Part shown: piece after piece, positions 1-64,000 of the stretch
How the letters are laid out: every line of letters starts with the position of its first letter
How positions within the stretch are numbered: the stretch's first letter is position 1
Assembly: GCF_000328525.1 (NCBI RefSeq)
Contig: NC_019964.1
Location: 2,108,001 to 2,172,000 of the forward strand
Direction of reading: 5' to 3'
From: Halovivax ruber XH-70
Lineage (GTDB): Archaea; Halobacteriota; Halobacteria; Halobacteriales; Natrialbaceae
DNA: 64,000 bases
Notes under the pieces: generated by a model
What the model was told of the DNA's origin: nothing
Databases searched by the model: none
The model's input: the letters and a program-made list of their open reading frames with translations, nothing else
Translations under genes and position numbers: made by a program

Positions 1-629
1 TCCTCGATCCAGAAGGCGAGCGCGTCGATCAGATCGGTCGCGCTGACGAGATCGCGGTCGTCGAACGGGTCGGTCGCCGTCCGCCGCAGATCGCCCATGT
101 GCGCGCCCGTTCCGAGTGCGAGGCCCAGGTCGTGACAGAGTTTCCTGACGTAGGTTCCGCTCTCACAGCGAATTCGCAGGAGGACCCGACGGTCCTCGAT
201 CTCCAGCGCGTCTATGTCGTAGATCTCCCGGACGCGAAGACGGCGCGACACCGCGCTCTTTCGAGGCGGTTTCTGGTAGATCGGCCCCTCGAATTCGGCG
301 AGCGTCGACTCGACGTCGGTTGGAACCGGCCCGTGACACTCGAGAACGGCGACGTACTCCTTGGCCCCTTCGAGAAACACCTGGGCGAGCCGGGTCGCGT
401 CGCCGAGCATCACAGGGAGACAGCCGGTTACCTTGGGATCCAGCGTCCCGGCGTGGGCCGCTCGTCCGATCGGGTCGTGACCGGCCTCGGCGAGGCGGTC
501 GTCGACGGCGTCTCTGATCCAGGCGCTCACCTGGTGCGACGAGGGACCAGGCGGCTTGTCGAGGTTGACGACGCCGAAGCTCAACAGGGACGCGATCGAC
601 CGGTCGTCGGGTGGGTCACGGAGTGACAT
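1..629 (-). CDS. cbf5: tRNA/rRNA pseudouridine synthase Cbf5 (TruB family), 3' end off window
   Basis: Partial gene: 209 codons are present and the C-terminal part, where the PUA domain should be, runs off the left edge. The product converts uridine to pseudouridine and in archaea is the catalytic subunit of H/ACA guide RNPs. The TruB catalytic motif GTLDPKVTG is visible at residues 61-69, with the nucleophile Asp64. The segment VNLDKPPGPSSH near residues 21-32 is the usual TruB N-terminal signature. The ATG at 629 starts MSLRDPP. It lies 11 bp downstream of the cmk stop, so the two genes are probably co-transcribed, as in other haloarchaea. Confidence 0.95.
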   Translation of the reverse strand, partial: MSLRDPPDDRSIASLLSFGVVNLDKPPGPSSHQVSAWIRDAVDDRLAEAGHDPIGRAAHAGTLDPKVTGCLPVMLGDATRLAQVFLEGAKEYVAVLECHGPVPTDVESTLAEFEGPIYQKPPRKSAVSRRLRVREIYDIDALEIEDRRVLLRIRCESGTYVRKLCHDLGLALGTGAHMGDLRRTATDPFDDRDLVSATDLIDALAFWIE

Positions 630-640
630 GGGTGAGGCAG

Positions 641-1216
641 TCAGAAGTCGACGTCGAGGTCGACGGGAGCCAGGCCCTCGTCACCGTCGGCGTCGTACTC
701 CTCGACGGCGGTGGTGAGCATATCGAGCACCGCCTCGGGGGTCCAGCGGGCCGTGTTGACCGAGAGGTCGTAGATCTTCAGATCCTCGATGTCGATCCCG
801 TAGTACTCCTCGTAGCGCTGGGCCTCGCTGGCCTCGCGGGCCCGCGTCTCCTCCGTTGCAGCCACCGGATCCTTCTCTTCGCGCTCGGCGATGCGCTCAC
901 CACGGACCGGGGCTGGTGCGTCGAGCCAGAACTTGAAGTCGGCGTGTTCAGCGGCGAGCCAGCCGGCGAGTCGAGATTCGAGGACGAGGTCGTCGCGTTC
1001 GACGGCGACCTCGCGGAGACGCCGGTCGAGGTCGCGATCGATCGAGTCGTTCTCTTCGGCGAGTTTGTTGAACTCGAGTGGCGTGTAGCCTCGTTCGTCG
1101 GCGAGTTCACGGAAGATGTCTCCGCCGCTTACGTGTTCGAGGTCGAAGTGTTCGGCGAGCAAGGCCGCCGTCGTACTCTTTCCGCTCCCGGGTGGGCCGG
1201 AGACGGTCAGTAACAT
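641..1216 (-). CDS. cmk: Cytidylate kinase, archaeal type
   Basis: 191 aa. It phosphorylates CMP/dCMP to the diphosphate with ATP in the cytoplasm. The P-loop GPPGSGKST sits at residues 7-15, followed by [12 protein letters not shown], typical of archaeal Cmk. The length fits this short form, which lacks the bacterial insert. A longer reading from 1303 exists, but the ATG at 1216 puts the P-loop at its normal distance from the N-terminus. The neighbours cbf5 (downstream) and DUF106 (upstream) form a conserved haloarchaeal cluster. The C-terminus is acidic (VDLDVDF). Confidence 0.95.
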
Positions 1217-1488
1217 ACCCGATGTGCGCGGGGGGACCTGAAAGGGGTTTTGAATCGCCGTTCGTCCCGCGTACGGCGGTAGCGGTGGAACACCGCTCAC
1301 CACCCACCCAGTAGCTCATACACAAACAAAATCTCACACACACACCATCAACCGTGGATCACGAACGTGGAGTGAGACGGTGGGCCGACGCTCGGTTCAC
1401 GCTCCGGTGATCGAGAGTCGGTGGCAACGGACAGATGAACGTCGTTCGGTGTAGAACAGATCGAAGAAGGAAGTCTGACCAGCGAACT

Positions 1489-2454
1489 TCAGTCCGTGGT
1501 GGGACTCATGTTGATGTCGAGGGCCTTGCGGATGACCTGCGAGAAGCCCATCGAACACAGGAAGTACCAGATAATCCAGGCCGGCATCGGACCGAGCGCG
1601 CCGTCACGTAACGACGTCTCGCCGATCATCGGGAGGATCATCCGGGCTTCCATGCCACTGACCGCCTGCGGTGCGGACGGAGAGACACGGAGCTTCCAGT
1701 ACATCCAGAGGAACAGCGGGATGATAAAGAGCATCGACCAGACCATCATCCGGCCCTGCTCTTTGAACATACCGAGGTTCTCGCCCATCGACTCCATCTG
1801 CTCTTTCTGGACGCGGTCGACCTCGTTCTGGAGGCGTTCGATCTCGGCCTCGTTGGCGTCGCGTTCTTTCGCCTCCTTGAGCGCCTTCTGGGCCTCCTTC
1901 GTCCGCTCGCTGACGGCCTGCATGCGCTTCTGGTACTTCCCCATCCGTTCGGGGTCCATGACGTTCGACTGGACGAGGGCCGAGGCCAGCCCGGTCAGCA
2001 GGGAGATCGAGAGGATGACGGCGTAGAACGGCAGGTTCGCGTCGAGCGGACCGAGAAACACGTTCATCGTGTTCCCGACGGCGTTGCGGACGGTCCCAGA
2101 CATGTAGCCGATCATCAGCAAGAGTGCCGTCAGCCCGGCGAGTTTGTCCCACTGGGACCACTTCGACGCCTCGGGATCGATCTCGACGCCGCCGAGCGGT
2201 TGGTCGTCTCCATCGCCATCCAGGGCTTCGTCGAACGCCTCGCGATCGGCGATCTCGAAGCCCCCATTTCCATCGACCAGCACGCCCTGTTCGATGATTC
2301 GGCCCCACTGGCCGCTCGTGAGGTCGTCGCTGACGTCGCCCCACGCGACCTCGCCCCCGTTTTCGTCCGCGTGCTCCCTGATCGATTCGAGGGCGGACTC
2401 CATCTCCGCGTCCTCGCGAAGGAGCGAGTTCACTTTCTCCACCGTACGGGTCAT
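1489..2454 (-). CDS. DUF106 / EMC3-like membrane insertase homologue
   Basis: 321 aa. The archaeal DUF106 proteins belong to the Oxa1/YidC/Get1/EMC3 superfamily and are thought to help insert membrane proteins. A soluble acidic N-terminal part (about 1-100) is followed by hydrophobic segments near 105-125 and 135-160, a long charged coiled coil (about 170-228, rich in Lys, Glu and Gln), a membrane segment near 240-260 and a last one near 290-310. This TM, coiled coil, TM, TM layout is the family hallmark. The gene usually lies between adk/secY and cmk. Here the upstream partners are missing and mch, divergently transcribed, sits next door. Confidence 0.9.
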   Translation of the reverse strand: MTRTVEKVNSLLREDAEMESALESIREHADENGGEVAWGDVSDDLTSGQWGRIIEQGVLVDGNGGFEIADREAFDEALDGDGDDQPLGGVEIDPEASKWSQWDKLAGLTALLLMIGYMSGTVRNAVGNTMNVFLGPLDANLPFYAVILSISLLTGLASALVQSNVMDPERMGKYQKRMQAVSERTKEAQKALKEAKERDANEAEIERLQNEVDRVQKEQMESMGENLGMFKEQGRMMVWSMLFIIPLFLWMYWKLRVSPSAPQAVSGMEARMILPMIGETSLRDGALGPMPAWIIWYFLCSMGFSQVIRKALDINMSPTTD

Positions 2455-2615
2455 TCGTTCGAGCCTAGGCCACCTCCAGTATACAAGCCTTTTTCTTCGG
2501 TCACGGGCCAGCGGGTCTCGACGTCCCCTCGTTCGAACCGGAGCCGCCTGTTCGAACGGCTCGACGACCGCTCTCCCGCTCGAGACAGCCCTCGTGACTC
2601 GATCTATCTGACAAA

Positions 2616-2625
2616 CTGTTTTACC
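2616..2625 (+). promoter_or_regulatory. TATA-like promoter of mch
   Basis: A T-rich box, ctgttttacc, is centred about 26 bp before the mch ATG. Transcription would start at or next to the start codon, so the mRNA would be leaderless. Confidence 0.5.
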
Positions 2626-2645
2626 GGGGGGCCAGTAGGGCCCGC

Positions 2646-3578
2646 ATGGACCAACTGAATCGGATGGCGATCGAGCTGGTCGACGAAGCGCTCGAGTACG
2701 CCGAGGAGTTGAACGTCGGCGTCACCGAGCTCGACTCCGAGTCGACCATCCTCGACTTCGGTATCGATCACCCCGGCGGGATGGAGGCCGGGCTGTTGCT
2801 CGCCGAGATCCAGACCGCCGGCCTCGCGACGCTCCGTCGCGAGCTCGGGACCGTCGGCAGTGCGACGGTGCCGTACGTCGAACTCTCGACCGACCAGCCC
2901 GCCCTGTCGCTGCTCTGTGCGCAGAAAGCCGGCTGGGAACTCGCGACAGAGGACTTCGAGGGACTCGGAAGCGGGCCAGCCCGCGCGCTCGTCGGCGAAG
3001 AGGACGTCTTCCATCGGATCGGCTACTCGGAGACGTTCGATCTGACCGCACTCGCCGTCGAGACCGACCAGTACCCGACCGAAGCCGCCGCGGATCAGGT
3101 CGCCGCGTTCGCCGACGTCCAGCCCAGCGGTGTCTTCCTGCTGGCGTACCCGAGCGCGAGTCTCGTCGGCAGCGTAACGAACGCCGCCAGAGCCGCAGAG
3201 CTTTCGACCTACCGGCTGGCCGAACTGGGGTACGACCCGCGTGACATCGTCTCGGCGAGCGGGCGCGCACCGGTTGCCCCCGTGGCCGGAGACGAGGGCA
3301 CGGCCATCGCCCGAACGACCAGCGCGCTGGCCTACGGCGGGCGCGCTCACCTGGTCGTCCGCGAACCGTTCGACGACTTCGACGCGATCACGTCGACCGC
3401 CGCGGCCGACCACGGCGTGCCCTTCGTCGAGATCTTCGAGGGAATGGACTGGCACTTCGACGACGCACCGGCCGAACTATTTGGCCCCGCGACCGTAACC
3501 GTCGACGTGATCGGCGGCGAGACACACACGTTCGGCCAGACGCACGAAGACGTGCTCGTCGAATCCTTCGACCTGTAA
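2646..3578 (+). CDS. mch: Methenyltetrahydromethanopterin cyclohydrolase
   Basis: 310 aa, the usual Mch length. In methanogens it interconverts 5,10-methenyl- and 10-formyl-tetrahydromethanopterin. In haloarchaea it is taken to act in C1 metabolism on the folate-type carrier. The N-terminal pattern MDQLNRMAIELVDEALEYA and the following ILDFGIDHPGGMEAGLLLAE are characteristic, as is the late stretch HLVVREPFDDFDAI. A TATA-like box about 26 bp upstream supports the ATG at 2646. The next gene starts 22 bp after its stop and is probably in the same transcript. Confidence 0.95.
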   Translation: MDQLNRMAIELVDEALEYAEELNVGVTELDSESTILDFGIDHPGGMEAGLLLAEIQTAGLATLRRELGTVGSATVPYVELSTDQPALSLLCAQKAGWELATEDFEGLGSGPARALVGEEDVFHRIGYSETFDLTALAVETDQYPTEAAADQVAAFADVQPSGVFLLAYPSASLVGSVTNAARAAELSTYRLAELGYDPRDIVSASGRAPVAPVAGDEGTAIARTTSALAYGGRAHLVVREPFDDFDAITSTAAADHGVPFVEIFEGMDWHFDDAPAELFGPATVTVDVIGGETHTFGQTHEDVLVESFDL

Positions 3579-3600
3579 TCCACCCCTGGAGGACCGGCCC

Positions 3601-4104
3601 GTGCAATTCAAACCGCTTCCCGACCCGCCGACCGACGACCCGCTCGACACGCTCGAGCGGGTACGATCGGCGCTTCCGAGCACGCCGGAGCCGAATCTGG
3701 ACTGTTGTGCCCGCGTGATGGCGGAAACGACCGTCGAAACACGCGACGAAGCCGGCGACTGGCTGACGTTCTGTCGCGCGCTCGAACTCGCTGCAGCGGA
3801 ACCCGATGGCTACCGACGTACCGGACGGTCTGCCACCCTCGGTCGACCCAGCTTCGGGTCGACGTTCCGAGATCGCGTCCTCGGGGCCGACGAGGTGATT
3901 GGCACGCTCGAAGCGGCCGACGATCCGCTCACACCGAACACGCTCTTCGCTCGACTCGACGACGCGGACGCGATCCCACGCTCGGCCAGGCGCCGACACG
4001 GCGACCAGCTCGAAGCGCACTGGACCGACCGGATTCGTCGAATTCTCGACTGGGCGGTCGCGTTCGACAATGTCGAACGCATCTGCGACGGCTATCGGGC
4101 CTGA
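3601..4104 (+). CDS. Conserved haloarchaeal protein downstream of mch
   Basis: 167 aa, GTG start. I do not recognise a domain. The protein is soluble and fairly neutral for a haloarchaeon, with an Arg-rich C-terminal third (PRSARRRHGDQ and DRIRRILDWAV). A Cys pair occurs near residue 36. It begins 22 bp after mch, so it is likely part of the mch transcript. A degenerate 20-bp tandem repeat follows directly after its stop. It could be a helper of mch or an unrelated passenger. Confidence 0.7.
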   Translation: MQFKPLPDPPTDDPLDTLERVRSALPSTPEPNLDCCARVMAETTVETRDEAGDWLTFCRALELAAAEPDGYRRTGRSATLGRPSFGSTFRDRVLGADEVIGTLEAADDPLTPNTLFARLDDADAIPRSARRRHGDQLEAHWTDRIRRILDWAVAFDNVERICDGYRA

Positions 4105-4117
4105 ATGAGTACCAGAC

Positions 4118-4237
4118 GGCCGAAGTCACGACCGTCGGACCAGTGGCACGACTCCCCAAGCAGTGTCACGGCTATCCAAGCAGTGTCACGTCCGTCCGCC
4201 CGATGTCACAGTTACCCGACTGGCGTCACGTCGGTCA
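4118..4237. repeat. Degenerate 20-bp tandem repeat, six copies
   Basis: Six consecutive 20-bp units share a central GTCACG-like hexamer. Units begin at 4118, 4138, 4158, 4178, 4198 and 4218. The two best copies (4158 and 4178) both begin aagcagtgtcacg. The array fills the space between two convergent genes and its last unit and a half enter the 3' end of the GTPase gene, encoding its final residues. Confidence 0.75.
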
Positions 4238-5894
4238 CCGTCCCGACGCCTTTACTGCGGCCCTCGCGGAAGACGAACTTCTGGCCCTCCTCGACGAGGT
4301 ACGGGCGGAACTTGAATCGAACGCGGGCCGTCCCGGAGTCCCCGGGGAGGAGGCGTCCGTCGTCTGGATGAAACGCGGCTGCCTCGCCGATGGTCTCTAA
4401 GTGAACCACCGGTTCGTAGCCGTCGCCGATGCGAGTCGGGTGGTTGAGCACCATCACTTCGGCCTCGAACTCCCGGACTGGGTCGGGATCGGCGTCGGCC
4501 GGCAAGAGGACCATCCCGCGCTCTAAGGCCGACTCGGCGATTCCCTTCAGGGCGATGCCGACGATTCGGCCCGACCGGGCCCGGTCGACGCGGTGATAGT
4601 GCATCTCGATCGAGCGGACCTCGACCTCGCGAAAGCCGCCGTCGGCCATCGGCCCGACGAGCAGTTCGTCGCCCGCTTCGACTTCGCCCGACTTGATCGT
4701 CCCCGAAGCGACCGCGCCGACGCCGGTCACCGAGTAGGAGCGATCCACGTACATTCGGAACGCGCCGTCCTCGCCGGCGGTCTTGGGGAGTCGGTCGAAG
4801 AGTTCGTCGAGCGTATCGAGGCCCGCGGTCGTGACCGCGCTCGTGCGTACGATCGGAACGACCGTCTCGCCGATCTCCTCGACGGCCGCGTCGACGCCGT
4901 GGCGCTCGATCGACAGCGGCGACTTCTCGACGTCGCGCAGCAGGCGTTCGACCTCGCGTTCGACCGCTTCGACGCGCTCGTCCTCGACGAGATCCGTCTT
5001 CGTGATGGCGACCATGGTCGGCAGATCCGTCGCGAGGAGGACCCCGAGGTGTTCGCGCGTGACGCGGGTTGGCCCGTCGTCGGCCGCGACGGTGAGTAAC
5101 CCGTAGTCGAGCTTCTGCCCGACGAGGCCGCGGATCGTCGTCCGCAGCCATGGTTCGTGCCCGACCGTGTCGACGAACGAGACGAGGCGATCCGCCTCCT
5201 CGACGACCGCCGCGCGATCGCCCTTGCGGTTCGGATTCCGGACGTGAACTGGGCCATCGTCGTCGAACCCGTAGACTGCGTAGGAGAGGTCCGCCGAGAG
5301 GCCGCGTTCGACCTCGTGGGGCTTGACGTCGAGAAAGCTCCGCGTGTTGCCCTCGCCGTCGTCGGCCCGGCCGGTCACCAGCGAGCCGACGAGGGTGGAC
5401 TTGCCGTGGTCGACGTGGCCGGCGGTGCCGACGACGACGTGTTCGGTGTCCGTCTCGAGAACCGCGCCGTCACACACCGTCGCGACGCCGACGAGGCCAC
5501 TCGCGGAGTCGGCCTCACCGGCTCCCTCCGACGCGGCGTCCTTCCCGTCCTCGACGGACGAATCCGCCCCCACGTTGGACCGGTCGACGCCCCACGTCTG
5601 GACGTCTTCGATGTGGGCATCGGCTTCCTCGGCGAGCAGGGAGAGGACGTCCATCGACTCGGAGAACGCGTCCGGCGAGATGCCGGCGAGGCCGCCGTTG
5701 TCGGTGACTCCAACGACGTAGGTCGCCTCTCCGTCACCGGAGAGTACGCGATGGCGCAACTGCGCTGCGAGACTCTCGCGTCGCCCCTCCGCCAGGTGGA
5801 CGTGCCGGGAGAGACGCTCTTTGAATTCGACGTTGCCACCGTCCTCCTCGCCACGGTCCAGGGCCCGCTGCAACAGGGCCCGGTCACGGGACAT
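4212..5894 (-). CDS. GTPBP1/2-like translational GTPase
   Basis: 560 aa. A GTPase of the EF-Tu/Hbs1 class. Eukaryotic GTPBP1/2 act on stalled ribosomes, and the archaeal role is inferred from that. G1 is GTAGHVDHGKST (about 156-167), G3 DTVGH (242-246) and G4 TKTD (298-301). EF-Tu-like beta-barrel domains follow (GVGAVASGTIKSGEVEAGDEL). The N-terminal domain has GNVEFKERL near 20-28 and YVVGVTDNGGLAGI near 59-72, as in the GTPBP family. An acidic linker (about 108-132) precedes the G domain. I chose the ATG at 5894 (MSRDRALL) because upstream codons look like non-coding sequence. Confidence 0.88.
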   Translation of the reverse strand: MSRDRALLQRALDRGEEDGGNVEFKERLSRHVHLAEGRRESLAAQLRHRVLSGDGEATYVVGVTDNGGLAGISPDAFSESMDVLSLLAEEADAHIEDVQTWGVDRSNVGADSSVEDGKDAASEGAGEADSASGLVGVATVCDGAVLETDTEHVVVGTAGHVDHGKSTLVGSLVTGRADDGEGNTRSFLDVKPHEVERGLSADLSYAVYGFDDDGPVHVRNPNRKGDRAAVVEEADRLVSFVDTVGHEPWLRTTIRGLVGQKLDYGLLTVAADDGPTRVTREHLGVLLATDLPTMVAITKTDLVEDERVEAVEREVERLLRDVEKSPLSIERHGVDAAVEEIGETVVPIVRTSAVTTAGLDTLDELFDRLPKTAGEDGAFRMYVDRSYSVTGVGAVASGTIKSGEVEAGDELLVGPMADGGFREVEVRSIEMHYHRVDRARSGRIVGIALKGIAESALERGMVLLPADADPDPVREFEAEVMVLNHPTRIGDGYEPVVHLETIGEAAAFHPDDGRLLPGDSGTARVRFKFRPYLVEEGQKFVFREGRSKGVGTVTDVTPVG

Positions 5895-6025
5895 ACAGTT
5901 CGGTACCCACTCACACAGGAAAAATCTTCGCCAGTGATGCGTGCTAGCATTCTGGGACTGTGGCCGCGTTCGTCCCGACTCGGGAATATCCCAGTACCGA
6001 TCGCCCGTAACGTCGTCGAAAAGAG

Positions 6026-7339
6026 TTACTTCAGCGATGAGAGGGTCTCGAGCACCTTCGGCCAATGGTCGTGGCTGGCAATTGCGCAGCCTGCCAACTC
6101 GCCACCGTGCTCGGTTGCACCCATTATCGGCACGTATGGTTCGATAAAGTAGTGACCCGTCTGTTCGTAGACGACGTGTTCGAACTCCGAATGCCCGTGT
6201 TCCGCGAGCCGATCGGCCGCAATTTGCTGGAGGGCTGCCGATGGCCACAGTGTATCGTCCGCTCCGGAGAGCAGCAGAACCCGGTCATCGATGCCCTCAA
6301 CCGGGATCGTCGCCCGTTGCAGGTCCGCTTCGTCAGCCATTTCGAGGGAATCGACCCCCCTGAATGGAATGTATGGAACCGGCTCCCCGTCGTGGGTCCA
6401 GGTGGATGTGTTAGTGGGCAGACCGTTGTCGCTGCCTTCGAAGACGACGCCGCTCCCCGCAACCGAGACGACTGGTCCGAACCCGTCGAATGTACTGGCT
6501 GCAAGTAGTGCGAGTTCACCACCTCTGGAACCGCCGTACAACCCAATCTGCTCGCTACCTACTGTCTCGAACGTGCGGAGAAACTCAGCGGCGGTTTCGA
6601 TGTACGCAAGCGGTACTTCGCTGAGGGCCTCCGAGAGGGGCGGCGCATCGAAGTACTGGAGAGCGACCGCCGTGTAGCCATGTTCGGCCAGCAGGGCGGC
6701 GGTGGTCCGCATTGGACTCCCGCCACTTCCGTGTAACAGCAAGACGCCAGGACCCGACTGGCTATCAACCGGTTCGTACACCCAGCCGACGAGATCAGGG
6801 TGATCGAGCTCGATCCCCGCAGAGACGTCGGGAAACCGCCGGGTTAGCTTCGTCTCTCCCAACACCCCTTCGTCGGTTTCGACGCGGTACGTCGGTGTGC
6901 TCTCTCGTGGTGGCGTGTAGAAGTGCAACGACTGTTCGGCGAACTGGACGAGTGCCACGGTGAGCGGAACTTCGACCCCTTCGGGGACCGTCCCCGAAAG
7001 CGCATCTGTCCGGTCACTCACCACAGTTGCCTCCGAGAGGGTGACCGTCCCGTCGTCGGTTCGAATCGTCGCTCGGCCGTCGAAAATCGTTCCCTCGGCA
7101 TCTGCACTCTCAACGACCACGTCTACCTCGGTATTCGCGGGCAGTCCCTCGATCGTCATATCGAAGGGTTCGTCGCTTCTGACCGTTTCCGGGTGGTGGA
7201 ACGTCAGGATGAACTCCTCGTCGACCCCATCACCCCCGGAACCTTCATCTCCTGTCAGCGCACATCCGGCAAGTGAAGCGGTCACGGCGCTACCGGCCCC
7301 AGCCAGGATCGCTCGTCTAGTCGGCGGCAGTCGACTCAT
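6026..7339 (-). CDS. Exported lipoprotein esterase, acyl-CoA thioesterase/BAAT family
   Basis: 437 aa. An alpha/beta-hydrolase of the acyl-CoA thioester hydrolase / bile-acid amino-acid N-acyltransferase family. The N-terminus has a twin Arg (PPTRRAIL) and a lipobox LAGC with Cys26, so it is probably exported by Tat and anchored outside. A beta-rich N-terminal domain (about 40-180) is followed by the hydrolase domain: nucleophile Ser271 in YGGSRGGE, Asp near 361 in GADDTLWPS and His396 in TGHYF. BAAT enzymes often use Cys as nucleophile, but Ser is present here, so a thioesterase or esterase fits better than an acyltransferase. The substrate is unknown. Confidence 0.82.
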   Translation of the reverse strand: MSRLPPTRRAILAGAGSAVTASLAGCALTGDEGSGGDGVDEEFILTFHHPETVRSDEPFDMTIEGLPANTEVDVVVESADAEGTIFDGRATIRTDDGTVTLSEATVVSDRTDALSGTVPEGVEVPLTVALVQFAEQSLHFYTPPRESTPTYRVETDEGVLGETKLTRRFPDVSAGIELDHPDLVGWVYEPVDSQSGPGVLLLHGSGGSPMRTTAALLAEHGYTAVALQYFDAPPLSEALSEVPLAYIETAAEFLRTFETVGSEQIGLYGGSRGGELALLAASTFDGFGPVVSVAGSGVVFEGSDNGLPTNTSTWTHDGEPVPYIPFRGVDSLEMADEADLQRATIPVEGIDDRVLLLSGADDTLWPSAALQQIAADRLAEHGHSEFEHVVYEQTGHYFIEPYVPIMGATEHGGELAGCAIASHDHWPKVLETLSSLK

Positions 7340-7519
7340 ACGAAATCTTCCTCGGCCACAGACTATCATCAATCGAGTTAAATTTGTTGTGCGATTGACG
7401 TTGGATCCATCGTCGGTAATCGGTCCGGAGCCGGTTCATGCCCCCACCCGGATCGCCAGAAAGCCGAACGAGATGTCACAGAACACAAAACTCATGCAAT
7501 CTACCGGGAAACTGTCTCC

Positions 7520-7795
7520 ATGCACACCCCTGACCGATCGGATCTGGCCCTCGGACTGGCGTTGATGCTACCAGGGATCATCACCGCGGTTCTCGTCGAC
7601 GGGCTGGCGGTGACGGCGCTCGTCGATCCACGGACGATCGCTGACAGCATCGCCGGGGCGATATTCCTCGGTGGCTGGGGCGGGCTCGAACACGGGATTT
7701 CGTGGGTCGCCCTCGCCGTCGTGCATCTCCTGTACTACGTCGGTGTGGGAGCCGTCGTCGCGAGTTCGCTCGCCATCGTCCGTCACAGCTGGTAA
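7520..7795 (+). CDS. Small two-TM membrane protein
   Basis: 91 aa. I do not recognise the family. Two hydrophobic segments are visible: LGLALMLPGIITAVLVDGLA (about residues 10-29) and WVALAVVHLLYYVGVGAVVASSLAIV (about 60-87). A Gly-rich stretch, FLGGWGGLEHG, lies between them. It is divergent from the exported esterase. The third-position GC bias and clean start support a real gene. Confidence 0.6.
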   Translation: MHTPDRSDLALGLALMLPGIITAVLVDGLAVTALVDPRTIADSIAGAIFLGGWGGLEHGISWVALAVVHLLYYVGVGAVVASSLAIVRHSW

Positions 7796-7954
7796 CTGAC
7801 CGACAGCCCACCGATCGAGCGTGACCAGTCCGGTCCGATACTGAAAGAAGTGTCGCGCGGGCTTTAGTTTCGCCGTCTGGGGTATTCTTTTGACGGGGCG
7901 GCGGGACGTATCGAGACGGATAATGACAGTGAGTGATAAAGAGGTGAGGGCGAC

Positions 7955-8311
7955 GTGGAACTGAGCTCCGTCTACGTTGGAGTCGAAGACATGGGTCGGG
8001 CGGTCGATTTCTATAGCGAGCTCTTCGAAAGTGAACCCGAACAGGAAGAAGAACGGTATTCGATCTTTTCGTTCGGAACGGTCGATTTCGGCCTGTACAA
8101 CGCCGCTTTCGACGGCTACGAGACCAGATTCGGGAACAATTGCGTGCCGAATTTCGAAGTCGCCGACGTCGACGACGCGTACGAACGGATCGAATCGCTC
8201 GCACCGAAGATGATCCACGAAACGATACTCGAATTTGGCGACTATCGAACGTTCCATTTCGTCGACAGTGAGGGAAACGAGATAGAGGTGTTCAGTCTCG
8301 ATTCGACCTAG
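7955..8311 (+). CDS. Glyoxalase/VOC-fold protein
   Basis: 118 aa, GTG start. A single vicinal-oxygen-chelate module in the order beta-alpha-beta-beta-beta: SSVYVGVEDMGRAVDFYSELF at the start, FEVADVDDAYERI in the middle and HFVDSEGNEIEVFSL at the end. The C-terminal Glu of NEIEVF is the usual last metal ligand. The first-strand ligand (His in glyoxalase I) is not obvious, so metal binding and glyoxalase activity are doubtful. It could be a dioxygenase-like or resistance-type VOC protein. Confidence 0.75.
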   Translation: MELSSVYVGVEDMGRAVDFYSELFESEPEQEEERYSIFSFGTVDFGLYNAAFDGYETRFGNNCVPNFEVADVDDAYERIESLAPKMIHETILEFGDYRTFHFVDSEGNEIEVFSLDST

Positions 8312-8425
8312 CGCTATCGTCGGGACCGAGCGCCCGCTCGTTCGATCCCGAGTCAGTGCCGTTATCGGCCGGGATGAGTCCCTCGGCTACCGTGCTTTCA
8401 AGCCCGTCGCCGTCGTGCGAGGAAT

Positions 8426-8602
8426 ATGAGCGTCGAAGGCCTCTGCCAGATCTGCGAGTCACGGCCCGCGGAGCATCAGTGTGAGAACTGCGGGGCGCTC
8501 GTCTGTGACGTCCACTTCGATTCGGAGCTGGGACTCTGTGCAGACTGTGCGGCACAGGCGCGTCCTGGAGAAGACGACGACACGGAGATTCACCGGTTCT
8601 AG
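8426..8602 (+). CDS. Small zinc-finger protein (HIT/B-box-like), 58 aa
   Basis: A short ORF with eight likely zinc ligands in two CxxC-rich knuckles: CQIC (7-10), CENC (19-22), C27 and H30, and CADC (38-41). The spacing resembles cross-braced HIT or B-box fingers. A TATA-like stretch (gctttcaag) lies about 30 bp upstream. Such zinc-finger microproteins are common in haloarchaea and few have known roles. It is convergent with pyrF, 25 bp away. Confidence 0.75.
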   Translation: MSVEGLCQICESRPAEHQCENCGALVCDVHFDSELGLCADCAAQARPGEDDDTEIHRF

Positions 8603-8627
8603 GGAGCGACGACTGCCACAACGACAC

Positions 8628-9449
8628 TCACTCGTCGCGGTACTGATTCAGTCGTTTCTTGAGGCGCTTCGCGGCCCTCCCTGCCGCCGTGTCGAAGTCT
8701 GCGCCCGCGTCCTCGCCAGCAAAGATGATCCCGCGCGAGGAGTTGACCAGTCCGACACCGTTCGCGAGGCCGTACTCGACGGCGACCTCCGCGTCGCCAC
8801 CCTGGGCCCCGACGCCCGGGACGAGGAAGGGCAAGTCCGGCACCTGTTCTCTGAGTTCCTCGAGTTCCTCGGGTTTGGTCGCGCCGACGACGAGGCCCAC
8901 GTTGTCGTTCTCGTTCCAGAGGTCGGCCAGTGCAGCCACGCGTTCGTACAGCGCTTCGCCGGATTCGAGTTCGAGGTCCTGGAGATCCGCCCCACCGGGG
9001 TTCGAGGTTCGACAGAGGACGAAGACGCCAGCCTCCTCGTTTGCGAGGAACGGCTGTAACGAGTCCCTACCCATGTACGGATTGACGGTGATCGCGTCAG
9101 CCGACGGCCCGGACGAGTCGGGATCGACGAGTTCGGCGTACTGTCGCGTCGTGTTGCCGATGTCCGCCCGCTTGGCGTCGAGCAAGACGGGGACGTCCTT
9201 GCCGTGGGCGTACGCGATCGTCTCTTCCAGGGCCCGGAACCCGTCGGGATCCTCGTAGAACGCCGCGTTGGGTTTGAAGACGGCCGCGTGTTCGTGCGTC
9301 GCGTCGATGATCCGCCGGTTGAACGCCCACCGCGGAAGGTCGTGATCCTGCAGGTGAGCCGGGATGCGGGACGGGTCGGGGTCGAGCCCGACGGAGACGA
9401 CGCTGTCGACCGTGACGATCCGGTCGTGCAGCCGATCGAAGAAGTTCAT
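8628..9449 (-). CDS. pyrF: Orotidine 5'-phosphate decarboxylase
   Basis: 273 aa. It decarboxylates OMP to UMP, the last step of de novo pyrimidine synthesis. The catalytic signature LLDAKRADIGNT has its Lys at residue 93, a pattern of the type 2 (long) OMP decarboxylases rather than the short form of many archaea. SVGLDPDPSRIP near residues 19-30 and LVPGVGAQGGD near the C-terminus are also family hallmarks. The ATG at 9449 gives MNFFDRL; the longer upstream reading lacks family similarity. Confidence 0.95.
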   Translation of the reverse strand: MNFFDRLHDRIVTVDSVVSVGLDPDPSRIPAHLQDHDLPRWAFNRRIIDATHEHAAVFKPNAAFYEDPDGFRALEETIAYAHGKDVPVLLDAKRADIGNTTRQYAELVDPDSSGPSADAITVNPYMGRDSLQPFLANEEAGVFVLCRTSNPGGADLQDLELESGEALYERVAALADLWNENDNVGLVVGATKPEELEELREQVPDLPFLVPGVGAQGGDAEVAVEYGLANGVGLVNSSRGIIFAGEDAGADFDTAAGRAAKRLKKRLNQYRDE

Positions 9450-9538
9450 ATCCCGCGTTTCGCGACGAGGGTCGAAAACGTTGCTATCGACGCAGCCGCG
9501 TGGTCCGCGTCCGGTCGCACCCCCAGGACCGAGTCCGG

Positions 9539-9907
9539 TCACTCGATCGGTGCCGCCATCGTCGAGAGGAGCGCGTTCTCGGCCTGTCGCGAGTCCAGCC
9601 GCGTATGCTGACAGACGATGGGGACGTCGGCCTCGATGACGCTGGCGTAGTCAGTCCCGCGTGGGATCGGCTCCGGCTCGTCCAGTTCGTCGAACCTGAC
9701 GTGGCGGGTCCGTCTCGCCGGAACCGTTACCTCGTACGGCCCTGCCGGTTCTCGATCGGCGAAGTAGATCGTGATCTCGACGGCTGCAGTCTCATCGCCC
9801 GCGTTCAAGAGACACACCGTCTCGTGGCTCTCCAGTTCCGGTTCGGGACCGGTGCTTCCCACGGGAATGTAGCCTTCCGGAATGGCCCACGTCGTCGTAC
9901 CGAGCAC
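9539..9907 (-). CDS. Sensory rhodopsin transducer (ASRT) family protein
   Basis: 122 aa. It resembles the soluble Anabaena sensory rhodopsin transducer family, all-beta tetrameric proteins. Diagnostic stretches are TTTWAIPEGYIP, ESHETVCLLNAGD, ITIYFADREPAGPYEVTV, ARRTRHVRFDEL and VPIVCQHTRLDSRQAENAL. No rhodopsin gene is in the window, so a light-signalling role cannot be assumed. Many members occur without rhodopsins and may bind carbohydrate or DNA. It lies 89 bp upstream of pyrF on the same strand. Confidence 0.85.
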   Translation of the reverse strand: MLGTTTWAIPEGYIPVGSTGPEPELESHETVCLLNAGDETAAVEITIYFADREPAGPYEVTVPARRTRHVRFDELDEPEPIPRGTDYASVIEADVPIVCQHTRLDSRQAENALLSTMAAPIE

Positions 9908-10098
9908 TGGTCACACCCGTTCGGTCGACCACTCCGCTCGTCAAAACGCAGGCCCCAGACAACGCAGGGTGGACAACTGCCGAAGGCGCCCGCTGGCATC
10001 CCCATCCTGCCAGGATGGATACCGGCACCATGCGTTCGTGTCAACGACCACAATATTCATCCGTCTCCATGAGAAACAATCACCAACGATACTGAGCC
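9908..10098. other. Divergent spacer with small hairpin
   Basis: A spacer between two divergent genes. It contains the short palindrome catcctgccaggatg near 10003-10017. No ORF of quality is seen. Confidence 0.4.
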
Positions 10099-11133
10099 AT
10101 GTCCCTCACGCGGCGCCACCTGTCCCTGGTCGGACGCGGGCTCGGCGCACTGGTGATCGTCACCTGTGTCTCGCTCACGATTGCCGTGATCGCGGCGGGC
10201 GTCCTCGGCGCCACCGCCCTCCTCGTCGTCGGAACGGGACTGACACTGCTGTCTGTTCTGTTCTTCCCCGTTCTGGAGGGGACCTGGATCGTGAATTTCT
10301 GGGACCTTCCCCCGACGACGGTAGTCGCGGCGGCGATTGGAATCGGATTCGTCGCGCTCCCCGTCGTGTATCTGCGGCCGGTCCGAGCCGAGATTCGCGC
10401 GTTCGAACGGACGATCGCCGAGCCCGGAGCGTCTGCGGACGACCGCCACCCCGAACTCGCCGCGGCGAGCAGGAAACTGGCCGCTCAGGCGGGGATTCCT
10501 GAGCCCGACCTCCGCATCGTCAACCGACGACGCCCCGAGTCGTACGCGATCGGCGGCCGAACCGGCGGGACGATCGTCCTCACCCGCGGCCTGATTCGCG
10601 AACTCGACGACGCGGAGCGGGTCGCCGTGCTCGCCCACGAAATAGCACACCTGGCGAACGACGACAGTCGATTCATGCGTCGACTGCTCGTCCCGCTGCT
10701 CGTCGCCGAACGGATCGAGGTCGACGAGCGACCGACCCTGAATCGGGTCCACGGGGTGAGCCCGATTAGCCACGGCGGTCGACTCCTCGCGTGGGGTGTC
10801 CTGACCGCGGTAACGACGGGACAGGAACGCCTGTGTGAACTCGGCATCGGACTCTTCTCACGCGGGCGCGAGTTCGCGGCCGATCGTGCCGCGGCGGAGC
10901 TGACCGGGTCACCCGGCGCACTGGCGAGCGCACTCGAGACGCTCGACGACAGTCGTGGGCCCCCGACACAGGACAAGCGCGAGTACGCGCGGTCGACGAG
11001 CACGCTCGACATCCTCCCGCCAGCCAAGCGCTCGAGGAACCGGTTCTTCCGGACGCATCCCGAAACGGCTCGCCGTATCGAGCGCCTCAAGACGATGGCC
11101 GAGACAGCCCAGGAAACCCGAACGGCCTCGTGA
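10099..11133 (+). CDS. M48-family membrane zinc metalloprotease (HtpX/Ste24-like)
   Basis: 344 aa. The N-terminal half has about three membrane segments (near 14-34, 36-56 and 74-92). The zinc motif HEIAHL covers residues 180-185, and a downstream GREFAADRAA supplies the third-ligand Glu, as in peptidase M48. The catalytic domain would face the cytoplasm, as in HtpX, which degrades misfolded membrane proteins. The C-terminal FRTHPETARRIERL is also typical of HtpX-like proteins. Confidence 0.88.
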   Translation: MSLTRRHLSLVGRGLGALVIVTCVSLTIAVIAAGVLGATALLVVGTGLTLLSVLFFPVLEGTWIVNFWDLPPTTVVAAAIGIGFVALPVVYLRPVRAEIRAFERTIAEPGASADDRHPELAAASRKLAAQAGIPEPDLRIVNRRRPESYAIGGRTGGTIVLTRGLIRELDDAERVAVLAHEIAHLANDDSRFMRRLLVPLLVAERIEVDERPTLNRVHGVSPISHGGRLLAWGVLTAVTTGQERLCELGIGLFSRGREFAADRAAAELTGSPGALASALETLDDSRGPPTQDKREYARSTSTLDILPPAKRSRNRFFRTHPETARRIERLKTMAETAQETRTAS

Positions 11134-11314
11134 GCGGCATCGAACCGGGCGGGCTCGTGACTGTCGTCGATTCTCCCAGTTCGCGCCGACGCTCGCGAAC
11201 GAGGGAACGAGAAGCTGCGAGCCAGGAATAGCTGCATTCGGAAACTGGGACGGCGAACCCGTGAATTGTCGCCGTGCTGGACAGTATTATATCGCCCGAG
11301 CGAATAGGGGGCGC

Positions 11315-11755
11315 ATGGCCGACCGGATTCTCGTTCCCTACGACGGATCGCCACAGTCACGAGCGGCGCTCGAACTGGTCTTCGACGAATTCCCCGATGG
11401 AGACGTGACGGCGCTGTACGTCATCGAGATCCCGCAGGGGTACTGGGCCCAGCTCATCGGCCCCGAACTCCAGCTCCCCGTCAGCGAACAGGTCGAAGAA
11501 CACGCCGAAGAACTCCTCCAGTCGGCGAGCGACATCGCGACGGAATACGGACGGGATTTGGAGACGACGTACGTGACCGGCGAACCGGACAATCGGATCG
11601 TCGCCTACGCGGAATCGGAGTCGATGGATCTGATCGTCATCGGCAGCCACGGGCAGGAGGGCCTCTCGCGCGTCCTGCTCGGGAGCGTCGCAGAAACCGT
11701 CGTCCGGCGCTCCCCGGTTTCCGTCCTCGTGGCCCGGGGAGACGGAGACAGGTAG
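11315..11755 (+). CDS. Universal stress protein (UspA family)
   Basis: 146 aa, single Usp domain. The N-terminal RILVPYDGSPQSRAALE and the C-terminal ATP-binding signature IGSHGQEGLSRVLLGSVAETV (G-2x-G-9x-G-S type) are intact. It is likely an ATP-binding cytoplasmic stress protein. The ATG at 11315 is chosen because the longer open frame from 10955 overlaps the M48 gene. Confidence 0.92.
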   Translation: MADRILVPYDGSPQSRAALELVFDEFPDGDVTALYVIEIPQGYWAQLIGPELQLPVSEQVEEHAEELLQSASDIATEYGRDLETTYVTGEPDNRIVAYAESESMDLIVIGSHGQEGLSRVLLGSVAETVVRRSPVSVLVARGDGDR

Positions 11756-11975
11756 AAACGAGGGGAGACGGAGTGGGTTCTGCTGGCCCGCCTGCTCGCG
11801 ATCGAAGACGAACACGTACGACAGGCGGAGAAGAATATCACGAATTGAAGAGAGTACGCCAGATAAATTGAGGAAGGTCAACCTACTCGTGACTTTCGCC
11901 GCGAAAGAGGCACTTACTGGATGAAATCGTTCATCTACTTTAACCCGGATGCCACCGTCAATCGGTTCGCGAGGC

Positions 11976-13397
11976 ATGAGTAGACAAAAACTGATAGCCG
12001 TCACACTCACAGTGGCCATGCTCCTTTCGGGCATCGCCGCAGTGGGACTGGCGGCTCCGGGCGCATGGACCGACCAGCATCAAACAGACGACTCGACGGA
12101 CGGGACCGAACTCACCGTCACTGTCGAGAACGCGACCGTCTTCGTCGTCCCCGACGAGTCGAACGTACCGATGGACGGTGCGGGCGACATGGCCGATAAC
12201 GCGACGGACGACAACGAGTCCGGTATGGACGATAACGAGTCGGACGACACCGGTGTCGGAACCGACGACAACGAGTCCGATGCCGGCATGAACGACAGTT
12301 CGAACGGAACCAGCGCCGAGAGCGTCGAGCGACTCGACGAAGTCCACATGGAGGTAACCGTGGAGTCGGCGAACATCGTCGATCTCAACGACACCGGCAT
12401 GGGTGCGGACGACTCGGCCGGAATGGCCGGTGACGAGACCGACGAATCCGAGACCGACGCCGGCGGCGACGCGGCCGGCGCTAGCCAGAACCTGACCATC
12501 GGGCAGGCCACCGTCTTCGTCGTCATCGACGACGACGAGTGGACGGGTGCGGACGGAGAAACGAGTCTGAGTGACAGTGAACTCGACTCGGCCTCGATCT
12601 TCATCGCCGTCGGCGACGAGACCGACGACTCGATGATGGGTGAGGACAATGGCGTCGGCACTGACGACAACGAATCCGACACTGACGCTGGAATGGACGA
12701 CAACGAGTCCGACACCGGCGTCGGCACCGACGACAACGAGTCCGACGACACTGACACCGGTATGGACAACGAGTCCGAGACCGGAATGACCGACGGTGGT
12801 GACGTGAGCATCAACACGTCGACCATCTTCGTCTATACGACGGGCTCACTTGCCGACCTGGCCGGCGATGAGGGCGCTGACACGGCCGCAACCGACGGTG
12901 GAACGGACGTCGGCGACAACGAGTCCGATAGTGGCATCGGCGCTGACGACAACGAGTCCGACGATAGCGGCGTTGGAACCGACGACAACGAATCCGATAC
13001 TGGCGTCGGCACTGATGACAACGAGTCGGACGATAACGGCATTGGTATCGACGACGACAACGAGTCCGATGCTGGCGTCGGAACAGACGACAACGAATCC
13101 GACACTGGCGTCGGGACAGACGATAACGAGTCGGACGACACCGGCGTTGGCACCGACGACAACGAGTCCGATGCTGGCGTCGGAACGGACGACAACGAGT
13201 CGGACGACACCGCCGTTGGCGCTGACGACAACGAGTCCGACGCTGGCGTCGGGACCGACGATTCCGAAGACGACACGACGACCGACGAACAGACAGAACC
13301 CGATACGACCTGGACCATCGAGAGCGCGACGATCTACGTCTACGCTCACGAGGACATGATGGGCACCGGAGACGACTCCGGACTCGGCGACGACTAA
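11976..13397 (+). CDS. Secreted hyperacidic repeat protein with DNESD decapeptides
   Basis: 473 aa, no recognised family. A signal peptide is clear: MSRQKLIAVTLTVAMLLSGI, then an AAVGLAAPGA cleavage region. The rest is very rich in Asp, Glu, Ser and Thr. Decapeptides of the type GVGTDDNESD are repeated about 20 times, mainly after residues 80 and 310. Between the acidic tracts a short hydrophobic motif recurs about six times (VENATVFVV, VESANIVD, IGQATVFVV, LDSASIFIA, INTSTIFVY, IESATIYVY). This suggests beta strands joined by acidic, possibly cation-binding linkers. No C-terminal anchor is seen, so it is likely released or wall-associated. A TATA-like ctacttta lies upstream near 11934. Confidence 0.8.
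   Translation: MSRQKLIAVTLTVAMLLSGIAAVGLAAPGAWTDQHQTDDSTDGTELTVTVENATVFVVPDESNVPMDGAGDMADNATDDNESGMDDNESDDTGVGTDDNESDAGMNDSSNGTSAESVERLDEVHMEVTVESANIVDLNDTGMGADDSAGMAGDETDESETDAGGDAAGASQNLTIGQATVFVVIDDDEWTGADGETSLSDSELDSASIFIAVGDETDDSMMGEDNGVGTDDNESDTDAGMDDNESDTGVGTDDNESDDTDTGMDNESETGMTDGGDVSINTSTIFVYTTGSLADLAGDEGADTAATDGGTDVGDNESDSGIGADDNESDDSGVGTDDNESDTGVGTDDNESDDNGIGIDDDNESDAGVGTDDNESDTGVGTDDNESDDTGVGTDDNESDAGVGTDDNESDDTAVGADDNESDAGVGTDDSEDDTTTDEQTEPDTTWTIESATIYVYAHEDMMGTGDDSGLGDD
12180..13260 (+). repeat. Coding tandem repeats (DDNESD units)
   Basis: Imperfect 24-36 bp repeats built on gacgacaacgagtccgac, with the linker codons for GVGT between them. They are nearly continuous from about 12910 to 13260 and scattered before that. 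Synonymous differences between copies show the array is not freshly duplicated. Confidence 0.75.
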
Positions 13398-13500
13398 CGA
13401 CGCGGCGACACGGCCGTTCGATCGGCCGAACGACGCCGTCCGTCTCATTTTTCGCAAACGTGATCTAGAAGCCCCAGCGACCGCGACGGCGGGGCATGGA

Positions 13501-13644
13501 ATGCAGTCACAGATCGACACTGAGCTGATCGACACTGAGCGGATCGACAGTAGGCGGGTCGACAGCGGGCGGATCACGAACGTGCGGATGGAGAAGCTGG
13601 CGCAGGCCTGGCGGCCGATCTGGGAGTCGGTTCGGCGATCGTAG
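13501..13644 (+). CDS. Possible 47-aa ORF built on a 15-bp repeat
   Basis: ATG to TAG, 47 codons. The first half is made of five-residue periods (IDTEL, IDTER, IDSRR, VDSGR) from a 15-bp tandem repeat. The second half, MEKLAQAWRPIWESVRRS, is basic and amphipathic. It lies between the ends of two convergent genes. I cannot tell whether it is translated; the opposite strand reads through the same repeat as well. Confidence 0.25.
   Translation: MQSQIDTELIDTERIDSRRVDSGRITNVRMEKLAQAWRPIWESVRRS
13512..13586. repeat. 15-bp tandem repeat, five copies
   Basis: Units begin at 13512, 13527, 13542, 13557 and 13572, with consensus gatcgacactgagcg. The first two differ only at the last base and later copies decay. 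The array sits in the spacer between convergent genes. Confidence 0.8.
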
Positions 13645-13648
13645 GTGA

Positions 13649-15979
13649 TCAGGCCCGGACGTCTTTCGGGTCCCGATCCCAGTGTCGGTGGGCAGCGATC
13701 GCGTCGACGAACGCGTCGAGGGTGGAATCGAGCGACGAATCGTCGCGAGTCGTGACGACCCCGAGCGCAGAGACGGTCCCATCACCGTCGGCCGCGAGAT
13801 CGACGTCCGGCAGGTCGAGTCCGTCGAGCAGGTCGACACCCTCGCCGACCGCGGCGATCGGCTTCTTGTGTTTGAACAGCTCCGCGACGAAGTGGGTCGC
13901 GTCCCCCTGCTCGGAGAGCGCATCGACGCTGTCGCGCCCACCAGGAACGATGGCCGCGTCGAAGAGGACGGAACTGGTCGTCGCGTGGGCCTCGTCGGCT
14001 TCGATCGGATCGCCGCTGGCCGCCGTTCGGTCGCCGAGAAGCTTGGAGACGATCGTGACGCGTGCACCCTCGTCCTCGAGGGCAGTGCGTATCGTCTCGA
14101 CCTGCTCCGCGTCGACACCGTCGTCGAGCAGGACGGCGACCTTGCGCGTCTCGATCGTCTCCGGCGTCCGGTTCGCCATGCTCAGCGAGGGGTCCTCGCG
14201 GTCGTGGTCGTCGATCTCGTCACCAGGTGTGTCCGGCGGCTCGACACCGATGCCCTCGGCGACCCGTTTCGCGAACTCGTGATCGACGTTGTTGAACAGG
14301 TCGAAGACGACGCGTTCGCGGATCTGCATCCGGTCGACCTTGCCGAGTTCGAAGTGCGCCGCGTCGACGATGTGTGTTTTCTCGTGATCGGTCATGCTGT
14401 TCCAGAACAGCCGAGCCTGCGAGAAGTGATCCTCGAAGCTCTCGCTTCGATTTCTGATCTTCCGCCCGTCGACCTTCTCGGCGTGGTGCTCGTAGCCGCC
14501 CTCAGAGGCGGACGCCTCCGCCGGATCGTCGTCGCCGATGGAGTTGGGCTTGTACGACGCCGTGCCGGTGTTGATCTCCTGGCGCATGAATCCAGCGCGC
14601 TGGTTGTTGTGGCGTTCGGCCAGCGGTCGGTTGATCGGTATCTCGTCCCAATTCGCGCTGTTGAAGCGGTTGAGTTGCGTATCCTGATAGGAGAAGAGCC
14701 GTCCCTGCAAGAGCGGGTCGTTCGTGAAGTCGATGCCGGGGACGACGTTGCCAGGGTGGAACGCCACCTGTTCGGTCTCGGCGAAGAAGTTGTCCGGCGT
14801 CTCGTTCAGCACCAGCTTCCCGATCGGCCTGACCGGGACCTCGGTCTCCGGGATGATCTTCGTCGGATCGAGCAGGTCGAAGTCGAACTGGTCGGCTTCG
14901 TCCTCCTCGACGAGTTGGACGCCAACCTCCCACTCGAGTTCGTGTCCCGCCTCGATGATGTCGTAGAGACCTTCGCGGTTGAAGTCGGGATTGTTCCCCG
15001 CGATCTTCTGGGTCTCGTCCCAGACGAGTTCGTTCGTGCCGAGTTTCGGATCGAGGTGGAACTTGACGAACACGGACTCGCCTCCGTCGTCGACGAACCG
15101 GTACGTGTGGACGCCGAAGCCCTGCATCATCCAGTAGGCCCTGGGAAGTGCGCGCCCCGAGAGGAGCCACATGAGCATGTGCGTGATCTCCGGCTTGAGT
15201 GAGGCGAAGTCCCAGAACGTGTCGTGTGCCGAGGCGGCCTGCGGGACCGCGTCGTCGGGCTCTGGCTTGATCGCGTGTACCAGATCGGGGAACTCGATCG
15301 CGTCCTGGATGAAGAAGACGGGCATGTTGTTCCCGACGAGGTCCCAGTTGCCCGCCTCCGTGTAGAACTTGATCGCAAAACCCCGAACGTCCCGCACCGT
15401 GTCCGCCGATCCGCGCGAGCCGACGACCGTCGAGAACCGGGTGAACACCGGCGTCTTCTGGGCCGGATCCTGCAGGAAGGACGCCTTCGTCACGTCCGAG
15501 ATGTCGTCGTACTCCCCCAGATCCGGATCTTCGTACGGCTGGAAGTAGCCGTAGGCGCCCGTTCCCCGGGCGTGGACCACCCGCTCCGGGATCGACTCGT
15601 GGTCGAACTGGGTCATCTTCTCCCGGAAGTGGAAGTCCTCCATAATCGTCGGCCCCCGCTGGCCCGCCTTCAGGGAGTTGTCCGTGTCCGGGATCCTGAC
15701 GCCGTGGTCGCCCGTCAGGTACTCGCCCGCCGCATCCTCGCGAACCTCGTCGAGCTGGCGCTGTTTCGCCTCCGCGTCGACATCCTCGCCGTCGCTCGTT
15801 CCTGGCTGGCCACCGTCGGCGGCCGTCTCGTCGGGTGACTCGTCCACTGCCTCGTCGGGCGACTCCTCGATTGTCTCGTCCGTCGCTTCTGCAGTGTCGT
15901 CGCCCGTGGCTGTCGATGGGGGATCCTCCTCGAACGATTCGTCTTCCGTGCCGTCGTCGGTGGGGGATTCCGGTGGCAT
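13649..15979 (-). CDS. katE: Large-subunit catalase (HPII/KatE type)
   Basis: 776 aa. A clade 2 heme catalase that decomposes hydrogen peroxide. An acidic haloarchaeal N-terminal tail (about 1-85) precedes the catalase core. Catalytic His136 is in [12 protein letters not shown], distal Asn211 in GNWDLVGNN, and the proximal heme ligand Tyr431 in RLFSYQDTQ. The C-terminal part from about residue 650 is the flavodoxin/DJ-1-like domain ([18 protein letters not shown]) found only in large catalases. The ATG at 15979 is used because codons further upstream overlap the divergent channel gene. Confidence 0.95.
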
Positions 15980-16128
15980 GATCGATTCGATGTGGCTGGC
16001 GGAGCACGGGACACGGCTCCGCTCACAGCCCGGGGCTCGCTTCCACGAACCGGGTGGTAAAACATGGCCAGTCTGCCGTCGGCTCAGGTGGGATCCTTTG
16101 ACGTACGTCGTCGGTGTACGAGACGTCG

Positions 16129-17136
16129 ATGCGCTGGCTGTACGTCGCCCTCGGTGTGAGTATCCTCGTTGCAACGGTCGTCGACATCCTCTGGACGACG
16201 CTGTGGGTCGATGGGGGTTCGGGGCCGCTCGCCAGGCGACTCACGACCGGAATCTGGCGAGGATTGCGACGGGTGAGTGACGAGCGCCGGACCTTAAGCA
16301 CCGCGGGCCCGCTCATCCTCACCGGAACGCTCGTACTGTGGATCGCCGGCATCTGGACCGGGTGGAGCCTGCTGTTCGCCGCCGACCCCTGGGCGCTCGT
16401 GAGTACGAGAACTGGTGCCCCCGCCGATTGGCCGGGCCGCATCTACTACGTCGCCTACACCATGTTCACCTCGGGCAACGGCGACTACTTCCCGCGAGGC
16501 GACGGCTGGGAACTGGCGAGCGCGCTCACGACTGCCACGGGGATGGCGTTCGTGACCCTCGGTGTTTCCTACGTCCTCACCGTCCTGAGCGCCGTCTCCC
16601 AGAAACGCTCGTTCGCGAGCGCCGTCACCAGCCTCGGCGAACGGTCGGAAGCGTTCGTTCGGGCCGGCCACACCGACACCGACGGCTTCGACGGGCTCGA
16701 ACGCCCGCTCGAATCCCTCGGCGAACAGCTCGGCCAGCTCGCCGACCAGCACCAGTCCTACCCCATCTTGCACTACTACCACAGCGAACGGCCGACCGAA
16801 TCCGCGGCGGTCGCCGTCGCCATCCTCGACGACGCGCTGACCGTCTTCGAGTGCGGGCTCCCCGAAGGAAACGGACCGAATCGAACGGTCTGGCGCGTCG
16901 CTCGCGGCAGTGTCGATCAGTACCTGTACACGCTCGATACGGCGTTCGTCGATCCCGCCGACGAGGCGCCGCCTCCACCGGCGCTCGATCGACTGCGACG
17001 GGCAGACATCGACACGGTCTCGGACGACGCCTTCGCGGACGCACTCGCCGAACGGAGCGAGCGGCGGCGGACGACGCTCGGCGTCGTCCGCGGCGACGCC
17101 TGGGAGTGGCCGCCGGTCGACGACGATGCGGCGTGA
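16129..17136 (+). CDS. Two-TM ion channel, KcsA-like (Ion_trans_2), atypical filter
   Basis: 335 aa. TM1-like segment at about 2-25 (VALGVSILVATVVDILWTTL), another hydrophobic segment near 60-80, a pore loop at about 105-120 and an inner helix near 130-155 (TATGMAFVTLGVSYVLTVL). The filter position reads TSGNGDY (114-120) instead of TVGYGD, so K+ selectivity is uncertain. The C-terminal 180 residues are cytoplasmic and acidic with no RCK domain. A GTG at 16114 in frame is an alternative start. It is divergent from katE and close to antiporter and Trk genes. Confidence 0.8.
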   Translation: MRWLYVALGVSILVATVVDILWTTLWVDGGSGPLARRLTTGIWRGLRRVSDERRTLSTAGPLILTGTLVLWIAGIWTGWSLLFAADPWALVSTRTGAPADWPGRIYYVAYTMFTSGNGDYFPRGDGWELASALTTATGMAFVTLGVSYVLTVLSAVSQKRSFASAVTSLGERSEAFVRAGHTDTDGFDGLERPLESLGEQLGQLADQHQSYPILHYYHSERPTESAAVAVAILDDALTVFECGLPEGNGPNRTVWRVARGSVDQYLYTLDTAFVDPADEAPPPPALDRLRRADIDTVSDDAFADALAERSERRRTTLGVVRGDAWEWPPVDDDAA

Positions 17137-17197
17137 ACGCGGGTCGATCGCTCCGGTTGGGACACCGACGAGCACCCTCAGTGGACCGCGCTGGCAC

Positions 17198-18448
17198 TCA
17201 GGAGTCGGCGACCCGGGAGACGATCGGCGTCGCCGTCACACCGTGGACGACGATGGAGATGAGAACGACCGCGCCGACCAGCGCCCAGAGCAGGTCGGGC
17301 TCGGCGAAGACCGCCTCGTTCAGCGCGTGCGAGAGGTAGTAGAACGAGCCGATGCCGCGAATCCCGAAGAAGGCGATCGTGGCGCGTTCCGTCCACGGAC
17401 GATCGAAGCCGAGGAGTGAGATGACCCCCGCCAGCGGCCGGATCACGAAGACGATGGCCACCGCGACGACGGTCGCCTCGACGGTCAGCGGGCCGAGCAA
17501 GCCGCTCGCGATCGCCCCGCCGAAGAAGATCATGATGACGCCCATCGCGAGCTGTTCGGCGAGTTCGGCGATCTGATGGAGCGAGTCGTTGTACTCGTGG
17601 GAACGCTCGGAACTGCGGATCGTCACGGCGGCGACGAACACGGCAATGAAGCCGTAGCCACCGACCGCTTCCGTGAGTCCGTAGACGAGCAGGGTCCCGG
17701 CGACGGCTTCGAGTCCCTGGACCGATTGGGCGATCTTGGTGTCAGGAGCGGTGAGGAAGATGAGCCGTGAGACGAGCCAGCCCAACGCGACGCCGAGGAG
17801 GGTGCCGACGACGATACGGTAGCCCACGTCGACGAGGAGCCACTCGACGGCCCAGTTGCCCGGCGCCAGCCCGATCAGGGCGATCGCGATCGCGAGATTG
17901 GTAAACGGGAACGCCAGCCCGTCGTTGAGCCCCGCTTCCGAGGAAAGGGCGAACGAGACGTCTTCGTCGCCGACGGGACTGTCCTCGTACTCGGCTCCCG
18001 TCTGGGGTTCGTCGACCTGCACCTCGGCGGCGAGGACGGGATCGGTCGGGGCGACGACCGCCCCGAGGAGGATGGCCGTGGGGGCGACGAAGCCGACCAC
18101 CCACCACCCCAGTACCGTCGCCCCGGCGATGGACAGCGGCATCGCGATCGCGAGCAAGCGCCACGTCGAGGCCCAGGCTCGCAACCCAGGTGGCCGGTCG
18201 AGTTTCAGCCCGACCCCCATCAGTGCGATGATCACCCCGAACTCGGCCAGTCGTTCGGTCGCCGCGGGCTGTTCTAACGGATCGAGCGCCGGGAGCCCGA
18301 TCGGTAGCGAAAAGACGGCGGCACCGAACGCCACGAAGAGGATCGGAAGCGAGATGGCTCGCCGAGCGACGAAGCGCGGCAAGATCGCAATGGCGAACAG
18401 GAGGATGCCGGCGACGATCACCAGCAGATCGTACAGTTCGAACGCCAC
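17198..18448 (-). CDS. nhaP: Na+/H+ antiporter, NhaP/CPA1 family
   Basis: 416 aa from the GTG at 18448; an earlier GTG at 18502 lies inside a tandem repeat and is less likely. About 12 hydrophobic segments. CPA1 hallmarks are LLGAVVAPTDPVLAAEVQV, the SEAGLNDGLAFPF pair of acidic residues in a membrane helix, and FFGIRGIGSFYYLSHAL near the C-terminus. It exchanges monovalent cation for protons across the cell membrane, for Na+ extrusion or pH control. An extra acidic loop (EPQTGAEYEDSPVGDEDV) sits between the two motifs. Confidence 0.92.
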   Translation of the reverse strand: MAFELYDLLVIVAGILLFAIAILPRFVARRAISLPILFVAFGAAVFSLPIGLPALDPLEQPAATERLAEFGVIIALMGVGLKLDRPPGLRAWASTWRLLAIAMPLSIAGATVLGWWVVGFVAPTAILLGAVVAPTDPVLAAEVQVDEPQTGAEYEDSPVGDEDVSFALSSEAGLNDGLAFPFTNLAIAIALIGLAPGNWAVEWLLVDVGYRIVVGTLLGVALGWLVSRLIFLTAPDTKIAQSVQGLEAVAGTLLVYGLTEAVGGYGFIAVFVAAVTIRSSERSHEYNDSLHQIAELAEQLAMGVIMIFFGGAIASGLLGPLTVEATVVAVAIVFVIRPLAGVISLLGFDRPWTERATIAFFGIRGIGSFYYLSHALNEAVFAEPDLLWALVGAVVLISIVVHGVTATPIVSRVADS

Positions 18449-18477
18449 GTAGCCACCTCCCACGAGCACCGACAAAA

Positions 18478-18585
18478 ACCACAGTCCACGGAGAGCGGTC
18501 ACCTACCACAGTCCACGGAGAGTGGTCACCTACCACAGTCCACGGAAAGCGGTCTCCTACCACAGTCCACGAAGAGCAGTCCACT
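18478..18585. repeat. 27-bp tandem repeat, four copies
   Basis: Units start at 18478, 18505, 18532 and 18559, with consensus accacagtccacggagagcg followed by gtcacct. The first two copies differ by one base. The array lies in the divergent spacer immediately before nhaP and spans an in-frame GTG for that gene. Confidence 0.85.
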
Positions 18586-18680
18586 GCGGCATCGGGACGG
18601 TGCTGCCATCGTTCGTGGATGTCCCGCCGCCCGACGTACGCAAGCCCACCGTAGTTCGGCGCCGACCCCCAGCATCGACT

Positions 18681-19355
18681 ATGACCGGGCGTCGCGCCGA
18701 ACCGGTGAATGCGACCACCGACGGCGGTGAGAAGCGATCGCAGGCCGACGAGACGAGCGATGCGCGCTCGACATCGCCGACCGATTGGACGACTCGCCGG
18801 CGCGTACTCCGTACCGGCGCAGTTGCGGGGCTCGCCGGACTGGCCGGCTGTACCGAGGACGTCGGGTCGGAATTGCTGCCGAACAAGAAGTGGCCGGTCG
18901 CCGAACTGACGCCGTCACTGCCCATCGAGACCAGAGCCGACCGGTTCGACGCGAGCGTCGAGGCGGCCGCCGGGGCGGAGATCAGCGACGTCGAGACGTT
19001 CGCCGACGTCGTCACGGTCCGAATTCCGCGCCTCGAATCGGTCCGCGAGGATCGAGACGTCCTGTCCGTCGCGTACGTCACGGACGTCGATCGGAGCGAG
19101 GGGATCGGCAACCACGTCGCCGCACTCGCCGGCGCCTACGCGGCACTGGTCGACACCGGGTACGACGCGTACGCGCTCGGGACGACGATCCTCGAATCGC
19201 CCGACGAACCGATCGGGAGCGCGGTCGTCTACACCGACTGGGCAAGCGCCTACAACAGGGGCCGCTACACGACGGCCGAGTTTCGCGAACTCGTCTGGAC
19301 GACCATCGAATCGACACGAGACCCGCCGACGGTCGCGGTCGAGCCGGACGAGTGA
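18681..19355 (+). CDS. Tat lipoprotein with C-terminal domain shared with the 55.5-kb gene
   Basis: 224 aa. A hydrophilic leader of about 40 residues is followed by TTRRRVLRTGAVAGLAGLAGC, a twin-Arg signal with lipobox, so it should be exported and lipid-anchored. The last 90 residues (LSVAYVTDVD, then ALAGAYAALVDTGYDA, then VVYTDWASAYNRGRYTTAEF) align with the C-terminus of the membrane protein at 55529-56218. I do not know a function for this domain. The next gene, a cation-antiporter regulator, starts 130 bp later with its own TATA box. Confidence 0.75.
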   Translation: MTGRRAEPVNATTDGGEKRSQADETSDARSTSPTDWTTRRRVLRTGAVAGLAGLAGCTEDVGSELLPNKKWPVAELTPSLPIETRADRFDASVEAAAGAEISDVETFADVVTVRIPRLESVREDRDVLSVAYVTDVDRSEGIGNHVAALAGAYAALVDTGYDAYALGTTILESPDEPIGSAVVYTDWASAYNRGRYTTAEFRELVWTTIESTRDPPTVAVEPDE

Positions 19356-19454
19356 CCGAGCGGCAGAGATGAGTCGTCGAGCGGGTCGACGACTCATCGG
19401 CCGAACGTGATGCGCGGTCGATCGAACCGATCACGGTGACGAGCGCCGACAACC

Positions 19455-19463
19455 GATTTAAGG
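19455..19463 (+). promoter_or_regulatory. TATA box of the KhtT-like gene
   Basis: gatttaagg is centred about 27 bp before the ATG at 19486, giving a leaderless transcript. Confidence 0.55.
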
Positions 19464-19485
19464 CGGTTCGTTCCCGTGTCCGAGT

Positions 19486-19977
19486 ATGGACATCTACGAG
19501 AGCGACCTGCCGGGCGTCGGGAAGAAACACGAGGTCGAACTCGAAGACGACGCTCGCCTCGTCATCATCACACACAACACAGGGAAGCGAGAGATCTACC
19601 GGAAAGAGTCGCCGGACGCCGACGGTGAGCGACTCTTCGAGCTCTCCGATCGACTCGCCAGAACGGTCGGGACGATCCTCGAGGGCGCGTACTTCCAGCC
19701 GGTCGAGACCGAACAGGTCGAGACGCTGCTCTCGGACGAGACGCTCATCGAGTGGTACAACGTCGACGACGGGGCCGAGCTGGTAGGCCAATCGCTCGCC
19801 GACGCGAACGTCCGCGAACGGACCGGCGTGTCGGTCGTCGCGATCCAGCGCGGCGACGACGTGCTCTCACCGCCCGAGCCGACCGACGTCATCCAGACCG
19901 GCGACACGGTCGTCATCGTTGGCGCCCGGGAGGATTGCCAGACGTTCGAATCGTTGGTCTCGGGGGACGACGCCTGA
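19486..19977 (+). CDS. TrkA-C domain regulatory subunit of K+/H+ antiporter (KhtT-like)
   Basis: 163 aa. The N-terminal 80 residues are a small alpha/beta region (MDIYESDLPGVGKKHEVEL). The C-terminal part (about 90-158) is a RCK_C/TrkA-C ligand-binding domain (ELVGQSLADANVRERTGVSVVAI, then PTDVIQTGDTVVIVG). This architecture matches KhtT, the soluble partner of the CPA2 antiporter KhtU. The transporter gene follows 101 bp downstream on the same strand, supporting that pairing. The domain likely binds a nucleotide or cation signal. Confidence 0.88.
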   Translation: MDIYESDLPGVGKKHEVELEDDARLVIITHNTGKREIYRKESPDADGERLFELSDRLARTVGTILEGAYFQPVETEQVETLLSDETLIEWYNVDDGAELVGQSLADANVRERTGVSVVAIQRGDDVLSPPEPTDVIQTGDTVVIVGAREDCQTFESLVSGDDA

Positions 19978-20078
19978 GGTGATGCGATGAGGCCACACCG
20001 TCTACCGGCCGAGAGCCGCGTTGGACGACCCGAGAGCCGCGTGGCGGCGAGCGATGCCGCGCCGCAGGAGGGCCGACC

Positions 20079-21344
20079 GTGGCCGAGGTAACGCTCTTCC
20101 AGGTCGGGGTGCTGTTCGCCGCGGCGGCGGTCGCCGGCGTCGCCGCCGACCGGATCGGCCAGTCGGTAATCCCGCTTTACATTCTCGTCGGAATGGCCCT
20201 CGGCCCGTTCGTGCTGGGGCGGCTTCCCGACGTCCTCCCACCGCTCGAGGTCGCCGGAATGGACGTCGTCGGGTCCGTGAGTGCGATCGCCGTCGACGGC
20301 ACGACCGGCTTCGTCGTGCTCGGGGCCGAGATCGGGATCGTCCTCCTGCTGTTCTTCCTCGGGCTGGAGTTCAACATCGAGCGGCTGCTCGAATCCCGAC
20401 AGCGGATCGGCGCGGCGGGGACGATCGACCTGGCCAACTTCGTCGTCGGCTTCGGCCTCGGCTGGGTCCTGTTCGGCGGCGTGCTGGCAGCCGTTTTCGT
20501 CGCCGGGATCGTCTACATCTCCTCGTCGGCGATCATCACGAAGTCGCTGCTCGACCTCGGCTGGATCGCCAACGACGAGGCCGACCCGATCCTGGGTATC
20601 CTGGTCTACGAGGATCTCTTCATCGCGATCTACCTGGCGATCATCACGGCGATCGCGACGGGAAGCGGCGGCGTCTCGGAGGCGCTCACCTCGGTCGCCG
20701 TCGGGATGGGGTTCATCGTCGCCCTCCTCGCGCTGGTGACCCTCGGAGAGCCCATCTTCGACCGGCTGCTCGCGGGCGCCTCCCACGAGTTCACCGTCAT
20801 CCGGACGCTCGGACTGACGGTGTTGATCGCCGGCGTGGCACTCTCACTCGGCGTCAGCGAGGCCGTCGCGGCCTTCTTCGTCGGGATGGGATTCGCCTCG
20901 ACCGACCACGTCCACGATCTGGAGCGACTGCTCGAACCCGTTCGCGACACCTTCGCCGCCCTGTTCTTCCTCTGGATCGGCCTGCTCACCGATCCGGCCT
21001 CGTTCGGACCCGTCGTCGGGCTGATCGCGATCGCGGTCGTCGTCACGACGGCCTCGAAGCTCGTCACGGCCTACTGGGGTGGCCGGGTCTACGATCTCTC
21101 TGAGCGGCGGTCCGTCCGCGTCGCACTCGGGATGACGACCCGCGGCGAGTTCTCCCTCATTATCGCGAGTATCGCACTCACCGCGGGCGCCAACGGCGTC
21201 GTCCCCGCCGGCGTCGCCGACGAACTCTACGCCCTCGCCGTCGGTTACGTCCTCGCGATGAGCATCCTCGGCACGACGCTCATGGGCTACGCCGATCGGA
21301 TCGAGGGGATCGTCGTCCCGCGACTCGAGGCGAGATCGACCTGA
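20079..21344 (+). CDS. CPA2-family K+(Na+)/H+ antiporter (KhtU/KefB-like)
   Basis: 421 aa, GTG start (GTGGCCGAGG). About 12 membrane segments with the CPA2 pattern: IPLYILVGMALGPFVLG early, GAEIGIVLLLFFLGLEFN, GLGWVLFGGVLAAVF, and a late RGEFSLIIASIAL. It should move K+ or Na+ out against H+ in. There is no fused RCK domain; the separate TrkA-C protein just upstream probably supplies regulation. Together they look like a KhtTU system that adjusts internal K+ or pH. Confidence 0.9.
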   Translation: MAEVTLFQVGVLFAAAAVAGVAADRIGQSVIPLYILVGMALGPFVLGRLPDVLPPLEVAGMDVVGSVSAIAVDGTTGFVVLGAEIGIVLLLFFLGLEFNIERLLESRQRIGAAGTIDLANFVVGFGLGWVLFGGVLAAVFVAGIVYISSSAIITKSLLDLGWIANDEADPILGILVYEDLFIAIYLAIITAIATGSGGVSEALTSVAVGMGFIVALLALVTLGEPIFDRLLAGASHEFTVIRTLGLTVLIAGVALSLGVSEAVAAFFVGMGFASTDHVHDLERLLEPVRDTFAALFFLWIGLLTDPASFGPVVGLIAIAVVVTTASKLVTAYWGGRVYDLSERRSVRVALGMTTRGEFSLIIASIALTAGANGVVPAGVADELYALAVGYVLAMSILGTTLMGYADRIEGIVVPRLEARST

Positions 21345-21443
21345 AATCGATCGACAGCGTCGCGTCGAACGGTCCGAGGTGCGTCCACCGTCGGTCGAGC
21401 GGTCCTCAGAACGCTTAAGGTGGGTCGCTAGTAGCCATTGAGC

Positions 21444-21527
21444 ATGAACCCGACTGTCCAAATCGTACGCGAGTCGCAACGTCCCCCACCGATCGGTGGC
21501 GACACAGCTGCGGTCGAGGCCTCCTGA
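21444..21527 (+). CDS. Possible 27-codon leader ORF before the APC transporter
   Basis: ATG to TGA, product MNPTVQIVRESQRPPPIGGD plus seven residues. A TATA-like cttaagg at about 21413-21419 places transcription start near 21440, so this ATG would be the first codon of a leaderless mRNA. The stop precedes the transporter ATG by only 3 bp, which would allow reinitiation or coupling. It has no recognisable domain and may simply be 5' leader. Confidence 0.35.
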   Translation: MNPTVQIVRESQRPPPIGGDTAAVEAS

Positions 21528-21530
21528 CCG

Positions 21531-23912
21531 ATGAGCGACGAGGAACTCGCCAAGGACCTCGGGCTGGTCTCGGCGATGATGATCGGGATTGGGACGATGA
21601 TGGGAGCCGGTATTTTCGTCCTCCCCGGGATCGCGTCACGGGAGGCGGGCCCGATCGTCGTCGTCTCGTTCGTCATCGGTGGCGCCATCGCCATGATCAA
21701 CGCACTCGCCGTGAGCGAACTCGGGACGGCGATGCCGAAAGCCGGAGGCGGGTACTACTACATTAATCGAGGACTCGGGCCCATGTTCGGGTCGATCTCC
21801 GGTATGGGCGACTGGATGGGGCTCGCCTTCGCCTCGGCGTTTTACTGCATCGGTTTCGGTGGCTACCTCACCGGCATGCTCGAGGGAACGGCCGCCGAAC
21901 TCCCCTCGCTCTCGCTCGGGACGTTCTCACTCCCATCGGTGCCACTCCCCGAAGTATCGCTCTTCGGGGCCGAATTCCTCGGGACAACCCTGCTCGGCGG
22001 AACGACGACGCTCGGCGTCTCCGACATCCAGATCGGGGCGCTGCTCGCCGGCGTGGTGTTCGTCGGCGTCAACTACATCGGTGCGAAGGAAACCGGCGGT
22101 ATCCAGACGATCATCGTCTCCGCGTTGCTGTTGATTTTGACTGTCTTCGCCGCCGCCGGGTTCTTCGAGTTCGAGTGGGCGACACTGCTAGACGAAGGCG
22201 GCGTCGCACCGACGGACCAGGGATACGGCGCGATCCTCCCGGGAACGGCACTGGTCTTCGTCTCGTTCCTCGGCTACGCGAAGATCGCGACCGTCGCGGA
22301 AGAGCTGAAGAATCCGGGGCGGAATCTCCCCCTGGCCGTGATCGGCAGCGTCGCGATCGTCACGGTGTTCTACGCAATCTTGGTCAGTATCATGGTCGGA
22401 ATCGTCCCCTGGAACGAACTGGACACTGAGACGCCGGTCTCACAGGTGGCCGAACTCAGCTTCGCCGGCATCCCCCTCCTCGAACTGGTCGGCGTCGGCG
22501 CCATCTCGGTGGCGGCGCTGCTCGCGACGGCCTCCTCGGCGAACGCCTCCATCCTCGCCTCGGCGCGTATCAACTTCGCGATGGGGCGCGACAAACTGAT
22601 CTCGGACGAACTCAACGAGATTCACCCGCGATACGCGACGCCGTATCGCTCGATCGCGCTGACTGGTGGCCTCATCATCCTCTTCATCGTGGCGCTCGGG
22701 CAGGATCTCAAGATCCTCTCGAACGCCGCGAGCGTCCTCCACCTCATCGTCTACGCCCTGATGAACGTCGCCTTGATCACGTTTCGCGAGGCCGACGTGC
22801 CGGAGTACGACCCGGACTTTCGCGTTCCCTTCTACCCGATCACGCCAATCCTGGGAGCGCTCTTTTCTTTCGGGTTGATCTACTTCATGGACGGTATCGT
22901 CATCGCACTGAGCATGGCGTTCGTCGTCGGGTCGATCGCCTGGTACTGGTTCTACGCACGAAAACACACGAAGGTCCAGGGCGTTCTCAGCGAACACATC
23001 CTCGATCGGTCGGAGGAGATGCCCGACGCCGCCGTCTCCGCAGCCGAAGTCGCGGCTCCGGACGAAGTGGTTCCCGACCGTGTGATGGTCCCACTCTCGA
23101 ACCCCCGAACCGAAGGGGCGCTGATGGAACTCGGGAGCGAGTTGGCCGCGGACCGTGACGGCATCGTCCACGCCGTCCACATCGTCAAGGTGCCGGATCA
23201 GACGCCGCTCGATCGCGGCGCAGCCGTGACCGATCGCATCGACGCCGAGTCACAGCGACTGCTCGATCAGGCTCGCGAGAGCGTCTCCCGATCCGACGTC
23301 GAGATCGAAACGACGACGGTCGTCTCGCATCGGCCATTCGAGGCGATCTTCGACGCGGCCAACCGACACGACGCTGACGCGGTCGTCATGGGCTGGGGAG
23401 ACGATCGACCGTGGGCGGCCGGACGAGCCGAACGGCCGCTGGACGAGCTCACGCACGATCTGCCGTGTGATTTCCTCGTCCTGAACGAGCGGGAGTTCGA
23501 CACCTCGCGCATCCTGCTGCCGACCGCGGGTGGCCCGGACTCGGATTTGAGTGCGGACGTCGCCCGCACCTTACAGCGGACGAACGACGCGGACGTCGAA
23601 CTGCTCTACGTCGTCGACGATCCGTCCGAACGAGACGAGGGGGAGGCGTTCCTCTCGGCGTGGGCCGAAGAACACGGGCTTTCCGACGCCGGCCGCACGA
23701 TCGACACTTCGGGCGACGTGGAGGAAGCGATCCGACGCGAATCGAGCGATCGAACCCTCCTGCTCATCGGAGCGACCGAGCGCGGACTGCTCTCCAGACT
23801 CGTCGATCGGTCACTCGTCTACGACGTCGTCGACGAGGTCGAGTGTTCGGTCTTGCTGGCCGAACGGCCGACGAAACGCTCGCTCTTCGAACGGCTCTTC
23901 GGCCGGTCGTAG
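21531..23912 (+). CDS. APC-family amino acid transporter fused to two Usp domains
   Basis: 793 aa. Residues about 10-480 form the APC permease: LVSAMMIGIGTMMGAGIFVL, the consensus first helix with the GIG/GAGIF substrate motif, then around 12 membrane segments. The C-terminal 290 residues are cytoplasmic and contain two tandem UspA-like domains (first from about 517 at VPDRVMVPLSNPRTEG, second from about 660 at SRILLPTAGGPDSD). Such APC-Usp fusions occur widely in haloarchaea; the Usp part probably senses ATP/ADP or stress and gates transport. The substrate cannot be told from sequence. Confidence 0.9.
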   Translation: MSDEELAKDLGLVSAMMIGIGTMMGAGIFVLPGIASREAGPIVVVSFVIGGAIAMINALAVSELGTAMPKAGGGYYYINRGLGPMFGSISGMGDWMGLAFASAFYCIGFGGYLTGMLEGTAAELPSLSLGTFSLPSVPLPEVSLFGAEFLGTTLLGGTTTLGVSDIQIGALLAGVVFVGVNYIGAKETGGIQTIIVSALLLILTVFAAAGFFEFEWATLLDEGGVAPTDQGYGAILPGTALVFVSFLGYAKIATVAEELKNPGRNLPLAVIGSVAIVTVFYAILVSIMVGIVPWNELDTETPVSQVAELSFAGIPLLELVGVGAISVAALLATASSANASILASARINFAMGRDKLISDELNEIHPRYATPYRSIALTGGLIILFIVALGQDLKILSNAASVLHLIVYALMNVALITFREADVPEYDPDFRVPFYPITPILGALFSFGLIYFMDGIVIALSMAFVVGSIAWYWFYARKHTKVQGVLSEHILDRSEEMPDAAVSAAEVAAPDEVVPDRVMVPLSNPRTEGALMELGSELAADRDGIVHAVHIVKVPDQTPLDRGAAVTDRIDAESQRLLDQARESVSRSDVEIETTTVVSHRPFEAIFDAANRHDADAVVMGWGDDRPWAAGRAERPLDELTHDLPCDFLVLNEREFDTSRILLPTAGGPDSDLSADVARTLQRTNDADVELLYVVDDPSERDEGEAFLSAWAEEHGLSDAGRTIDTSGDVEEAIRRESSDRTLLLIGATERGLLSRLVDRSLVYDVVDEVECSVLLAERPTKRSLFERLFGRS

Positions 23913-23947
23913 TCGCGCCCTGTCACTGACAGATTCGCCGTCGCGGA

Positions 23948-24367
23948 TTACTCGGCCGGTTTTGGCAGTGAGACGACCGGAATCGACGGGTCAGTCACGA
24001 TCCGAGTGGAGACGTCTCCCGCGAGCAGGCGGGCGATCCGACTCCCCCCACGTGCACGGAACGCGACGGCGTCCGCGTCGACGTCGGCGGCGGCCTCGAA
24101 GATCGTCTCTGCCACGTCAGTTCCGTAGTATCGGTCCGTATCGACCTGAACCCGATCGCCGAGTGTCGTCTCCACGTCGTCCAGAATGTCCTCCGAGTCT
24201 TCCTCTCGTTTGCCAAGCGGAGCCTTGTCGATGCCGCCACCGGCTTTCTCGATGACGTGGACGGCTGTTACCCGCTCGACGTCGTCGAGGTAGCCCGAGA
24301 GCGCGTGACAGGTCACGTCCGCGTCGGCCTCGGAGGCGACCGGAACCAGCAGGTGTCGAAAGTGCAT
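23948..24367 (-). CDS. Universal stress protein (UspA family)
   Basis: 139 aa. HFRHLLVPVASEADADVTC at the N-terminus, VERVTAVHVIEKAGGG and the late FRARGGSRIARLLAGDVSTRI segment match a Usp fold, the last being a variant of the ATP-binding GS motif. It lies 35 bp from the end of the APC-Usp gene on the opposite strand and next to trkH, as Usp genes often are beside haloarchaeal transporters. The ATG at 24367 is chosen because it starts the first beta strand. Confidence 0.88.
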   Translation of the reverse strand: MHFRHLLVPVASEADADVTCHALSGYLDDVERVTAVHVIEKAGGGIDKAPLGKREEDSEDILDDVETTLGDRVQVDTDRYYGTDVAETIFEAAADVDADAVAFRARGGSRIARLLAGDVSTRIVTDPSIPVVSLPKPAE

Positions 24368-24439
24368 AGTGATGAACGGCGGTTCGTCGGGCCGCGGCAA
24401 AAGGATTGGTACCGGCGGGCGGTCGGGTTCGGCCGGTCT

Positions 24440-24527
24440 CGAAGCGTCGTTGCAGCCGTTCCGAAGTGTCGTTACAGCCGTCCCGAATCGTCGTAATATC
24501 CGCCCTGAAGCGCCGATTCGGCCGGTT
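24440..24527. repeat. 22-bp degenerate tandem repeat, four copies
   Basis: Units begin at 24440, 24462, 24484 and 24506. The first two are cgaagcgtcgttgcagccgt-like and later copies are more diverged. It fills the spacer between the Usp gene and the 3' end of trkH. Confidence 0.7.
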
Positions 24528-24536
24528 CAGCGCGGC

Positions 24537-26066
24537 TCAGGACTTCCAGAAGGCCGGCAACAGCAAGACGAGGACGGGGACGAACTCGATCCGGCCGATC
24601 CACATCATGACGACCATGACGAACCGGGTCGACGTCGGGAACACCGCGTAGTTGTCCATCGGGCCGGCTTCGCCGAACGCGGGGCCGATGTTGAGCGCGA
24701 TCGACGCGGCCGCCCCCAGCGCGTCGAACTCGGAGACCGCCCGGCCGGCGAGCGAGGCGTCGGTCACGACGAAAACCGTGAGCCCGAAGAAGATCAGGAG
24801 GGCGAGCATCACGTACGAGAAGATGTCGCCGATCGTCTCCTCGTCGACGACCGAGTCCCCGAGCCGGATCGGACGGACCGCCTGCGGGTGAATAGAGAGA
24901 AACAGGTTCCGGTACAGCCCCTTCAGGATGACCAGCCAGCGCAACGTCTTGATCGAACAGGTCGTCGAGCCGGCCATCCCGCCGACGAACATGCTCAGAA
25001 AGAGGACGTGCTGGGCGCCGGGACCCCACGTCGTGTAGTCGAACGACGCGTACCCGGTGGTCGTGATCATCGAGACGACGTTGAACAGCCCGTGTCTGAC
25101 GGAGGCCTCGACAGACTCGATGTGCCCCGGATCCACGACGAGCACGCCGATCACGAGCGACGAGGCAAATGCGACGACTCCCAGGTAGAAACGGAGTTCT
25201 TCAGACTGGCGAGGGCGATCGAAGTCGCCGTGAACGAGATACCACAGCAGGATGAAGTTCGTCGCCCCGAGGAGCATGACTGGAATCAGAACCCACTGGA
25301 CGATAGGAGCGAACGCCGCGATGCTCTCGGCCTCTGGCGAGAATCCGGCCGTCGAGACGCTCGTAAGCGCGTGGGCGACCGCGTTGAAGAGCGTCATTTC
25401 GTCGGCGAGGCCGACGACGTTCAGCCCGTACAGGACGGCGATCGTCACGAGCGTCAATCCGACGTACAACCCCCAGATGATCCGCGCCGTCTGCTCGATC
25501 TCCGGGGTCAGTTTGTTCACGCTCCGTGTCTGCGTCTCGGTCTCCATCAGCTGGGCACCACCGACCATCAGGTTCGAGAGGAGGCCGATCGCGACGATCA
25601 GGATGCCGAGCCCGCCGAGCCACTGGAGGAGCTGACGCCAGAGGAGGATGGCCCGGGACTGGTGCTCGAAATCCCACCCGCTCATGATCGTCGCTCCGGT
25701 CGTGGTCAACCCGCTCATGCTTTCGAAGAGCGCGTTTATCGGACCGTCGACCGGCCCCGCGAACGCTGACTGCGAGGGCGCACCCTGGCCCACCAGAATG
25801 AACGGAATCGCGCCGATCAACGCCACGCCGAGCCAGGTCGACGCGACGATGAGGAGACCTTCTCTGTGTTCTAGCTCCCGGACATCGGACAATTGCTCCA
25901 ACGCGAGGCCGAGGACGACCGTCACGGCGACGGAGACGGCGAAGGGGACGACGTCCGCGCCGTCGTAGAGGGCAAGCGCGAGCGGCGCCAGAAGCGGGAC
26001 GGCCAGCCACTTGAGGACCGTCCCGGTCAAGCTCGCGCTCGACCGCCAGTCGACGCGGATGGACAT
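24537..26066 (-). CDS. trkH: TrkH-type K+ uptake channel subunit (first copy)
   Basis: 509 aa. A membrane K+ translocating subunit with four M1-P-M2 repeats. The selectivity loops are visible as FESMSGLTTTGATIMSG, TSVSTAGFSPEAESI, SMITTTGYASFDYTT and LNIGPAFGEAGPMD, each with the central Gly. WRQLLQWLGGLGILI after the first loop is a TrkH hallmark. It has no adjacent trkA on its own strand; the trkA just across the divergent spacer may serve both TrkH proteins. The ATG at 26066 is chosen; codons further upstream are not hydrophobic and lie in the spacer. Confidence 0.95.
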   Translation of the reverse strand: MSIRVDWRSSASLTGTVLKWLAVPLLAPLALALYDGADVVPFAVSVAVTVVLGLALEQLSDVRELEHREGLLIVASTWLGVALIGAIPFILVGQGAPSQSAFAGPVDGPINALFESMSGLTTTGATIMSGWDFEHQSRAILLWRQLLQWLGGLGILIVAIGLLSNLMVGGAQLMETETQTRSVNKLTPEIEQTARIIWGLYVGLTLVTIAVLYGLNVVGLADEMTLFNAVAHALTSVSTAGFSPEAESIAAFAPIVQWVLIPVMLLGATNFILLWYLVHGDFDRPRQSEELRFYLGVVAFASSLVIGVLVVDPGHIESVEASVRHGLFNVVSMITTTGYASFDYTTWGPGAQHVLFLSMFVGGMAGSTTCSIKTLRWLVILKGLYRNLFLSIHPQAVRPIRLGDSVVDEETIGDIFSYVMLALLIFFGLTVFVVTDASLAGRAVSEFDALGAAASIALNIGPAFGEAGPMDNYAVFPTSTRFVMVVMMWIGRIEFVPVLVLLLPAFWKS

Positions 26067-26102
26067 TGCGTACCCCCTGCTGGGGCAGGTGGGGCAATAA
26101 TG

Positions 26103-26146
26103 GATTCGGAACGGAAGTCTGCGTGATTCGGAACGGGAATCTGCGG
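26103..26146. repeat. 22-bp tandem duplication
   Basis: Two adjacent units starting at 26103 and 26125, both gattcggaacgg followed by related 10-mers, in the divergent spacer between trkH and trkA. Confidence 0.65.
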
Positions 26147-26261
26147 CCGACCCCGACGGAGAGTCGAGGCAATCCCATTGCAAACGTGAATGCCCGATAG
26201 CCGATAACAGGCGTTCTGACCGGCGTTCAGTCCGAACAAAGTCGTATCCGGATGGCGGAAC

Positions 26262-26269
26262 GTATATGA
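26262..26269 (+). promoter_or_regulatory. TATA box of trkA-trkH operon
   Basis: gtatatga lies about 26 bp before an ATG at 26293 and 47 bp before the trkA GTG at 26313. The predicted transcript start therefore falls near that out-of-frame ATG. Confidence 0.5.
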
Positions 26270-26312
26270 TAGTGGCTCGGCAATCGCCGCCAATGAACGA
26301 CGGTGACCGATC

Positions 26313-27647
26313 GTGCGCGTCGTGATCGTCGGGGCCGGTGCGGTCGGCCGGACGATCGCCGAGAACCTGGCCGACGGTCACGACGTGATCGTCGTCGATC
26401 AGGACGAGGATCTCGTCGAGGAGCTAACTTACGAGCTCGACGTGCTCGCCATCGCCGGCGACGGCACCGAGATCAGCACGCTCCGCGAAGCCGAGATCGA
26501 CGAAGCGGACATCGTCATCGCGTCGACGGACGACGACGAGACGAACGTCGTGATCTGCGGCGCGACGAAGACGGAGAGCGAGGCCTTTACCATCGCCCGC
26601 GTCCGACGCCGGACCTTGCTCGAAACCTGGCAAGGATCCGAGGGCGCCTTCGGCGTCGACTTCATGGTCTGTACAGACCTCCTGACGGCGCAAGCGATCT
26701 TTCGCGTCGCCGGGCTCCCCGCCGCACGGGACGTCGACATGTTCGCTGGTGGGCTCGTCCGGATGGCCGAGTTCGAGATCCGCGAGGGGAGTCCCGTCGC
26801 GGGCCAGACCGTCAAGGAGGCCGACCGCTACGACTCGCTGACGTTCGCCGCCGTCTTCCGGGACGACGAGATGCTCGTCGCCAAAGGAGAGACCGTCATG
26901 TGCGAGGGCGACCGCCTCGTGGTCATCGGCAGTCCCGAGTCCATCACGAAGTTCGCCGGCGAGGTCGCGTGCATCGAGGACAACGGCACCAAGGAGGTCG
27001 TCGTCGTCGGCGCGAGCGAGATCGGGTTCCAGGCCGCCCGCGAGTTCGAAGAGCACGGGCACGAACTCCGGCTGATCGAGCAGGACCCGGATCGGGCGCG
27101 AGAGGCCGCCGAACGACTGCCGAACACGATGGTGCTCCAGAGCGACGCCACCGACACCGACTTTCTCCTGCGCGAGCACATCGACGAGGCCGACGTCCTC
27201 GTCGCCGCCCTCGACAGCGACGAGAAGAACTTACTCGCCGCCTTGCTCGCCCACCGCGTCGGCGTCGAACGGACAGTCGCGGTCATCGAGAACGTCGAGT
27301 ACGCCGCCCTGTTCGAGACGGTCGGCGTCGATGTCGTGATCAACCCGCGCGAGGAGACCGCCGAAGAGATCGTCCGCTTTACGCGTGCAGCGCGCACGGA
27401 GAAGGTCGCGATGCTCGAACACGACCGCGCGGAGGTCATCGAGATCGAGGTCGGACCCGGCAGCACGCTCACCGGCAAACCGATCGCCGAAGCGACGCAG
27501 GACCTGCCCGAGGGAGTCGTCATCGGCGCCATCTCCCGCGGCGGCGACCTGATCACGCCGCGCGGGACGACGGTCGTTCGGCCCGGCGATCACGTCGTCG
27601 TGTTCGTCGACGCCGCAGTACTTGACGAGGTAATCGAACTCCTATAG
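26313..27647 (+). CDS. trkA: TrkA, regulatory RCK protein of K+ uptake
   Basis: 444 aa, GTG start. Two RCK units: a Rossmann TrkA-N domain beginning VVIVGAGAVGRTIAENLADG, a TrkA-C domain (about 140-215), a second TrkA-N with VVVVGASEIGFQAAREFEEHG (near 228) and a final TrkA-C ending in GDHVVVFVDAAVLDEV. It binds NAD(H)/ATP and gates TrkH. Its stop TAG is immediately followed by the ATG of a trkH, so the two are translationally linked. Confidence 0.95.
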   Translation: MRVVIVGAGAVGRTIAENLADGHDVIVVDQDEDLVEELTYELDVLAIAGDGTEISTLREAEIDEADIVIASTDDDETNVVICGATKTESEAFTIARVRRRTLLETWQGSEGAFGVDFMVCTDLLTAQAIFRVAGLPAARDVDMFAGGLVRMAEFEIREGSPVAGQTVKEADRYDSLTFAAVFRDDEMLVAKGETVMCEGDRLVVIGSPESITKFAGEVACIEDNGTKEVVVVGASEIGFQAAREFEEHGHELRLIEQDPDRAREAAERLPNTMVLQSDATDTDFLLREHIDEADVLVAALDSDEKNLLAALLAHRVGVERTVAVIENVEYAALFETVGVDVVINPREETAEEIVRFTRAARTEKVAMLEHDRAEVIEIEVGPGSTLTGKPIAEATQDLPEGVVIGAISRGGDLITPRGTTVVRPGDHVVVFVDAAVLDEVIELL

Positions 27648-29207
27648 ATGGTTTTTGGTCGCTTCACGATGGGCAGGGGACACCTCAGAGTCGACGTTCG
27701 AGCGGGATTGAGTCTCGTCGGAACGCTGACCGCAGCGCTCTCCGTCGCGCACATCGTTCCCATCATCGTCTCGCTGGCGTACGGCGGCGAAGACCTCTGG
27801 GTCTTCGTCGCGACGTTCGTCCTGACCGCGGCGGTCGGCCTCTCGCTCCGCCAGCTCGACCCACATCCAGAGCCGGGCGCGCGCGAAGCGTTCATGGTCG
27901 TCGCGCTCACCTGGCTCTTCGCCGCCGTCTTCGGGGCAGTGCCGTACGTGCTCGCCGGGAACGGTGCCATCGCCCAGCCCGTCAACGCCTTCTTCGAGAG
28001 CATGAGCGGCTTTACGACCACGGGCGCGACCGTCATGGACAACATATCGCTCGACCACCACTCCCACGCGATCCTCATGTGGCGCCAGCTCACCCAGTGG
28101 CTCGGCGGGATGGGGATCATCGTCCTCGCCGTCGCGATCCTCTCGGAGATGGCCGTCGGTGGCGCCCAATTGATGCGCGCGGAGACGCCCGGTCCGGGTG
28201 TGTCGAAGCTGACGCCACACATCGAGCAGACTGCGCGCGTCCTCTGGCTCGCCTACGTGTTCTTCACTGCCCTCTTCATCGTCCTCCTGTACGCGCTCCA
28301 TCTGGCCGGGTTCGCCGAGAATATGACCCTCTACAACGCCTTCGCACACGGGTTCTCCACGTTGCCGACCGGCGGCTTCTCCCCCGAGGCCAGAAGTATC
28401 CAGGCGTTCTCGCCGGCGGTACAGTGGCTCTTCGTCCCCTTCATCTTCGTCGCCGGGGTCAACTTCGTCCTCTGGTGGCACGTGTTGACCGGCGATCCAC
28501 GCTCGCTCGTTCGCGACGCGGAGTTTCGCCTCTACCTCGGTGCCGTGACGGTCCTCTCCGCGGTCGGGGCGGTCGTCCTGTTCACCTCGTCGCTGGAGAC
28601 GGTCGACGCCGGCGTCGTCGGTGGCCAGCTAGAGCGCTCGCTTCGATACGCAGTGTTCCAGATCGTCTCGCTCGTCAATTCGACGGGATTCGCAAATATG
28701 GACTTCTACGAGTGGAGCGGCCCGGCGAAGGCCATCCTCCTCTTTGCGATGTTCGTCGGCGGATCGACCGGTTCGACTGGCGGAGGGATCAAGATCCTCC
28801 GCTGGCTGGTTATTCTGAAGACGCTCCGCCGAGAGCTGTTCACGACGGTCCACCCCGACGCCGTCCGGCCGGTCCGGATGAACGGACGGGTCCTGAACGA
28901 GGAGGCCGTCCGCGGCATCTACGCCTTTACCCTGCTGTACGTCGTCCTTTTCTTCGTCGGGATCGGCCTGCTGGCCGCGGACGCCGCTCGCGTCGGCGCC
29001 GACCTGACCTTGCTCGACATCCTCTCCGCCTCGATCGCGAGTCTGGGCAACATCGGCCCCGGCCTCGGCGAGGTCACCGGGCCCATGGGCGGCTACGGCT
29101 CCTTCCCCACGACCTCGAAACTCCTCATGATCCTCTACATGTGGATCGGGCGACTGGAGATCTTCCCGGTACTGGTGCTCCTGACGAAAGCGTACTGGCG
29201 GTCGTGA
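27648..29207 (+). CDS. trkH: TrkH-type K+ uptake channel subunit (second copy)
   Basis: 519 aa. It starts directly after the trkA stop. Selectivity loops are FESMSGFTTTGATVMDN, STLPTGGFSPEARS, SLVNSTGFANMDF and LGNIGPGLGEVTGPM. The WRQLTQWLGGMGIIV helix is conserved. It is clearly paralogous to the copy at 24.5-26.1 kb but diverged, for example NSTG instead of TTTG in loop 3, so the two may differ in affinity or ion choice. Confidence 0.95.
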   Translation: MVFGRFTMGRGHLRVDVRAGLSLVGTLTAALSVAHIVPIIVSLAYGGEDLWVFVATFVLTAAVGLSLRQLDPHPEPGAREAFMVVALTWLFAAVFGAVPYVLAGNGAIAQPVNAFFESMSGFTTTGATVMDNISLDHHSHAILMWRQLTQWLGGMGIIVLAVAILSEMAVGGAQLMRAETPGPGVSKLTPHIEQTARVLWLAYVFFTALFIVLLYALHLAGFAENMTLYNAFAHGFSTLPTGGFSPEARSIQAFSPAVQWLFVPFIFVAGVNFVLWWHVLTGDPRSLVRDAEFRLYLGAVTVLSAVGAVVLFTSSLETVDAGVVGGQLERSLRYAVFQIVSLVNSTGFANMDFYEWSGPAKAILLFAMFVGGSTGSTGGGIKILRWLVILKTLRRELFTTVHPDAVRPVRMNGRVLNEEAVRGIYAFTLLYVVLFFVGIGLLAADAARVGADLTLLDILSASIASLGNIGPGLGEVTGPMGGYGSFPTTSKLLMILYMWIGRLEIFPVLVLLTKAYWRS

Positions 29208-29287
29208 CGCGGACGAAAACCGATTGGTACTCGAGAGCGAGACGGACGAAGGTCGACTGATACTCGAGATCGAGACGGGACGCACCC
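29206..29287. repeat. 33-bp repeat, about 2.5 copies
   Basis: Two full units start at 29222 and 29255 (ga-tggtactcgaga-type cores, each ending gagacgg-ac), preceded by a partial unit at 29206-29221. They lie between trkH and the HAD gene. Confidence 0.6.
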
Positions 29288-29349
29288 GGTTTCCGATCCA
29301 GTGCAGGTCGACGGAAACCTTGAACCCACAGGGCGCCTACACTCAGACG

Positions 29350-30006
29350 ATGCTCCGCGCGGTGGTCTTCGATCTGGACGAGACGCTCGCCGTTCCCGAC
29401 CGCGACCGGGCGACCCTGCTCGCGGAAGCGACCGAGGCGACCGGCGCCCCGTCGCTCGATCGGGGCGAGTACGTCGAGGTCCACCGCCGCCACCTCACCG
29501 GCGAGACGCGCGAACCCATCTTCGACGAGTTACTCGCGGACGCCGACGTCGATCCGGCCAGCGTCGCGGCGGCGTATCGCGAGTCGGTGACGAACTCGCT
29601 GTCCATACTGCCCGGCGTCGAACCGATGCTCGAACGCCTCGGCGAGCGGTACCGCCTCGGGCTCCTCACGAACGGGCCCGTCCGCGCCCAGCGAACGAAG
29701 CTCGAAGCCCTCGGCCTCGAATCACCCTTCGACGCGATCCGGGTGACCGGCGAACTCGTGGCCGGCAAGCCCGACGAACGCGCGTTCGCCGCAATTCTCG
29801 ACGCCCTCGACGTCGAACCGGGCGAGGCCGTCTACGTCGGTGACGACGTCGAGACCGACATCGGGGGGGCGACCGAGACCGGGATGGCGACGGTCCAGGT
29901 GCTGCTCCCGGACGCCACCCCGGATCCGCGGGCGGACGCACACGTCGACCAGCCGAACCTCGCGTCGACACTCCCCACTATCCTCGACGAGCTAAACGCC
30001 GAGTGA
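29350..30006 (+). CDS. HAD-superfamily hydrolase
   Basis: 218 aa. Motif I is FDLDET (nucleophile Asp8, acid/base Asp10), motif II LLTNG, the motif III Lys is in AGKPDERAF, and motif IV VGDDVETDIGGA. The helical cap between motifs I and II is of the C1 type, as in phosphoglycolate phosphatase and related small-molecule phosphatases. The substrate is unknown. The ATG at 29350 is preferred because codons before it are the 33-bp repeat. Confidence 0.88.
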   Translation: MLRAVVFDLDETLAVPDRDRATLLAEATEATGAPSLDRGEYVEVHRRHLTGETREPIFDELLADADVDPASVAAAYRESVTNSLSILPGVEPMLERLGERYRLGLLTNGPVRAQRTKLEALGLESPFDAIRVTGELVAGKPDERAFAAILDALDVEPGEAVYVGDDVETDIGGATETGMATVQVLLPDATPDPRADAHVDQPNLASTLPTILDELNAE

Positions 30007-30018
30007 ACGAGTGGCCAG

Positions 30019-30432
30019 TCACTCACCAACTCGACCACAAACCGTCGCGAGGACCTCGACCGCCCGTTTGACCGCCCCGCCCGACTCGACGAAGACGAGC
30101 GTCTGTGGTGGCGTCGTCGCCTTCGGGCGCGTTCTGAGACCGGCCCCCGAGGCCGCGTCGGTCGCGACGTCCGGGACGACTCGAAACGCGAGGTGAATAC
30201 GATCGTCGTGGACGTTCACCGTCGCGAGGGTGGTATCTGCCACCTCACTGGTGGTGTCGTCGCCCGCTTCTCCAGTAATCGTGTACGCACGCGCCCCGTC
30301 CGCCGTCGGTTCGACGTCCGTGTCCGCGTCAGTCACGCGAACCGATCCGAGTGGGCCATCCGTGCGGCCCTCGACTTCGGAGGCGAGCAACTCGGCGATC
30401 CTGATCCCGTCCGTAACTCGCTCCTCGACCAT
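30019..30432 (-). CDS. Conserved haloarchaeal protein, unknown function
   Basis: 137 aa. I do not recognise a family with certainty. The first 25 residues (VEERVTDGIRIAELLASEVEGR) form a helix and the remainder alternates short beta-rich stretches (TTLATVNVHDDRIHLAFRVVP, TLVFVESGGAVKRAVEVLA). It is soluble and convergent with the HAD gene. Confidence 0.65.
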   Translation of the reverse strand: MVEERVTDGIRIAELLASEVEGRTDGPLGSVRVTDADTDVEPTADGARAYTITGEAGDDTTSEVADTTLATVNVHDDRIHLAFRVVPDVATDAASGAGLRTRPKATTPPQTLVFVESGGAVKRAVEVLATVCGRVGE

Positions 30433-30570
30433 ACGCCATCGTGTCGGCCAGCGCGCTAATCGCCTTCGGTCGACGGCGAGGCGACGACAATCGCAAGAAA
30501 GGCAACTCGAACGCAGATGGCGTCCGAATGGACATCGTCACGGAACGTCAGCGCCACCGACCGAGAGTAG

Positions 30571-31026
30571 TCAGGCGTCCGCATCGAGCACCGCCTCACG
30601 CACGTCCGGACGGACGTCGGCGACGTCGACGCCCTCGCGACGGGCGTAGACCAGCGCCGCGGCCTCGATCGTGAGGCCGAGCGACTGCTGACAGGCGTTG
30701 ATCGCGCCGACAGCTTCGTGTTTGGGCTGGCCGTCGGCGACGATCGCGTCCAGAATCCGCTCGAACGGAGACCGCTCCGTGAGGACGTCCTCGTCGGGGA
30801 CGAACTCCTCTGGAACCTGTACCTCGGCGACGTCGGTCGTCAGCACGAGCGTCTCGCCGTCGCGTTCGATGATGCCGGCCTCCGTCGCGACGTCGACGAG
30901 GCGCGTGGCCTGATCCGGCGAGAACCAGTCGCGATCCATCGAGAGGGAGACGACGAACTCGTTCTCGCGCATCGACTGCGTCCCTCGCTGGACGAACGGT
31001 GCGGCCGCGGCGACCCGAAGACTCAT
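30571..31026 (-). CDS. DUF2240 family protein
   Basis: 151 aa. Haloarchaeal DUF2240-type protein. FVVSLSMDRDWFSPDQATRLV followed by AGIIERDGETLVLT reads like a small winged-helix region. The C-terminal part (ILDAIVADGQPKHEAVGAINA) is helical. The function is unknown; a role in nucleic-acid binding is only a guess. The ATG at 31026 is chosen. It is divergent from rps8e. Confidence 0.75.
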   Translation of the reverse strand: MSLRVAAAAPFVQRGTQSMRENEFVVSLSMDRDWFSPDQATRLVDVATEAGIIERDGETLVLTTDVAEVQVPEEFVPDEDVLTERSPFERILDAIVADGQPKHEAVGAINACQQSLGLTIEAAALVYARREGVDVADVRPDVREAVLDADA

Positions 31027-31108
31027 CGACGCCTCGTTTCGCGACCGACCCGTTAACCGTGACGGTTCCGCGAGCGGCCCCAGGTCGGACGAACGGGTCG
31101 TATCGAGC

Positions 31109-31116
31109 CATATAAG
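31109..31116 (+). promoter_or_regulatory. TATA box of rps8e
   Basis: catataag lies 25-32 bp before the rps8e ATG at 31141, an excellent archaeal TATA element for a leaderless mRNA. Confidence 0.7.
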
Positions 31117-31140
31117 TAACCGCCGACAGTCTATCCACTC

Positions 31141-31512
31141 ATGCAAGATCAGGGCCGCTCGACGCGCAAGCGTACCGGTGGACGTCTCAAGCACGCACGA
31201 AACCCGCGAAAGGACGAACTCGGCCGCGAACCGACCGAGACGCAGGTCGGCGAACCGCGATTCCAGACGGTCGATTCGCGCGGCAACGGCTCGAAGACGC
31301 GTGCACTCGCGACCGACGTCGTGCAGGTCAACGACGGCGAGGAGACCGTCGCCGCGACGATCGAGAACGTCGTCGAAAACGACGCCAACCCCAACTACGT
31401 GCGCCGAAACATCATCACGAAAGGCGCCGTCATCGAGACCTCCGAGGGGACCGCACGCGTCACGTCCCGACCGGGCCAGACGGCCCAGGTCAACGCCGTT
31501 CTGCTCGAGTAA
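31141..31512 (+). CDS. rps8e: 30S ribosomal protein S8e
   Basis: 123 aa. The N-terminus MQDQGRSTRKRTGGRLKHAR and the central TRALATDVVQVNDGEE are S8e hallmarks, and the ending IITKGAVIETSEGTARVTSR is conserved. This is the short archaeal form. It has its own promoter and is not in a ribosomal operon here. Confidence 0.97.
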   Translation: MQDQGRSTRKRTGGRLKHARNPRKDELGREPTETQVGEPRFQTVDSRGNGSKTRALATDVVQVNDGEETVAATIENVVENDANPNYVRRNIITKGAVIETSEGTARVTSRPGQTAQVNAVLLE

Positions 31513-31521
31513 TCAACGTCC

Positions 31522-32517
31522 TTACGGTCGCGGTGCCGCCTTCTGAAGTGCCGTTTCGGCGATGTTGCCCCCGTAGTCCGCACATCGCGAGAGCGAGTCG
31601 ACGATCAGGCCGAGCGACTGCGCCTCGACGGGGTCGAGATCTCGGAGCCGATCGTCGATCTGGCGGGTATGTTCGTCGATCTCGCGAACCATCTGGCGAG
31701 CCTCGTGACCGAGTTCGGTCGCGCGATCGCTGTCGTCCGCGTCGAGTGCGTCCATCGACGTGCGGATCACGTCGTCAGCGTCCTCGTAGAGCGCGTGGAG
31801 TGCGTCGGCGACGGGACCCGGAATGTCAGCCAGTTTCAGCGCGAGTTTGCTCATCTTCACCGCGTGGTCCGCGACGCGTTCTAACTGGCGGGCGCTCGAG
31901 TGGTAGTCGAAACAGTCCTCGCGCGTGACGCCGAGGGATTCGGCAGCCGTCGGGGAGCGCAGCGTCGCCCGGAAGATCCGCGAGACGACGAGGAAGAGTC
32001 GGTCGACGTCGTCGTCGCGCTGGATCACGTCGTGGGCGATGTCGTCGTCGTTCTCGACGATCGCGGTGACGGCGTCTTCGAGCATGGATTCCGCGATCAG
32101 TCGCATGCGGGAGACGGCGTTGACGATCGAGAGCTCGGCCGAGTCGAGCAGGTCCTGGATGACGACGCTGTCCGTCGTCTCCGAGAGCACCTCGACGCCG
32201 ACCAGATTCTGTGTCGCGTCCCGAATCGCGCGACGCTGGTCGGTCGTGACCCGGTCGGCGGTCAGTCGGATGAGGTCGAACCCGCTCACGTACATCGTCA
32301 TGACCGCGCGGGTGAGTTGCTCGTCGGTGATGTCCGTGACGTCCATCGTCCCCTCCTGGTGGCCACTCTCACGCTGCGGGGTCAACAGAAGGGCCCCGTC
32401 CTCCGGGTAGAATTCGACGGTACTTCCGGCATCGACCCCGTTCGCCGTCGCCCACTCTTTGGGCAACGAGACGGTATACGTAGAACCGCCGGTCACCTGC
32501 ACCTTGCGGGTCTCCAT
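31522..32517 (-). CDS. AbrB-PhoU domain phosphate-signalling regulator
   Basis: 331 aa. An N-terminal SpoVT/AbrB-like DNA-binding domain (residues 1-45: METRKVQVTGGSTYTVSLPK) is fused to two PhoU-type three-helix units (DSAELSIVNAVSRMRLIAESML, then SARQLERVADHAVKMSKLAL). This combination is typical of archaeal phosphate-uptake regulators. It is divergent from pstSCAB across a 393-bp spacer, so it likely controls that operon. The ATG at 32517 follows a TATA-like element. Confidence 0.9.
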   Translation of the reverse strand: METRKVQVTGGSTYTVSLPKEWATANGVDAGSTVEFYPEDGALLLTPQRESGHQEGTMDVTDITDEQLTRAVMTMYVSGFDLIRLTADRVTTDQRRAIRDATQNLVGVEVLSETTDSVVIQDLLDSAELSIVNAVSRMRLIAESMLEDAVTAIVENDDDIAHDVIQRDDDVDRLFLVVSRIFRATLRSPTAAESLGVTREDCFDYHSSARQLERVADHAVKMSKLALKLADIPGPVADALHALYEDADDVIRTSMDALDADDSDRATELGHEARQMVREIDEHTRQIDDRLRDLDPVEAQSLGLIVDSLSRCADYGGNIAETALQKAAPRP

Positions 32518-32536
32518 ACGTGAGCATGAGCCCACT

Positions 32537-32550
32537 AGAATATAAATGTA
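32537..32550 (-). promoter_or_regulatory. TATA box of the AbrB-PhoU regulator
   Basis: On the minus strand the sequence reads catttatattc about 25-30 bp before the ATG at 32517. Confidence 0.6.
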
Positions 32551-32859
32551 CTACGATCTATGTATTCTACCGCAGGGATACAGAAGCGGCGAAGAAAGCT
32601 GCAGTTACTCGCGGGATCGATTTCGAAACTGACCGCCACTCCCCACACAGCCTGGATAAATACGATCCGCCTCCGCGACGACCGTCGCTACCGCATCGAG
32701 CGGTTTGGACAACACCTTCGAGACACAGGACTCAACTGTACGGTCACGTATGGAAGTGGAGTGAGCGCAATGAACACCGAGCGGCCCGAACTCCCGATTA
32801 GGTCACAACAACAGACGATTGCTGGTGGCCACTGCCTATCTACTGTGACAATACATATC
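32551..32859. other. Divergent spacer between regulator and pst operon
   Basis: About 310 bp without a convincing gene. Open frames here have poor codon bias. The region is less GC-rich than its surroundings and is the likely site of phosphate control of both transcription units. Confidence 0.5.
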
Positions 32860-32868
32860 CCTATATAG
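32860..32868 (+). promoter_or_regulatory. TATA box of pstSCAB
   Basis: cctatatag is about 43-51 bp before the pstS ATG, predicting a 5' leader of roughly 20 nt. Confidence 0.6.
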
Positions 32869-32910
32869 CCATCATAGAAGTCTACTTACCTACGCTGTGA
32901 TTCCTATCCG

Positions 32911-33888
32911 ATGATGTCGAGAGACTCACCTGCGGCTGGGCCGGCCGGAATCGGCCGGCGAGAACTTCTCGCCGCGGCTGGCGTCTCCGTTTCTGGCGCA
33001 CTGGCGGGGTGCAGTGGGATTCTCGCCGCGGAAGGCAATCAGATCAACATCGCGGGAAGCAGTACCGTCTTCCCCGTGACCGAAGCGATCGCCTCCGCGT
33101 ACACGCAGGACAATCCCACCACCAACATCTCGCTCAGCAAGACCGGGAGTGGAGGCGGGTTCGGGAACTTCTTCTGTGTCGGCCGAACCGATATCAACAA
33201 CGCCAGCAGAGCAATCGCCGAAGCCGAAGAAGAACAGTGCGGGAACAACGACGTCACACCGATCGAGTTTCCAGTTGCCACCGACGCGCTCACCGTCGTG
33301 GTCAATCCGGACGCTGATTTCGTCGACTGTCTCACCGTCGAACAGCTCAGACAGATCTGGCGCGCCGACGGCGCCGATCGCTGGAGCGACATCGACGACT
33401 CGTTCCCCGACGCAGAGCTCGAGCTCTACGGGGCCGCGACCACCTCGGGAACGTTCGACTACTTCAAAGAGGAGATCGTGGGCGAAGAGACGAACCATCG
33501 CGGCGACTACTACGCGACGGAACAGGATCGAACGATCGTCCAGGGGGTGCAGGGCTCAGAAAGCGCGATGGGCTACTTCGGGTTCTCGTACTACAGCGAA
33601 AACCCCGACTCCGTCAAGGCAGTCGCCGTCGACAACGGCGACGGCTGCGTCGAACCGTCGCTCGAAACGGCACAGAGAGGCGAGTACACGCCGCTCACGC
33701 GTGACCTGTATATTTACGTCGCGAAGGAATCGCTCGCCGACCCGACGGTTCGCGACTTCGTCCGCTACTACATGGAACAGACGACGAGTGACCTGATCGC
33801 CGAGATCGGGTACGTACCGCTGAACGAAGAGAAACAGGCGGAGAACATCGACAAACTCGAATCGAACATCGACGAGGTGACCGCATGA
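32911..33888 (+). CDS. pstS: Phosphate ABC transporter, substrate-binding lipoprotein
   Basis: 325 aa. Tat lipoprotein signal: GIGRRELLAAAGVSVSGALAGC. The PstS fold begins INIAGSSTVFPVTEAIASAY, the phosphate-binding loop, with SKTGSGGGFGNFFCVGRTDI and the late GYVPLNEEK typical of the family. It binds phosphate outside the membrane. Its stop overlaps the pstC ATG (ATGA). Confidence 0.96.
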   Translation: MMSRDSPAAGPAGIGRRELLAAAGVSVSGALAGCSGILAAEGNQINIAGSSTVFPVTEAIASAYTQDNPTTNISLSKTGSGGGFGNFFCVGRTDINNASRAIAEAEEEQCGNNDVTPIEFPVATDALTVVVNPDADFVDCLTVEQLRQIWRADGADRWSDIDDSFPDAELELYGAATTSGTFDYFKEEIVGEETNHRGDYYATEQDRTIVQGVQGSESAMGYFGFSYYSENPDSVKAVAVDNGDGCVEPSLETAQRGEYTPLTRDLYIYVAKESLADPTVRDFVRYYMEQTTSDLIAEIGYVPLNEEKQAENIDKLESNIDEVTA

Positions 33889-34808
33889 GCGAGCCAGACT
33901 TCTCACACGACGGCATTCGAACCCTTCGTGGCACGGCGTTTCGCTACCTCTTCTTGCTCTGTGCACTCCTCTCGATCGCGACGACGCTCGGGATCATCCT
34001 CACGCTCCTCGTCGACGCCATCGACTTCTTCGGGACGATTTCGATCGTCGACTTTCTCACGGGAACGACCTGGGCACCGAGCCACGAGCCGGTCTCCTTC
34101 GGCGTCTTGCCACTGATTTCTGGGACGCTCACGGTCACGATCGGCGCCGCGGCGGTCGCGCTGCCGATCGGGCTGCTGACTGCGATCTACCTCTCCGAGT
34201 ACGCCTCCGAGCGACGTCGGGCCTATCTCAAGCCGGCCCTCGAAGTGCTCGCCGGCGTCCCGACGGTCGTCTACGGCTACTTCGCGCTTGTCTACGTGAC
34301 GCCCGCGCTCGATCGATTCCTCCCCATCGGGACGTTCAACGCCCTCTCGGCGTCGATCATGGTCGGAATCATGATCATCCCGATGGTCTCTTCGATCAGC
34401 GAGGACGCGATGAGCGCCGTTCCGGACTCGCTCCGGCAGGCCGGCTACGGCCTCGGCGCGACGAAGTTCACCGTCTCCACGACGATCGTCGTCCCGGCCG
34501 CGCTGTCGGGGATCTTCTCCTCGTTCATCCTCGCCCTCTCCCGGGCGATCGGGGAAACCATGATCGTCGCCATGGCTGCGGGTCAGACGCCGCAGATGGC
34601 CGACCTCACGGATCCAGCTGGAATGTTCCTGGACTCGATTCAGACCATGACCGCTGCGATGGTCGAGATCGGGACCGGTGACATGGTCAGCCAGGGCGTA
34701 CAGTACCAGAGCCTCTTCGCGGTCGGCATCACGCTGTTCGTCATCACGTTCATCATGAATCTGATCAGCGAGTTCGTTGCCTCGCGCTACCGAGAGGTGT
34801 ATCACTGA
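33885..34808 (+). CDS. pstC: Phosphate ABC transporter permease PstC
   Basis: 307 aa, six membrane segments. The EAA-like loop is [17 protein letters not shown], preceded by [21 protein letters not shown]. It begins with a 4-bp overlap with pstS and its TGA shares a base with the pstA ATG. Confidence 0.95.
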
Positions 34809-35698
34809 TGGCTGCCGAATCGACCGACGCGAACGCTGACTCCGCGTTCGGCCGGATCAGTCGACGCAAGGACGTCGCCTTCCGACTGCTCGCGCTCGCC
34901 GCGACACTCGTCGGAATCGCCTCGCTGGCGCTCTTGCTCGCGAACGTGGCCATCGACGCCGTCGGCTGGCTCGACTGGGGGTTCCTGACGAGCCCGCCGC
35001 ACCCGTTCCCGGAACAGGCCGGCTTCCTCCCGGCGATCGTCGGCTCGATCGCCATCATGCTCCTGATCGCACTGATCACCTTCCCGCTCGGCGTCGGCGC
35101 CGCCGTCTACTTAGAGGAGTACGCGAGTGACGGCCCGTTGACGACGTTCATCCAGCTCAACATCGCCAACCTCGCCGGCGTCCCGTCGATCGTCTACGGG
35201 CTACTCGGGCTCGGGCTGTTCGTCGGGATGCTCGACATCGGCTACGGATCGGTGATCGCCGCCGCGTTCACCGTCGGCCTGCTCATCCTGCCGATCGTGA
35301 TCATCTCCGCCCAGGAGGCGATCCGCGCGGTGCCCGACTCGCAACGACAGGCCTCCTACGGAATGGGCGCGACGAAGTGGCAGACGATCCGTAGCGTCGT
35401 CTTACCACGAGCCATGCCGGGAATCATGACCGGCACCATCCTCGCGCTCGGTCGGGCGATCGGGGAGACGGCGCCGCTGATCATGATCGCCGCTCCCACG
35501 ACCGTCTTCGGCGTCCCGACCGGCCTCTTGAGCAAGGTCAGCGCGATGCCGCTGCAGATCTACAACTGGGCCTCGTACCCACAGCAGGCGTTCCAGTACG
35601 GCGTCGTCGCCGCCGGCGTCGTCACGCTGCTCGTCATCCTGCTCACAATCAACTCGATCGCGATCGTCATCCGCAACCGCTTTGAGCGATCCACCTGA
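34808..35698 (+). CDS. pstA: Phosphate ABC transporter permease PstA
   Basis: 296 aa, six membrane segments. [20 protein letters not shown] and [17 protein letters not shown] form the coupling loop to PstB. It overlaps pstC by one base and is followed 2 bp later by pstB. Confidence 0.95.
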
Positions 35699-35700
35699 TC

Positions 35701-36570
35701 ATGACACCACCACAGATGTCCCACTCGGAGACCGAATCGGCCGCCGACCAGCCAGACACCACGCTCGATTCCGACATCGTCGACGACAATGACGGGTCGG
35801 ACCAGCGAACGATGACGGATCGAACGCTCCTCGAAGCGCGGAATCTCGACGTCTACTACGGCGACGAACAGGCGCTCACCGACGTCGACATCGAGATCCC
35901 CGAAAAACAGGTCACCGCCGTCATCGGCCCCTCGGGCTGTGGGAAATCGACATTCCTGCGCTCGATCAACCGCATGAACGACCTCGTCGACACCGCGCGC
36001 GTCGAGGGTGACCTCCTCTTCGACGGCAAGAACGTCTACGACGACGACGTCGACCCCGTCGCGCTCCGGCGCAAGATCGGCATGGTCTTCCAGTCGCCGA
36101 ACCCGTTCCCCAAGTCCATCCGCGACAACGTCGCGTACGGGCTCAAAGTCCAAGGCGACGACGAGAACGTCGACGAGAAGGTCGAAACCGCCCTCAAACG
36201 CTCGGCACTGTGGGACGAAGTCGAACATCAACTCGACGAGAGCGGCCTCGAACTCTCCGGCGGACAACAACAGCGCCTCTGCATCGCCCGCGCCATCGCC
36301 CCCGACCCGGAAGTCATCCTGATGGACGAGCCGGCGAGCGCGCTCGACCCCGTCGCCACCTCGAAGATCGAAGACCTCATCGAGGAACTCGCGAAGGACT
36401 ACACCGTCGTCATCGTCACCCACAACATGCAACAGGCCGCCCGCATCTCCGACAAGACGGCCGTCTTCCTCACCGGCGGCGAACTCGTCGAGTTCGACGA
36501 CACCAACAAGATCTTCGAGAACCCCGACCACCAGCGCGTCGAAGACTACATCACCGGGAAGTTCGGCTAA
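35701..36570 (+). CDS. pstB: Phosphate ABC transporter ATPase PstB
   Basis: 289 aa. Walker [10 protein letters not shown], signature LSGGQQQR, Walker B VILMDEP, and the PstB-specific [10 protein letters not shown] and [13 protein letters not shown]. The first 40 residues are an acidic extension; the ATG of [12 protein letters not shown] (about residue 38) is an alternative start. It couples ATP hydrolysis to phosphate import with PstC/PstA. Confidence 0.96.
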
Positions 36571-36648
36571 GGAACTTTTGCACTGCGCTCTGACGGAACG
36601 GCGCCAGCACGGCTGGCGCACGTTCCGTCGACGCTCGGCAAAACTTCC
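36571..36648. terminator. Nested hairpin after pstB (terminator or small mobile relic)
   Basis: Outer arms ggaacttttgc (36571-36581) and gcaaaacttcc (36638-36648) pair over 11 bp with one mismatch. Inside, acggaacg-gcgccagc (36593-36608) pairs perfectly with gctggcgc-a-cgttccgt (36612-36628) around a 3-nt loop with one bulge. It starts directly after the pstB stop, so it could end or stabilise the pst mRNA. Confidence 0.55.
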
Positions 36649-36825
36649 ATGAAAAGCTCTCCTCCTTCCCCTTCGGGTCAGTCGTCGGCCCGCTCGCTCA
36701 CTTCGTTCGCTCGCGGTGAGCGTGCTCGTGCTTAGTATCCTCACGGTGCAACTCTACGTCTCGTTGCACCTGCGTGGAGAACCTTTTGGCACCGGTTCGA
36801 TGTCGAGCGACGCGGGTGAGTTCCT
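36649..36825. other. Spacer with further inverted repeats
   Basis: Between pstB and the dehydrogenase. A second perfect 8-bp hairpin, ggtgcaac (36745-36752) with gttgcacc (36763-36770), follows the T/C-rich stretch gctctcctccttccc. No gene is seen. Confidence 0.45.
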
Positions 36826-37995
36826 GTGCCAACGAAAGCAGTCGTCTACAACGACGCACACGACGTTTCGATCGAAGAGATCGACGATCCAACGCTGACG
36901 AGTCCGAACGATGCGATCCTGGAGGTGACGCAGACGGCCATCTGTGGGTCGGATCTGCACATGTACGAGGGGCGCGCCGGCGCGGAGCCAGGGATGGCGT
37001 TCGGTCACGAGATCATGGGCGAGATCAGCGAGGTCGGCGACGGCGTCGAGCAATTGTCACCGGGCGATCGGGTCGTTCTTCCGTTCAACGTCGCCTGCGG
37101 CTACTGTCGAAATTGCGAGGAGGGTCACTACGGGTACTGCGAGAACGTCGAGTCGGCGACGCCAGGTGGTGCGTACGGCTACGTGAAGATGGGCTCGTAC
37201 CAGGGCGGGCAGGCCGAGCGCGTTCGGGTGCCCTACGCCGATCACAACGCGCTGAAGATTCCGGACGATCCCGCCAACGGCACGCCTGAAGACTTCATCA
37301 TGCTCGCCGACGTCTTCCCCACGGGCTGGCACGGCGTCGAACTCGCGGACCTGCAACCGGGTGAATCCGTCGCGATCTTCGGCGCCGGACCGGTCGGACT
37401 GATGGCCGCCTACAGCGCCCACCTCCGCGGTGCCTCCGAGATCTACGTCGTCGATCGAGTGGAGAGTCGGCTCGAACTGGCCGACGAACACTGCAATGCG
37501 ACGGCGATCAACTTCGAAGAACGAGACGCAGTCGAGGCGATCACCGACGCGCATGGCGGTGGTGTCGACAAGGGCGTCGACGCAGTTGGATACCAGGCCA
37601 TCGAGGACGGTCGCGATGGCGAGTCGGCCTACGACGAGTCACGGGAAAATCCCTCGATCATCCTCAACCAGCTTATCGACGCGGTCCGGCCGACGGGGAA
37701 GATTGGCATCGTCGGCCTCTACGTCTCCGACGATCCCGACCAGCCCGACCACATCGGTGAACAGGGCCTCCTGCGCGTCCACCTCGGCACCGCGTTCGAG
37801 AAGGGACTCCGATTCGGAATGGGGCAGTGTCCGGTCAAACGGTACAACCGCCGACTCCGCGACATGATCATTGCCGGAGAGGCCGAACCTGGGTTCGTCA
37901 TCTCACACACGACGTCGCTCGACGAGGCGCCCGAGATGTACGAGCGGTTCGACGAACGCGAAGAAGGTGTGACGAAGGTCCTGCTCGAACCCTGA
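36826..37995 (+). CDS. Zinc-dependent dehydrogenase, glutathione-independent formaldehyde dehydrogenase type
   Basis: 389 aa, GTG start. A medium-chain zinc alcohol dehydrogenase. Catalytic zinc ligands are C40 in CGSDLH and H61-E62 in FGHEIMG; the structural zinc site is CGYCRNC...YC (C91, C94, C97, C105). The NAD motif is FGAGPVGLMAA. The long insert after DAVGYQAIEDG (about 257-285) and the PSIILNQLIDAV segment match the P. putida formaldehyde dehydrogenase group. Other aldehydes or alcohols are possible. It sits between pstB and phoU with its own leader. Confidence 0.87.
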   Translation: MPTKAVVYNDAHDVSIEEIDDPTLTSPNDAILEVTQTAICGSDLHMYEGRAGAEPGMAFGHEIMGEISEVGDGVEQLSPGDRVVLPFNVACGYCRNCEEGHYGYCENVESATPGGAYGYVKMGSYQGGQAERVRVPYADHNALKIPDDPANGTPEDFIMLADVFPTGWHGVELADLQPGESVAIFGAGPVGLMAAYSAHLRGASEIYVVDRVESRLELADEHCNATAINFEERDAVEAITDAHGGGVDKGVDAVGYQAIEDGRDGESAYDESRENPSIILNQLIDAVRPTGKIGIVGLYVSDDPDQPDHIGEQGLLRVHLGTAFEKGLRFGMGQCPVKRYNRRLRDMIIAGEAEPGFVISHTTSLDEAPEMYERFDEREEGVTKVLLEP

Positions 37996-38198
37996 GACAC
38001 TCCTCGCGGTTTGGTGGTCGGTCGATAGTCCGTTGTGCCCATGGCCGTCTCGGTCCGGCCGGGTAGACTCGACCAGGGCCGCGAACCCGACCGGCTTCCG
38101 AGCACGCACGGAAACGGCAGGACGCCCAACCTGGCCAAATCGGCATCAACGTGCAACGAGGCGCAAGCTACATGGCAGTCCGTCGTGGAACGTCGAAC

Positions 38199-38870
38199 AT
38201 GGCCAGAGATTCATATCAGGAACAACTCGAAGGACTTCGCGAAGACGTCTGTTATATGGGCGAAGTCGTTATGGAACGCCTCCGGATGGGGCTCGATGCG
38301 CTCGACCGGAAGGACGAGGACCTCGCTCGCGAGGTGATCGAGGGCGACTACGAAGTCAACCAGATGTACCTCGAACTCGAACAGCAGTGTATCGACCTGC
38401 TGGCGCTCCAGCAACCCGTCGCGAGCGATCTCCGATTTATCGCGGCGTCGTTCAAGATCATCACCGATCTGGAACGCATCGCCGACCTCGCGGTCAATCT
38501 GGGCGAATACACGCTCGACGCGACTCGAGACCTCTTCCCCGACGTCGACATTCAGGAGATGGGCGTCGTCACCCTCGACATGGTCGACGACGCGGTGCAA
38601 GCGTACGATCGTGAAGATATCGACGCCTGCCGGGAACTGGCGACTCGCGACGACGACGTCGACCACTTCGCCGAACGAGCCAGCGAGATCGTCGTCCGAG
38701 ACCTCATCGAACGCGAACTCGAGGACGCGTCCGAAGTCGAATCGCTCCTCCAGGACGTCTCCAGACTCTTGTTAACCATTCGCGACCTAGAGCGTGTCGG
38801 CGACCACGCCGTCAACATCGCCGCACGCACGCTGTACATGGTCGAGAACGACGACGAACTGATTTACTGA
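38199..38870 (+). CDS. phoU: Phosphate transport regulator PhoU
   Basis: 223 aa. Two three-helix PhoU units, each with the metal-binding ExxxD pattern: SFKIITDLERIADLAVNLGEY and TIRDLERVGDHAVNIAARTLY. PhoU restrains Pst activity when phosphate is plentiful. Met codons at 38172 and 38199 are both possible starts; the latter begins MARDSYQEQLEGLRED, like known PhoU. It is separated from pstB by the dehydrogenase gene, an unusual insertion. Confidence 0.93.
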   Translation: MARDSYQEQLEGLREDVCYMGEVVMERLRMGLDALDRKDEDLAREVIEGDYEVNQMYLELEQQCIDLLALQQPVASDLRFIAASFKIITDLERIADLAVNLGEYTLDATRDLFPDVDIQEMGVVTLDMVDDAVQAYDREDIDACRELATRDDDVDHFAERASEIVVRDLIERELEDASEVESLLQDVSRLLLTIRDLERVGDHAVNIAARTLYMVENDDELIY

Positions 38871-38975
38871 GCTCACTCGTCCGCCTCCCTCGTCACCGGT
38901 AGTCACTGCGTTGCTCCGATCCATCGGACCACGCCCAACCTATGTGACGATACTCGGTGTAGCACGACACCAATC

Positions 38976-40757
38976 ATGCGCACCGAGCCGACACCCATGG
39001 GTCCCTGGCGATCGCTCGACGGGACACCTGTCGACGAGCACGGCGACCCCGACGTCGTCTTCGCCCACGTCAGCGATCTGCACGGCCAACTCACGCCGCG
39101 GTATCAGGTCTACTACGACAATCCGACGTCCGCCCCCGACCTCCATTTCGGCGGCGACGACCGGACTATCGAGCGCGGCGGGGGCGTTCCAATCCTCGCG
39201 GCGAAGATCGACGAGTTACGGGCCGATCACGAGGTCTGCACGCTCATGAGCGGCGACACCTTCCACGGCTCGGCGGTCACGACGTACACGAACGGCCGGG
39301 CGATGCTGGAGCCCATCAATCGCCACCTGCGGCCCGACGTCTACGTCCCGGGAAACTGGGATTTCGGAAACGAGGCCGCCGAGGATGGCAACTTCGTCGA
39401 CTTGATGGACGCCCTCGACGCGCCGGTCCTGGCGAACAACCTGTACGGCTGGGACGACGACGAGTTGCTGTACGACGCCGTTCGTCTCATCCAGGTCGGC
39501 AGCGTCGACGTCGGCGTCGTCGGGATGACCAACGTCTACGTCGACCGGATGGCCCCCGCGTTTGCCGAAGGGAAGTACCGCTTCGGCAAGCATCCCGCTC
39601 TCCTCGAGGAGTCAGCGCGAGCCGCCCGCGAAGCGGGTGCCGAGGTCGTCGTCGCCGTGACCGAGATCGGCCTGCCCTGGATGGTCCAGGCCGCAAAGGA
39701 CTGTCCGAACGTCGACGTGATGTTCAGCGCCCACACCCACGAGTACACCTGGGAGCCGATCGTCGTCGCCGATACCGAGACTGTCGTCGTCGAGTCGGGC
39801 ATGGGCGAGGCGCTCGGCCGGGTCGACCTTCGCATCGTGGACGGCGAGGTGCAGTTCCGCCACCACCTCTACCCGCTCGTCGAGGGCCACGACGAGACGC
39901 CGGATCCGGACCCCGATGCGGTAGAGACGGTCGAGTCGGTGCGAGAACCTTTCTTCGCGGACGACCCCGACTTCGAGCGCGGCGCCGGCACGCTCGACCA
40001 ACCACTCGACACGGTCGTCGGCAAGACCGAGCAGCCGCTGTATCGCCAATCGTTCCTCGAAAGCGCCTGGAACACGCTGTTCAACGACGCACTCTGCGAG
40101 CACTTCGACACCGACCTGGCCGTCGCCCACGGCTTCCGGTACGGGACCGCCATCCCACCGGGCGAGGTCACCCTCGGCCAGCTCTACACGTTCTTCCCGC
40201 AAACGGCGCCCGTCGCCCGCGGCGTCGCCTACGGGCAACAGCTCACCGGCCACATGGAGGACTTCCTCGTCGACAACTTCACGCCGTATCCCTACCAGCA
40301 GGAGGACGGGCGCGTCCGCAACTTCTCCTCGAACGTCGAGGTGACGATCGACCCGACTGCCCAGCGAAACCGCCGCCTCGTCGAACTGCGAATCGACGGT
40401 GAGCCGATCGACCCCGAGGCGACGTACTCCGTCGCCACGTTCACTCGCCCCGGCGATCCCGAACGCGACCTCGGCAACTGCGGCTTCCCATTCCAGGACG
40501 TCCACGTCGACGACGGGACGGTTCCGGTCGACGTGATCGTCGACTACCTGGCCGAGCACTCGCCCGTCGACTACGAGGTAATGGGGCTCGTCGAGACGGC
40601 CGACAACGGCGGCGACGCGCAGAACACGCCCGCCGACGGCCCGTACCCCTATATTCAGCCGGGCGTCGACTACGCCGCGGGCGAGGCCTACTGCGAGACG
40701 TCGCTGATTCCGCGTGGGATCGACTTTCCCGAGGAGGGGCGGAATCGACACCGATAG
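38976..40757 (+). CDS. 5'-nucleotidase/SoxB-like metallophosphoesterase
   Basis: 593 aa. An N-terminal calcineurin-like domain: SDLHGQ (first metal motif), SGDTFHGSA (second), then SAHTHE. A C-terminal 5'-nucleotidase domain follows (LYTFFPQTAPVARGVAYGQQL, NFSSNVEVTIDP). The usual GNHEFD is replaced by GNWDFG near residue 127, reminiscent of the GHWEF of SoxB thiosulfohydrolases. There is no signal peptide, so it acts in the cytoplasm. The phosphate context favours a nucleotidase or cyclic-nucleotide phosphodiesterase; no other sox gene is seen. Confidence 0.82.
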   Translation: MRTEPTPMGPWRSLDGTPVDEHGDPDVVFAHVSDLHGQLTPRYQVYYDNPTSAPDLHFGGDDRTIERGGGVPILAAKIDELRADHEVCTLMSGDTFHGSAVTTYTNGRAMLEPINRHLRPDVYVPGNWDFGNEAAEDGNFVDLMDALDAPVLANNLYGWDDDELLYDAVRLIQVGSVDVGVVGMTNVYVDRMAPAFAEGKYRFGKHPALLEESARAAREAGAEVVVAVTEIGLPWMVQAAKDCPNVDVMFSAHTHEYTWEPIVVADTETVVVESGMGEALGRVDLRIVDGEVQFRHHLYPLVEGHDETPDPDPDAVETVESVREPFFADDPDFERGAGTLDQPLDTVVGKTEQPLYRQSFLESAWNTLFNDALCEHFDTDLAVAHGFRYGTAIPPGEVTLGQLYTFFPQTAPVARGVAYGQQLTGHMEDFLVDNFTPYPYQQEDGRVRNFSSNVEVTIDPTAQRNRRLVELRIDGEPIDPEATYSVATFTRPGDPERDLGNCGFPFQDVHVDDGTVPVDVIVDYLAEHSPVDYEVMGLVETADNGGDAQNTPADGPYPYIQPGVDYAAGEAYCETSLIPRGIDFPEEGRNRHR

Positions 40758-40998
40758 AAATCCAGTCATCGGATCGTTCCGTACTCGTCCTTCGCTGGGT
40801 TCGGTCACTGTCGATGGCGATGATGTGGGAGGAAGCCGGGCTCCGAACCACGGTCACAGCGAAACTACTCTCTGATTCGAGCCACTCCGGGCTCCGAACC
40901 ACCGCGAGAGCGAGCTCTCGAAGACCTACGGGTTCTCCGCCTCTACCGCGCACGTTTTACGGTCACACCGCTCGCCGTTGCTCGCGGTGTTGTATAAG
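40758..40998. other. Spacer with two copies of a tRNA T-arm-like sequence
   Basis: ccgggctccgaacca occurs at 40836-40850 and 40887-40901, 51 bp apart, and the core ggctccgaacc recurs in the adjacent tRNA-Met T arm (41010-41020). No gene is visible. Confidence 0.5.
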
Positions 40999-41142
40999 TG
41001 CCCGGGGAGGGCTCCGAACCCTCGATCTCCGCATGTCCCAGGTTCGAGGCTCGGCGGTCCTCGTGGGACACGGACTCGCTGTGCCGCACCGAATCTCTGA
41101 ACCCTATGAGTGCGGCGCTATGTCCAGCTAAGCCACCCGGGC
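40999..41142 (-). tRNA. Elongator tRNA-Met (CAU) with 70-nt intron
   Basis: Reading the minus strand, the acceptor GCCCGGG pairs with CCCGGGC plus discriminator A. The T arm is GAGGGTTCGGAGCCCTC. The anticodon stem CCGCA/TGCGG encloses loop CTCATAA once the intron is removed. The intron spans 41035-41104, at the canonical position after base 37. Exons are 41105-41142 and 40999-41034, 74 nt in total. An intron in elongator tRNA-Met is well known in haloarchaea. Confidence 0.95.
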
Positions 41143-41244
41143 TCGTTCGTCCGTTGTCGGGACGTTTTCTAAACCCTTCCGATTCCGCGTCGACGTGGCC
41201 CGCCCACCCACGGATTTATCATACGGTGATGCAAACACCGGTCC

Positions 41245-42354
41245 ATGAGCGTACCCGCCATCGTCCAGTCGGCCCTCGGCGACGCGGAGGTCGTCGAGCG
41301 GGTCTCACTCGGCGGCGAGGACGAACTCTTCGTCACCTCCGAGAGTACCATCATCTACCGATCCGACGGGCTCTTGAGCGACGAATCGGTCGACGAATAC
41401 CCCCACGAAGCGACGCGCCTCTCCGTCACCGAAGGGCGACGGAAGACCAAACTCACCCTCGAGTACGCCATCGAAGGGACCGAGGAGTTCAAGATTCCGG
41501 GCTCGGTGACCGACGCGGTCGTCCACCCGGTGCTGGCCGGCGTCCTCGCCGGTAACGGCATCACCGACCCCGGCGAGCGCGTCATCCAGACGTTCCGCTT
41601 CAGCGAGCTCACGGTCATCGTCACCAGCCAGCGCCTCGTCAAACACATCGGCAGTGCCGTCTGGGACGAAGACTTCGAGGAGTACCGCTACGAAGACGTC
41701 ACCGGCCTCTCGTTCGAGTCCGGCAGCGTCGCGACGCAGGTCGTCCTCGAAGTCGACGGCCGCCAGCAGCGGATCAAGGCACCGAACGAACAGGCGACAG
41801 AACTTCGCCAGCGCCTCCAGCAGGCCATCTTCGCCGTTCACGACGTCGACTCGCTCGACGAACTCCACGAGAAAGTCGGGCTGGAAGACGACGAGGCCGA
41901 CACCTCGACCGTCGACTTCGGTGAAGGCGTCGACCCGCTGAGTACCGATTCGAGCGACGAAAATACCGAGACCGAGCCGGAAATCGACACCACCGCCGCG
42001 ATGGCGGAGATCGACGCCAGTGGGTCCCAATCGGCTCACGAGTCGACTGGCACCGAATCGAGCGCATCGGCCGCAGACACGTCGCCAACAGAGGAGTTCG
42101 AAGTCGACACGAACCAACCCACCCCAGCCCAGACCGAGACGGCCGTCGACAGTGGCTCGCCGACGGACGGTGGGAACGAGTCGGTCGCGTCGTTCGAAGC
42201 GAGTGGATTCGAGCCCGCGACAGCGGGCGACGACGCGGCCGTCCTCGAACGACTCGACGCCCTCGAAGAAACCGTCGAGCGACAGACCGCCATGCTCGAA
42301 CGCCAACAGGAGACCATCGAACAGCTGATCGAAGAACTCCGACGCGGTCGGTGA
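41245..42354 (+). CDS. Haloarchaeal PH-like domain protein with acidic linker and coiled coil
   Basis: 369 aa. The first 200 residues contain two similar beta-rich units (DELFVTSESTIIYRSDG and LTVIVTSQRLVKHIG), each like a bacterial-type PH domain strand pair. Residues about 215-325 are a disordered Ser/Thr/Asp/Glu-rich linker. The last 35 residues (LERLDALEETVERQTAMLER) are a coiled coil. No signal peptide or TM is seen. A TATA-like tttatcat lies about 27 bp before the ATG. The function is unknown. Confidence 0.78.
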   Translation: MSVPAIVQSALGDAEVVERVSLGGEDELFVTSESTIIYRSDGLLSDESVDEYPHEATRLSVTEGRRKTKLTLEYAIEGTEEFKIPGSVTDAVVHPVLAGVLAGNGITDPGERVIQTFRFSELTVIVTSQRLVKHIGSAVWDEDFEEYRYEDVTGLSFESGSVATQVVLEVDGRQQRIKAPNEQATELRQRLQQAIFAVHDVDSLDELHEKVGLEDDEADTSTVDFGEGVDPLSTDSSDENTETEPEIDTTAAMAEIDASGSQSAHESTGTESSASAADTSPTEEFEVDTNQPTPAQTETAVDSGSPTDGGNESVASFEASGFEPATAGDDAAVLERLDALEETVERQTAMLERQQETIEQLIEELRRGR

Positions 42355-42452
42355 GCGCCCCACCTGACCGCGGACACCGGTAGAACCGACCGTTCGTCGT
42401 CACATCCTCCTACAAACGCGAGAGTGGTGCATCCCGACAGCCGTCACCACCC

Positions 42453-42806
42453 TCACTCGCGTCCGGTGACCTTCCGAATACACGTCGACCCGAATGGGCC
42501 GATCTCACCGGCCTCCAGGTCCATGAAGTAGCCCGTCGAGAGTGACGAGCCACAGCGCTTGCACGAGAACTCGCCGTCCTTCGAGATCACGTCGCGACCG
42601 AACCGGAGGTACTGGCTGCTTCGGGGACGAACTGTCCCGTCAGCGCGCTCGATGATGCCGCGGACGGCGGCCTCGTCGAGGATCGTCCGGATCGCCGTCG
42701 GGTCGGTCGTGACGGCTTCGAGCCGGTCGATCGTCTCGGCGAGCGAGAGTGACTCGTGTTCGAGTCGAGCGAGTAGCGCGATACCACGTTCGACCCGATC
42801 GTCCAT
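42453..42806 (-). CDS. DUF5830-like protein with zinc ribbon
   Basis: 117 aa. A helical N-terminal part resembling a winged helix (LSLAETIDRLEAV, TIRDEA-type region, then GIIERADGTVRP) is followed by a zinc-ribbon-like half: CKRCGSS near residue 82 and a later Cys (FGSTCIRK). It may be a small transcription-associated protein. I recognise it only as a haloarchaeal conserved family. Confidence 0.75.
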   Translation of the reverse strand: MDDRVERGIALLARLEHESLSLAETIDRLEAVTTDPTAIRTILDEAAVRGIIERADGTVRPRSSQYLRFGRDVISKDGEFSCKRCGSSLSTGYFMDLEAGEIGPFGSTCIRKVTGRE

Positions 42807-42901
42807 CGGCTACGCATCCGGAAGCGACTCGAATAAGGGTTCTGCCCCGGCGGCGCGACGAAGACACAAAACCTTCAATCCCGTCCCCCAAATCGCAGTC
42901 G

Positions 42902-43606
42902 ATGGGTTCCTCGCCACCCCGGCGTGTCGTTCTCGGCGCGATCGCCGTCCTGGGGATCGTCGGTGCCGGCCTCGTCGTCTCCCCATCGGTTGCGGTCGCC
43001 CGACTCGAGTCCGCCGCGAGCGATCCGCTCACGTTCGGTCTCCTCGTCGCGGCGCTCTATCTCGTCCGACCGGCGCTCGCCTGGCCGACGACGCCGCTGG
43101 CCGCCGTCGTCGGCTACGGCTTCGGCGTCAGTGCCGGTATCCCGATCGCCACGGCTGGCGTCCTCGTGACGATTCTCCCGCCGTTCGTCGTGATTCGACG
43201 AGTGACGAGTCGACCGGACAAGAGGGAGCGGAACGCGACCAGCGCGTTCGGGACGACGCTCGATCGAGCGCGACGGTACGTCGACCGATACTACGACGCA
43301 GTCGGCGCGACACGCGGCGTCGTCGTCTCTCGACTCGCACCGATCCCGTCGGACGTCGCGACCGCCTGTGCGGCGATTCGGGGTGTCTCTACCCCGCAAC
43401 TACTCGTCGGGACCGCCATCGGCGAACTGCCGTGGACGGTCGCCGCCGTCACCGTCGGCGCGTCGACGGCATCGTTGACCGGCGTCGATGGTCAGCAGTT
43501 CGACCCACTCCTTCTCGCAAGCTGTCTCCTCGCAGCGGGTCTCGTCATCGCCGGGCCCCTGTATCGCACGGTCGCCGATCGCGATCGATCAGGGTCGGGC
43601 GCGTGA
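42902..43606 (+). CDS. TVP38/DedA-like (VTT) membrane protein
   Basis: 234 aa. About five hydrophobic segments. The stretch VVGYGFGVSAGIPIATAGVLV and the later APIPSDVATACAAIRGVSTPQLLVGTAIGELP resemble SNARE-associated/VTT domain proteins, which carry re-entrant loops and are linked to lipid scrambling. The ATG at 42902 gives MGSSPPRRVVLG. It is divergent from the DUF5830-like gene. Confidence 0.72.
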   Translation: MGSSPPRRVVLGAIAVLGIVGAGLVVSPSVAVARLESAASDPLTFGLLVAALYLVRPALAWPTTPLAAVVGYGFGVSAGIPIATAGVLVTILPPFVVIRRVTSRPDKRERNATSAFGTTLDRARRYVDRYYDAVGATRGVVVSRLAPIPSDVATACAAIRGVSTPQLLVGTAIGELPWTVAAVTVGASTASLTGVDGQQFDPLLLASCLLAAGLVIAGPLYRTVADRDRSGSGA

Positions 43607-43661
43607 GGTCCCAGGAAATCGAGACGGAGGCACCGACAGACCGATCTGCGAACCCGGCCGC

Positions 43662-44189
43662 TTACTCGTTCCCGTCGAACTCCTGGACCAGCGAGTCGCT
43701 CAATTTCTTCAGATCGGTCTCGAGTTCGCGGTAGGCCTCGGAATCGCGGACGTCGTCGACCGAATCCGCATCTTCCAGCGTCTCCATCTTGTTCGAGATC
43801 GACGTCAGTTCGCGGCGCTCTGTGTCCGTGTAACGCGACTGGACGCGGAGGTTCTCGACGAGACGGATCAACGTCGAGCGACTCACCGGTTTGGTGATGT
43901 AGTCGTCGATATCGAGCTCGACGATATCCAGCCCAGGATCGACGGCCGTGATCATGATGACCCAGCACTCCAGTCCACGCTGGCGGATTCGTTCGAGTAC
44001 TTCGTCGCCCGAGAAGTCGGGCATCTGCCGGTCGAGCAACACGATATCGACGGCCTCGTCGGCCTGCTCCAGTGCCTGTGTTCCGTTGTAAGCCGTCCGG
44101 ACGGCGTACTCGCCGTCGACCCAGGTGGCGTAGAGATCGGTGAGTTCGCGCTCGTCGTCGACGACGAGAATCGTCGGTTGAGATTCCAT
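43662..44189 (-). CDS. Response regulator with HalX domain
   Basis: 175 aa. Receiver domain: ILVVDDERELTDLYATWVD with the acidic pair, phospho-acceptor Asp in IVLLDRQMPDFSGDEVL (about residue 54), Thr in MITAVDP and Lys in DDYITKPVS. The C-terminal 55 residues (RELTSISNKMETLEDADS) match HalX, a helical output domain restricted to haloarchaea. There is no sensor kinase next to it. Confidence 0.92.
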   Translation of the reverse strand: MESQPTILVVDDERELTDLYATWVDGEYAVRTAYNGTQALEQADEAVDIVLLDRQMPDFSGDEVLERIRQRGLECWVIMITAVDPGLDIVELDIDDYITKPVSRSTLIRLVENLRVQSRYTDTERRELTSISNKMETLEDADSVDDVRDSEAYRELETDLKKLSDSLVQEFDGNE

Positions 44190-44289
44190 GCAGTCGTTCG
44201 ATTGCACGACGGTCCGACGACCACCTATCCCTATCGTCGGACTCAGCGTTCGATTCGAACGTCGAAGGATGTCAGTGTACAGGATTGCA

Positions 44290-44433
44290 CTATCGGAACG
44301 GGTCGGAACAATCGTAGACGACACCGTGGTTGGGACAGACGTACTTGCAGTGGCGTTTGTACATCCCTGCGTCACAGAACGGACAGGGTGGACCCTGCTT
44401 CGACGGTGGGTCGGTATCTGACGAGTCTCCCAT
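44290..44433 (-). CDS. 47-aa zinc-finger microprotein
   Basis: MGDSSDTDPPSKQGPPCPFC starts the protein. Zinc ligands are CPFC (17-20), H and C in RHCKYVCPNHG and a final C in YDCSDPF. This resembles haloarchaeal zinc-finger microproteins of the HVO_2523 type, a likeness I recall but cannot check here. The gene lies upstream of the response regulator on the same strand. Confidence 0.75.
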   Translation of the reverse strand: MGDSSDTDPPSKQGPPCPFCDAGMYKRHCKYVCPNHGVVYDCSDPFR

Positions 44434-44539
44434 CCACGATCGGTACGCACGGGTTCGCGTCGTCGCCCATGAAGCTATCGGGTCCGGCAGGACAAGGTGA
44501 ACAGCGACGGACGAAAACAGTGAAAGCGTCAGTGACCGC

Positions 44540-47500
44540 TCAGCACTCGCTCCAGCCGCAGGACTCGCAGGTCTTGCAGCCTTCGGAGAAGTACAGCGAG
44601 AGCGAGCCACAGTCGGGACACTCCGGCGACTCGCCGGCGTCGATCAGGTCCTGCGTGGCGTCGGCCGACTGACGGGCCGCGGCGCCGCCGTCGGGTTCGG
44701 GTTCGTCCGGTGCGACCGACGTCGCACTGGCATCGGCATCCGTCGTGACGTCGTCGGCGGACTCACCGAGCGTCTGCTGTTTGGGGTAGGGTTTGTCGAT
44801 CTCGTTGGCGAGGTACCGTCGCATCGCGGTGCCGATCGCGTCCGGGATCGACTGGATCTGCTCGCCCTTGTCCCAGGCGACCTTCGGGCTCCGCGTGCCA
44901 CAGAGTTCGTCGACGATCTCTTCCGGATCGACGCCGCTTCGCAGTGCCGTCGAGATGACCTTCGCGAGCGCCTCGGTGAAGGAGTTGGTGAAGCCGCCGG
45001 AGTGGCCGATGTTCGCGAAGAGTTCGAACGGCTGGCCGGTCTCGGGCTCTTCGTTGATCGTCACGTAGACCTTTCCGTAGCCGGTGTCGATACGCTGGCT
45101 GACGCCCTGCAGCGAGTCGGGGCGCTCGCGCTTTTCGGTGTAGTCGACATCGGCGGACAGCAGCGCAGTGAGTTCGTCCTCGGCGACCGACTGGACGTCC
45201 TCGCTCTCGAAGAAAGCCTCGAGGCTGCCGAAGACATCGCGAATCTGCTCGACGATGACCTCGGCGGCCTCGTCCTCGTCGGCGAACTCGGCGTTGTCCG
45301 CACGTGTGGTGAGGACCTGCTTCGAGCGCGTGCCGTCACGGTAGTACGTGACGCCCTTGCCGCCGTTCTCGTAGACCCACTCGAAGACCTCCTTGGCGTC
45401 CTCGATCGAGGAGTCGTTGGGCGCGTTGACCGTCTTCGAGATGGCCGAGTCGACGCCGGCCTGACAGGCACACTGGACGGCGGCGTGTTGCTTGGCCGAG
45501 ATATCTGCCGTGATGACGAACAGTTCGCCGATGGCGTCCGGAACCGTCTCCAGTCCTTCGACGCCGTCGAACTCGTTGTTGGCCATCTGGTCCTGTGCTT
45601 CGGCTTTGACGGCATCGACGTCGATGTCGTTGTCCTCCAGGGTACGCAGGAAGTAGTCGTCGAACTCGACCAGCATCTCGTCGCCCTGGACGTCGTCGGT
45701 GACGTTCTTGTAGTAGGCGACGTTGTAGATGGGCTCGCAGCCACCGGTCGTGTTGCCGACCATCGAGGTCGTGCCCGTCGGGGCGATCGTCGTGACGTTG
45801 TGGTTGCGGATCGGGAAGCCGTCGGGGTACTTCTCGGCGTCGAGGCCCGTCTGCTGTTCGAACCACTCACGGTACTCCTGGGGATCGGCGTACTTCGAGT
45901 CGTCCCAGTCGTTGAACGAGTCGCGTTCGAGCGCGAGTTCGTGACTGGTCCACTTGGCCTCGTGGTTGATGTGCGTCATCAGCTGGCGAGCGATCTCGTT
46001 GCCCGCGTCGCTGCCGTAGCGCACGCCGAGCTGGACGTACAGCTGAGCCAGCCCCATGATACCGAGCCCGATCTTGCGCATGTCGCGGACCGTCTGCTCG
46101 ATCTCGTCGACCGGGAAATCAGACATGGTGACGACGTTCTCGAGGAAGCGCGTGCCGTACTCGATGCGGTCGTCGAACTCCTCGAAGTCGATCGCTTCTT
46201 CGAGGAACCCCTCGATGGCAGCGTCCTGGCTCGGGTACTCGTCTGCGTGCTCGTCGGCCCAGACGCGCCAATCAGGGGCGTCGAGGTCGGCGAGGGTGCT
46301 CAGGTTGATGTGGCCGAGGTTACAGGCCTCGAACTCTTCTAACGGCTGTTCACCACAGGGGTTCGTCGCCTTGATGCGGTGGTCGGGATGTTTCTCGACG
46401 TCGAAGGAGTGTTCCTTGTTCACCCGTTCTAAGTAGATCACGCCGGGTTCGCCGTTCTCGTGGGCGCCCTCGACGATGCGTTCCCAGACGAGTTCGGCAG
46501 GAATCGAGAGCGGTTCGCCGACCTCGACGTGCTCGCCGAGGTCGTACCGGCTGTACATCTCCTTGGTCTCTGCCGTGGCGATGTGTGGCTCCTCGGTTCG
46601 GGGGTTGGTGAACGTGTACTCCTCGCCGTTCTGGAGCGCTTCCATGAAGCTGTCGGTGACGCCGACGGAGATGTTGAAGTTCGAGAGGTGACCCTCGACG
46701 GCGTTGCGGAGGTGTTTCGGAACGCGACCGTCCTCGTCGATGAGGCCGCGGGCTTCCTCCAGCGCTTCCGAGAAGGTCGTGTAGGTGTAGTCGTCGGGGT
46801 CGTTGAGTCGCAGACAGTGTGCCAGCGAGACGTCCTTGTTCTTCGCGTGGATGAACTCGATGACGTCGGGGTGTGAGACACGCATGATGCCCATCTGGGC
46901 GCCACGGCGGGTGCCACCCTGGGCGATCGTCTCACAGAGCTGGTCGTACGTCCGCATGAAGGTGATCGGGCCCGACGCGATCCCGCCGGTCGAGCCGACC
47001 GAGTCGCCGTAGGGCCGCAGCTGCCAGAAACCGTAGCCGACGCCGCCGCCGGACTGGAAGACCTCCGCGGCCTTCTTGGCCGTCTCGTGGATGTTCGAGA
47101 GGTCGTCCTGGGGGCTCATGACGAAACACGCCGAAAGCTGCTGGAGTTCGTCGCCGGCGTTCATCAGCGTGGGGGAGTTCGGCATGAACGAGAGGCTCGA
47201 CATGCCCTCGACGAACGTCTCGGTCACGTCCTCGACGTGCTCGCGGACGGACGCCGGAAGCTCGGGAACGATCGTGTCGTAGGCGAACTTGTTGACGTTG
47301 TGTTCGGTGAGCGTGGTCTCCACATCGTCCTCGACGGTGGTTCCCGCACCGAAGACCTCGGCAGCCAGCTCGTCCCGACGGGGGTGGTCGGGCTTCAACT
47401 GGTCGGGAGTGACCGTGATCTCGACGTCCTGGTTGTTCGCCTCGTAGACCGCTTCGGCCAGGGCGATGTTCTTGCCGACGCGATCGAAGAGGTCCTCCTG

Positions 47501-47656
47501 GGTCTCGATCAGTTCGCCGTCGGCGTCCTTGCGCAGGTACCGAGCAGGAAGAATGTTCTCGTAGGCGTTGTCCGTCATGCGGTCTGCGAGGGTCTCCCCT
47601 TCGTTGCGCTTGACGGGCAGTGTGATCTCGTCCACTGCGCGGTCTGACTCGCTCAC
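44540..47656 (-). CDS. nrdJ: Adenosylcobalamin-dependent (class II) ribonucleotide reductase
   Basis: 1038 aa, GTG start. It makes deoxyribonucleotides using B12. MSSLSFMPNSPTLMNAGDEL, GGVGYGFWQLRP, NPCGEQPLEEFEACNLGHIN (active-site region) and APTGTTSMVGNTTGGCEPIY are class II hallmarks. The C-terminus carries a zinc ribbon, CPDCGSLSLYFSEGCKTC. No intein interrupts it, although this gene carries inteins in some archaea. A 327-bp spacer with nested dyads and a TATA box precedes it. Confidence 0.97.
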   Translation of the reverse strand: MSESDRAVDEITLPVKRNEGETLADRMTDNAYENILPARYLRKDADGELIETQEDLFDRVGKNIALAEAVYEANNQDVEITVTPDQLKPDHPRRDELAAEVFGAGTTVEDDVETTLTEHNVNKFAYDTIVPELPASVREHVEDVTETFVEGMSSLSFMPNSPTLMNAGDELQQLSACFVMSPQDDLSNIHETAKKAAEVFQSGGGVGYGFWQLRPYGDSVGSTGGIASGPITFMRTYDQLCETIAQGGTRRGAQMGIMRVSHPDVIEFIHAKNKDVSLAHCLRLNDPDDYTYTTFSEALEEARGLIDEDGRVPKHLRNAVEGHLSNFNISVGVTDSFMEALQNGEEYTFTNPRTEEPHIATAETKEMYSRYDLGEHVEVGEPLSIPAELVWERIVEGAHENGEPGVIYLERVNKEHSFDVEKHPDHRIKATNPCGEQPLEEFEACNLGHINLSTLADLDAPDWRVWADEHADEYPSQDAAIEGFLEEAIDFEEFDDRIEYGTRFLENVVTMSDFPVDEIEQTVRDMRKIGLGIMGLAQLYVQLGVRYGSDAGNEIARQLMTHINHEAKWTSHELALERDSFNDWDDSKYADPQEYREWFEQQTGLDAEKYPDGFPIRNHNVTTIAPTGTTSMVGNTTGGCEPIYNVAYYKNVTDDVQGDEMLVEFDDYFLRTLEDNDIDVDAVKAEAQDQMANNEFDGVEGLETVPDAIGELFVITADISAKQHAAVQCACQAGVDSAISKTVNAPNDSSIEDAKEVFEWVYENGGKGVTYYRDGTRSKQVLTTRADNAEFADEDEAAEVIVEQIRDVFGSLEAFFESEDVQSVAEDELTALLSADVDYTEKRERPDSLQGVSQRIDTGYGKVYVTINEEPETGQPFELFANIGHSGGFTNSFTEALAKVISTALRSGVDPEEIVDELCGTRSPKVAWDKGEQIQSIPDAIGTAMRRYLANEIDKPYPKQQTLGESADDVTTDADASATSVAPDEPEPDGGAAARQSADATQDLIDAGESPECPDCGSLSLYFSEGCKTCESCGWSEC

Positions 47657-47755
47657 GCGCGCACACCTCGTTCGGGGCCTCGGGGGGCACTTTCGCAGCT
47701 ATAGTTCTGTGGAAGTCGCATCATTTGGAACGACAGTCGATTACTGGTGAATCAC

Positions 47756-47762
47756 TATTAAG
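47756..47762 (-). promoter_or_regulatory. TATA box of nrdJ
   Basis: The minus strand reads cttaata about 100 bp before the nrdJ start, predicting a leader of about 75 nt. Confidence 0.5.
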
Positions 47763-47763
47763 C

Positions 47764-47786
47764 CTAATGGTGTTGCATTAGTGCAA
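47764..47786. promoter_or_regulatory. Nested inverted repeats upstream of nrdJ
   Basis: ctaatg (47764-47769) pairs with cattag (47776-47781), and ttgca (47773-47777) with tgcaa (47782-47786). Both dyads are perfect and lie just upstream of the TATA box, where archaeal activators or repressors bind. Confidence 0.45.
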
Positions 47787-47983
47787 GTCTAATTGTATAG
47801 ATGTGACTACGAGTTCAATCGCGTTGACCCTGTTGCAGGCATTGAACGGAGACGCTCTTAATGGTACCCAAACCGGAGTGAAAGTGATCGAACGCTGGCA
47901 CACGTCCCACTCGAGAACCCACCAGACAGGCGCCAGCAGCCACACTCACACGAGTATCGTCCAATTACCGAACACCACGACCG

Positions 47984-48862
47984 CTACAGCCCGAAGAACT
48001 CCTCGGCGTTCTCCCAGAGGAGTTTCCGCTGGATCTCCTCGGAGAGATCGAGCTCGGCGAACTGTGAGAGCCACGGCTCGGGTTCGATCATCGGGTAATC
48101 CGTGCCGAACATGACCTTGTCCGAGAGAAGGCTCTTCGCGTAGTGGACGACCTGCTCGTCGATGTAGCGGGGCATCCACCCCGAGAGATCCATGTAGACG
48201 TTGCCCTTCTGCTGGCAGATGGCGAGTTGTTCTTTCTCCCACGGGAACGCCGGGTGTGCGATGAGGATCTGCAGGTCAGGGTGTTCCGCGGCCACGTCGT
48301 CGATCAGCATCGGATTGCCGTACTTGATCTTGAGACCCCGACCACCGGCCGAACACGCGCCCAGTGTCGAGTTTCCACCGTGGAAGACGACAGGCACGCC
48401 GAGGTCCTCGATGGTGGCGAAGAGCTCGTCGTGTTCCGGGTCAGACGGATCGAATCCCTGCGCGATCTGCTGGAACTTGAACCCGGAGAGGTCCAGATCC
48501 TCGACGCAGCGAATCGCCTCCTCGACACAGTCGTCCTTCAGCGGATCGACGGAGCCGAAGCCGATGAAGAAGTCGTCGTGTTCGTCGCGCACTTCGGCGA
48601 CGTAGTCGTTCGGAACCGGCGGATTTCCCGTGTTCGTCTCGGCGTCCCAGCCGAGCAGAACCGCGCGACCGACGCCCGCCTCGCGGTACTCGGCGATCAT
48701 GTTCTCGTAGGTGTCCGTCTCCAGATCGGCGCCGAACCGATCGGCGGCGTCTTGCATCATCTGCCCGCCAGCGTCGTGGAGGAACTCGCTCGTCGGCTGG
48801 TGGGCGTGCGTGTCGATCGCCCGCGGTCCGTCCGCGTTCTCGAGTGCCGTCGGCAGGGTCAT
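47984..48862 (-). CDS. Amidohydrolase-family protein (TIM-barrel metal hydrolase)
   Basis: 292 aa. Metal motif DTHAHQP near residue 17, LIAHPAFPW in the second half and FGTDYPMIEP near the C-terminus match the amidohydrolase-2 group, which includes ACMSD-like decarboxylases and hydrolases. FHGGNST near residue 170 could supply another ligand. The substrate is unknown. The ATG at 48862 gives MTLPTALENADG. Confidence 0.85.
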   Translation of the reverse strand: MTLPTALENADGPRAIDTHAHQPTSEFLHDAGGQMMQDAADRFGADLETDTYENMIAEYREAGVGRAVLLGWDAETNTGNPPVPNDYVAEVRDEHDDFFIGFGSVDPLKDDCVEEAIRCVEDLDLSGFKFQQIAQGFDPSDPEHDELFATIEDLGVPVVFHGGNSTLGACSAGGRGLKIKYGNPMLIDDVAAEHPDLQILIAHPAFPWEKEQLAICQQKGNVYMDLSGWMPRYIDEQVVHYAKSLLSDKVMFGTDYPMIEPEPWLSQFAELDLSEEIQRKLLWENAEEFFGL

Positions 48863-49036
48863 ACCACCCGCTTCGGCGCGAACCACGTAAATCAATCCGG
48901 TTTCGACCGACGGCACACAGTCCAGTCTCGTTCGGAGACCATGCAGAGATCCCCAGTGCAGGTACTCACCGCGATCCCCCGATGAAATCGTCACGCAGAC
49001 CGAAACGATTACGACGATATCGCTCAGTAGTAGGCT

Positions 49037-49231
49037 ATGGTCGTCTCACCGATCGTCGAACCCGCCCAGACGCTCGCGACGGAGTCACCGGTGCTTTTCG
49101 GGGTCCTCGCGATCGTCGCCGTCGTCGCGACGATCTCCGTGGTCAGGTTCGCCGTCAGCCTCGCGATTCGGCTCGCGGTGATCGCCGCAATCCTCCTCGG
49201 CGCGTTCATGGCCGTCGGCTACCTGGGTTGA
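49037..49231 (+). CDS. Small 64-aa membrane protein
   Basis: Two hydrophobic stretches: LFGVLAIVAVVATISVVRFA (about 20-39) and AIRLAVIAAILLGAFMAVGYL (about 43-63). Only one basic residue lies between them. I do not recognise the family. Confidence 0.55.
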   Translation: MVVSPIVEPAQTLATESPVLFGVLAIVAVVATISVVRFAVSLAIRLAVIAAILLGAFMAVGYLG

Positions 49232-49295
49232 GTCGTCCAGCCCCCGGTGCAGCCATGGTGTACGCGGCCAGGGAGCCCGTGACGCGTCGCCCAGG

Positions 49296-49949
49296 CTATA
49301 CGGAACGCACGAAGTTCTCGACGAGGGCGTGACCGACACCGGTGAGGACGCTTTCGGGGTGAAACTGAACGCATTCGAGTGGATACGATCGGTGGCGCAC
49401 GCCCATCACGAGCGACTCGCCGTCGTGGTCGGTCGTCGCCGTCACCGCGAAACACGACGGCACCGTGGTCGCGACCAGCGAGTGATACCGTCCCGCCGGA
49501 AACGCCTGTTCGAGCCCGGCAAACACGCCCTCGCCGTCGTGGTGGACGGGCGAGGCCTTTCCGTGGACAGGTTCGGGCGCCCGACCGACCGACCCGCCGT
49601 ACTCGTAGACGGCAGCCTCGAGCCCCAGACAGACGCCGAGGGTCGGGATCGACGGACTCAATTCGGTGAGGACGGCACGGCTGACGCCAACGTCCCGATC
49701 GTTCTCCGGGTGACCGGGCCCCGGACTGCAGACGATTCCGTCCGGGTCGGCGTCGCGGATCGTTTCGAGCGAGGCTGTGTTCGTAACGACCGTCACCTCG
49801 GCGTGCGCGCTCAGGTACTCGACGAGGTTGTACGTGAACGAATCGTAGTTGTCGACGACGAGGATGGACGGATCGTCGGTCGGTTCCGACGGATCCGTGG
49901 TCGATTCTGACGAGTCCCCTGCCGATTCCGACGACTCGGCCGCGCTCAT
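49296..49949 (-). CDS. trpG: Anthranilate synthase, glutamine amidotransferase subunit
   Basis: 217 aa. A class I glutaminase: VDNYDSFTYNLVEYL, the oxyanion region CSPGPGHPEND, nucleophile Cys in LGVCLGLEA (about residue 103) and the His-Glu pair in QFHPESV. The usual GHQ after the Cys is GLE here. An acidic Ser/Glu/Asp tail of about 27 residues precedes the domain. Its ATG overlaps the trpE stop by 4 bp. Confidence 0.95.
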   Translation of the reverse strand: MSAAESSESAGDSSESTTDPSEPTDDPSILVVDNYDSFTYNLVEYLSAHAEVTVVTNTASLETIRDADPDGIVCSPGPGHPENDRDVGVSRAVLTELSPSIPTLGVCLGLEAAVYEYGGSVGRAPEPVHGKASPVHHDGEGVFAGLEQAFPAGRYHSLVATTVPSCFAVTATTDHDGESLVMGVRHRSYPLECVQFHPESVLTGVGHALVENFVRSV

Positions 49950-51676
49950 CGATTCACCTCCAGCGAACGGCCCGGCGAGTCGGTGGCGGTCGACTCGTCG
50001 CTGGGCGGGTCGACCGTGATTCGTTCGATCGCCTCCAGCACGCCGCCCATCTTCTGTTCGGTCTCTTCGAACTCCAAGGCCGGGTCGCTGTCGGCGACGA
50101 GGCCGGCACCGGCCCGAACGGTGACTCGATCGCAGTCGCCGTCACCCGCGTGGCGACGCTCCGGGTCCGACTCGAGTGCGGAGAGGGGCGTCGCGTCGTG
50201 ATCGATCGTCGCCGTCCGGATGGCGATCGCGAAATCGGCGTCGCCAGTCCACGAGTAGTAGCCGACGCCGCCGCCGTAGAGGCCGCGCGGACGCTCTTCG
50301 AAGTCGTCGATGAGTTCCATCGCGCGGATCTTGGGTGCCCCGGCGAGGGTTCCGGCGGGAAACGTCGCCCGCGTCGCGTCGAACGCGTCGGCATCGGGAG
50401 CGAGTTCGCCCGTCACGGTCGACTCGATGTGCTGGACGTGGCTGTACTTGCGAACGGTCATGAACTCCTCGACGCGGACCGACCCCGGCTCCGAGACCCG
50501 TCGCACGTCGTTGCGAGCCAGGTCGACCAGCATCGTGTGCTCGGCGCGCTCCTTGTCGTCGGCGAGTAGTTCCCCCGCGAGGCGGCGATCCTCGACCGGG
50601 GTCGCGCCACGGTCACAGGTCCCCGCGATCGGGTTCGCCTCGACTCGCTCGTCGTGGACCGACACCAGCGTCTCCGGGCTCGCGCCGACGACGGTGCGGT
50701 CGCCGTGGGCGAGCAGGTACATGTACGGGGATGGGTTGCACTCGCGCAGCGACTCGTACAGCGCGAGTGGGTCGATCTCGCCGGCGAGCTCGCGAGCACG
50801 CGAGACGACGCCCTGGTAGATGTCGCCGTCGAGGACGTGTGCTTTCGCCCGCTGGACGACCGCTTCGTAGTCTGCTCGATCGCCCGCGCGCTCGCCCGTG
50901 CAGACGAATCCACCCGTCTTCGGCTCCTCGGCGTCGGTAAGCGTGTCCGCGACGCGCGTCGCCTCACGCCGAAGATCGTCGTAGACCGCGCCCGGATCGT
51001 CGTCGGCCTCGACGATCGGCGTGAAGACGAGCGAGAGCGTGTCGTCGTGCTCGTCGAAGGCGAGCGTCTTCGTCGTCAACAGAAACTGGGCGTCAGGCAC
51101 CGGTGACTCCGGTCGGTCGACGCCCACGTCGTCCAGCCAGAGGTCGTAGACCGCGTCGTAGGCGAGGAAGCCGACGAGGCCGCCGTCCAGGTGCTGGCGG
51201 TCGCGAGCGGGCGGGTTGGCGAGGGTGACGTCCGGTAAGGCAGCTCTGAGCGCGTCGACGACGTCACCCGAGGCGTCGGTTTCGATCAGTTCGACCGGTG
51301 CGTCCGGCGAGAGCGCCTCGACCGACGTACCGTCGGGCGTGACGGTGACGACGGCGTCGGGATCGTAGCCGACGTAGGAGAACCGGGCGTGGCGCGCCCC
51401 GCTCGCATCGGTCGGCCGAAACGCCCCGTCCGGGTCGCTCGACGCCGTCTTCTCCGCGCTCTCGAGCAGGAAGGCGTAGCGATCGTCGCGCTCGCTGATC
51501 GACGCGTTCGCCGCCGTCGGAGTCGCGTTCCGTCCCGAGAGCGCCGCGTAGGCCGCCATCGGCGTCGTCTCCACGTCGAGTTCGGCCTCTGCCCGAACGA
51601 TCACCGGGCGTTCCCCAGCGGTTTCGGCGAGGTCGACGAACGTCGCCCGATCGAGTGAGAGGGTCGGCTCCGTCAT
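49946..51676 (-). CDS. trpE: Anthranilate synthase component I
   Basis: 576 aa. Makes anthranilate from chorismate. Core motifs are ERAEHTMLVDLARNDVRRV, GTLAGAPKIRAMELIDDFE and RGLYGGGVGYYSW. The ATG at 51676 overlaps the trpF stop (ATGA); a GTG two codons earlier is less likely. It forms the synthase with TrpG. Confidence 0.95.
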   Translation of the reverse strand: MTEPTLSLDRATFVDLAETAGERPVIVRAEAELDVETTPMAAYAALSGRNATPTAANASISERDDRYAFLLESAEKTASSDPDGAFRPTDASGARHARFSYVGYDPDAVVTVTPDGTSVEALSPDAPVELIETDASGDVVDALRAALPDVTLANPPARDRQHLDGGLVGFLAYDAVYDLWLDDVGVDRPESPVPDAQFLLTTKTLAFDEHDDTLSLVFTPIVEADDDPGAVYDDLRREATRVADTLTDAEEPKTGGFVCTGERAGDRADYEAVVQRAKAHVLDGDIYQGVVSRARELAGEIDPLALYESLRECNPSPYMYLLAHGDRTVVGASPETLVSVHDERVEANPIAGTCDRGATPVEDRRLAGELLADDKERAEHTMLVDLARNDVRRVSEPGSVRVEEFMTVRKYSHVQHIESTVTGELAPDADAFDATRATFPAGTLAGAPKIRAMELIDDFEERPRGLYGGGVGYYSWTGDADFAIAIRTATIDHDATPLSALESDPERRHAGDGDCDRVTVRAGAGLVADSDPALEFEETEQKMGGVLEAIERITVDPPSDESTATDSPGRSLEVNR

Positions 51677-52380
51677 GGGCACCCCGGCCGGCGGGCGGCC
51701 GTCCTGGCCCGCTCGACGAAGTCGTCGATCGCGTCGTGGTCCTTGACGCCGCCGGTCGCCTCGACTCCCGTCGAAACGTCGACAGCGAACGGGTTCGCAA
51801 CCCGAACCGCGTCGGCGACGTTTTCGGGTGTCAGCCCGCCGGCGAGGACGACCGGCGAGGAGAGCGTCGCCGCTCGCTCGGCGGTCACGTGCCAGTCGTG
51901 CGTCTCGCCGGTGCCACCCGCCCCGGAGTCGGTGACCGAGTCGACCACGAGGGCGTCGGCCCGATCGTCGTAGTGGGCGGGAACGTCGCCAGCCGCCGCG
52001 TCGACGGCAAGGAGGAGGTCGGCAGAGACGGACGACGCCAGCGAGGCGAGCTCTTCGTCAGTCCGCTCGCCGTGGAGCTGCATCGCGTCCGGGTCGACGT
52101 GGGCGGCGAGCTGTTCGAGCCGATCGGGATCGGTCGCCATCGTGACGAGGACGGTCGTGACGAACGGCGGCGTCCGGTCGACCAGCGCTGCTGCACGCTC
52201 TCCGTCGACCGCACGCGGCGTCTCGATCGGGACGTCAGAGACGAAGCCGACCGCATCGGCGCCCGCCGCGACCGCCGCGTCGACGTCCGCCGGCCGAGTC
52301 AGGCCGCAGATTTTGACGCGCGGTCGCCGAGCGACGTCGGTGGATTTCGCGGGGCCGTCGCCTTCGTGGGCGGGCGTCAT
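51673..52380 (-). CDS. trpF: Phosphoribosylanthranilate isomerase
   Basis: 235 aa. TIM-barrel enzyme of tryptophan synthesis. VKICGLTRPADVDAAVAAGAD is the diagnostic start with catalytic Cys, and VLAGGLTPENVADAV with DVSTGVEATGGVKD the phosphate-binding end. It overlaps trpD and trpE by 4 bp each. Confidence 0.95.
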   Translation of the reverse strand: MTPAHEGDGPAKSTDVARRPRVKICGLTRPADVDAAVAAGADAVGFVSDVPIETPRAVDGERAAALVDRTPPFVTTVLVTMATDPDRLEQLAAHVDPDAMQLHGERTDEELASLASSVSADLLLAVDAAAGDVPAHYDDRADALVVDSVTDSGAGGTGETHDWHVTAERAATLSSPVVLAGGLTPENVADAVRVANPFAVDVSTGVEATGGVKDHDAIDDFVERARTAARRPGCP

Positions 52381-53381
52381 CGTGCGGGCACGCCGCGGAG
52401 TCGATCGAGCGTTGCGGCGGCCCCACCGGTTTCGATCGCCTCGCGAGCCAAGTCGACGCCCTCCCCGAGTGACGACGCCTCGTCGGCGACGTAGATCGCC
52501 CCGCCGGCGTTCGCGAGGACGACGTCACGCCGCGCGTCGGTGACCGCACCGGAGACGATCCCCTCGAGGGCGGCGGCGTTTTCCGTCGGCGAACCGCCTT
52601 CGATGTCCGTGATTTCGTGGCGGTCGAGACCCAGGTCGGCCGGCGTAAGCGAGTACTCCGAGACGGTCCCGCCGGTCACCTCCGCGACCTGCGTCGGGCC
52701 GTGGATGGCGATCTCGTCGGTCCCCGCACCGTGGACGACGAGGGCACGCTCGACGGACATTCTCGCGAGCGCGTTCGCGAGTACTGGAACGAGGTCCGGG
52801 TCGTAGACGCCGATCACCTGAGCGGTGGCCCCCGCAGGGTTGGTCAGCGGGCCGAGGACGTTGAAGATCGTTCGCATGGACAGTTCCGTCCGCGGGCCAG
52901 CCACAGCCTTCATCGCCGGGTGAAACGCCGGTGCGTGGAGGTAGCCGATCCCGTCGCGTTCGATCGCCACCTCCACGGCAGTCGGCTCGGACAGGAGCTC
53001 GACGCCGAGTTCCTGAAGGACATCGGAGCTCCCGGAGGACGACGAGACTGCGGCGTTACCGTGTTTGGCGACCGGAACCCCGGCGCCAGCGGCCACGATC
53101 GCACTCGTCGTGGAGACGTTGATCGTGTCGTAGTCGTCGCCACCGGTCCCGCAGGTGTCGACGAGGGTTTCACAATCAGGGTCGACCGTGCGCGCGGCCT
53201 CACGCATGCCCTCCGCGAAGCCAGCGATCTCCGCCTCGGTTTCGCCCTTCGCGCGCAATCCGGCCAGCAGTGCGCCGATCTGGGCGTCGGTTGCTTCGTC
53301 GAAGAGCGACGTCGCAGCCGCTCTCGCCTGTCGTTGATCGAGATCGATGCCGTCCGTGACGCGTTCGACGTGGGCCTGCAT
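52377..53381 (-). CDS. trpD: Anthranilate phosphoribosyltransferase
   Basis: 334 aa. Transfers the phosphoribosyl group to anthranilate. DTCGTGGDDYDTINVSTTSA binds PRPP, and KHGNAAVSSSSGSSDVLQELG with NVLGPLTNPAGA are conserved. First gene of trpDFEG. Other trp genes (trpA, trpB, trpC) are not in the window. Confidence 0.96.
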   Translation of the reverse strand: MQAHVERVTDGIDLDQRQARAAATSLFDEATDAQIGALLAGLRAKGETEAEIAGFAEGMREAARTVDPDCETLVDTCGTGGDDYDTINVSTTSAIVAAGAGVPVAKHGNAAVSSSSGSSDVLQELGVELLSEPTAVEVAIERDGIGYLHAPAFHPAMKAVAGPRTELSMRTIFNVLGPLTNPAGATAQVIGVYDPDLVPVLANALARMSVERALVVHGAGTDEIAIHGPTQVAEVTGGTVSEYSLTPADLGLDRHEITDIEGGSPTENAAALEGIVSGAVTDARRDVVLANAGGAIYVADEASSLGEGVDLAREAIETGGAAATLDRLRGVPAR

Positions 53382-53414
53382 AGGGAATCACTGGTGAACG
53401 TCTTTGTCTTACAA

Positions 53415-53440
53415 TGTACAAAAGAGTACACCAACTTAAG
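53415..53440 (-). promoter_or_regulatory. trp operon promoter with TGTAC-N6-GTACA dyad
   Basis: The minus-strand TATA box is cttaag (53435-53440). Between it and the predicted transcript start (about 53411) lies tgtac (53415-53419), six bases, then gtaca (53426-53430). A repressor bound there would block initiation. TGTACA is also the box known for the methanogen regulator TrpY. Confidence 0.55.
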
Positions 53441-53589
53441 CGTACCGGAGCGTGGACTCGATCGAGACACTGAAGCGGCAGTGGTGGGGATCAGCCTCCC
53501 CGTGCGAACGACCCCCGCCCGTCGATCGATTCGAAACCTTCAATTACGGGGGCGGGCTACGACCGAGTGCAGGGAAACGCAGGCCAGAC

Positions 53590-53664
53590 GGGTTGGTAGT
53601 CTAGTCTGGTTATGACACCTCCTTGACATGGAGGAGATCGGCAGTTCAACTCTGCCCCAACCCA
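53590..53664 (+). tRNA. tRNA-Val (GAC)
   Basis: 75 nt without CCA. Acceptor GGGTTGG pairs with CCAACCC plus discriminator A. Anticodon stem CCTCC/GGAGG encloses TTGACAT, anticodon GAC. T arm GGCAGTTCAACTCTGCC. It is followed by cttttcc, a likely termination tract. Confidence 0.95.
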
Positions 53665-53926
53665 CTTTTCCGACGCTGGTGCCCTGACCAGCCGACGCAG
53701 CTACCTTCCTTATACGCGAATCGTTCGCTGTCAGGCTCACTTCACGTGGACCGCCGTCGTTCATGTGGAAGCGGTGGCCGTCTCGTGGTTCAGCAGTAAG
53801 GAGATGTATCACTGCAATAATGATTCACCTGCATACTCTTGATCGACCGTCAGCGGCCCTACGAGACCACCACTTCGCTGTCCGGAACACGTAACTCGAA
53901 CTCAGGGGGGTACCGTTCGCAACGGT
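53665..53926. other. Spacer between tRNA-Val and integrase relic
   Basis: No gene seen. A TATA-like cttatacg occurs near 53710. The base composition starts to drop here compared with the trp operon. Confidence 0.4.
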
Positions 53927-54375
53927 ATGCTTGACGCCGACCACGCCCAGAGGTCCTCAATTACCTCGACACGTACGAGTACGGCAAGCTCGCCCACGTC
54001 GCGCTGCTGTTTCTCTGGCGATCCAGGTTCCGTATCGGCGCTCTTCACGCGCTCAATGTGGACGACGATCCTGACGAGCGGGCGCTGGCTGTCGGGAATC
54101 GCCATGAGACGGGGACATCGTTGAAGAACAAGACAGACGGTCAGCGGTACGTCGCACTCGCCGAGGAGACGTGCGCCATGCTCGACGACTGCTGGAGACC
54201 ATCGCACCGTGGTGGCGGACGAGCACGGCCGAAAGCCTCTGTGTGCACCGACTCACGGATGTTCCCATAAAACCACCTTCGAAAACTGGTCTATCAGTGG
54301 ACGCGACCCTGCGCGGTCACCGGGGACTGTCCGCACGGACGAGCACCCGACTTGTTTCCTTCCAGATGACGTGTT
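53927..54375 (+). pseudogene. Decayed tyrosine recombinase (XerC/D-like integrase)
   Basis: Pieces of a haloarchaeal phage-type integrase in shifted frames. MLDADHAQ, then after a shift near 53949 EVLNYLDTYEYGKLAHVALL, RSRFRIGALHALNVDDD, RHETGTSLKNKTDGQRYVAL and AEETCAMLDDCW, then after a second shift near 54200 VADEHGRKPLCAPTHGCSHK. The Arg of RIGALHAL corresponds to the first catalytic Arg. The N-terminal domain and the HxxR/Tyr end are missing, so it cannot be active. Its position just after tRNA-Val is typical of integrase genes. Confidence 0.7.
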
Positions 54376-54390
54376 GAACAGGCATGTTAT

Positions 54391-54398
54391 CTTATATG
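54391..54398 (+). promoter_or_regulatory. TATA box of the 54.4-kb membrane gene
   Basis: cttatatg lies 22-29 bp before the ATG at 54420, supporting that start over the ATG at 54384. Confidence 0.55.
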
Positions 54399-54419
54399 TT
54401 GTCGCTTATATGGGGTGCT

Positions 54420-55193
54420 ATGATCCAATCAGACTACCGCACGGTGCTGAAGCACGCCGTCGCGTACCTGATCCTGTATCCTCTCTCGGTAATTGCTGGA
54501 CTCGTGGGACGCGTTGGAAAACTGCTTCCGATCCACAGACTCAGCTGGTGGGTGTTCGACCGGCTCATCGGGGTAGAGGAAGCGAAAGCGTGGAGAGACG
54601 ATCACGTGCAGCTCGTCGCCGATACCGTTGCAGAGGAACAGGCGGAAATCGAGGAAAGCCGTAACGAACTCGTCTCACAGATCAAGGAACGACGACGCGA
54701 AACGGAAGCCCGGTTTTCCGACGGGGAAACCGCCCTCTCACTCGCGATCGCCATTGCGTCGGTCACCGCCTCGCAATGGGTGACGCTTGTTCTCGCAGTA
54801 CTGCTCATCATCTCTGTCACTGTTCGGTTCACGGCGATCCGGGCAGTGGCCTACAATGATCCTGACCCTAAGTCAGACAAGGAATGGCTCTGGGCGCAAT
54901 CAACGTGGAACTGGCGGATCCTCGCTGGGAAGAACCTCACGGGGACGCTGATCTCGTTACGCGTGATACAGGCCATTGGAGACGGTATTTATGAGCGCTG
55001 GTTACACGAGGTATTTGCGCCTGCGGTCGTGAATCCCGACTCGGGAAAAGCAATGAAACGAATGTTCTCGATCTCCATGGAGGAGCTGAGAAAGCAAGCA
55101 ACCCCCGACGAAGGAGAGATACTGGAGTACAGCGATGAGGACGCCGGGAACGGGGACGTGGAGGAGCAAGAGGAGATCAAAGTAGAGGGGTGA
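54420..55193 (+). CDS. Membrane-associated protein with coiled coil, unknown
   Basis: 257 aa. A hydrophobic N-terminal segment (AYLILYPLSVIAGLVGRVG, about 14-32), a charged helix (about 55-100; EEQAEIEESRNELVSQIKER), a membrane pair near 108-145 (ASQWVTLVLAVLLIISVTVRF) and an acidic tail ending EEQEEIKVEG. Codon use is less GC-biased than in the trp genes. I do not recognise a family. It is the first intact gene after the integrase relic. Confidence 0.7.
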   Translation: MIQSDYRTVLKHAVAYLILYPLSVIAGLVGRVGKLLPIHRLSWWVFDRLIGVEEAKAWRDDHVQLVADTVAEEQAEIEESRNELVSQIKERRRETEARFSDGETALSLAIAIASVTASQWVTLVLAVLLIISVTVRFTAIRAVAYNDPDPKSDKEWLWAQSTWNWRILAGKNLTGTLISLRVIQAIGDGIYERWLHEVFAPAVVNPDSGKAMKRMFSISMEELRKQATPDEGEILEYSDEDAGNGDVEEQEEIKVEG

Positions 55194-55528
55194 GGACGAA
55201 CGCAAACTGCCTGTTCCACCTGTACGTTCACCTATCATCGTGAGGTAAATCATACGGACGTGTCGTGGTCAGGTCATACCCATAGCCCCCTGTGGACGCG
55301 TCGTCGATCGGGAGAGAATATCTACGCCGTATCCCGTCACGGGCCAAATCTTTCCATTTCCGTAGCAGGTCCTGTTGGGGTTTATTGTTTTCTTGCTGGT
55401 AGTACCTGTGCGTCTCGCCGCCTTGACTCACAGTTGCCGGTGGGAACGAACTTCGAACCGGTGCTCTGACCCATTTGACTGGTCGAGTGGGCCTCGGTGG
55501 TAGAATGAGGCGCACAGGGAGGATCGCT
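55194..55528. other. Spacer without supported gene
   Basis: About 335 bp of mixed composition with no ORF of convincing codon bias on either strand. Confidence 0.4.
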
Positions 55529-56218
55529 ATGGCAGAAATTGATCGCATCCCATTCATGAAGTCAGGGAGTACCGTCCGCAACGTGGTAGTTGGTTTCATC
55601 TACGTATTCGTGATTCTTTCAGTCTTTGGTGCTACTGTCGAAGACCCGGATGGTGAGGGCCCAAACATCAATAACGAAGCCGTTGCCGATGCTGAAACCG
55701 AAGCTGAGGAGACGGCTGGCGATAAAGCGAGTGAATCGACAGGAGAGGAAACGACGGAATCGAACACCAACGAACCGACTGATGAGGAAACGGGGGAATC
55801 GGACTCCAGTGAACCGACCGATGAGGCGACGACGGAACCGGACTCCAGTGAAGCAACCGACGATACGGGCCTGTCGACGGACGATGTCGAGTCGCTGTTC
55901 ACTGAGGTCGTAACGTCGGAAGGAGTAACAGTCACCGAGGTGAGCCATCAGAATGGAGAGTTACACGTCGAGTACATCCCTGCTGAATCGTCTGAAGTCA
56001 CTCTCTCTGCCGAGATGGGGACACTGGCCGGCGCGTACGCTGGGCTCGTAATCAACGGGGAGGGTGGGGACCGAATGTCCGTCACACTCGTTGGGCCGCA
56101 GGGCGACTGGATCGGTGAGTATTACGTTGACGCAGAGTGGGCCGATGCGTGGTATAACGGTGAGATCACCGATGCCGAGATGATTAATCGGATCGCCAGC
56201 ACGATCGTGACGGAGTAG
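55529..56218 (+). CDS. Membrane-anchored protein with acidic repeats and shared C-terminal domain
   Basis: 229 aa. One membrane segment near residues 19-35 (VVVGFIYVFVILSVFGA), then an acidic linker with repeats of the type ESDSSEPTDE (about 50-110), then a folded C-terminal domain of about 100 residues: LHVEYIPAES, TLAGAYAGLVINGEG, YYVDAEWADAWYNGEITDAE. That domain matches the C-terminus of the lipoprotein at 18681-19355. ATGs at 55475 and 55505 are also in frame. The function is unknown; the domain should be extracellular. Confidence 0.72.
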   Translation: MAEIDRIPFMKSGSTVRNVVVGFIYVFVILSVFGATVEDPDGEGPNINNEAVADAETEAEETAGDKASESTGEETTESNTNEPTDEETGESDSSEPTDEATTEPDSSEATDDTGLSTDDVESLFTEVVTSEGVTVTEVSHQNGELHVEYIPAESSEVTLSAEMGTLAGAYAGLVINGEGGDRMSVTLVGPQGDWIGEYYVDAEWADAWYNGEITDAEMINRIASTIVTE

Positions 56219-56314
56219 TGACGTGCACAGACAGCTCCTGGTCGGCTCACGATGGTGACGAGGGAATTGGCCCTCTACCACCATCTGAAAGAACCGTACT
56301 GGTCAAATAATTTC

Positions 56315-56965
56315 TCAGTCGCGATTGTGAATGCGCGAGTCAATCGGCCCTGAAAAAGATCCGGACCCGGTCACCGACGGTGTAGGGTCAGGCATCCGCA
56401 TGCCGCGATAGAACCGTGCGAGATCGTCCCCCACGTCGTCGAGTGTGAGGATCGCATCCGTGCCGAGATGGTCAGCGTCGTCGACGTACGCCGCGGCACG
56501 CTCGCGGGTGGCGAACGGAACCGGGCTGCCCGACATCGGTTCGTCCTGGGTTTCGACGGCCGTCTCCCCGACGAGGTAGCCGTCGGCGGCGTCGAACAAC
56601 TCGTTCGTTCCGTAGTCTGTGAACCAGACCCGCTCGATGGGTGCGTCCGTCGGGTGCGAGTGGCCGACCGCCCGGTAGGCGAGCAGGCATCCCGGCGTCT
56701 CGAAGAAGAGACCCGTCCCGTCGGCGTGGGCCAGTTGCGACGCCCAGGTCCGGTAGTCGACCGGCCGCATATTGCAGACGGGACAGCGGTGTGAGTCAGA
56801 GAAGGAAACGGGCTCGGTCACCGGGTGATCGACGATCGAGACGTTCACGGCGTTGTAGAACTGGTCATCGGTCGGCTCCGAGTCGCGGTCCGCACCGCCG
56901 AGACAGCCGGGAGCGAGTGCGAGTCCGCATATTCCCGTGGCCGCGAGATAGGCGCGCCGGTCCAT
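56315..56965 (-). CDS. NosL-like lipoprotein (copper-binding type)
   Basis: 216 aa. A hydrophobic start with a Cys at the end (MDRRAYLAATGICGLALAPGC) suggests a Tat/lipoprotein signal. CPVCNMRPVDYRTWASQL corresponds to the Cu(I)-binding CxxCGM motif of NosL, and FFETPGCLLAY, VWFTDYGTNELFDA and MSGSPVPFAT match later NosL regions. NosL delivers copper to nitrous oxide reductase, but no nos genes are here, so a different copper client is likely. Confidence 0.83.
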   Translation of the reverse strand: MDRRAYLAATGICGLALAPGCLGGADRDSEPTDDQFYNAVNVSIVDHPVTEPVSFSDSHRCPVCNMRPVDYRTWASQLAHADGTGLFFETPGCLLAYRAVGHSHPTDAPIERVWFTDYGTNELFDAADGYLVGETAVETQDEPMSGSPVPFATRERAAAYVDDADHLGTDAILTLDDVGDDLARFYRGMRMPDPTPSVTGSGSFSGPIDSRIHNRD

Positions 56966-57127
56966 ATCCGAAGGAACGCGGCCAGGATACTAATTCTCCC
57001 AGCGGTCGTTCACTCGTTCGTGTACGTCGGTTTTAGCATTCGCCTCAGTATCTACCCAAGCAGCGTAGATTCCGAAGGCGAGACGGTTTCACGTCTCTCC
57101 GTTTTCACGATCACCGGGAGGCGGCGG

Positions 57128-57580
57128 TTACTCCTCAGCGCCGGTGGCTGCTGCGTAGTAAGTACCCTGATTTACTGGAAGAGAGATCCACGGATCCGTC
57201 CTCTCCCCTCGAAATAGCTCCGATCGGTAGATTGTGTCCCGATCTATTTTTATACTCGACATGAATGCCATGCTCACCGTTGGGGTTGGGTAATTGCCAC
57301 GCAAATGGACCGTACCGTGGGTCACCTGGGACAAATCCGCAGTCCCCACCTCCCAGCGGAGTGGAACGGTATACGCTTCATCCTCGTCTGGCTTCGAAAA
57401 GTCGAGAACGGCCACGAGTTGATCCGCAGCGACTTGATAGGCCCGTCCCGACTGGAGACTCGGTCGTGGCTCTTCGTCGTCTTCATCACGGAACTGACAC
57501 CCTGCTAATCCGGTTACGAGCCCCGTTCCACCGGTAACCAGGACGGCCCGACGAGAAACACCTCTTGTTGACTTTGTCAT
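57128..57580 (-). CDS. Small Tat lipoprotein, unknown
   Basis: 150 aa. VSRRAVLVTGGTGLVTGLAGC is a clear twin-Arg lipoprotein signal, Cys at about residue 28. The mature part is acidic at first (DEDDEEPRP) and then beta-rich (YTVPLRWEVG, TVHLRGNYPTPTVSMAF). I do not recognise the domain. It probably faces the outside of the membrane. Confidence 0.7.
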   Translation of the reverse strand: MTKSTRGVSRRAVLVTGGTGLVTGLAGCQFRDEDDEEPRPSLQSGRAYQVAADQLVAVLDFSKPDEDEAYTVPLRWEVGTADLSQVTHGTVHLRGNYPTPTVSMAFMSSIKIDRDTIYRSELFRGERTDPWISLPVNQGTYYAAATGAEE

Positions 57581-57717
57581 GGGTTATCCTATCTGCAGAC
57601 GTTCTAGTTGGAGCACATAAGTTTGAATACTGCTCTCTACTATAATTGTTTCCGCTACAAGTCTAGGTGAGTGATAGTGGCGGGAATGGAATCAATCGTT
57701 GGATCTCCCATCCAACC

Positions 57718-57948
57718 TCACGCCGACCGCTGTCCACCCCCTCCTGTCACCTGTCCCATATCGAACTCTAACATCCCCAGCGCAGCGAGACAATCCACGC
57801 ACAGCCGTTTCTCCGAATTTCGATACCGGTCAGATAACCGTCCGTCGTGAACCGCCCGAAGGCGCGCCCAGTAGGTTCGTTCCAGATCTACCCCACAGCG
57901 CGGGCACGGGTCGTCCGGCCGCGGCTCGTCGAAGTCGTAGCGACCCAT
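57718..57948 (-). CDS. Small zinc-finger protein (CPRCG...CVDC)
   Basis: 76 aa. Two CxxC pairs (CPRCG near 15 and CVDC near 50) frame a basic helix (ERTYWARLRAVHDGRLSD). It follows the 46-aa ORF with only one base between stop and ATG, so they are probably translated together. Such zinc-finger ORFs often accompany haloarchaeal integrated elements. Confidence 0.65.
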   Translation of the reverse strand: MGRYDFDEPRPDDPCPRCGVDLERTYWARLRAVHDGRLSDRYRNSEKRLCVDCLAALGMLEFDMGQVTGGGGQRSA

Positions 57949-57949
57949 C

Positions 57950-58090
57950 TCAGTTCACCTTCAAATTCCCGAGTCGCAGGACGAGATCCTCGATCAGTTT
58001 CGAATCCCAGACGAATTCGGGGTAGTGCTTCGGCTGACTGTACCACTGATGGACGAGAGCTTTTTGTCTCGGTGGTGGATTTCGTAGCAT
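57950..58090 (-). CDS. 46-aa ORF upstream of the zinc-finger gene
   Basis: Product starts MLRNPPPRQKALVHQWYSQP and ends VLRLGNLKVN. It is basic and lacks known motifs. Its TGA is one base from the next ATG. A minus-strand TATA-like element around 58224-58232 could serve both genes. Confidence 0.45.
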   Translation of the reverse strand: MLRNPPPRQKALVHQWYSQPKHYPEFVWDSKLIEDLVLRLGNLKVN

Positions 58091-58392
58091 GGTGGACGAA
58101 TACCCTGTTAGGGGATTCGGAAGCCACGTCTCGGGTGCCTTGAACACCCGGGACACTTTCTGCGCGTGTCCCCGCGACGAATTGGAGAGCGTGGCTTCCG
58201 TTCAACACGTCAATTAGAATCGCCATATAATTATCGACTATTAGTTGGAAACTATCCTAGTTGTGCTGTAATTGGCCGGAGATGGAGAGTACGACTGCGA
58301 CGACTCCGAGCACGGCTACAAAAGCCCTTTCATTCCCCCGGGTTTCTCGTGCCGGCTCCCTCCACCGAGCGCTGGCGAGACGGTGAGAAGAG
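58091..58392. other. AT-richer spacer at the end of the putative island
   Basis: Contains the minus-strand TATA-like aattatatg (58224-58232) and otherwise nothing I can support. The GC content rises sharply at the next gene. Confidence 0.45.
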
Positions 58393-59517
58393 TTAGATCA
58401 TCGGCTCGTCCCGGATATCCGGGTGTTCGCGTACGAAGGTGACGAGTCGATCCGCGTAGGATTCGAACGGCGGGACCGAAATGTCGCTGTCCGCGAGCGC
58501 CCGCGTGGTGTTCGGGCAGGCGTAGCGCGTCGGGTGATCGAGGTAGTCGAGGGTGTACGGGTCTGTGTCGATCCCGAGGCGGCCGACGGCCTCCATCGCG
58601 CCCACCGCGACCGATTTCGGCGTCGGAAGGCGGACCGTCCGGTGACCCGTCGCCGCCGCCAGGGTGTCGACGAATCGCGGGACGGACAGGGGTGCGGGAT
58701 CACAAAGCTGGTAGACCTCGCCGACGGCGTCCTCGCGGGCGCTGAGATGGGCGATGGCGTCGACGACGAAGTCGCGCGGGACGACGTTCAGTTCGGCGTC
58801 GCTGGAGTTCGGCAGGGAGAAGGTCGCCGAGAACCAGCGCGGCTGGGCGAGGAGCAGCCGAACGAGGTTGTAGGGGCCGTCGAATTTCTCCGTCTCGCCT
58901 GTACGACTGTCCCCGACGACGATAGCGGGGCGGTAGATCGTCGCCGGGAAGCCCTCGGCCATGCGCTCCTGGACGGCGACCTCGGCGCGATACTTCGTCT
59001 CCTCGTAGTGGTTGTTGAACGACTGGCCCTCCTGGAGGTGGTCCGGGGTGAACACGCCGTCGTACCGGCCGCTGACGTAACAGGTGCTGACGTAGTGAAA
59101 GCGCTCGACGTCGAGCGACTCGGCGAACGAGAGGACGTGCTCGGTCCCACGGACGTTCACGGCCTCCGCCAGAGCAGCCTCGACGCCGAGATCGTAGACC
59201 GCCGCCAGGTGGTAGACCTCGGAGACACTGGCGAGGTCGTCGACGGCGTCGCCGAGTCCGAGATCCGGGTCGGTGATGTCACCCTCGTAGAGACGGATCG
59301 CGTCGGCGTCCCCACCGTCATCTCCAGCGGTGTCCTCGTTGTTGCCCACACCGTCGATTTCGGCCACGATCTCGTCTGCCCGATCACGAGCGGCCTCGGC
59401 GTGGTGGGGCTGGACCAGACAGGCGATCGGGCCGTCGCCGCGGGCGAGCAGGCGTTCGACCAGCGCCGACCCAAGAAAGCCCGGGAAGCCGGTGACGAAG
59501 ACGGCCGGATCGCTCAC
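58393..59517 (-). CDS. NAD-dependent epimerase / thioester-reductase-like SDR
   Basis: 374 aa, GTG start overlapping the aldehyde dehydrogenase stop (GTGA). Extended SDR: VFVTGFPGFLGSALVERLL is the nucleotide-binding loop, DDLASVSEVYHLAAVYDLG the next strand and NNHYEETKYRAE the catalytic YxxxK. RPAIVVGDSRTGE is typical of the thioester-reductase or steroid-dehydrogenase-like branch. An acidic insert (about 54-72) is present. It likely acts on the aldehyde, alcohol or acyl product related to its partner. Confidence 0.85.
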   Translation of the reverse strand: MSDPAVFVTGFPGFLGSALVERLLARGDGPIACLVQPHHAEAARDRADEIVAEIDGVGNNEDTAGDDGGDADAIRLYEGDITDPDLGLGDAVDDLASVSEVYHLAAVYDLGVEAALAEAVNVRGTEHVLSFAESLDVERFHYVSTCYVSGRYDGVFTPDHLQEGQSFNNHYEETKYRAEVAVQERMAEGFPATIYRPAIVVGDSRTGETEKFDGPYNLVRLLLAQPRWFSATFSLPNSSDAELNVVPRDFVVDAIAHLSAREDAVGEVYQLCDPAPLSVPRFVDTLAAATGHRTVRLPTPKSVAVGAMEAVGRLGIDTDPYTLDYLDHPTRYACPNTTRALADSDISVPPFESYADRLVTFVREHPDIRDEPMI

Positions 59518-61121
59518 GACAACCACCGCGTGAGGCGGCGCTGGACGGCGGAGAGGCCGGTGAACGCGCGGGCGAACAGCCAGGTCGGGACGCCCGGCGG
59601 GGCGTCGAGCGGCCCGACACGCGAGGTGGCGATCGTGCGCGCCTCCGTAAAGCGGGTGATGCCCTCGGGACCGTGTCGTCGGCCGAGTCCGGAGTCGCCG
59701 AAGCCGCCCATCGGCGCGTCGACGGAACCCCACCCGATCGTGTAGGGGTCGTTCACGCAGACGGTGCCGCAGTCGATCTCTCGGGCGACATCCTTCCCAC
59801 GAGTGCGGTCGCCCGTCCACACGCTCGCGTTCAACCCGTACTCCGTGTCGTTGGCCAGTTCGATCGCCTCGTCGACACCGGCGACGGGCGTGACAGAGAC
59901 GACCGGCCCGAAAGTCTCCTCGCACGCGACGCGGTCGTCGGGGTCGACGTCCGTGAGGATCGTCGGTTCGTAGCAGAACGGACCGACGTCCGGCCGTGCC
60001 CGCCCGCCCGAGACGACGGACGCCCCGTCCTCGACCGCGTCCTCGACGTGGCCCCTGACGGATTCGAGGTGAGTCTCGTCGATGAGCGAGCCGACGTCCG
60101 GCCCGTAGTCGAACGCGAGCCCCATCGAGAGACGACGAGTCGCCCCGACGAACGCGTCGAGGAAGGCCTCGTATCGGCGCTCGTCGACGTAGATCCGCTC
60201 GGGTGCCAGACAGAGCTGCCCCGCGTTCGTGAACGCACCCTTCACGGCGCCCCGGGCCGCCATCCCGACGTCCGCGTCGTCCAGCACGATCATCGGGTTC
60301 TTCCCGCCGAGTTCGAGCGAGCAATCGATCAGGTTGCGACCCGCCTGCTCCGCGACGATGCGGCCAGTCTCCGTGCTGCCGGTGAACGCCACGTAGTCGA
60401 CCGCGTCGATCAGCGCCGGCCCTACGGTGGCCCCCTCGCCGGTGACGATCTGGAAGACGTCGGCCGGCAGGCCGGCCTCCTCGAGGAGTTCCGAGAGGGC
60501 GAGGGCGATGTAGGGAGTCTTCGCGTCGGGCTTGCAAACGACGACGTTGCCCGCGAGCAACGCCGGAATCGCGTCGGTCATCGAGAGCGTCAGCGGGTAG
60601 TTCCACGGGGAGATGACGCCGACGACGCCGACGGGGTCACGAGTGACGGTCGCCGAGGATGCGATCGGGATCGGCGCCGATCGCCGGTCGTCGGCGATGG
60701 CGCCCGGACCCGCCGAGGCGTAGTACGAGCACGTCAGCGGGACGTCGACGACCTCCTCTAACGCGTGGTGGCGCGCCTTGCCCGTCTCGAGCTGGACGAT
60801 GTCGAGCAACTCGTCGCGGTTGGCGGCGACGAGGTCCCCGAAGCGTTCGATCACGGCCGCCCGGTCCTCGACCGGCATCGCCGCCCACGACGACTGGGCA
60901 CGGCGAGCGCGCTCGACCGCCGCCGCAACGTCGGCCGACTCGTACGCCGGAATCGTCCCGATCGCCTCGTCCGAGATCGGCGTCCGGACGGCGATCGACT
61001 GGTGCTCCGTCGACCCGTCTGCGCGTCCCGTCGACCCCCCGACGCGATCGGCGAGTCGCTCGAGACGCGCCGACGACAGTCCAGTGTCGGATACCGGCGT
61101 CGAACCCATCGAACTGGTCAT
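59514..61121 (-). CDS. Aldehyde dehydrogenase (succinate-semialdehyde dehydrogenase-like)
   Basis: 535 aa. NAD(P)-dependent aldehyde oxidation. GVVGVISPWNYPLTL, VVCKPDAKTPYIAL, FTGSTETGRIVAEQ, catalytic Glu in SLELGGKNPMIVL and catalytic Cys in NAGQLCLAPERI are intact. The C-terminal extension (about 490-535) is longer than usual. The leaderless promoter TATA box lies 25-31 bp before the ATG at 61121. First gene of a two-gene operon with the SDR. Confidence 0.9.
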   Translation of the reverse strand: MTSSMGSTPVSDTGLSSARLERLADRVGGSTGRADGSTEHQSIAVRTPISDEAIGTIPAYESADVAAAVERARRAQSSWAAMPVEDRAAVIERFGDLVAANRDELLDIVQLETGKARHHALEEVVDVPLTCSYYASAGPGAIADDRRSAPIPIASSATVTRDPVGVVGVISPWNYPLTLSMTDAIPALLAGNVVVCKPDAKTPYIALALSELLEEAGLPADVFQIVTGEGATVGPALIDAVDYVAFTGSTETGRIVAEQAGRNLIDCSLELGGKNPMIVLDDADVGMAARGAVKGAFTNAGQLCLAPERIYVDERRYEAFLDAFVGATRRLSMGLAFDYGPDVGSLIDETHLESVRGHVEDAVEDGASVVSGGRARPDVGPFCYEPTILTDVDPDDRVACEETFGPVVSVTPVAGVDEAIELANDTEYGLNASVWTGDRTRGKDVAREIDCGTVCVNDPYTIGWGSVDAPMGGFGDSGLGRRHGPEGITRFTEARTIATSRVGPLDAPPGVPTWLFARAFTGLSAVQRRLTRWLS

Positions 61122-61145
61122 ACGTGGCCTATCACTGAGGAAACC

Positions 61146-61152
61146 TAATAAG
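61146..61152 (-). promoter_or_regulatory. TATA box of the aldehyde dehydrogenase operon
   Basis: The minus strand reads cttatta, 25-31 bp before the start codon. Confidence 0.6.
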
Positions 61153-61238
61153 TTGATGCGCGTGGTGACGACGCTCGGCGAAGCCACCGAAGTCGGCCAT
61201 ACGGTACATTCATTGACCGATCGTCGTCAGTTGGAGAC

Positions 61239-61838
61239 ATGCTGGCACTCGTGTTCGATCTGGATGGGACGCTCGTTCAGTTCGACAGACCATACGACGA
61301 CCTGCTGCACGCTGCGTTCGAATCCGTTACCGAGGACGTCCCCGAGGCGTGGATGGAGACGTACAACGAGACGTTCTTCGATCACTTTCGGGCGTGTACG
61401 CCAGCGCCCGTCGCGCGCACGGCGGCCGAACTCGAGGGCTGTCCCGACCCGACGGCCGTCGCCGACGCCCTGTTGGCCCAGGAGGTCGACGCCACGCAGG
61501 CAATCGACGCCCATCGGGCCGAATTGGAACGACTGGCCGACACCCATCAGATCGGCGTGCTCACGAACGGGCTGCCCGCGTGGCAGCGACAGAAACTGGA
61601 AGCCACCGGGCTGGAGCCGTCCGTCGACGCGTTCGTCGCCTCCTACGAAGCCGGGGCACACAAACCGGACGTTGCACCGTACCGACTCCTAGAGGAGCGT
61701 CTCGACGCCTCGCGGTACGCGATGATCGGCGACGCCGCGACCGATATCGAGGGAGCGAAGACGGCCGGCTGGGGGACGTATCGCTACGACGGCGGCGACT
61801 TCGCCGAGCTTCCTGACGCGATCGAGTGGGACAGGTGA
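61239..61838 (+). CDS. HAD-superfamily hydrolase
   Basis: 199 aa. Motif I FDLDGTLVQF, motif II GVLTNGLP, Lys in AGAHKPDVAPY and motif IV IGDAATDIEGAK. C1-capped small-molecule phosphatase type. It differs from the HAD at 29.4 kb in its cap. Divergent from the aldehyde dehydrogenase. Confidence 0.88.
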   Translation: MLALVFDLDGTLVQFDRPYDDLLHAAFESVTEDVPEAWMETYNETFFDHFRACTPAPVARTAAELEGCPDPTAVADALLAQEVDATQAIDAHRAELERLADTHQIGVLTNGLPAWQRQKLEATGLEPSVDAFVASYEAGAHKPDVAPYRLLEERLDASRYAMIGDAATDIEGAKTAGWGTYRYDGGDFAELPDAIEWDR

Positions 61839-61900
61839 GGTATCCAGGGGTCCACGAAACGGCAACAGCGTTTATCATCCAGTAGGAGCATCACTCTGTC

Positions 61901-63178
61901 GTGAATCTTCAACGGATAGTTCTGCTCGGCGTCCTGGGGATGGTCTTCTCCAGTGCGCTGCTGTCGGCCAACGTCCTCATCGCCGCCGACCAGACGGTGA
62001 TGGACGCAGACTACGCGGCCGACACCGCCGACGAGGCGAAGCTCCACGAGTCGCTCGAAGGCGAGATCGAGAGCCAGATACAGGCGAACGACTCGGTCGA
62101 CACGACGGCACTTCCCATCGACCGGTCCGTCGACGACATCCTCGCCGACTCGATCACCAGCGATTACATCCGCGCGCAGGTCGAGGCGAACATGGATCGG
62201 TTCTACGCCTATCTCGACGGCGACCGAGAGACGCTCACGCTCGAGATCGAGACCGAGCCCGTCGTCCAGAACGTACTGGACGAACTCGAACCCGAACTCG
62301 AGACGCTGCGCCCCAGTGACTTCGACGAGACGCTCGCGAACGTCGGCTCCGACGAGATGGCGGCCGACCACGGGACCGCGATCGAGGAGATGACCGAGAG
62401 CGAGTCCCAGTTCCTGGCGCACAGACAGGCGTTCGAAGAGCGGGTCAAAGAGCGCATCCAGGAGGAGACGCCGTACCCGATGACCGACGAACAGTTAGAC
62501 CGCGAGTACGAGAATCGCCGCGAGGATATCAGGACGGACCTGATCGCCACGCAGGACGAGCAGCTCGCGGCCGCCGTCGAAGACGGCACGCTTCCGGCGT
62601 CCTTCGAGGCACCCGTCCGGACGATCATGACCGCACGGATCGACGCGTTGACCGGCGAGATCGGCTACGATTCGTACGTCACCGCCGTCGAGACGGGAAT
62701 GGACGACCTGCGTGCGGCCGCCCTCGACGAGGCCGAGACGCGACTCCGCGAGGAGGTCCCCTCGACGATCGATCTCACGGAGGACTTTGGCTCCCAGGAA
62801 CGAAGTTCCATGGAGACGGCCCAGCGGGCGACGGGACTGGCCGGAACGCTCACGATGGTCCTCCCGCTCGTCGCGCTCGGCGCAGCGGCGATCGTCGCCT
62901 GGCGCTTCCCACCCGCGGTCGCAGCGCGCTCGATCGGTCTCGGGGCTGCTGTCGTCGGCCTCGTCAGCCTCGTCGGCGCCCGGGTGGCCGAGGGTGCGGT
63001 CGGCTCGGCCATCGACGACGCCGACGGGCCGGAGGCGGCGCTCCGATTCGTCAGATTGCTCTTCGAGGGATTGTTCGGCATGCTCACCTGGCAATCGGGC
63101 GGGTTACTCGTGGTCGGGCTCGGACTCGTCGGCGTGAGCGTCGCGATCCAGCGCGGACTCGTCCTCGCAGACGACTAG
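61901..63178 (+). CDS. Multi-TM protein with large soluble domain, unknown
   Basis: 425 aa, GTG start. One N-terminal hydrophobic segment (VLLGVLGMVFSSALLSANVLI), then about 280 residues of acidic, helical sequence, probably outside the cell, then hydrophobic segments near 312-330, 340-360 and 395-420 (TLTMVLPLVALGAAAIVAW, SIGLGAAVVGLVSLVGARVAE, GLLVVGLGLVGVSVAI). I do not recognise the family. The N- and C-terminal membrane anchors with a large extracellular part suggest a sensor or surface scaffold. Confidence 0.72.
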   Translation: MNLQRIVLLGVLGMVFSSALLSANVLIAADQTVMDADYAADTADEAKLHESLEGEIESQIQANDSVDTTALPIDRSVDDILADSITSDYIRAQVEANMDRFYAYLDGDRETLTLEIETEPVVQNVLDELEPELETLRPSDFDETLANVGSDEMAADHGTAIEEMTESESQFLAHRQAFEERVKERIQEETPYPMTDEQLDREYENRREDIRTDLIATQDEQLAAAVEDGTLPASFEAPVRTIMTARIDALTGEIGYDSYVTAVETGMDDLRAAALDEAETRLREEVPSTIDLTEDFGSQERSSMETAQRATGLAGTLTMVLPLVALGAAAIVAWRFPPAVAARSIGLGAAVVGLVSLVGARVAEGAVGSAIDDADGPEAALRFVRLLFEGLFGMLTWQSGGLLVVGLGLVGVSVAIQRGLVLADD

Positions 63179-63281
63179 CCGAAACAGACAACCGAGCAGA
63201 AGAACGAACAGACGGGCTAACAGTCACCTTCTGGCGTGTTGGCGTTGCAATCTGGCGTGACCTTTCTTGAGCCGTAGTGCG

Positions 63282-64000
63282 TTACCGTTCCAGATATGCG
63301 ATGCCGTCCGGGTGGATCCCTGCATCGTATCGCTCGACTTCCGCGAAGGTGTCGATGTCGACCACGGAGACGTCGTTCGTCTTGTTGTTCGCAACGAAGG
63401 CACGTTCGCCGTCGGGGGCGAAGACGGTGCCACCGGGCCAGATGCCGACCGGGAGCCGGGCGATCTCCCAGGGGCGCCGGTCACCATCGCGAACGTGGTC
63501 GGTATCGACGACGGAGACGCTATCCGACTCCCGGTTCGGCACGAGCGCGTACCGGCCGTCCGGCGAGAGCATCACCCGGATCGGCGTCTCGCCGAGGAGC
63601 GCCCGACTCGTCTCTTCGAAGGTCTCGGGGTCCAGGACCGAGAGCATGCCGTCGTCCTGGTTGGCAACGAGGAGTTCGCCCGTGTCCGGGTCGACGCCGA
63701 TCCCTTCCGGGCTCTCGCCGACCGGCGGATCCGCGACGACCCGACGGTCGTCGCAATCGACGACAGTCACGTTGTCGCTCCCGATATTGGCCACGTACGC
63801 TGTCGTTTCGTCGGGTGACAGTGTGACCATGTGGGACTTGTCCTGATAGGTCGGAAACGTCTCCAGAAGCGCCATCGTCTCGACGTCGAAGACGAACAGC
63901 TGGCTGCTGTACGTCGACACTAACCAGAGTTCGCCGGCCGACTCCCGCACGGCCAGGCCGTGCGGAAAGTCGAACAGGTCGTGTTCGAACCGATCGACGA
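63282..64000 (-). CDS. YVTN-type beta-propeller protein, 5' end off window
   Basis: Partial; the frame is open to the right edge. Repeats of about 42 residues with the form VTLSPDETTAYVANIGSDNVTVVD, GVDPDTGELLVANQDDGMLSVLD and FAPDGERAFVANNKTNDVSVVD are YVTN/NHL-like propeller blades, with at least five visible. Such proteins are mostly exported and bind other proteins or cell-surface components. An in-frame GTG at 63950 is not the start, because matching blade sequence continues upstream of it. Confidence 0.85.
   Translation of the reverse strand, partial: VDRFEHDLFDFPHGLAVRESAGELWLVSTYSSQLFVFDVETMALLETFPTYQDKSHMVTLSPDETTAYVANIGSDNVTVVDCDDRRVVADPPVGESPEGIGVDPDTGELLVANQDDGMLSVLDPETFEETSRALLGETPIRVMLSPDGRYALVPNRESDSVSVVDTDHVRDGDRRPWEIARLPVGIWPGGTVFAPDGERAFVANNKTNDVSVVDIDTFAEVERYDAGIHPDGIAYLER

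Follow-up and report, generated by a model that had tools for sequence, protein, structure and literature searches.

The window analysed here, namely the whole stretch of 64,000 nucleotides of the Halovivax ruber XH-70 genome, encodes a Tat lipoprotein (P0001) which we take, with a probability of roughly 0.55, to act as an accessory factor for a single clade of CPA1 (NhaP-like) antiporters, at their outer face. P0001 would be export-competent and anchored by its lipid to the outside of the cytoplasmic membrane, where it would physically bind the predicted Na+/H+ antiporter, its compact C-terminal domain serving as the binding module and both the conserved linker (G....P.N..WP.....P.LP) and the tail docking onto the transporter, and would stabilise, assemble or tune the antiporter from the high-salt side. 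We propose, tentatively, that an undescribed haloarchaea-specific domain, whose fold has no clear PDB counterpart, in this way provides a CPA1 sodium/proton antiporter with an extracytoplasmic subunit, a lipoprotein. CPA1 antiporters control cellular sodium and pH, and the antiporter link gives a testable function to one branch of an unnamed domain that most haloarchaeal genomes encode. It is also the informative part of this analysis beyond the initial annotation, which had drawn attention to the domain that P0001 shares with a second protein of the window (P0002) and had missed the antiporter. The features concerned are collected in Table 1.

Table 1. Features of the window discussed in the text (positions are those of the window; a dot marks features given without a strand)
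Feature	Position	Strand	Details
P0001, Tat lipoprotein with shared C-terminal domain	18681..19355	+	224 aa
Twin-arginine motif (R39-R41) to lipobox C57	18795..18851	+	16 residues from second Arg to Cys
Linker, candidate docking segment	18852..18923	+	subgroup-conserved G5, N11, W14, P15, P21, P24 (mature numbering)
Shared domain in P0001	18990..19316	+	H-E-E-H-E-E-H-H in model
C-terminal tail (R..P.V.V.P.E)	19320..19352	+	conserved, low model confidence
CPA1-type cation/proton antiporter, divergent partner	17198..18448	-	Na_H_Exchanger E=4.9e-36, residues 36-429
Shared divergent intergenic region	18449..18680	.	from coordinates
27-bp tandem repeat, 3.9 copies, in divergent region	18478..18581	.
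P0002, membrane-anchored family member	55529..56218	+	229 aa
Shared domain in P0002	55874..56215	+	pLDDT 95.9, pTM 0.88
tRNA-Val (gac), left edge of accessory block with P0002	53590..53665	+
Site-specific (tyrosine-type) integrase fragment	53935..54180	+	52% identity, E=2e-18 to plasmid integrases

The placement of P0001 follows from its N-terminus, which carries a twin-arginine signal and a lipobox, TRRRVLRTGAVAGLAGLAGC, with Cys57. The twin arginine of the n-region (R39-R41, TRRRVL) is also present in the relatives, and the spacing between the second Arg and the lipobox Cys, 16 residues in P0001 and 13-20 in the relatives, falls inside the published 12-21 (PMC2945643). The Tat-lipobox pattern was recovered in 43 of the 44 paired relatives, and in the 44th (L169) it was recognised by eye as RR..FAGC. 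Such an N-terminus marks a protein for Tat export and a lipid anchor, and P0001 is therefore expected on the outside of the same membrane in which the antiporter lies. Conservation of the linker and of the tail is confined to the antiporter-linked subgroup, although model confidence is partly low there; the linker is partly predicted to be disordered (model residues 4-18 with pLDDT below 50).

The divergent partner reads APTDPVLA and AGLNDGLAFP at the TDP and ND motifs, which we take to form the ion site in CPA1/NhaP proteins, and it misses the cut-off of the NCBIfam model PRK05326 (NhaP2-type K+/H+) with 91.8 against 355 bits. Its longest frame reaches 18502 and the starts of orthologues align at the GTG at 18448 (VAFELYD against MALELYN and similar), which is probably the true start, the longest-frame start being 18 codons too long. 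The 27-bp repeat between the two genes differs in congeners, seemingly, as judged from translated reads only.

The pairing of the two genes is the most consistent property of the neighbourhood. At all 24 loci of other genomes the P0001 relative stands head-to-head with the antiporter, and these same loci mostly lack the other genes that adjoin the pair in the window (ion channel, catalase, KhtT/KhtU, permease-Usp); named loci from a separate scan show the same arrangement, their hosts being Halovivax, Natrinema, Natrialba, Natronococcus, Halobiforma, Haloterrigena, Halopiger, Saliphagus and Halalkalicoccus. An automatic pairing rule was passed by 44 fetched loci including that of the window, of which 36 are distinct by antiporter sequence. 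The rule called one further locus, L157 of Natronococcus pandeyae, unpaired; both genes lie side by side there (3010-4504) with their facing 5' ends apparently missing, as though the region between them had been deleted or been lost in assembly. Lipoprotein divergently adjoins antiporter at 37 of 37 distinct loci. A transporter-like gene (2873-3739) stands between antiporter and lipoprotein at L161 (Natrinema zhouii). P0001 is followed directly, both in Halovivax and in genome G175, by a KhtT/KhtU-like pair, a TrkA_C protein (19486-19977) followed by a CPA2-type antiporter (20079-21344); a KhtT-KhtU operon was rejected as the functional context, since it is found beside the lipoprotein at only four of the 24 loci, two of them in congeners.

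In a sample of 195 genomes the lipoprotein is present in 25, every one of which also encodes the antiporter clade, with four genomes holding the clade without the lipoprotein and 166 holding neither (Fisher p=1e-27, a value inflated by the relatedness of the genomes). All paired rows of a 56-antiporter tree fall inside one clade with support of 100/100, in which the unpaired rows are L157 and four from a single genus (g27), and none of the 15 outgroup antiporters in the tree is paired with the lipoprotein. The pairing label changes three times on this tree, against 16.6 times in shuffles, and one gain and one loss would suffice because one of the three changes is L157, where the rule failed. 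The four g27 genomes have an antiporter about 60% identical and no lipoprotein, and therefore antiport itself does not strictly require the lipoprotein. Antiporter and lipoprotein distances are closely correlated (Mantel r=0.94, with none of 2000 permutations as high), a correlation that partly reflects shared species history, and a better argument is provided by duplicated copies: the additional antiporters in G047, G118 and archaeon YIM A00010 each have a lipoprotein of their own. Between the two G118 copies the lipoproteins share 36% identity as against 57% for the antiporters, the lipoprotein evolving much faster, a difference that speaks against the partnership.

These observations also bear on what else might hold the two genes together. 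The main rival is co-regulation only, according to which both genes would respond alike to salt or pH stress through a common divergent promoter while the lipoprotein acts elsewhere in the envelope. A divergent layout, here usually with 150-380 nt between the aligned parts, could by itself mean shared regulation, and the shared region of the window contains the 27-bp tandem repeat; yet additional antiporter copies keep their own lipoproteins, the two co-diverge, and conserved low-structure segments unique to the subgroup suggest a specific partner, and we regard this explanation as rather unlikely. A neighbourhood conserved by descent with no functional link seems to us improbable: most paired genomes come from one family, hence independent events are few, but the flanking genes to left and right vary around a constant pair, and the pair recurs in two further sampled families as well as in the duplicated loci.

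A narrower form of the accessory-lipoprotein reading would make P0001 an assembly factor, namely a chaperone of the pilotin kind, which would put its membrane partner in place or stabilise it and would not regulate transport. The weak fold resemblance of the domain to the lipoproteins EpsS, AspS and CamS-type points this way, although all of these structural matches remain at E 0.03-0.08 and TM below 0.5, and, to our knowledge, pilotins serve outer-membrane secretins, clients that are absent from haloarchaea; we consider it improbable. The outer-face partnership with the antiporter is the reading that we prefer: in terms of genome organisation the pairing is strong, and from it we infer a probable function. 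We found no papers on this lipoprotein-antiporter pairing in the open-access literature.

The common C-terminal domain from which the initial annotation had started is borne out, and both reading frames lie where it had placed them, strand included. BLASTP aligns residues 98-209 of P0001 with 114-226 of P0002 (30% identity over 113 columns, E=7e-9), and in a whole-genome search with P0002 the sole credible second match is P0001 (E=8e-7; reciprocal 3e-7). Since a single pair is not to be relied on, a profile-profile comparison was made from two alignments, one of P0001 with 23 close relatives and one of P0002 with 13 other members, which gave a significant match over 107 columns (E=2.9e-22, probability 99.5%); the similarity is far above chance, and the result named in the annotation as a refutation, a profile comparison without significance, did not arise. 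AlphaFold2 models mature P0001 as H-H-E-E-H-E-E-H-H (pLDDT 83, pTM 0.77), and the P0002 domain repeats the same order of secondary structure from the second helix onwards, the additional first helix of P0001 preceding the shared domain; the two models are not independent, because they have some alignment rows in common. The domain measures about 107-110 residues where about 90 had been proposed, and the motifs listed for it (LxVxY, LAGAYAxLV, xDWAxAYxxGxxT) only approximate the actual TDWASAYNRGRYT of P0001 and AEWADAWYNGEIT of P0002. That one domain occurs with different anchors and in different contexts proved correct; in P0002 a membrane segment at the N-terminus is joined to the C-terminal domain by an acidic linker rich in T, E and S.

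The domain is undescribed, as the annotation had suspected: none of 28 members scanned has a credible Pfam match above the gathering score, three members have no credible match in NCBIfam, and profile searches of PDB sequences with the domain returned nothing credible. PHROG gave four matches, each for one member alone and at an E of 5.7e-5 or higher; a phage origin was rejected, the phage records being without a match. Foldseek found nothing with the longer P0001 model, viral structures match that model only weakly, and the best PDB matches of the P0002 domain model are likewise weak (E 0.03 or worse). Several of these are surface lipoproteins, namely a CamS-type sex-pheromone precursor (prob 0.97, TMq 0.44) and the T2SS pilotins EpsS and AspS (E 0.05-0.08, prob 0.92 and 0.90, TM 0.44-0.49), a resemblance between models and structures that, at E 0.03-0.08 and TM below 0.5, may serve as a lead only.

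The family is widespread among haloarchaea and unnamed in the libraries searched. Of the 195 haloarchaeal genomes in the sample 158 encode it, and no sampled genome from elsewhere in the phylum does; the genome of P0001 and P0002 holds a third member at about 604.2 kb. Its forms comprise Tat and other lipoproteins, membrane-anchored proteins and, at L099, a secreted protein of several domains; in addition, many members stand alone as proteins of 112-141 residues with no signal, and this form is the commonest among the non-antiporter loci read (19 of 34). Calling the domain extracellular is therefore only partly right, since an export signal is missing from these many soluble stand-alone members. 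The best-conserved positions are a Tyr (30 of 31 representatives) and a Trp (30 of 32), with glycines and Glu/Thr positions in the last helix also conserved; an enzyme reading was dropped, there being no conserved catalytic-type polar set, and the pattern looks like that of a binding or structural domain. The wider family would be a haloarchaeal binding-type domain, reused in stand-alone soluble, lipoprotein and membrane-anchored proteins. Reading the neighbours of other members, which the annotation had recommended, revealed the antiporter link of the P0001 subgroup and no common partner for the rest. Aldehyde ferredoxin oxidoreductase was rejected as a family-wide partner, being true only for L096, L098, L100 and L102, where the stand-alone member directly follows its gene (Pfam-checked in L098) and ThiS-like small modifier genes lie nearby; other stand-alone members adjoin hydrolase-like or triosephosphate-isomerase-like genes, by lineage (L137-L142, L148, L149 and L145, L146, L152, named by eye), hence the lack of a common family partner.

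The history of P0002 is another one: its branch of the family is mobile, and it lies in a decayed element. Congeners match the DNA of the window only up to 53676, just past the tRNA-Val, behind which come the integrase fragment (a Pfam scan of this piece gave no match), a membrane protein that no more than 5 of the 195 genomes encode, and P0002; this remnant of an integrated element (53590-56300) is absent from the four congeners searched. The closest relative of P0002, L092 in G134, stands beside relaxase- and NikA-like genes and TrwB/TraD-like genes for coupling proteins, and by eye also shares the N-terminal anchor, FxPxMKxGSTVRNxxVGF. Because of the decayed tRNA-Val element and of this relative beside mobilisation genes, the branch can be said to travel with mobile elements, so that the proposed mobility applies to P0002, which would be one reuse of the haloarchaeal domain on such an element, and not to P0001, which is co-inherited with one antiporter gene. 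Next to P0002, on the opposite strand, a NosL-domain protein with a probable lipobox is encoded at 56315-56965.

Parallels to P0001 exist in several known systems. As in pairs of the KhtT-KhtU type, a small protein is encoded next to an antiporter, but the TrkA_C protein of the KhtT kind lacks a signal for export. P0001 resembles the TatLipo class of haloarchaeal lipoproteins, in which the lipobox Cys lies 12-21 residues after the second Arg (PMC2945643), in its twin-arginine signal, lipobox and spacing; that class is defined by the signal alone, whereas the domain of P0001 is undescribed. The T2SS pilotins AspS and EpsS and the CamS-type protein are, like P0001, small surface lipoproteins, and weakly resemble the domain model in fold, but they are bacterial and have no sequence match to it (E 0.03-0.08, TM below 0.5). 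We know of no outside partner of this kind for any CPA1 antiporter, and the separate CPA1 regulators known to us all act from inside; if true, an outside lipoprotein partner would be a new way of tuning CPA1 antiporters in organisms that live close to salt saturation. A functional likeness is offered by YcgO of Escherichia coli, a CPA1 antiporter which is inhibited by PtsN (PMC11808508): here too a CPA1 cation/proton antiporter is combined with a separate regulatory protein, but PtsN acts from the cytosol, whereas P0001 is predicted to be a partner on the outside.
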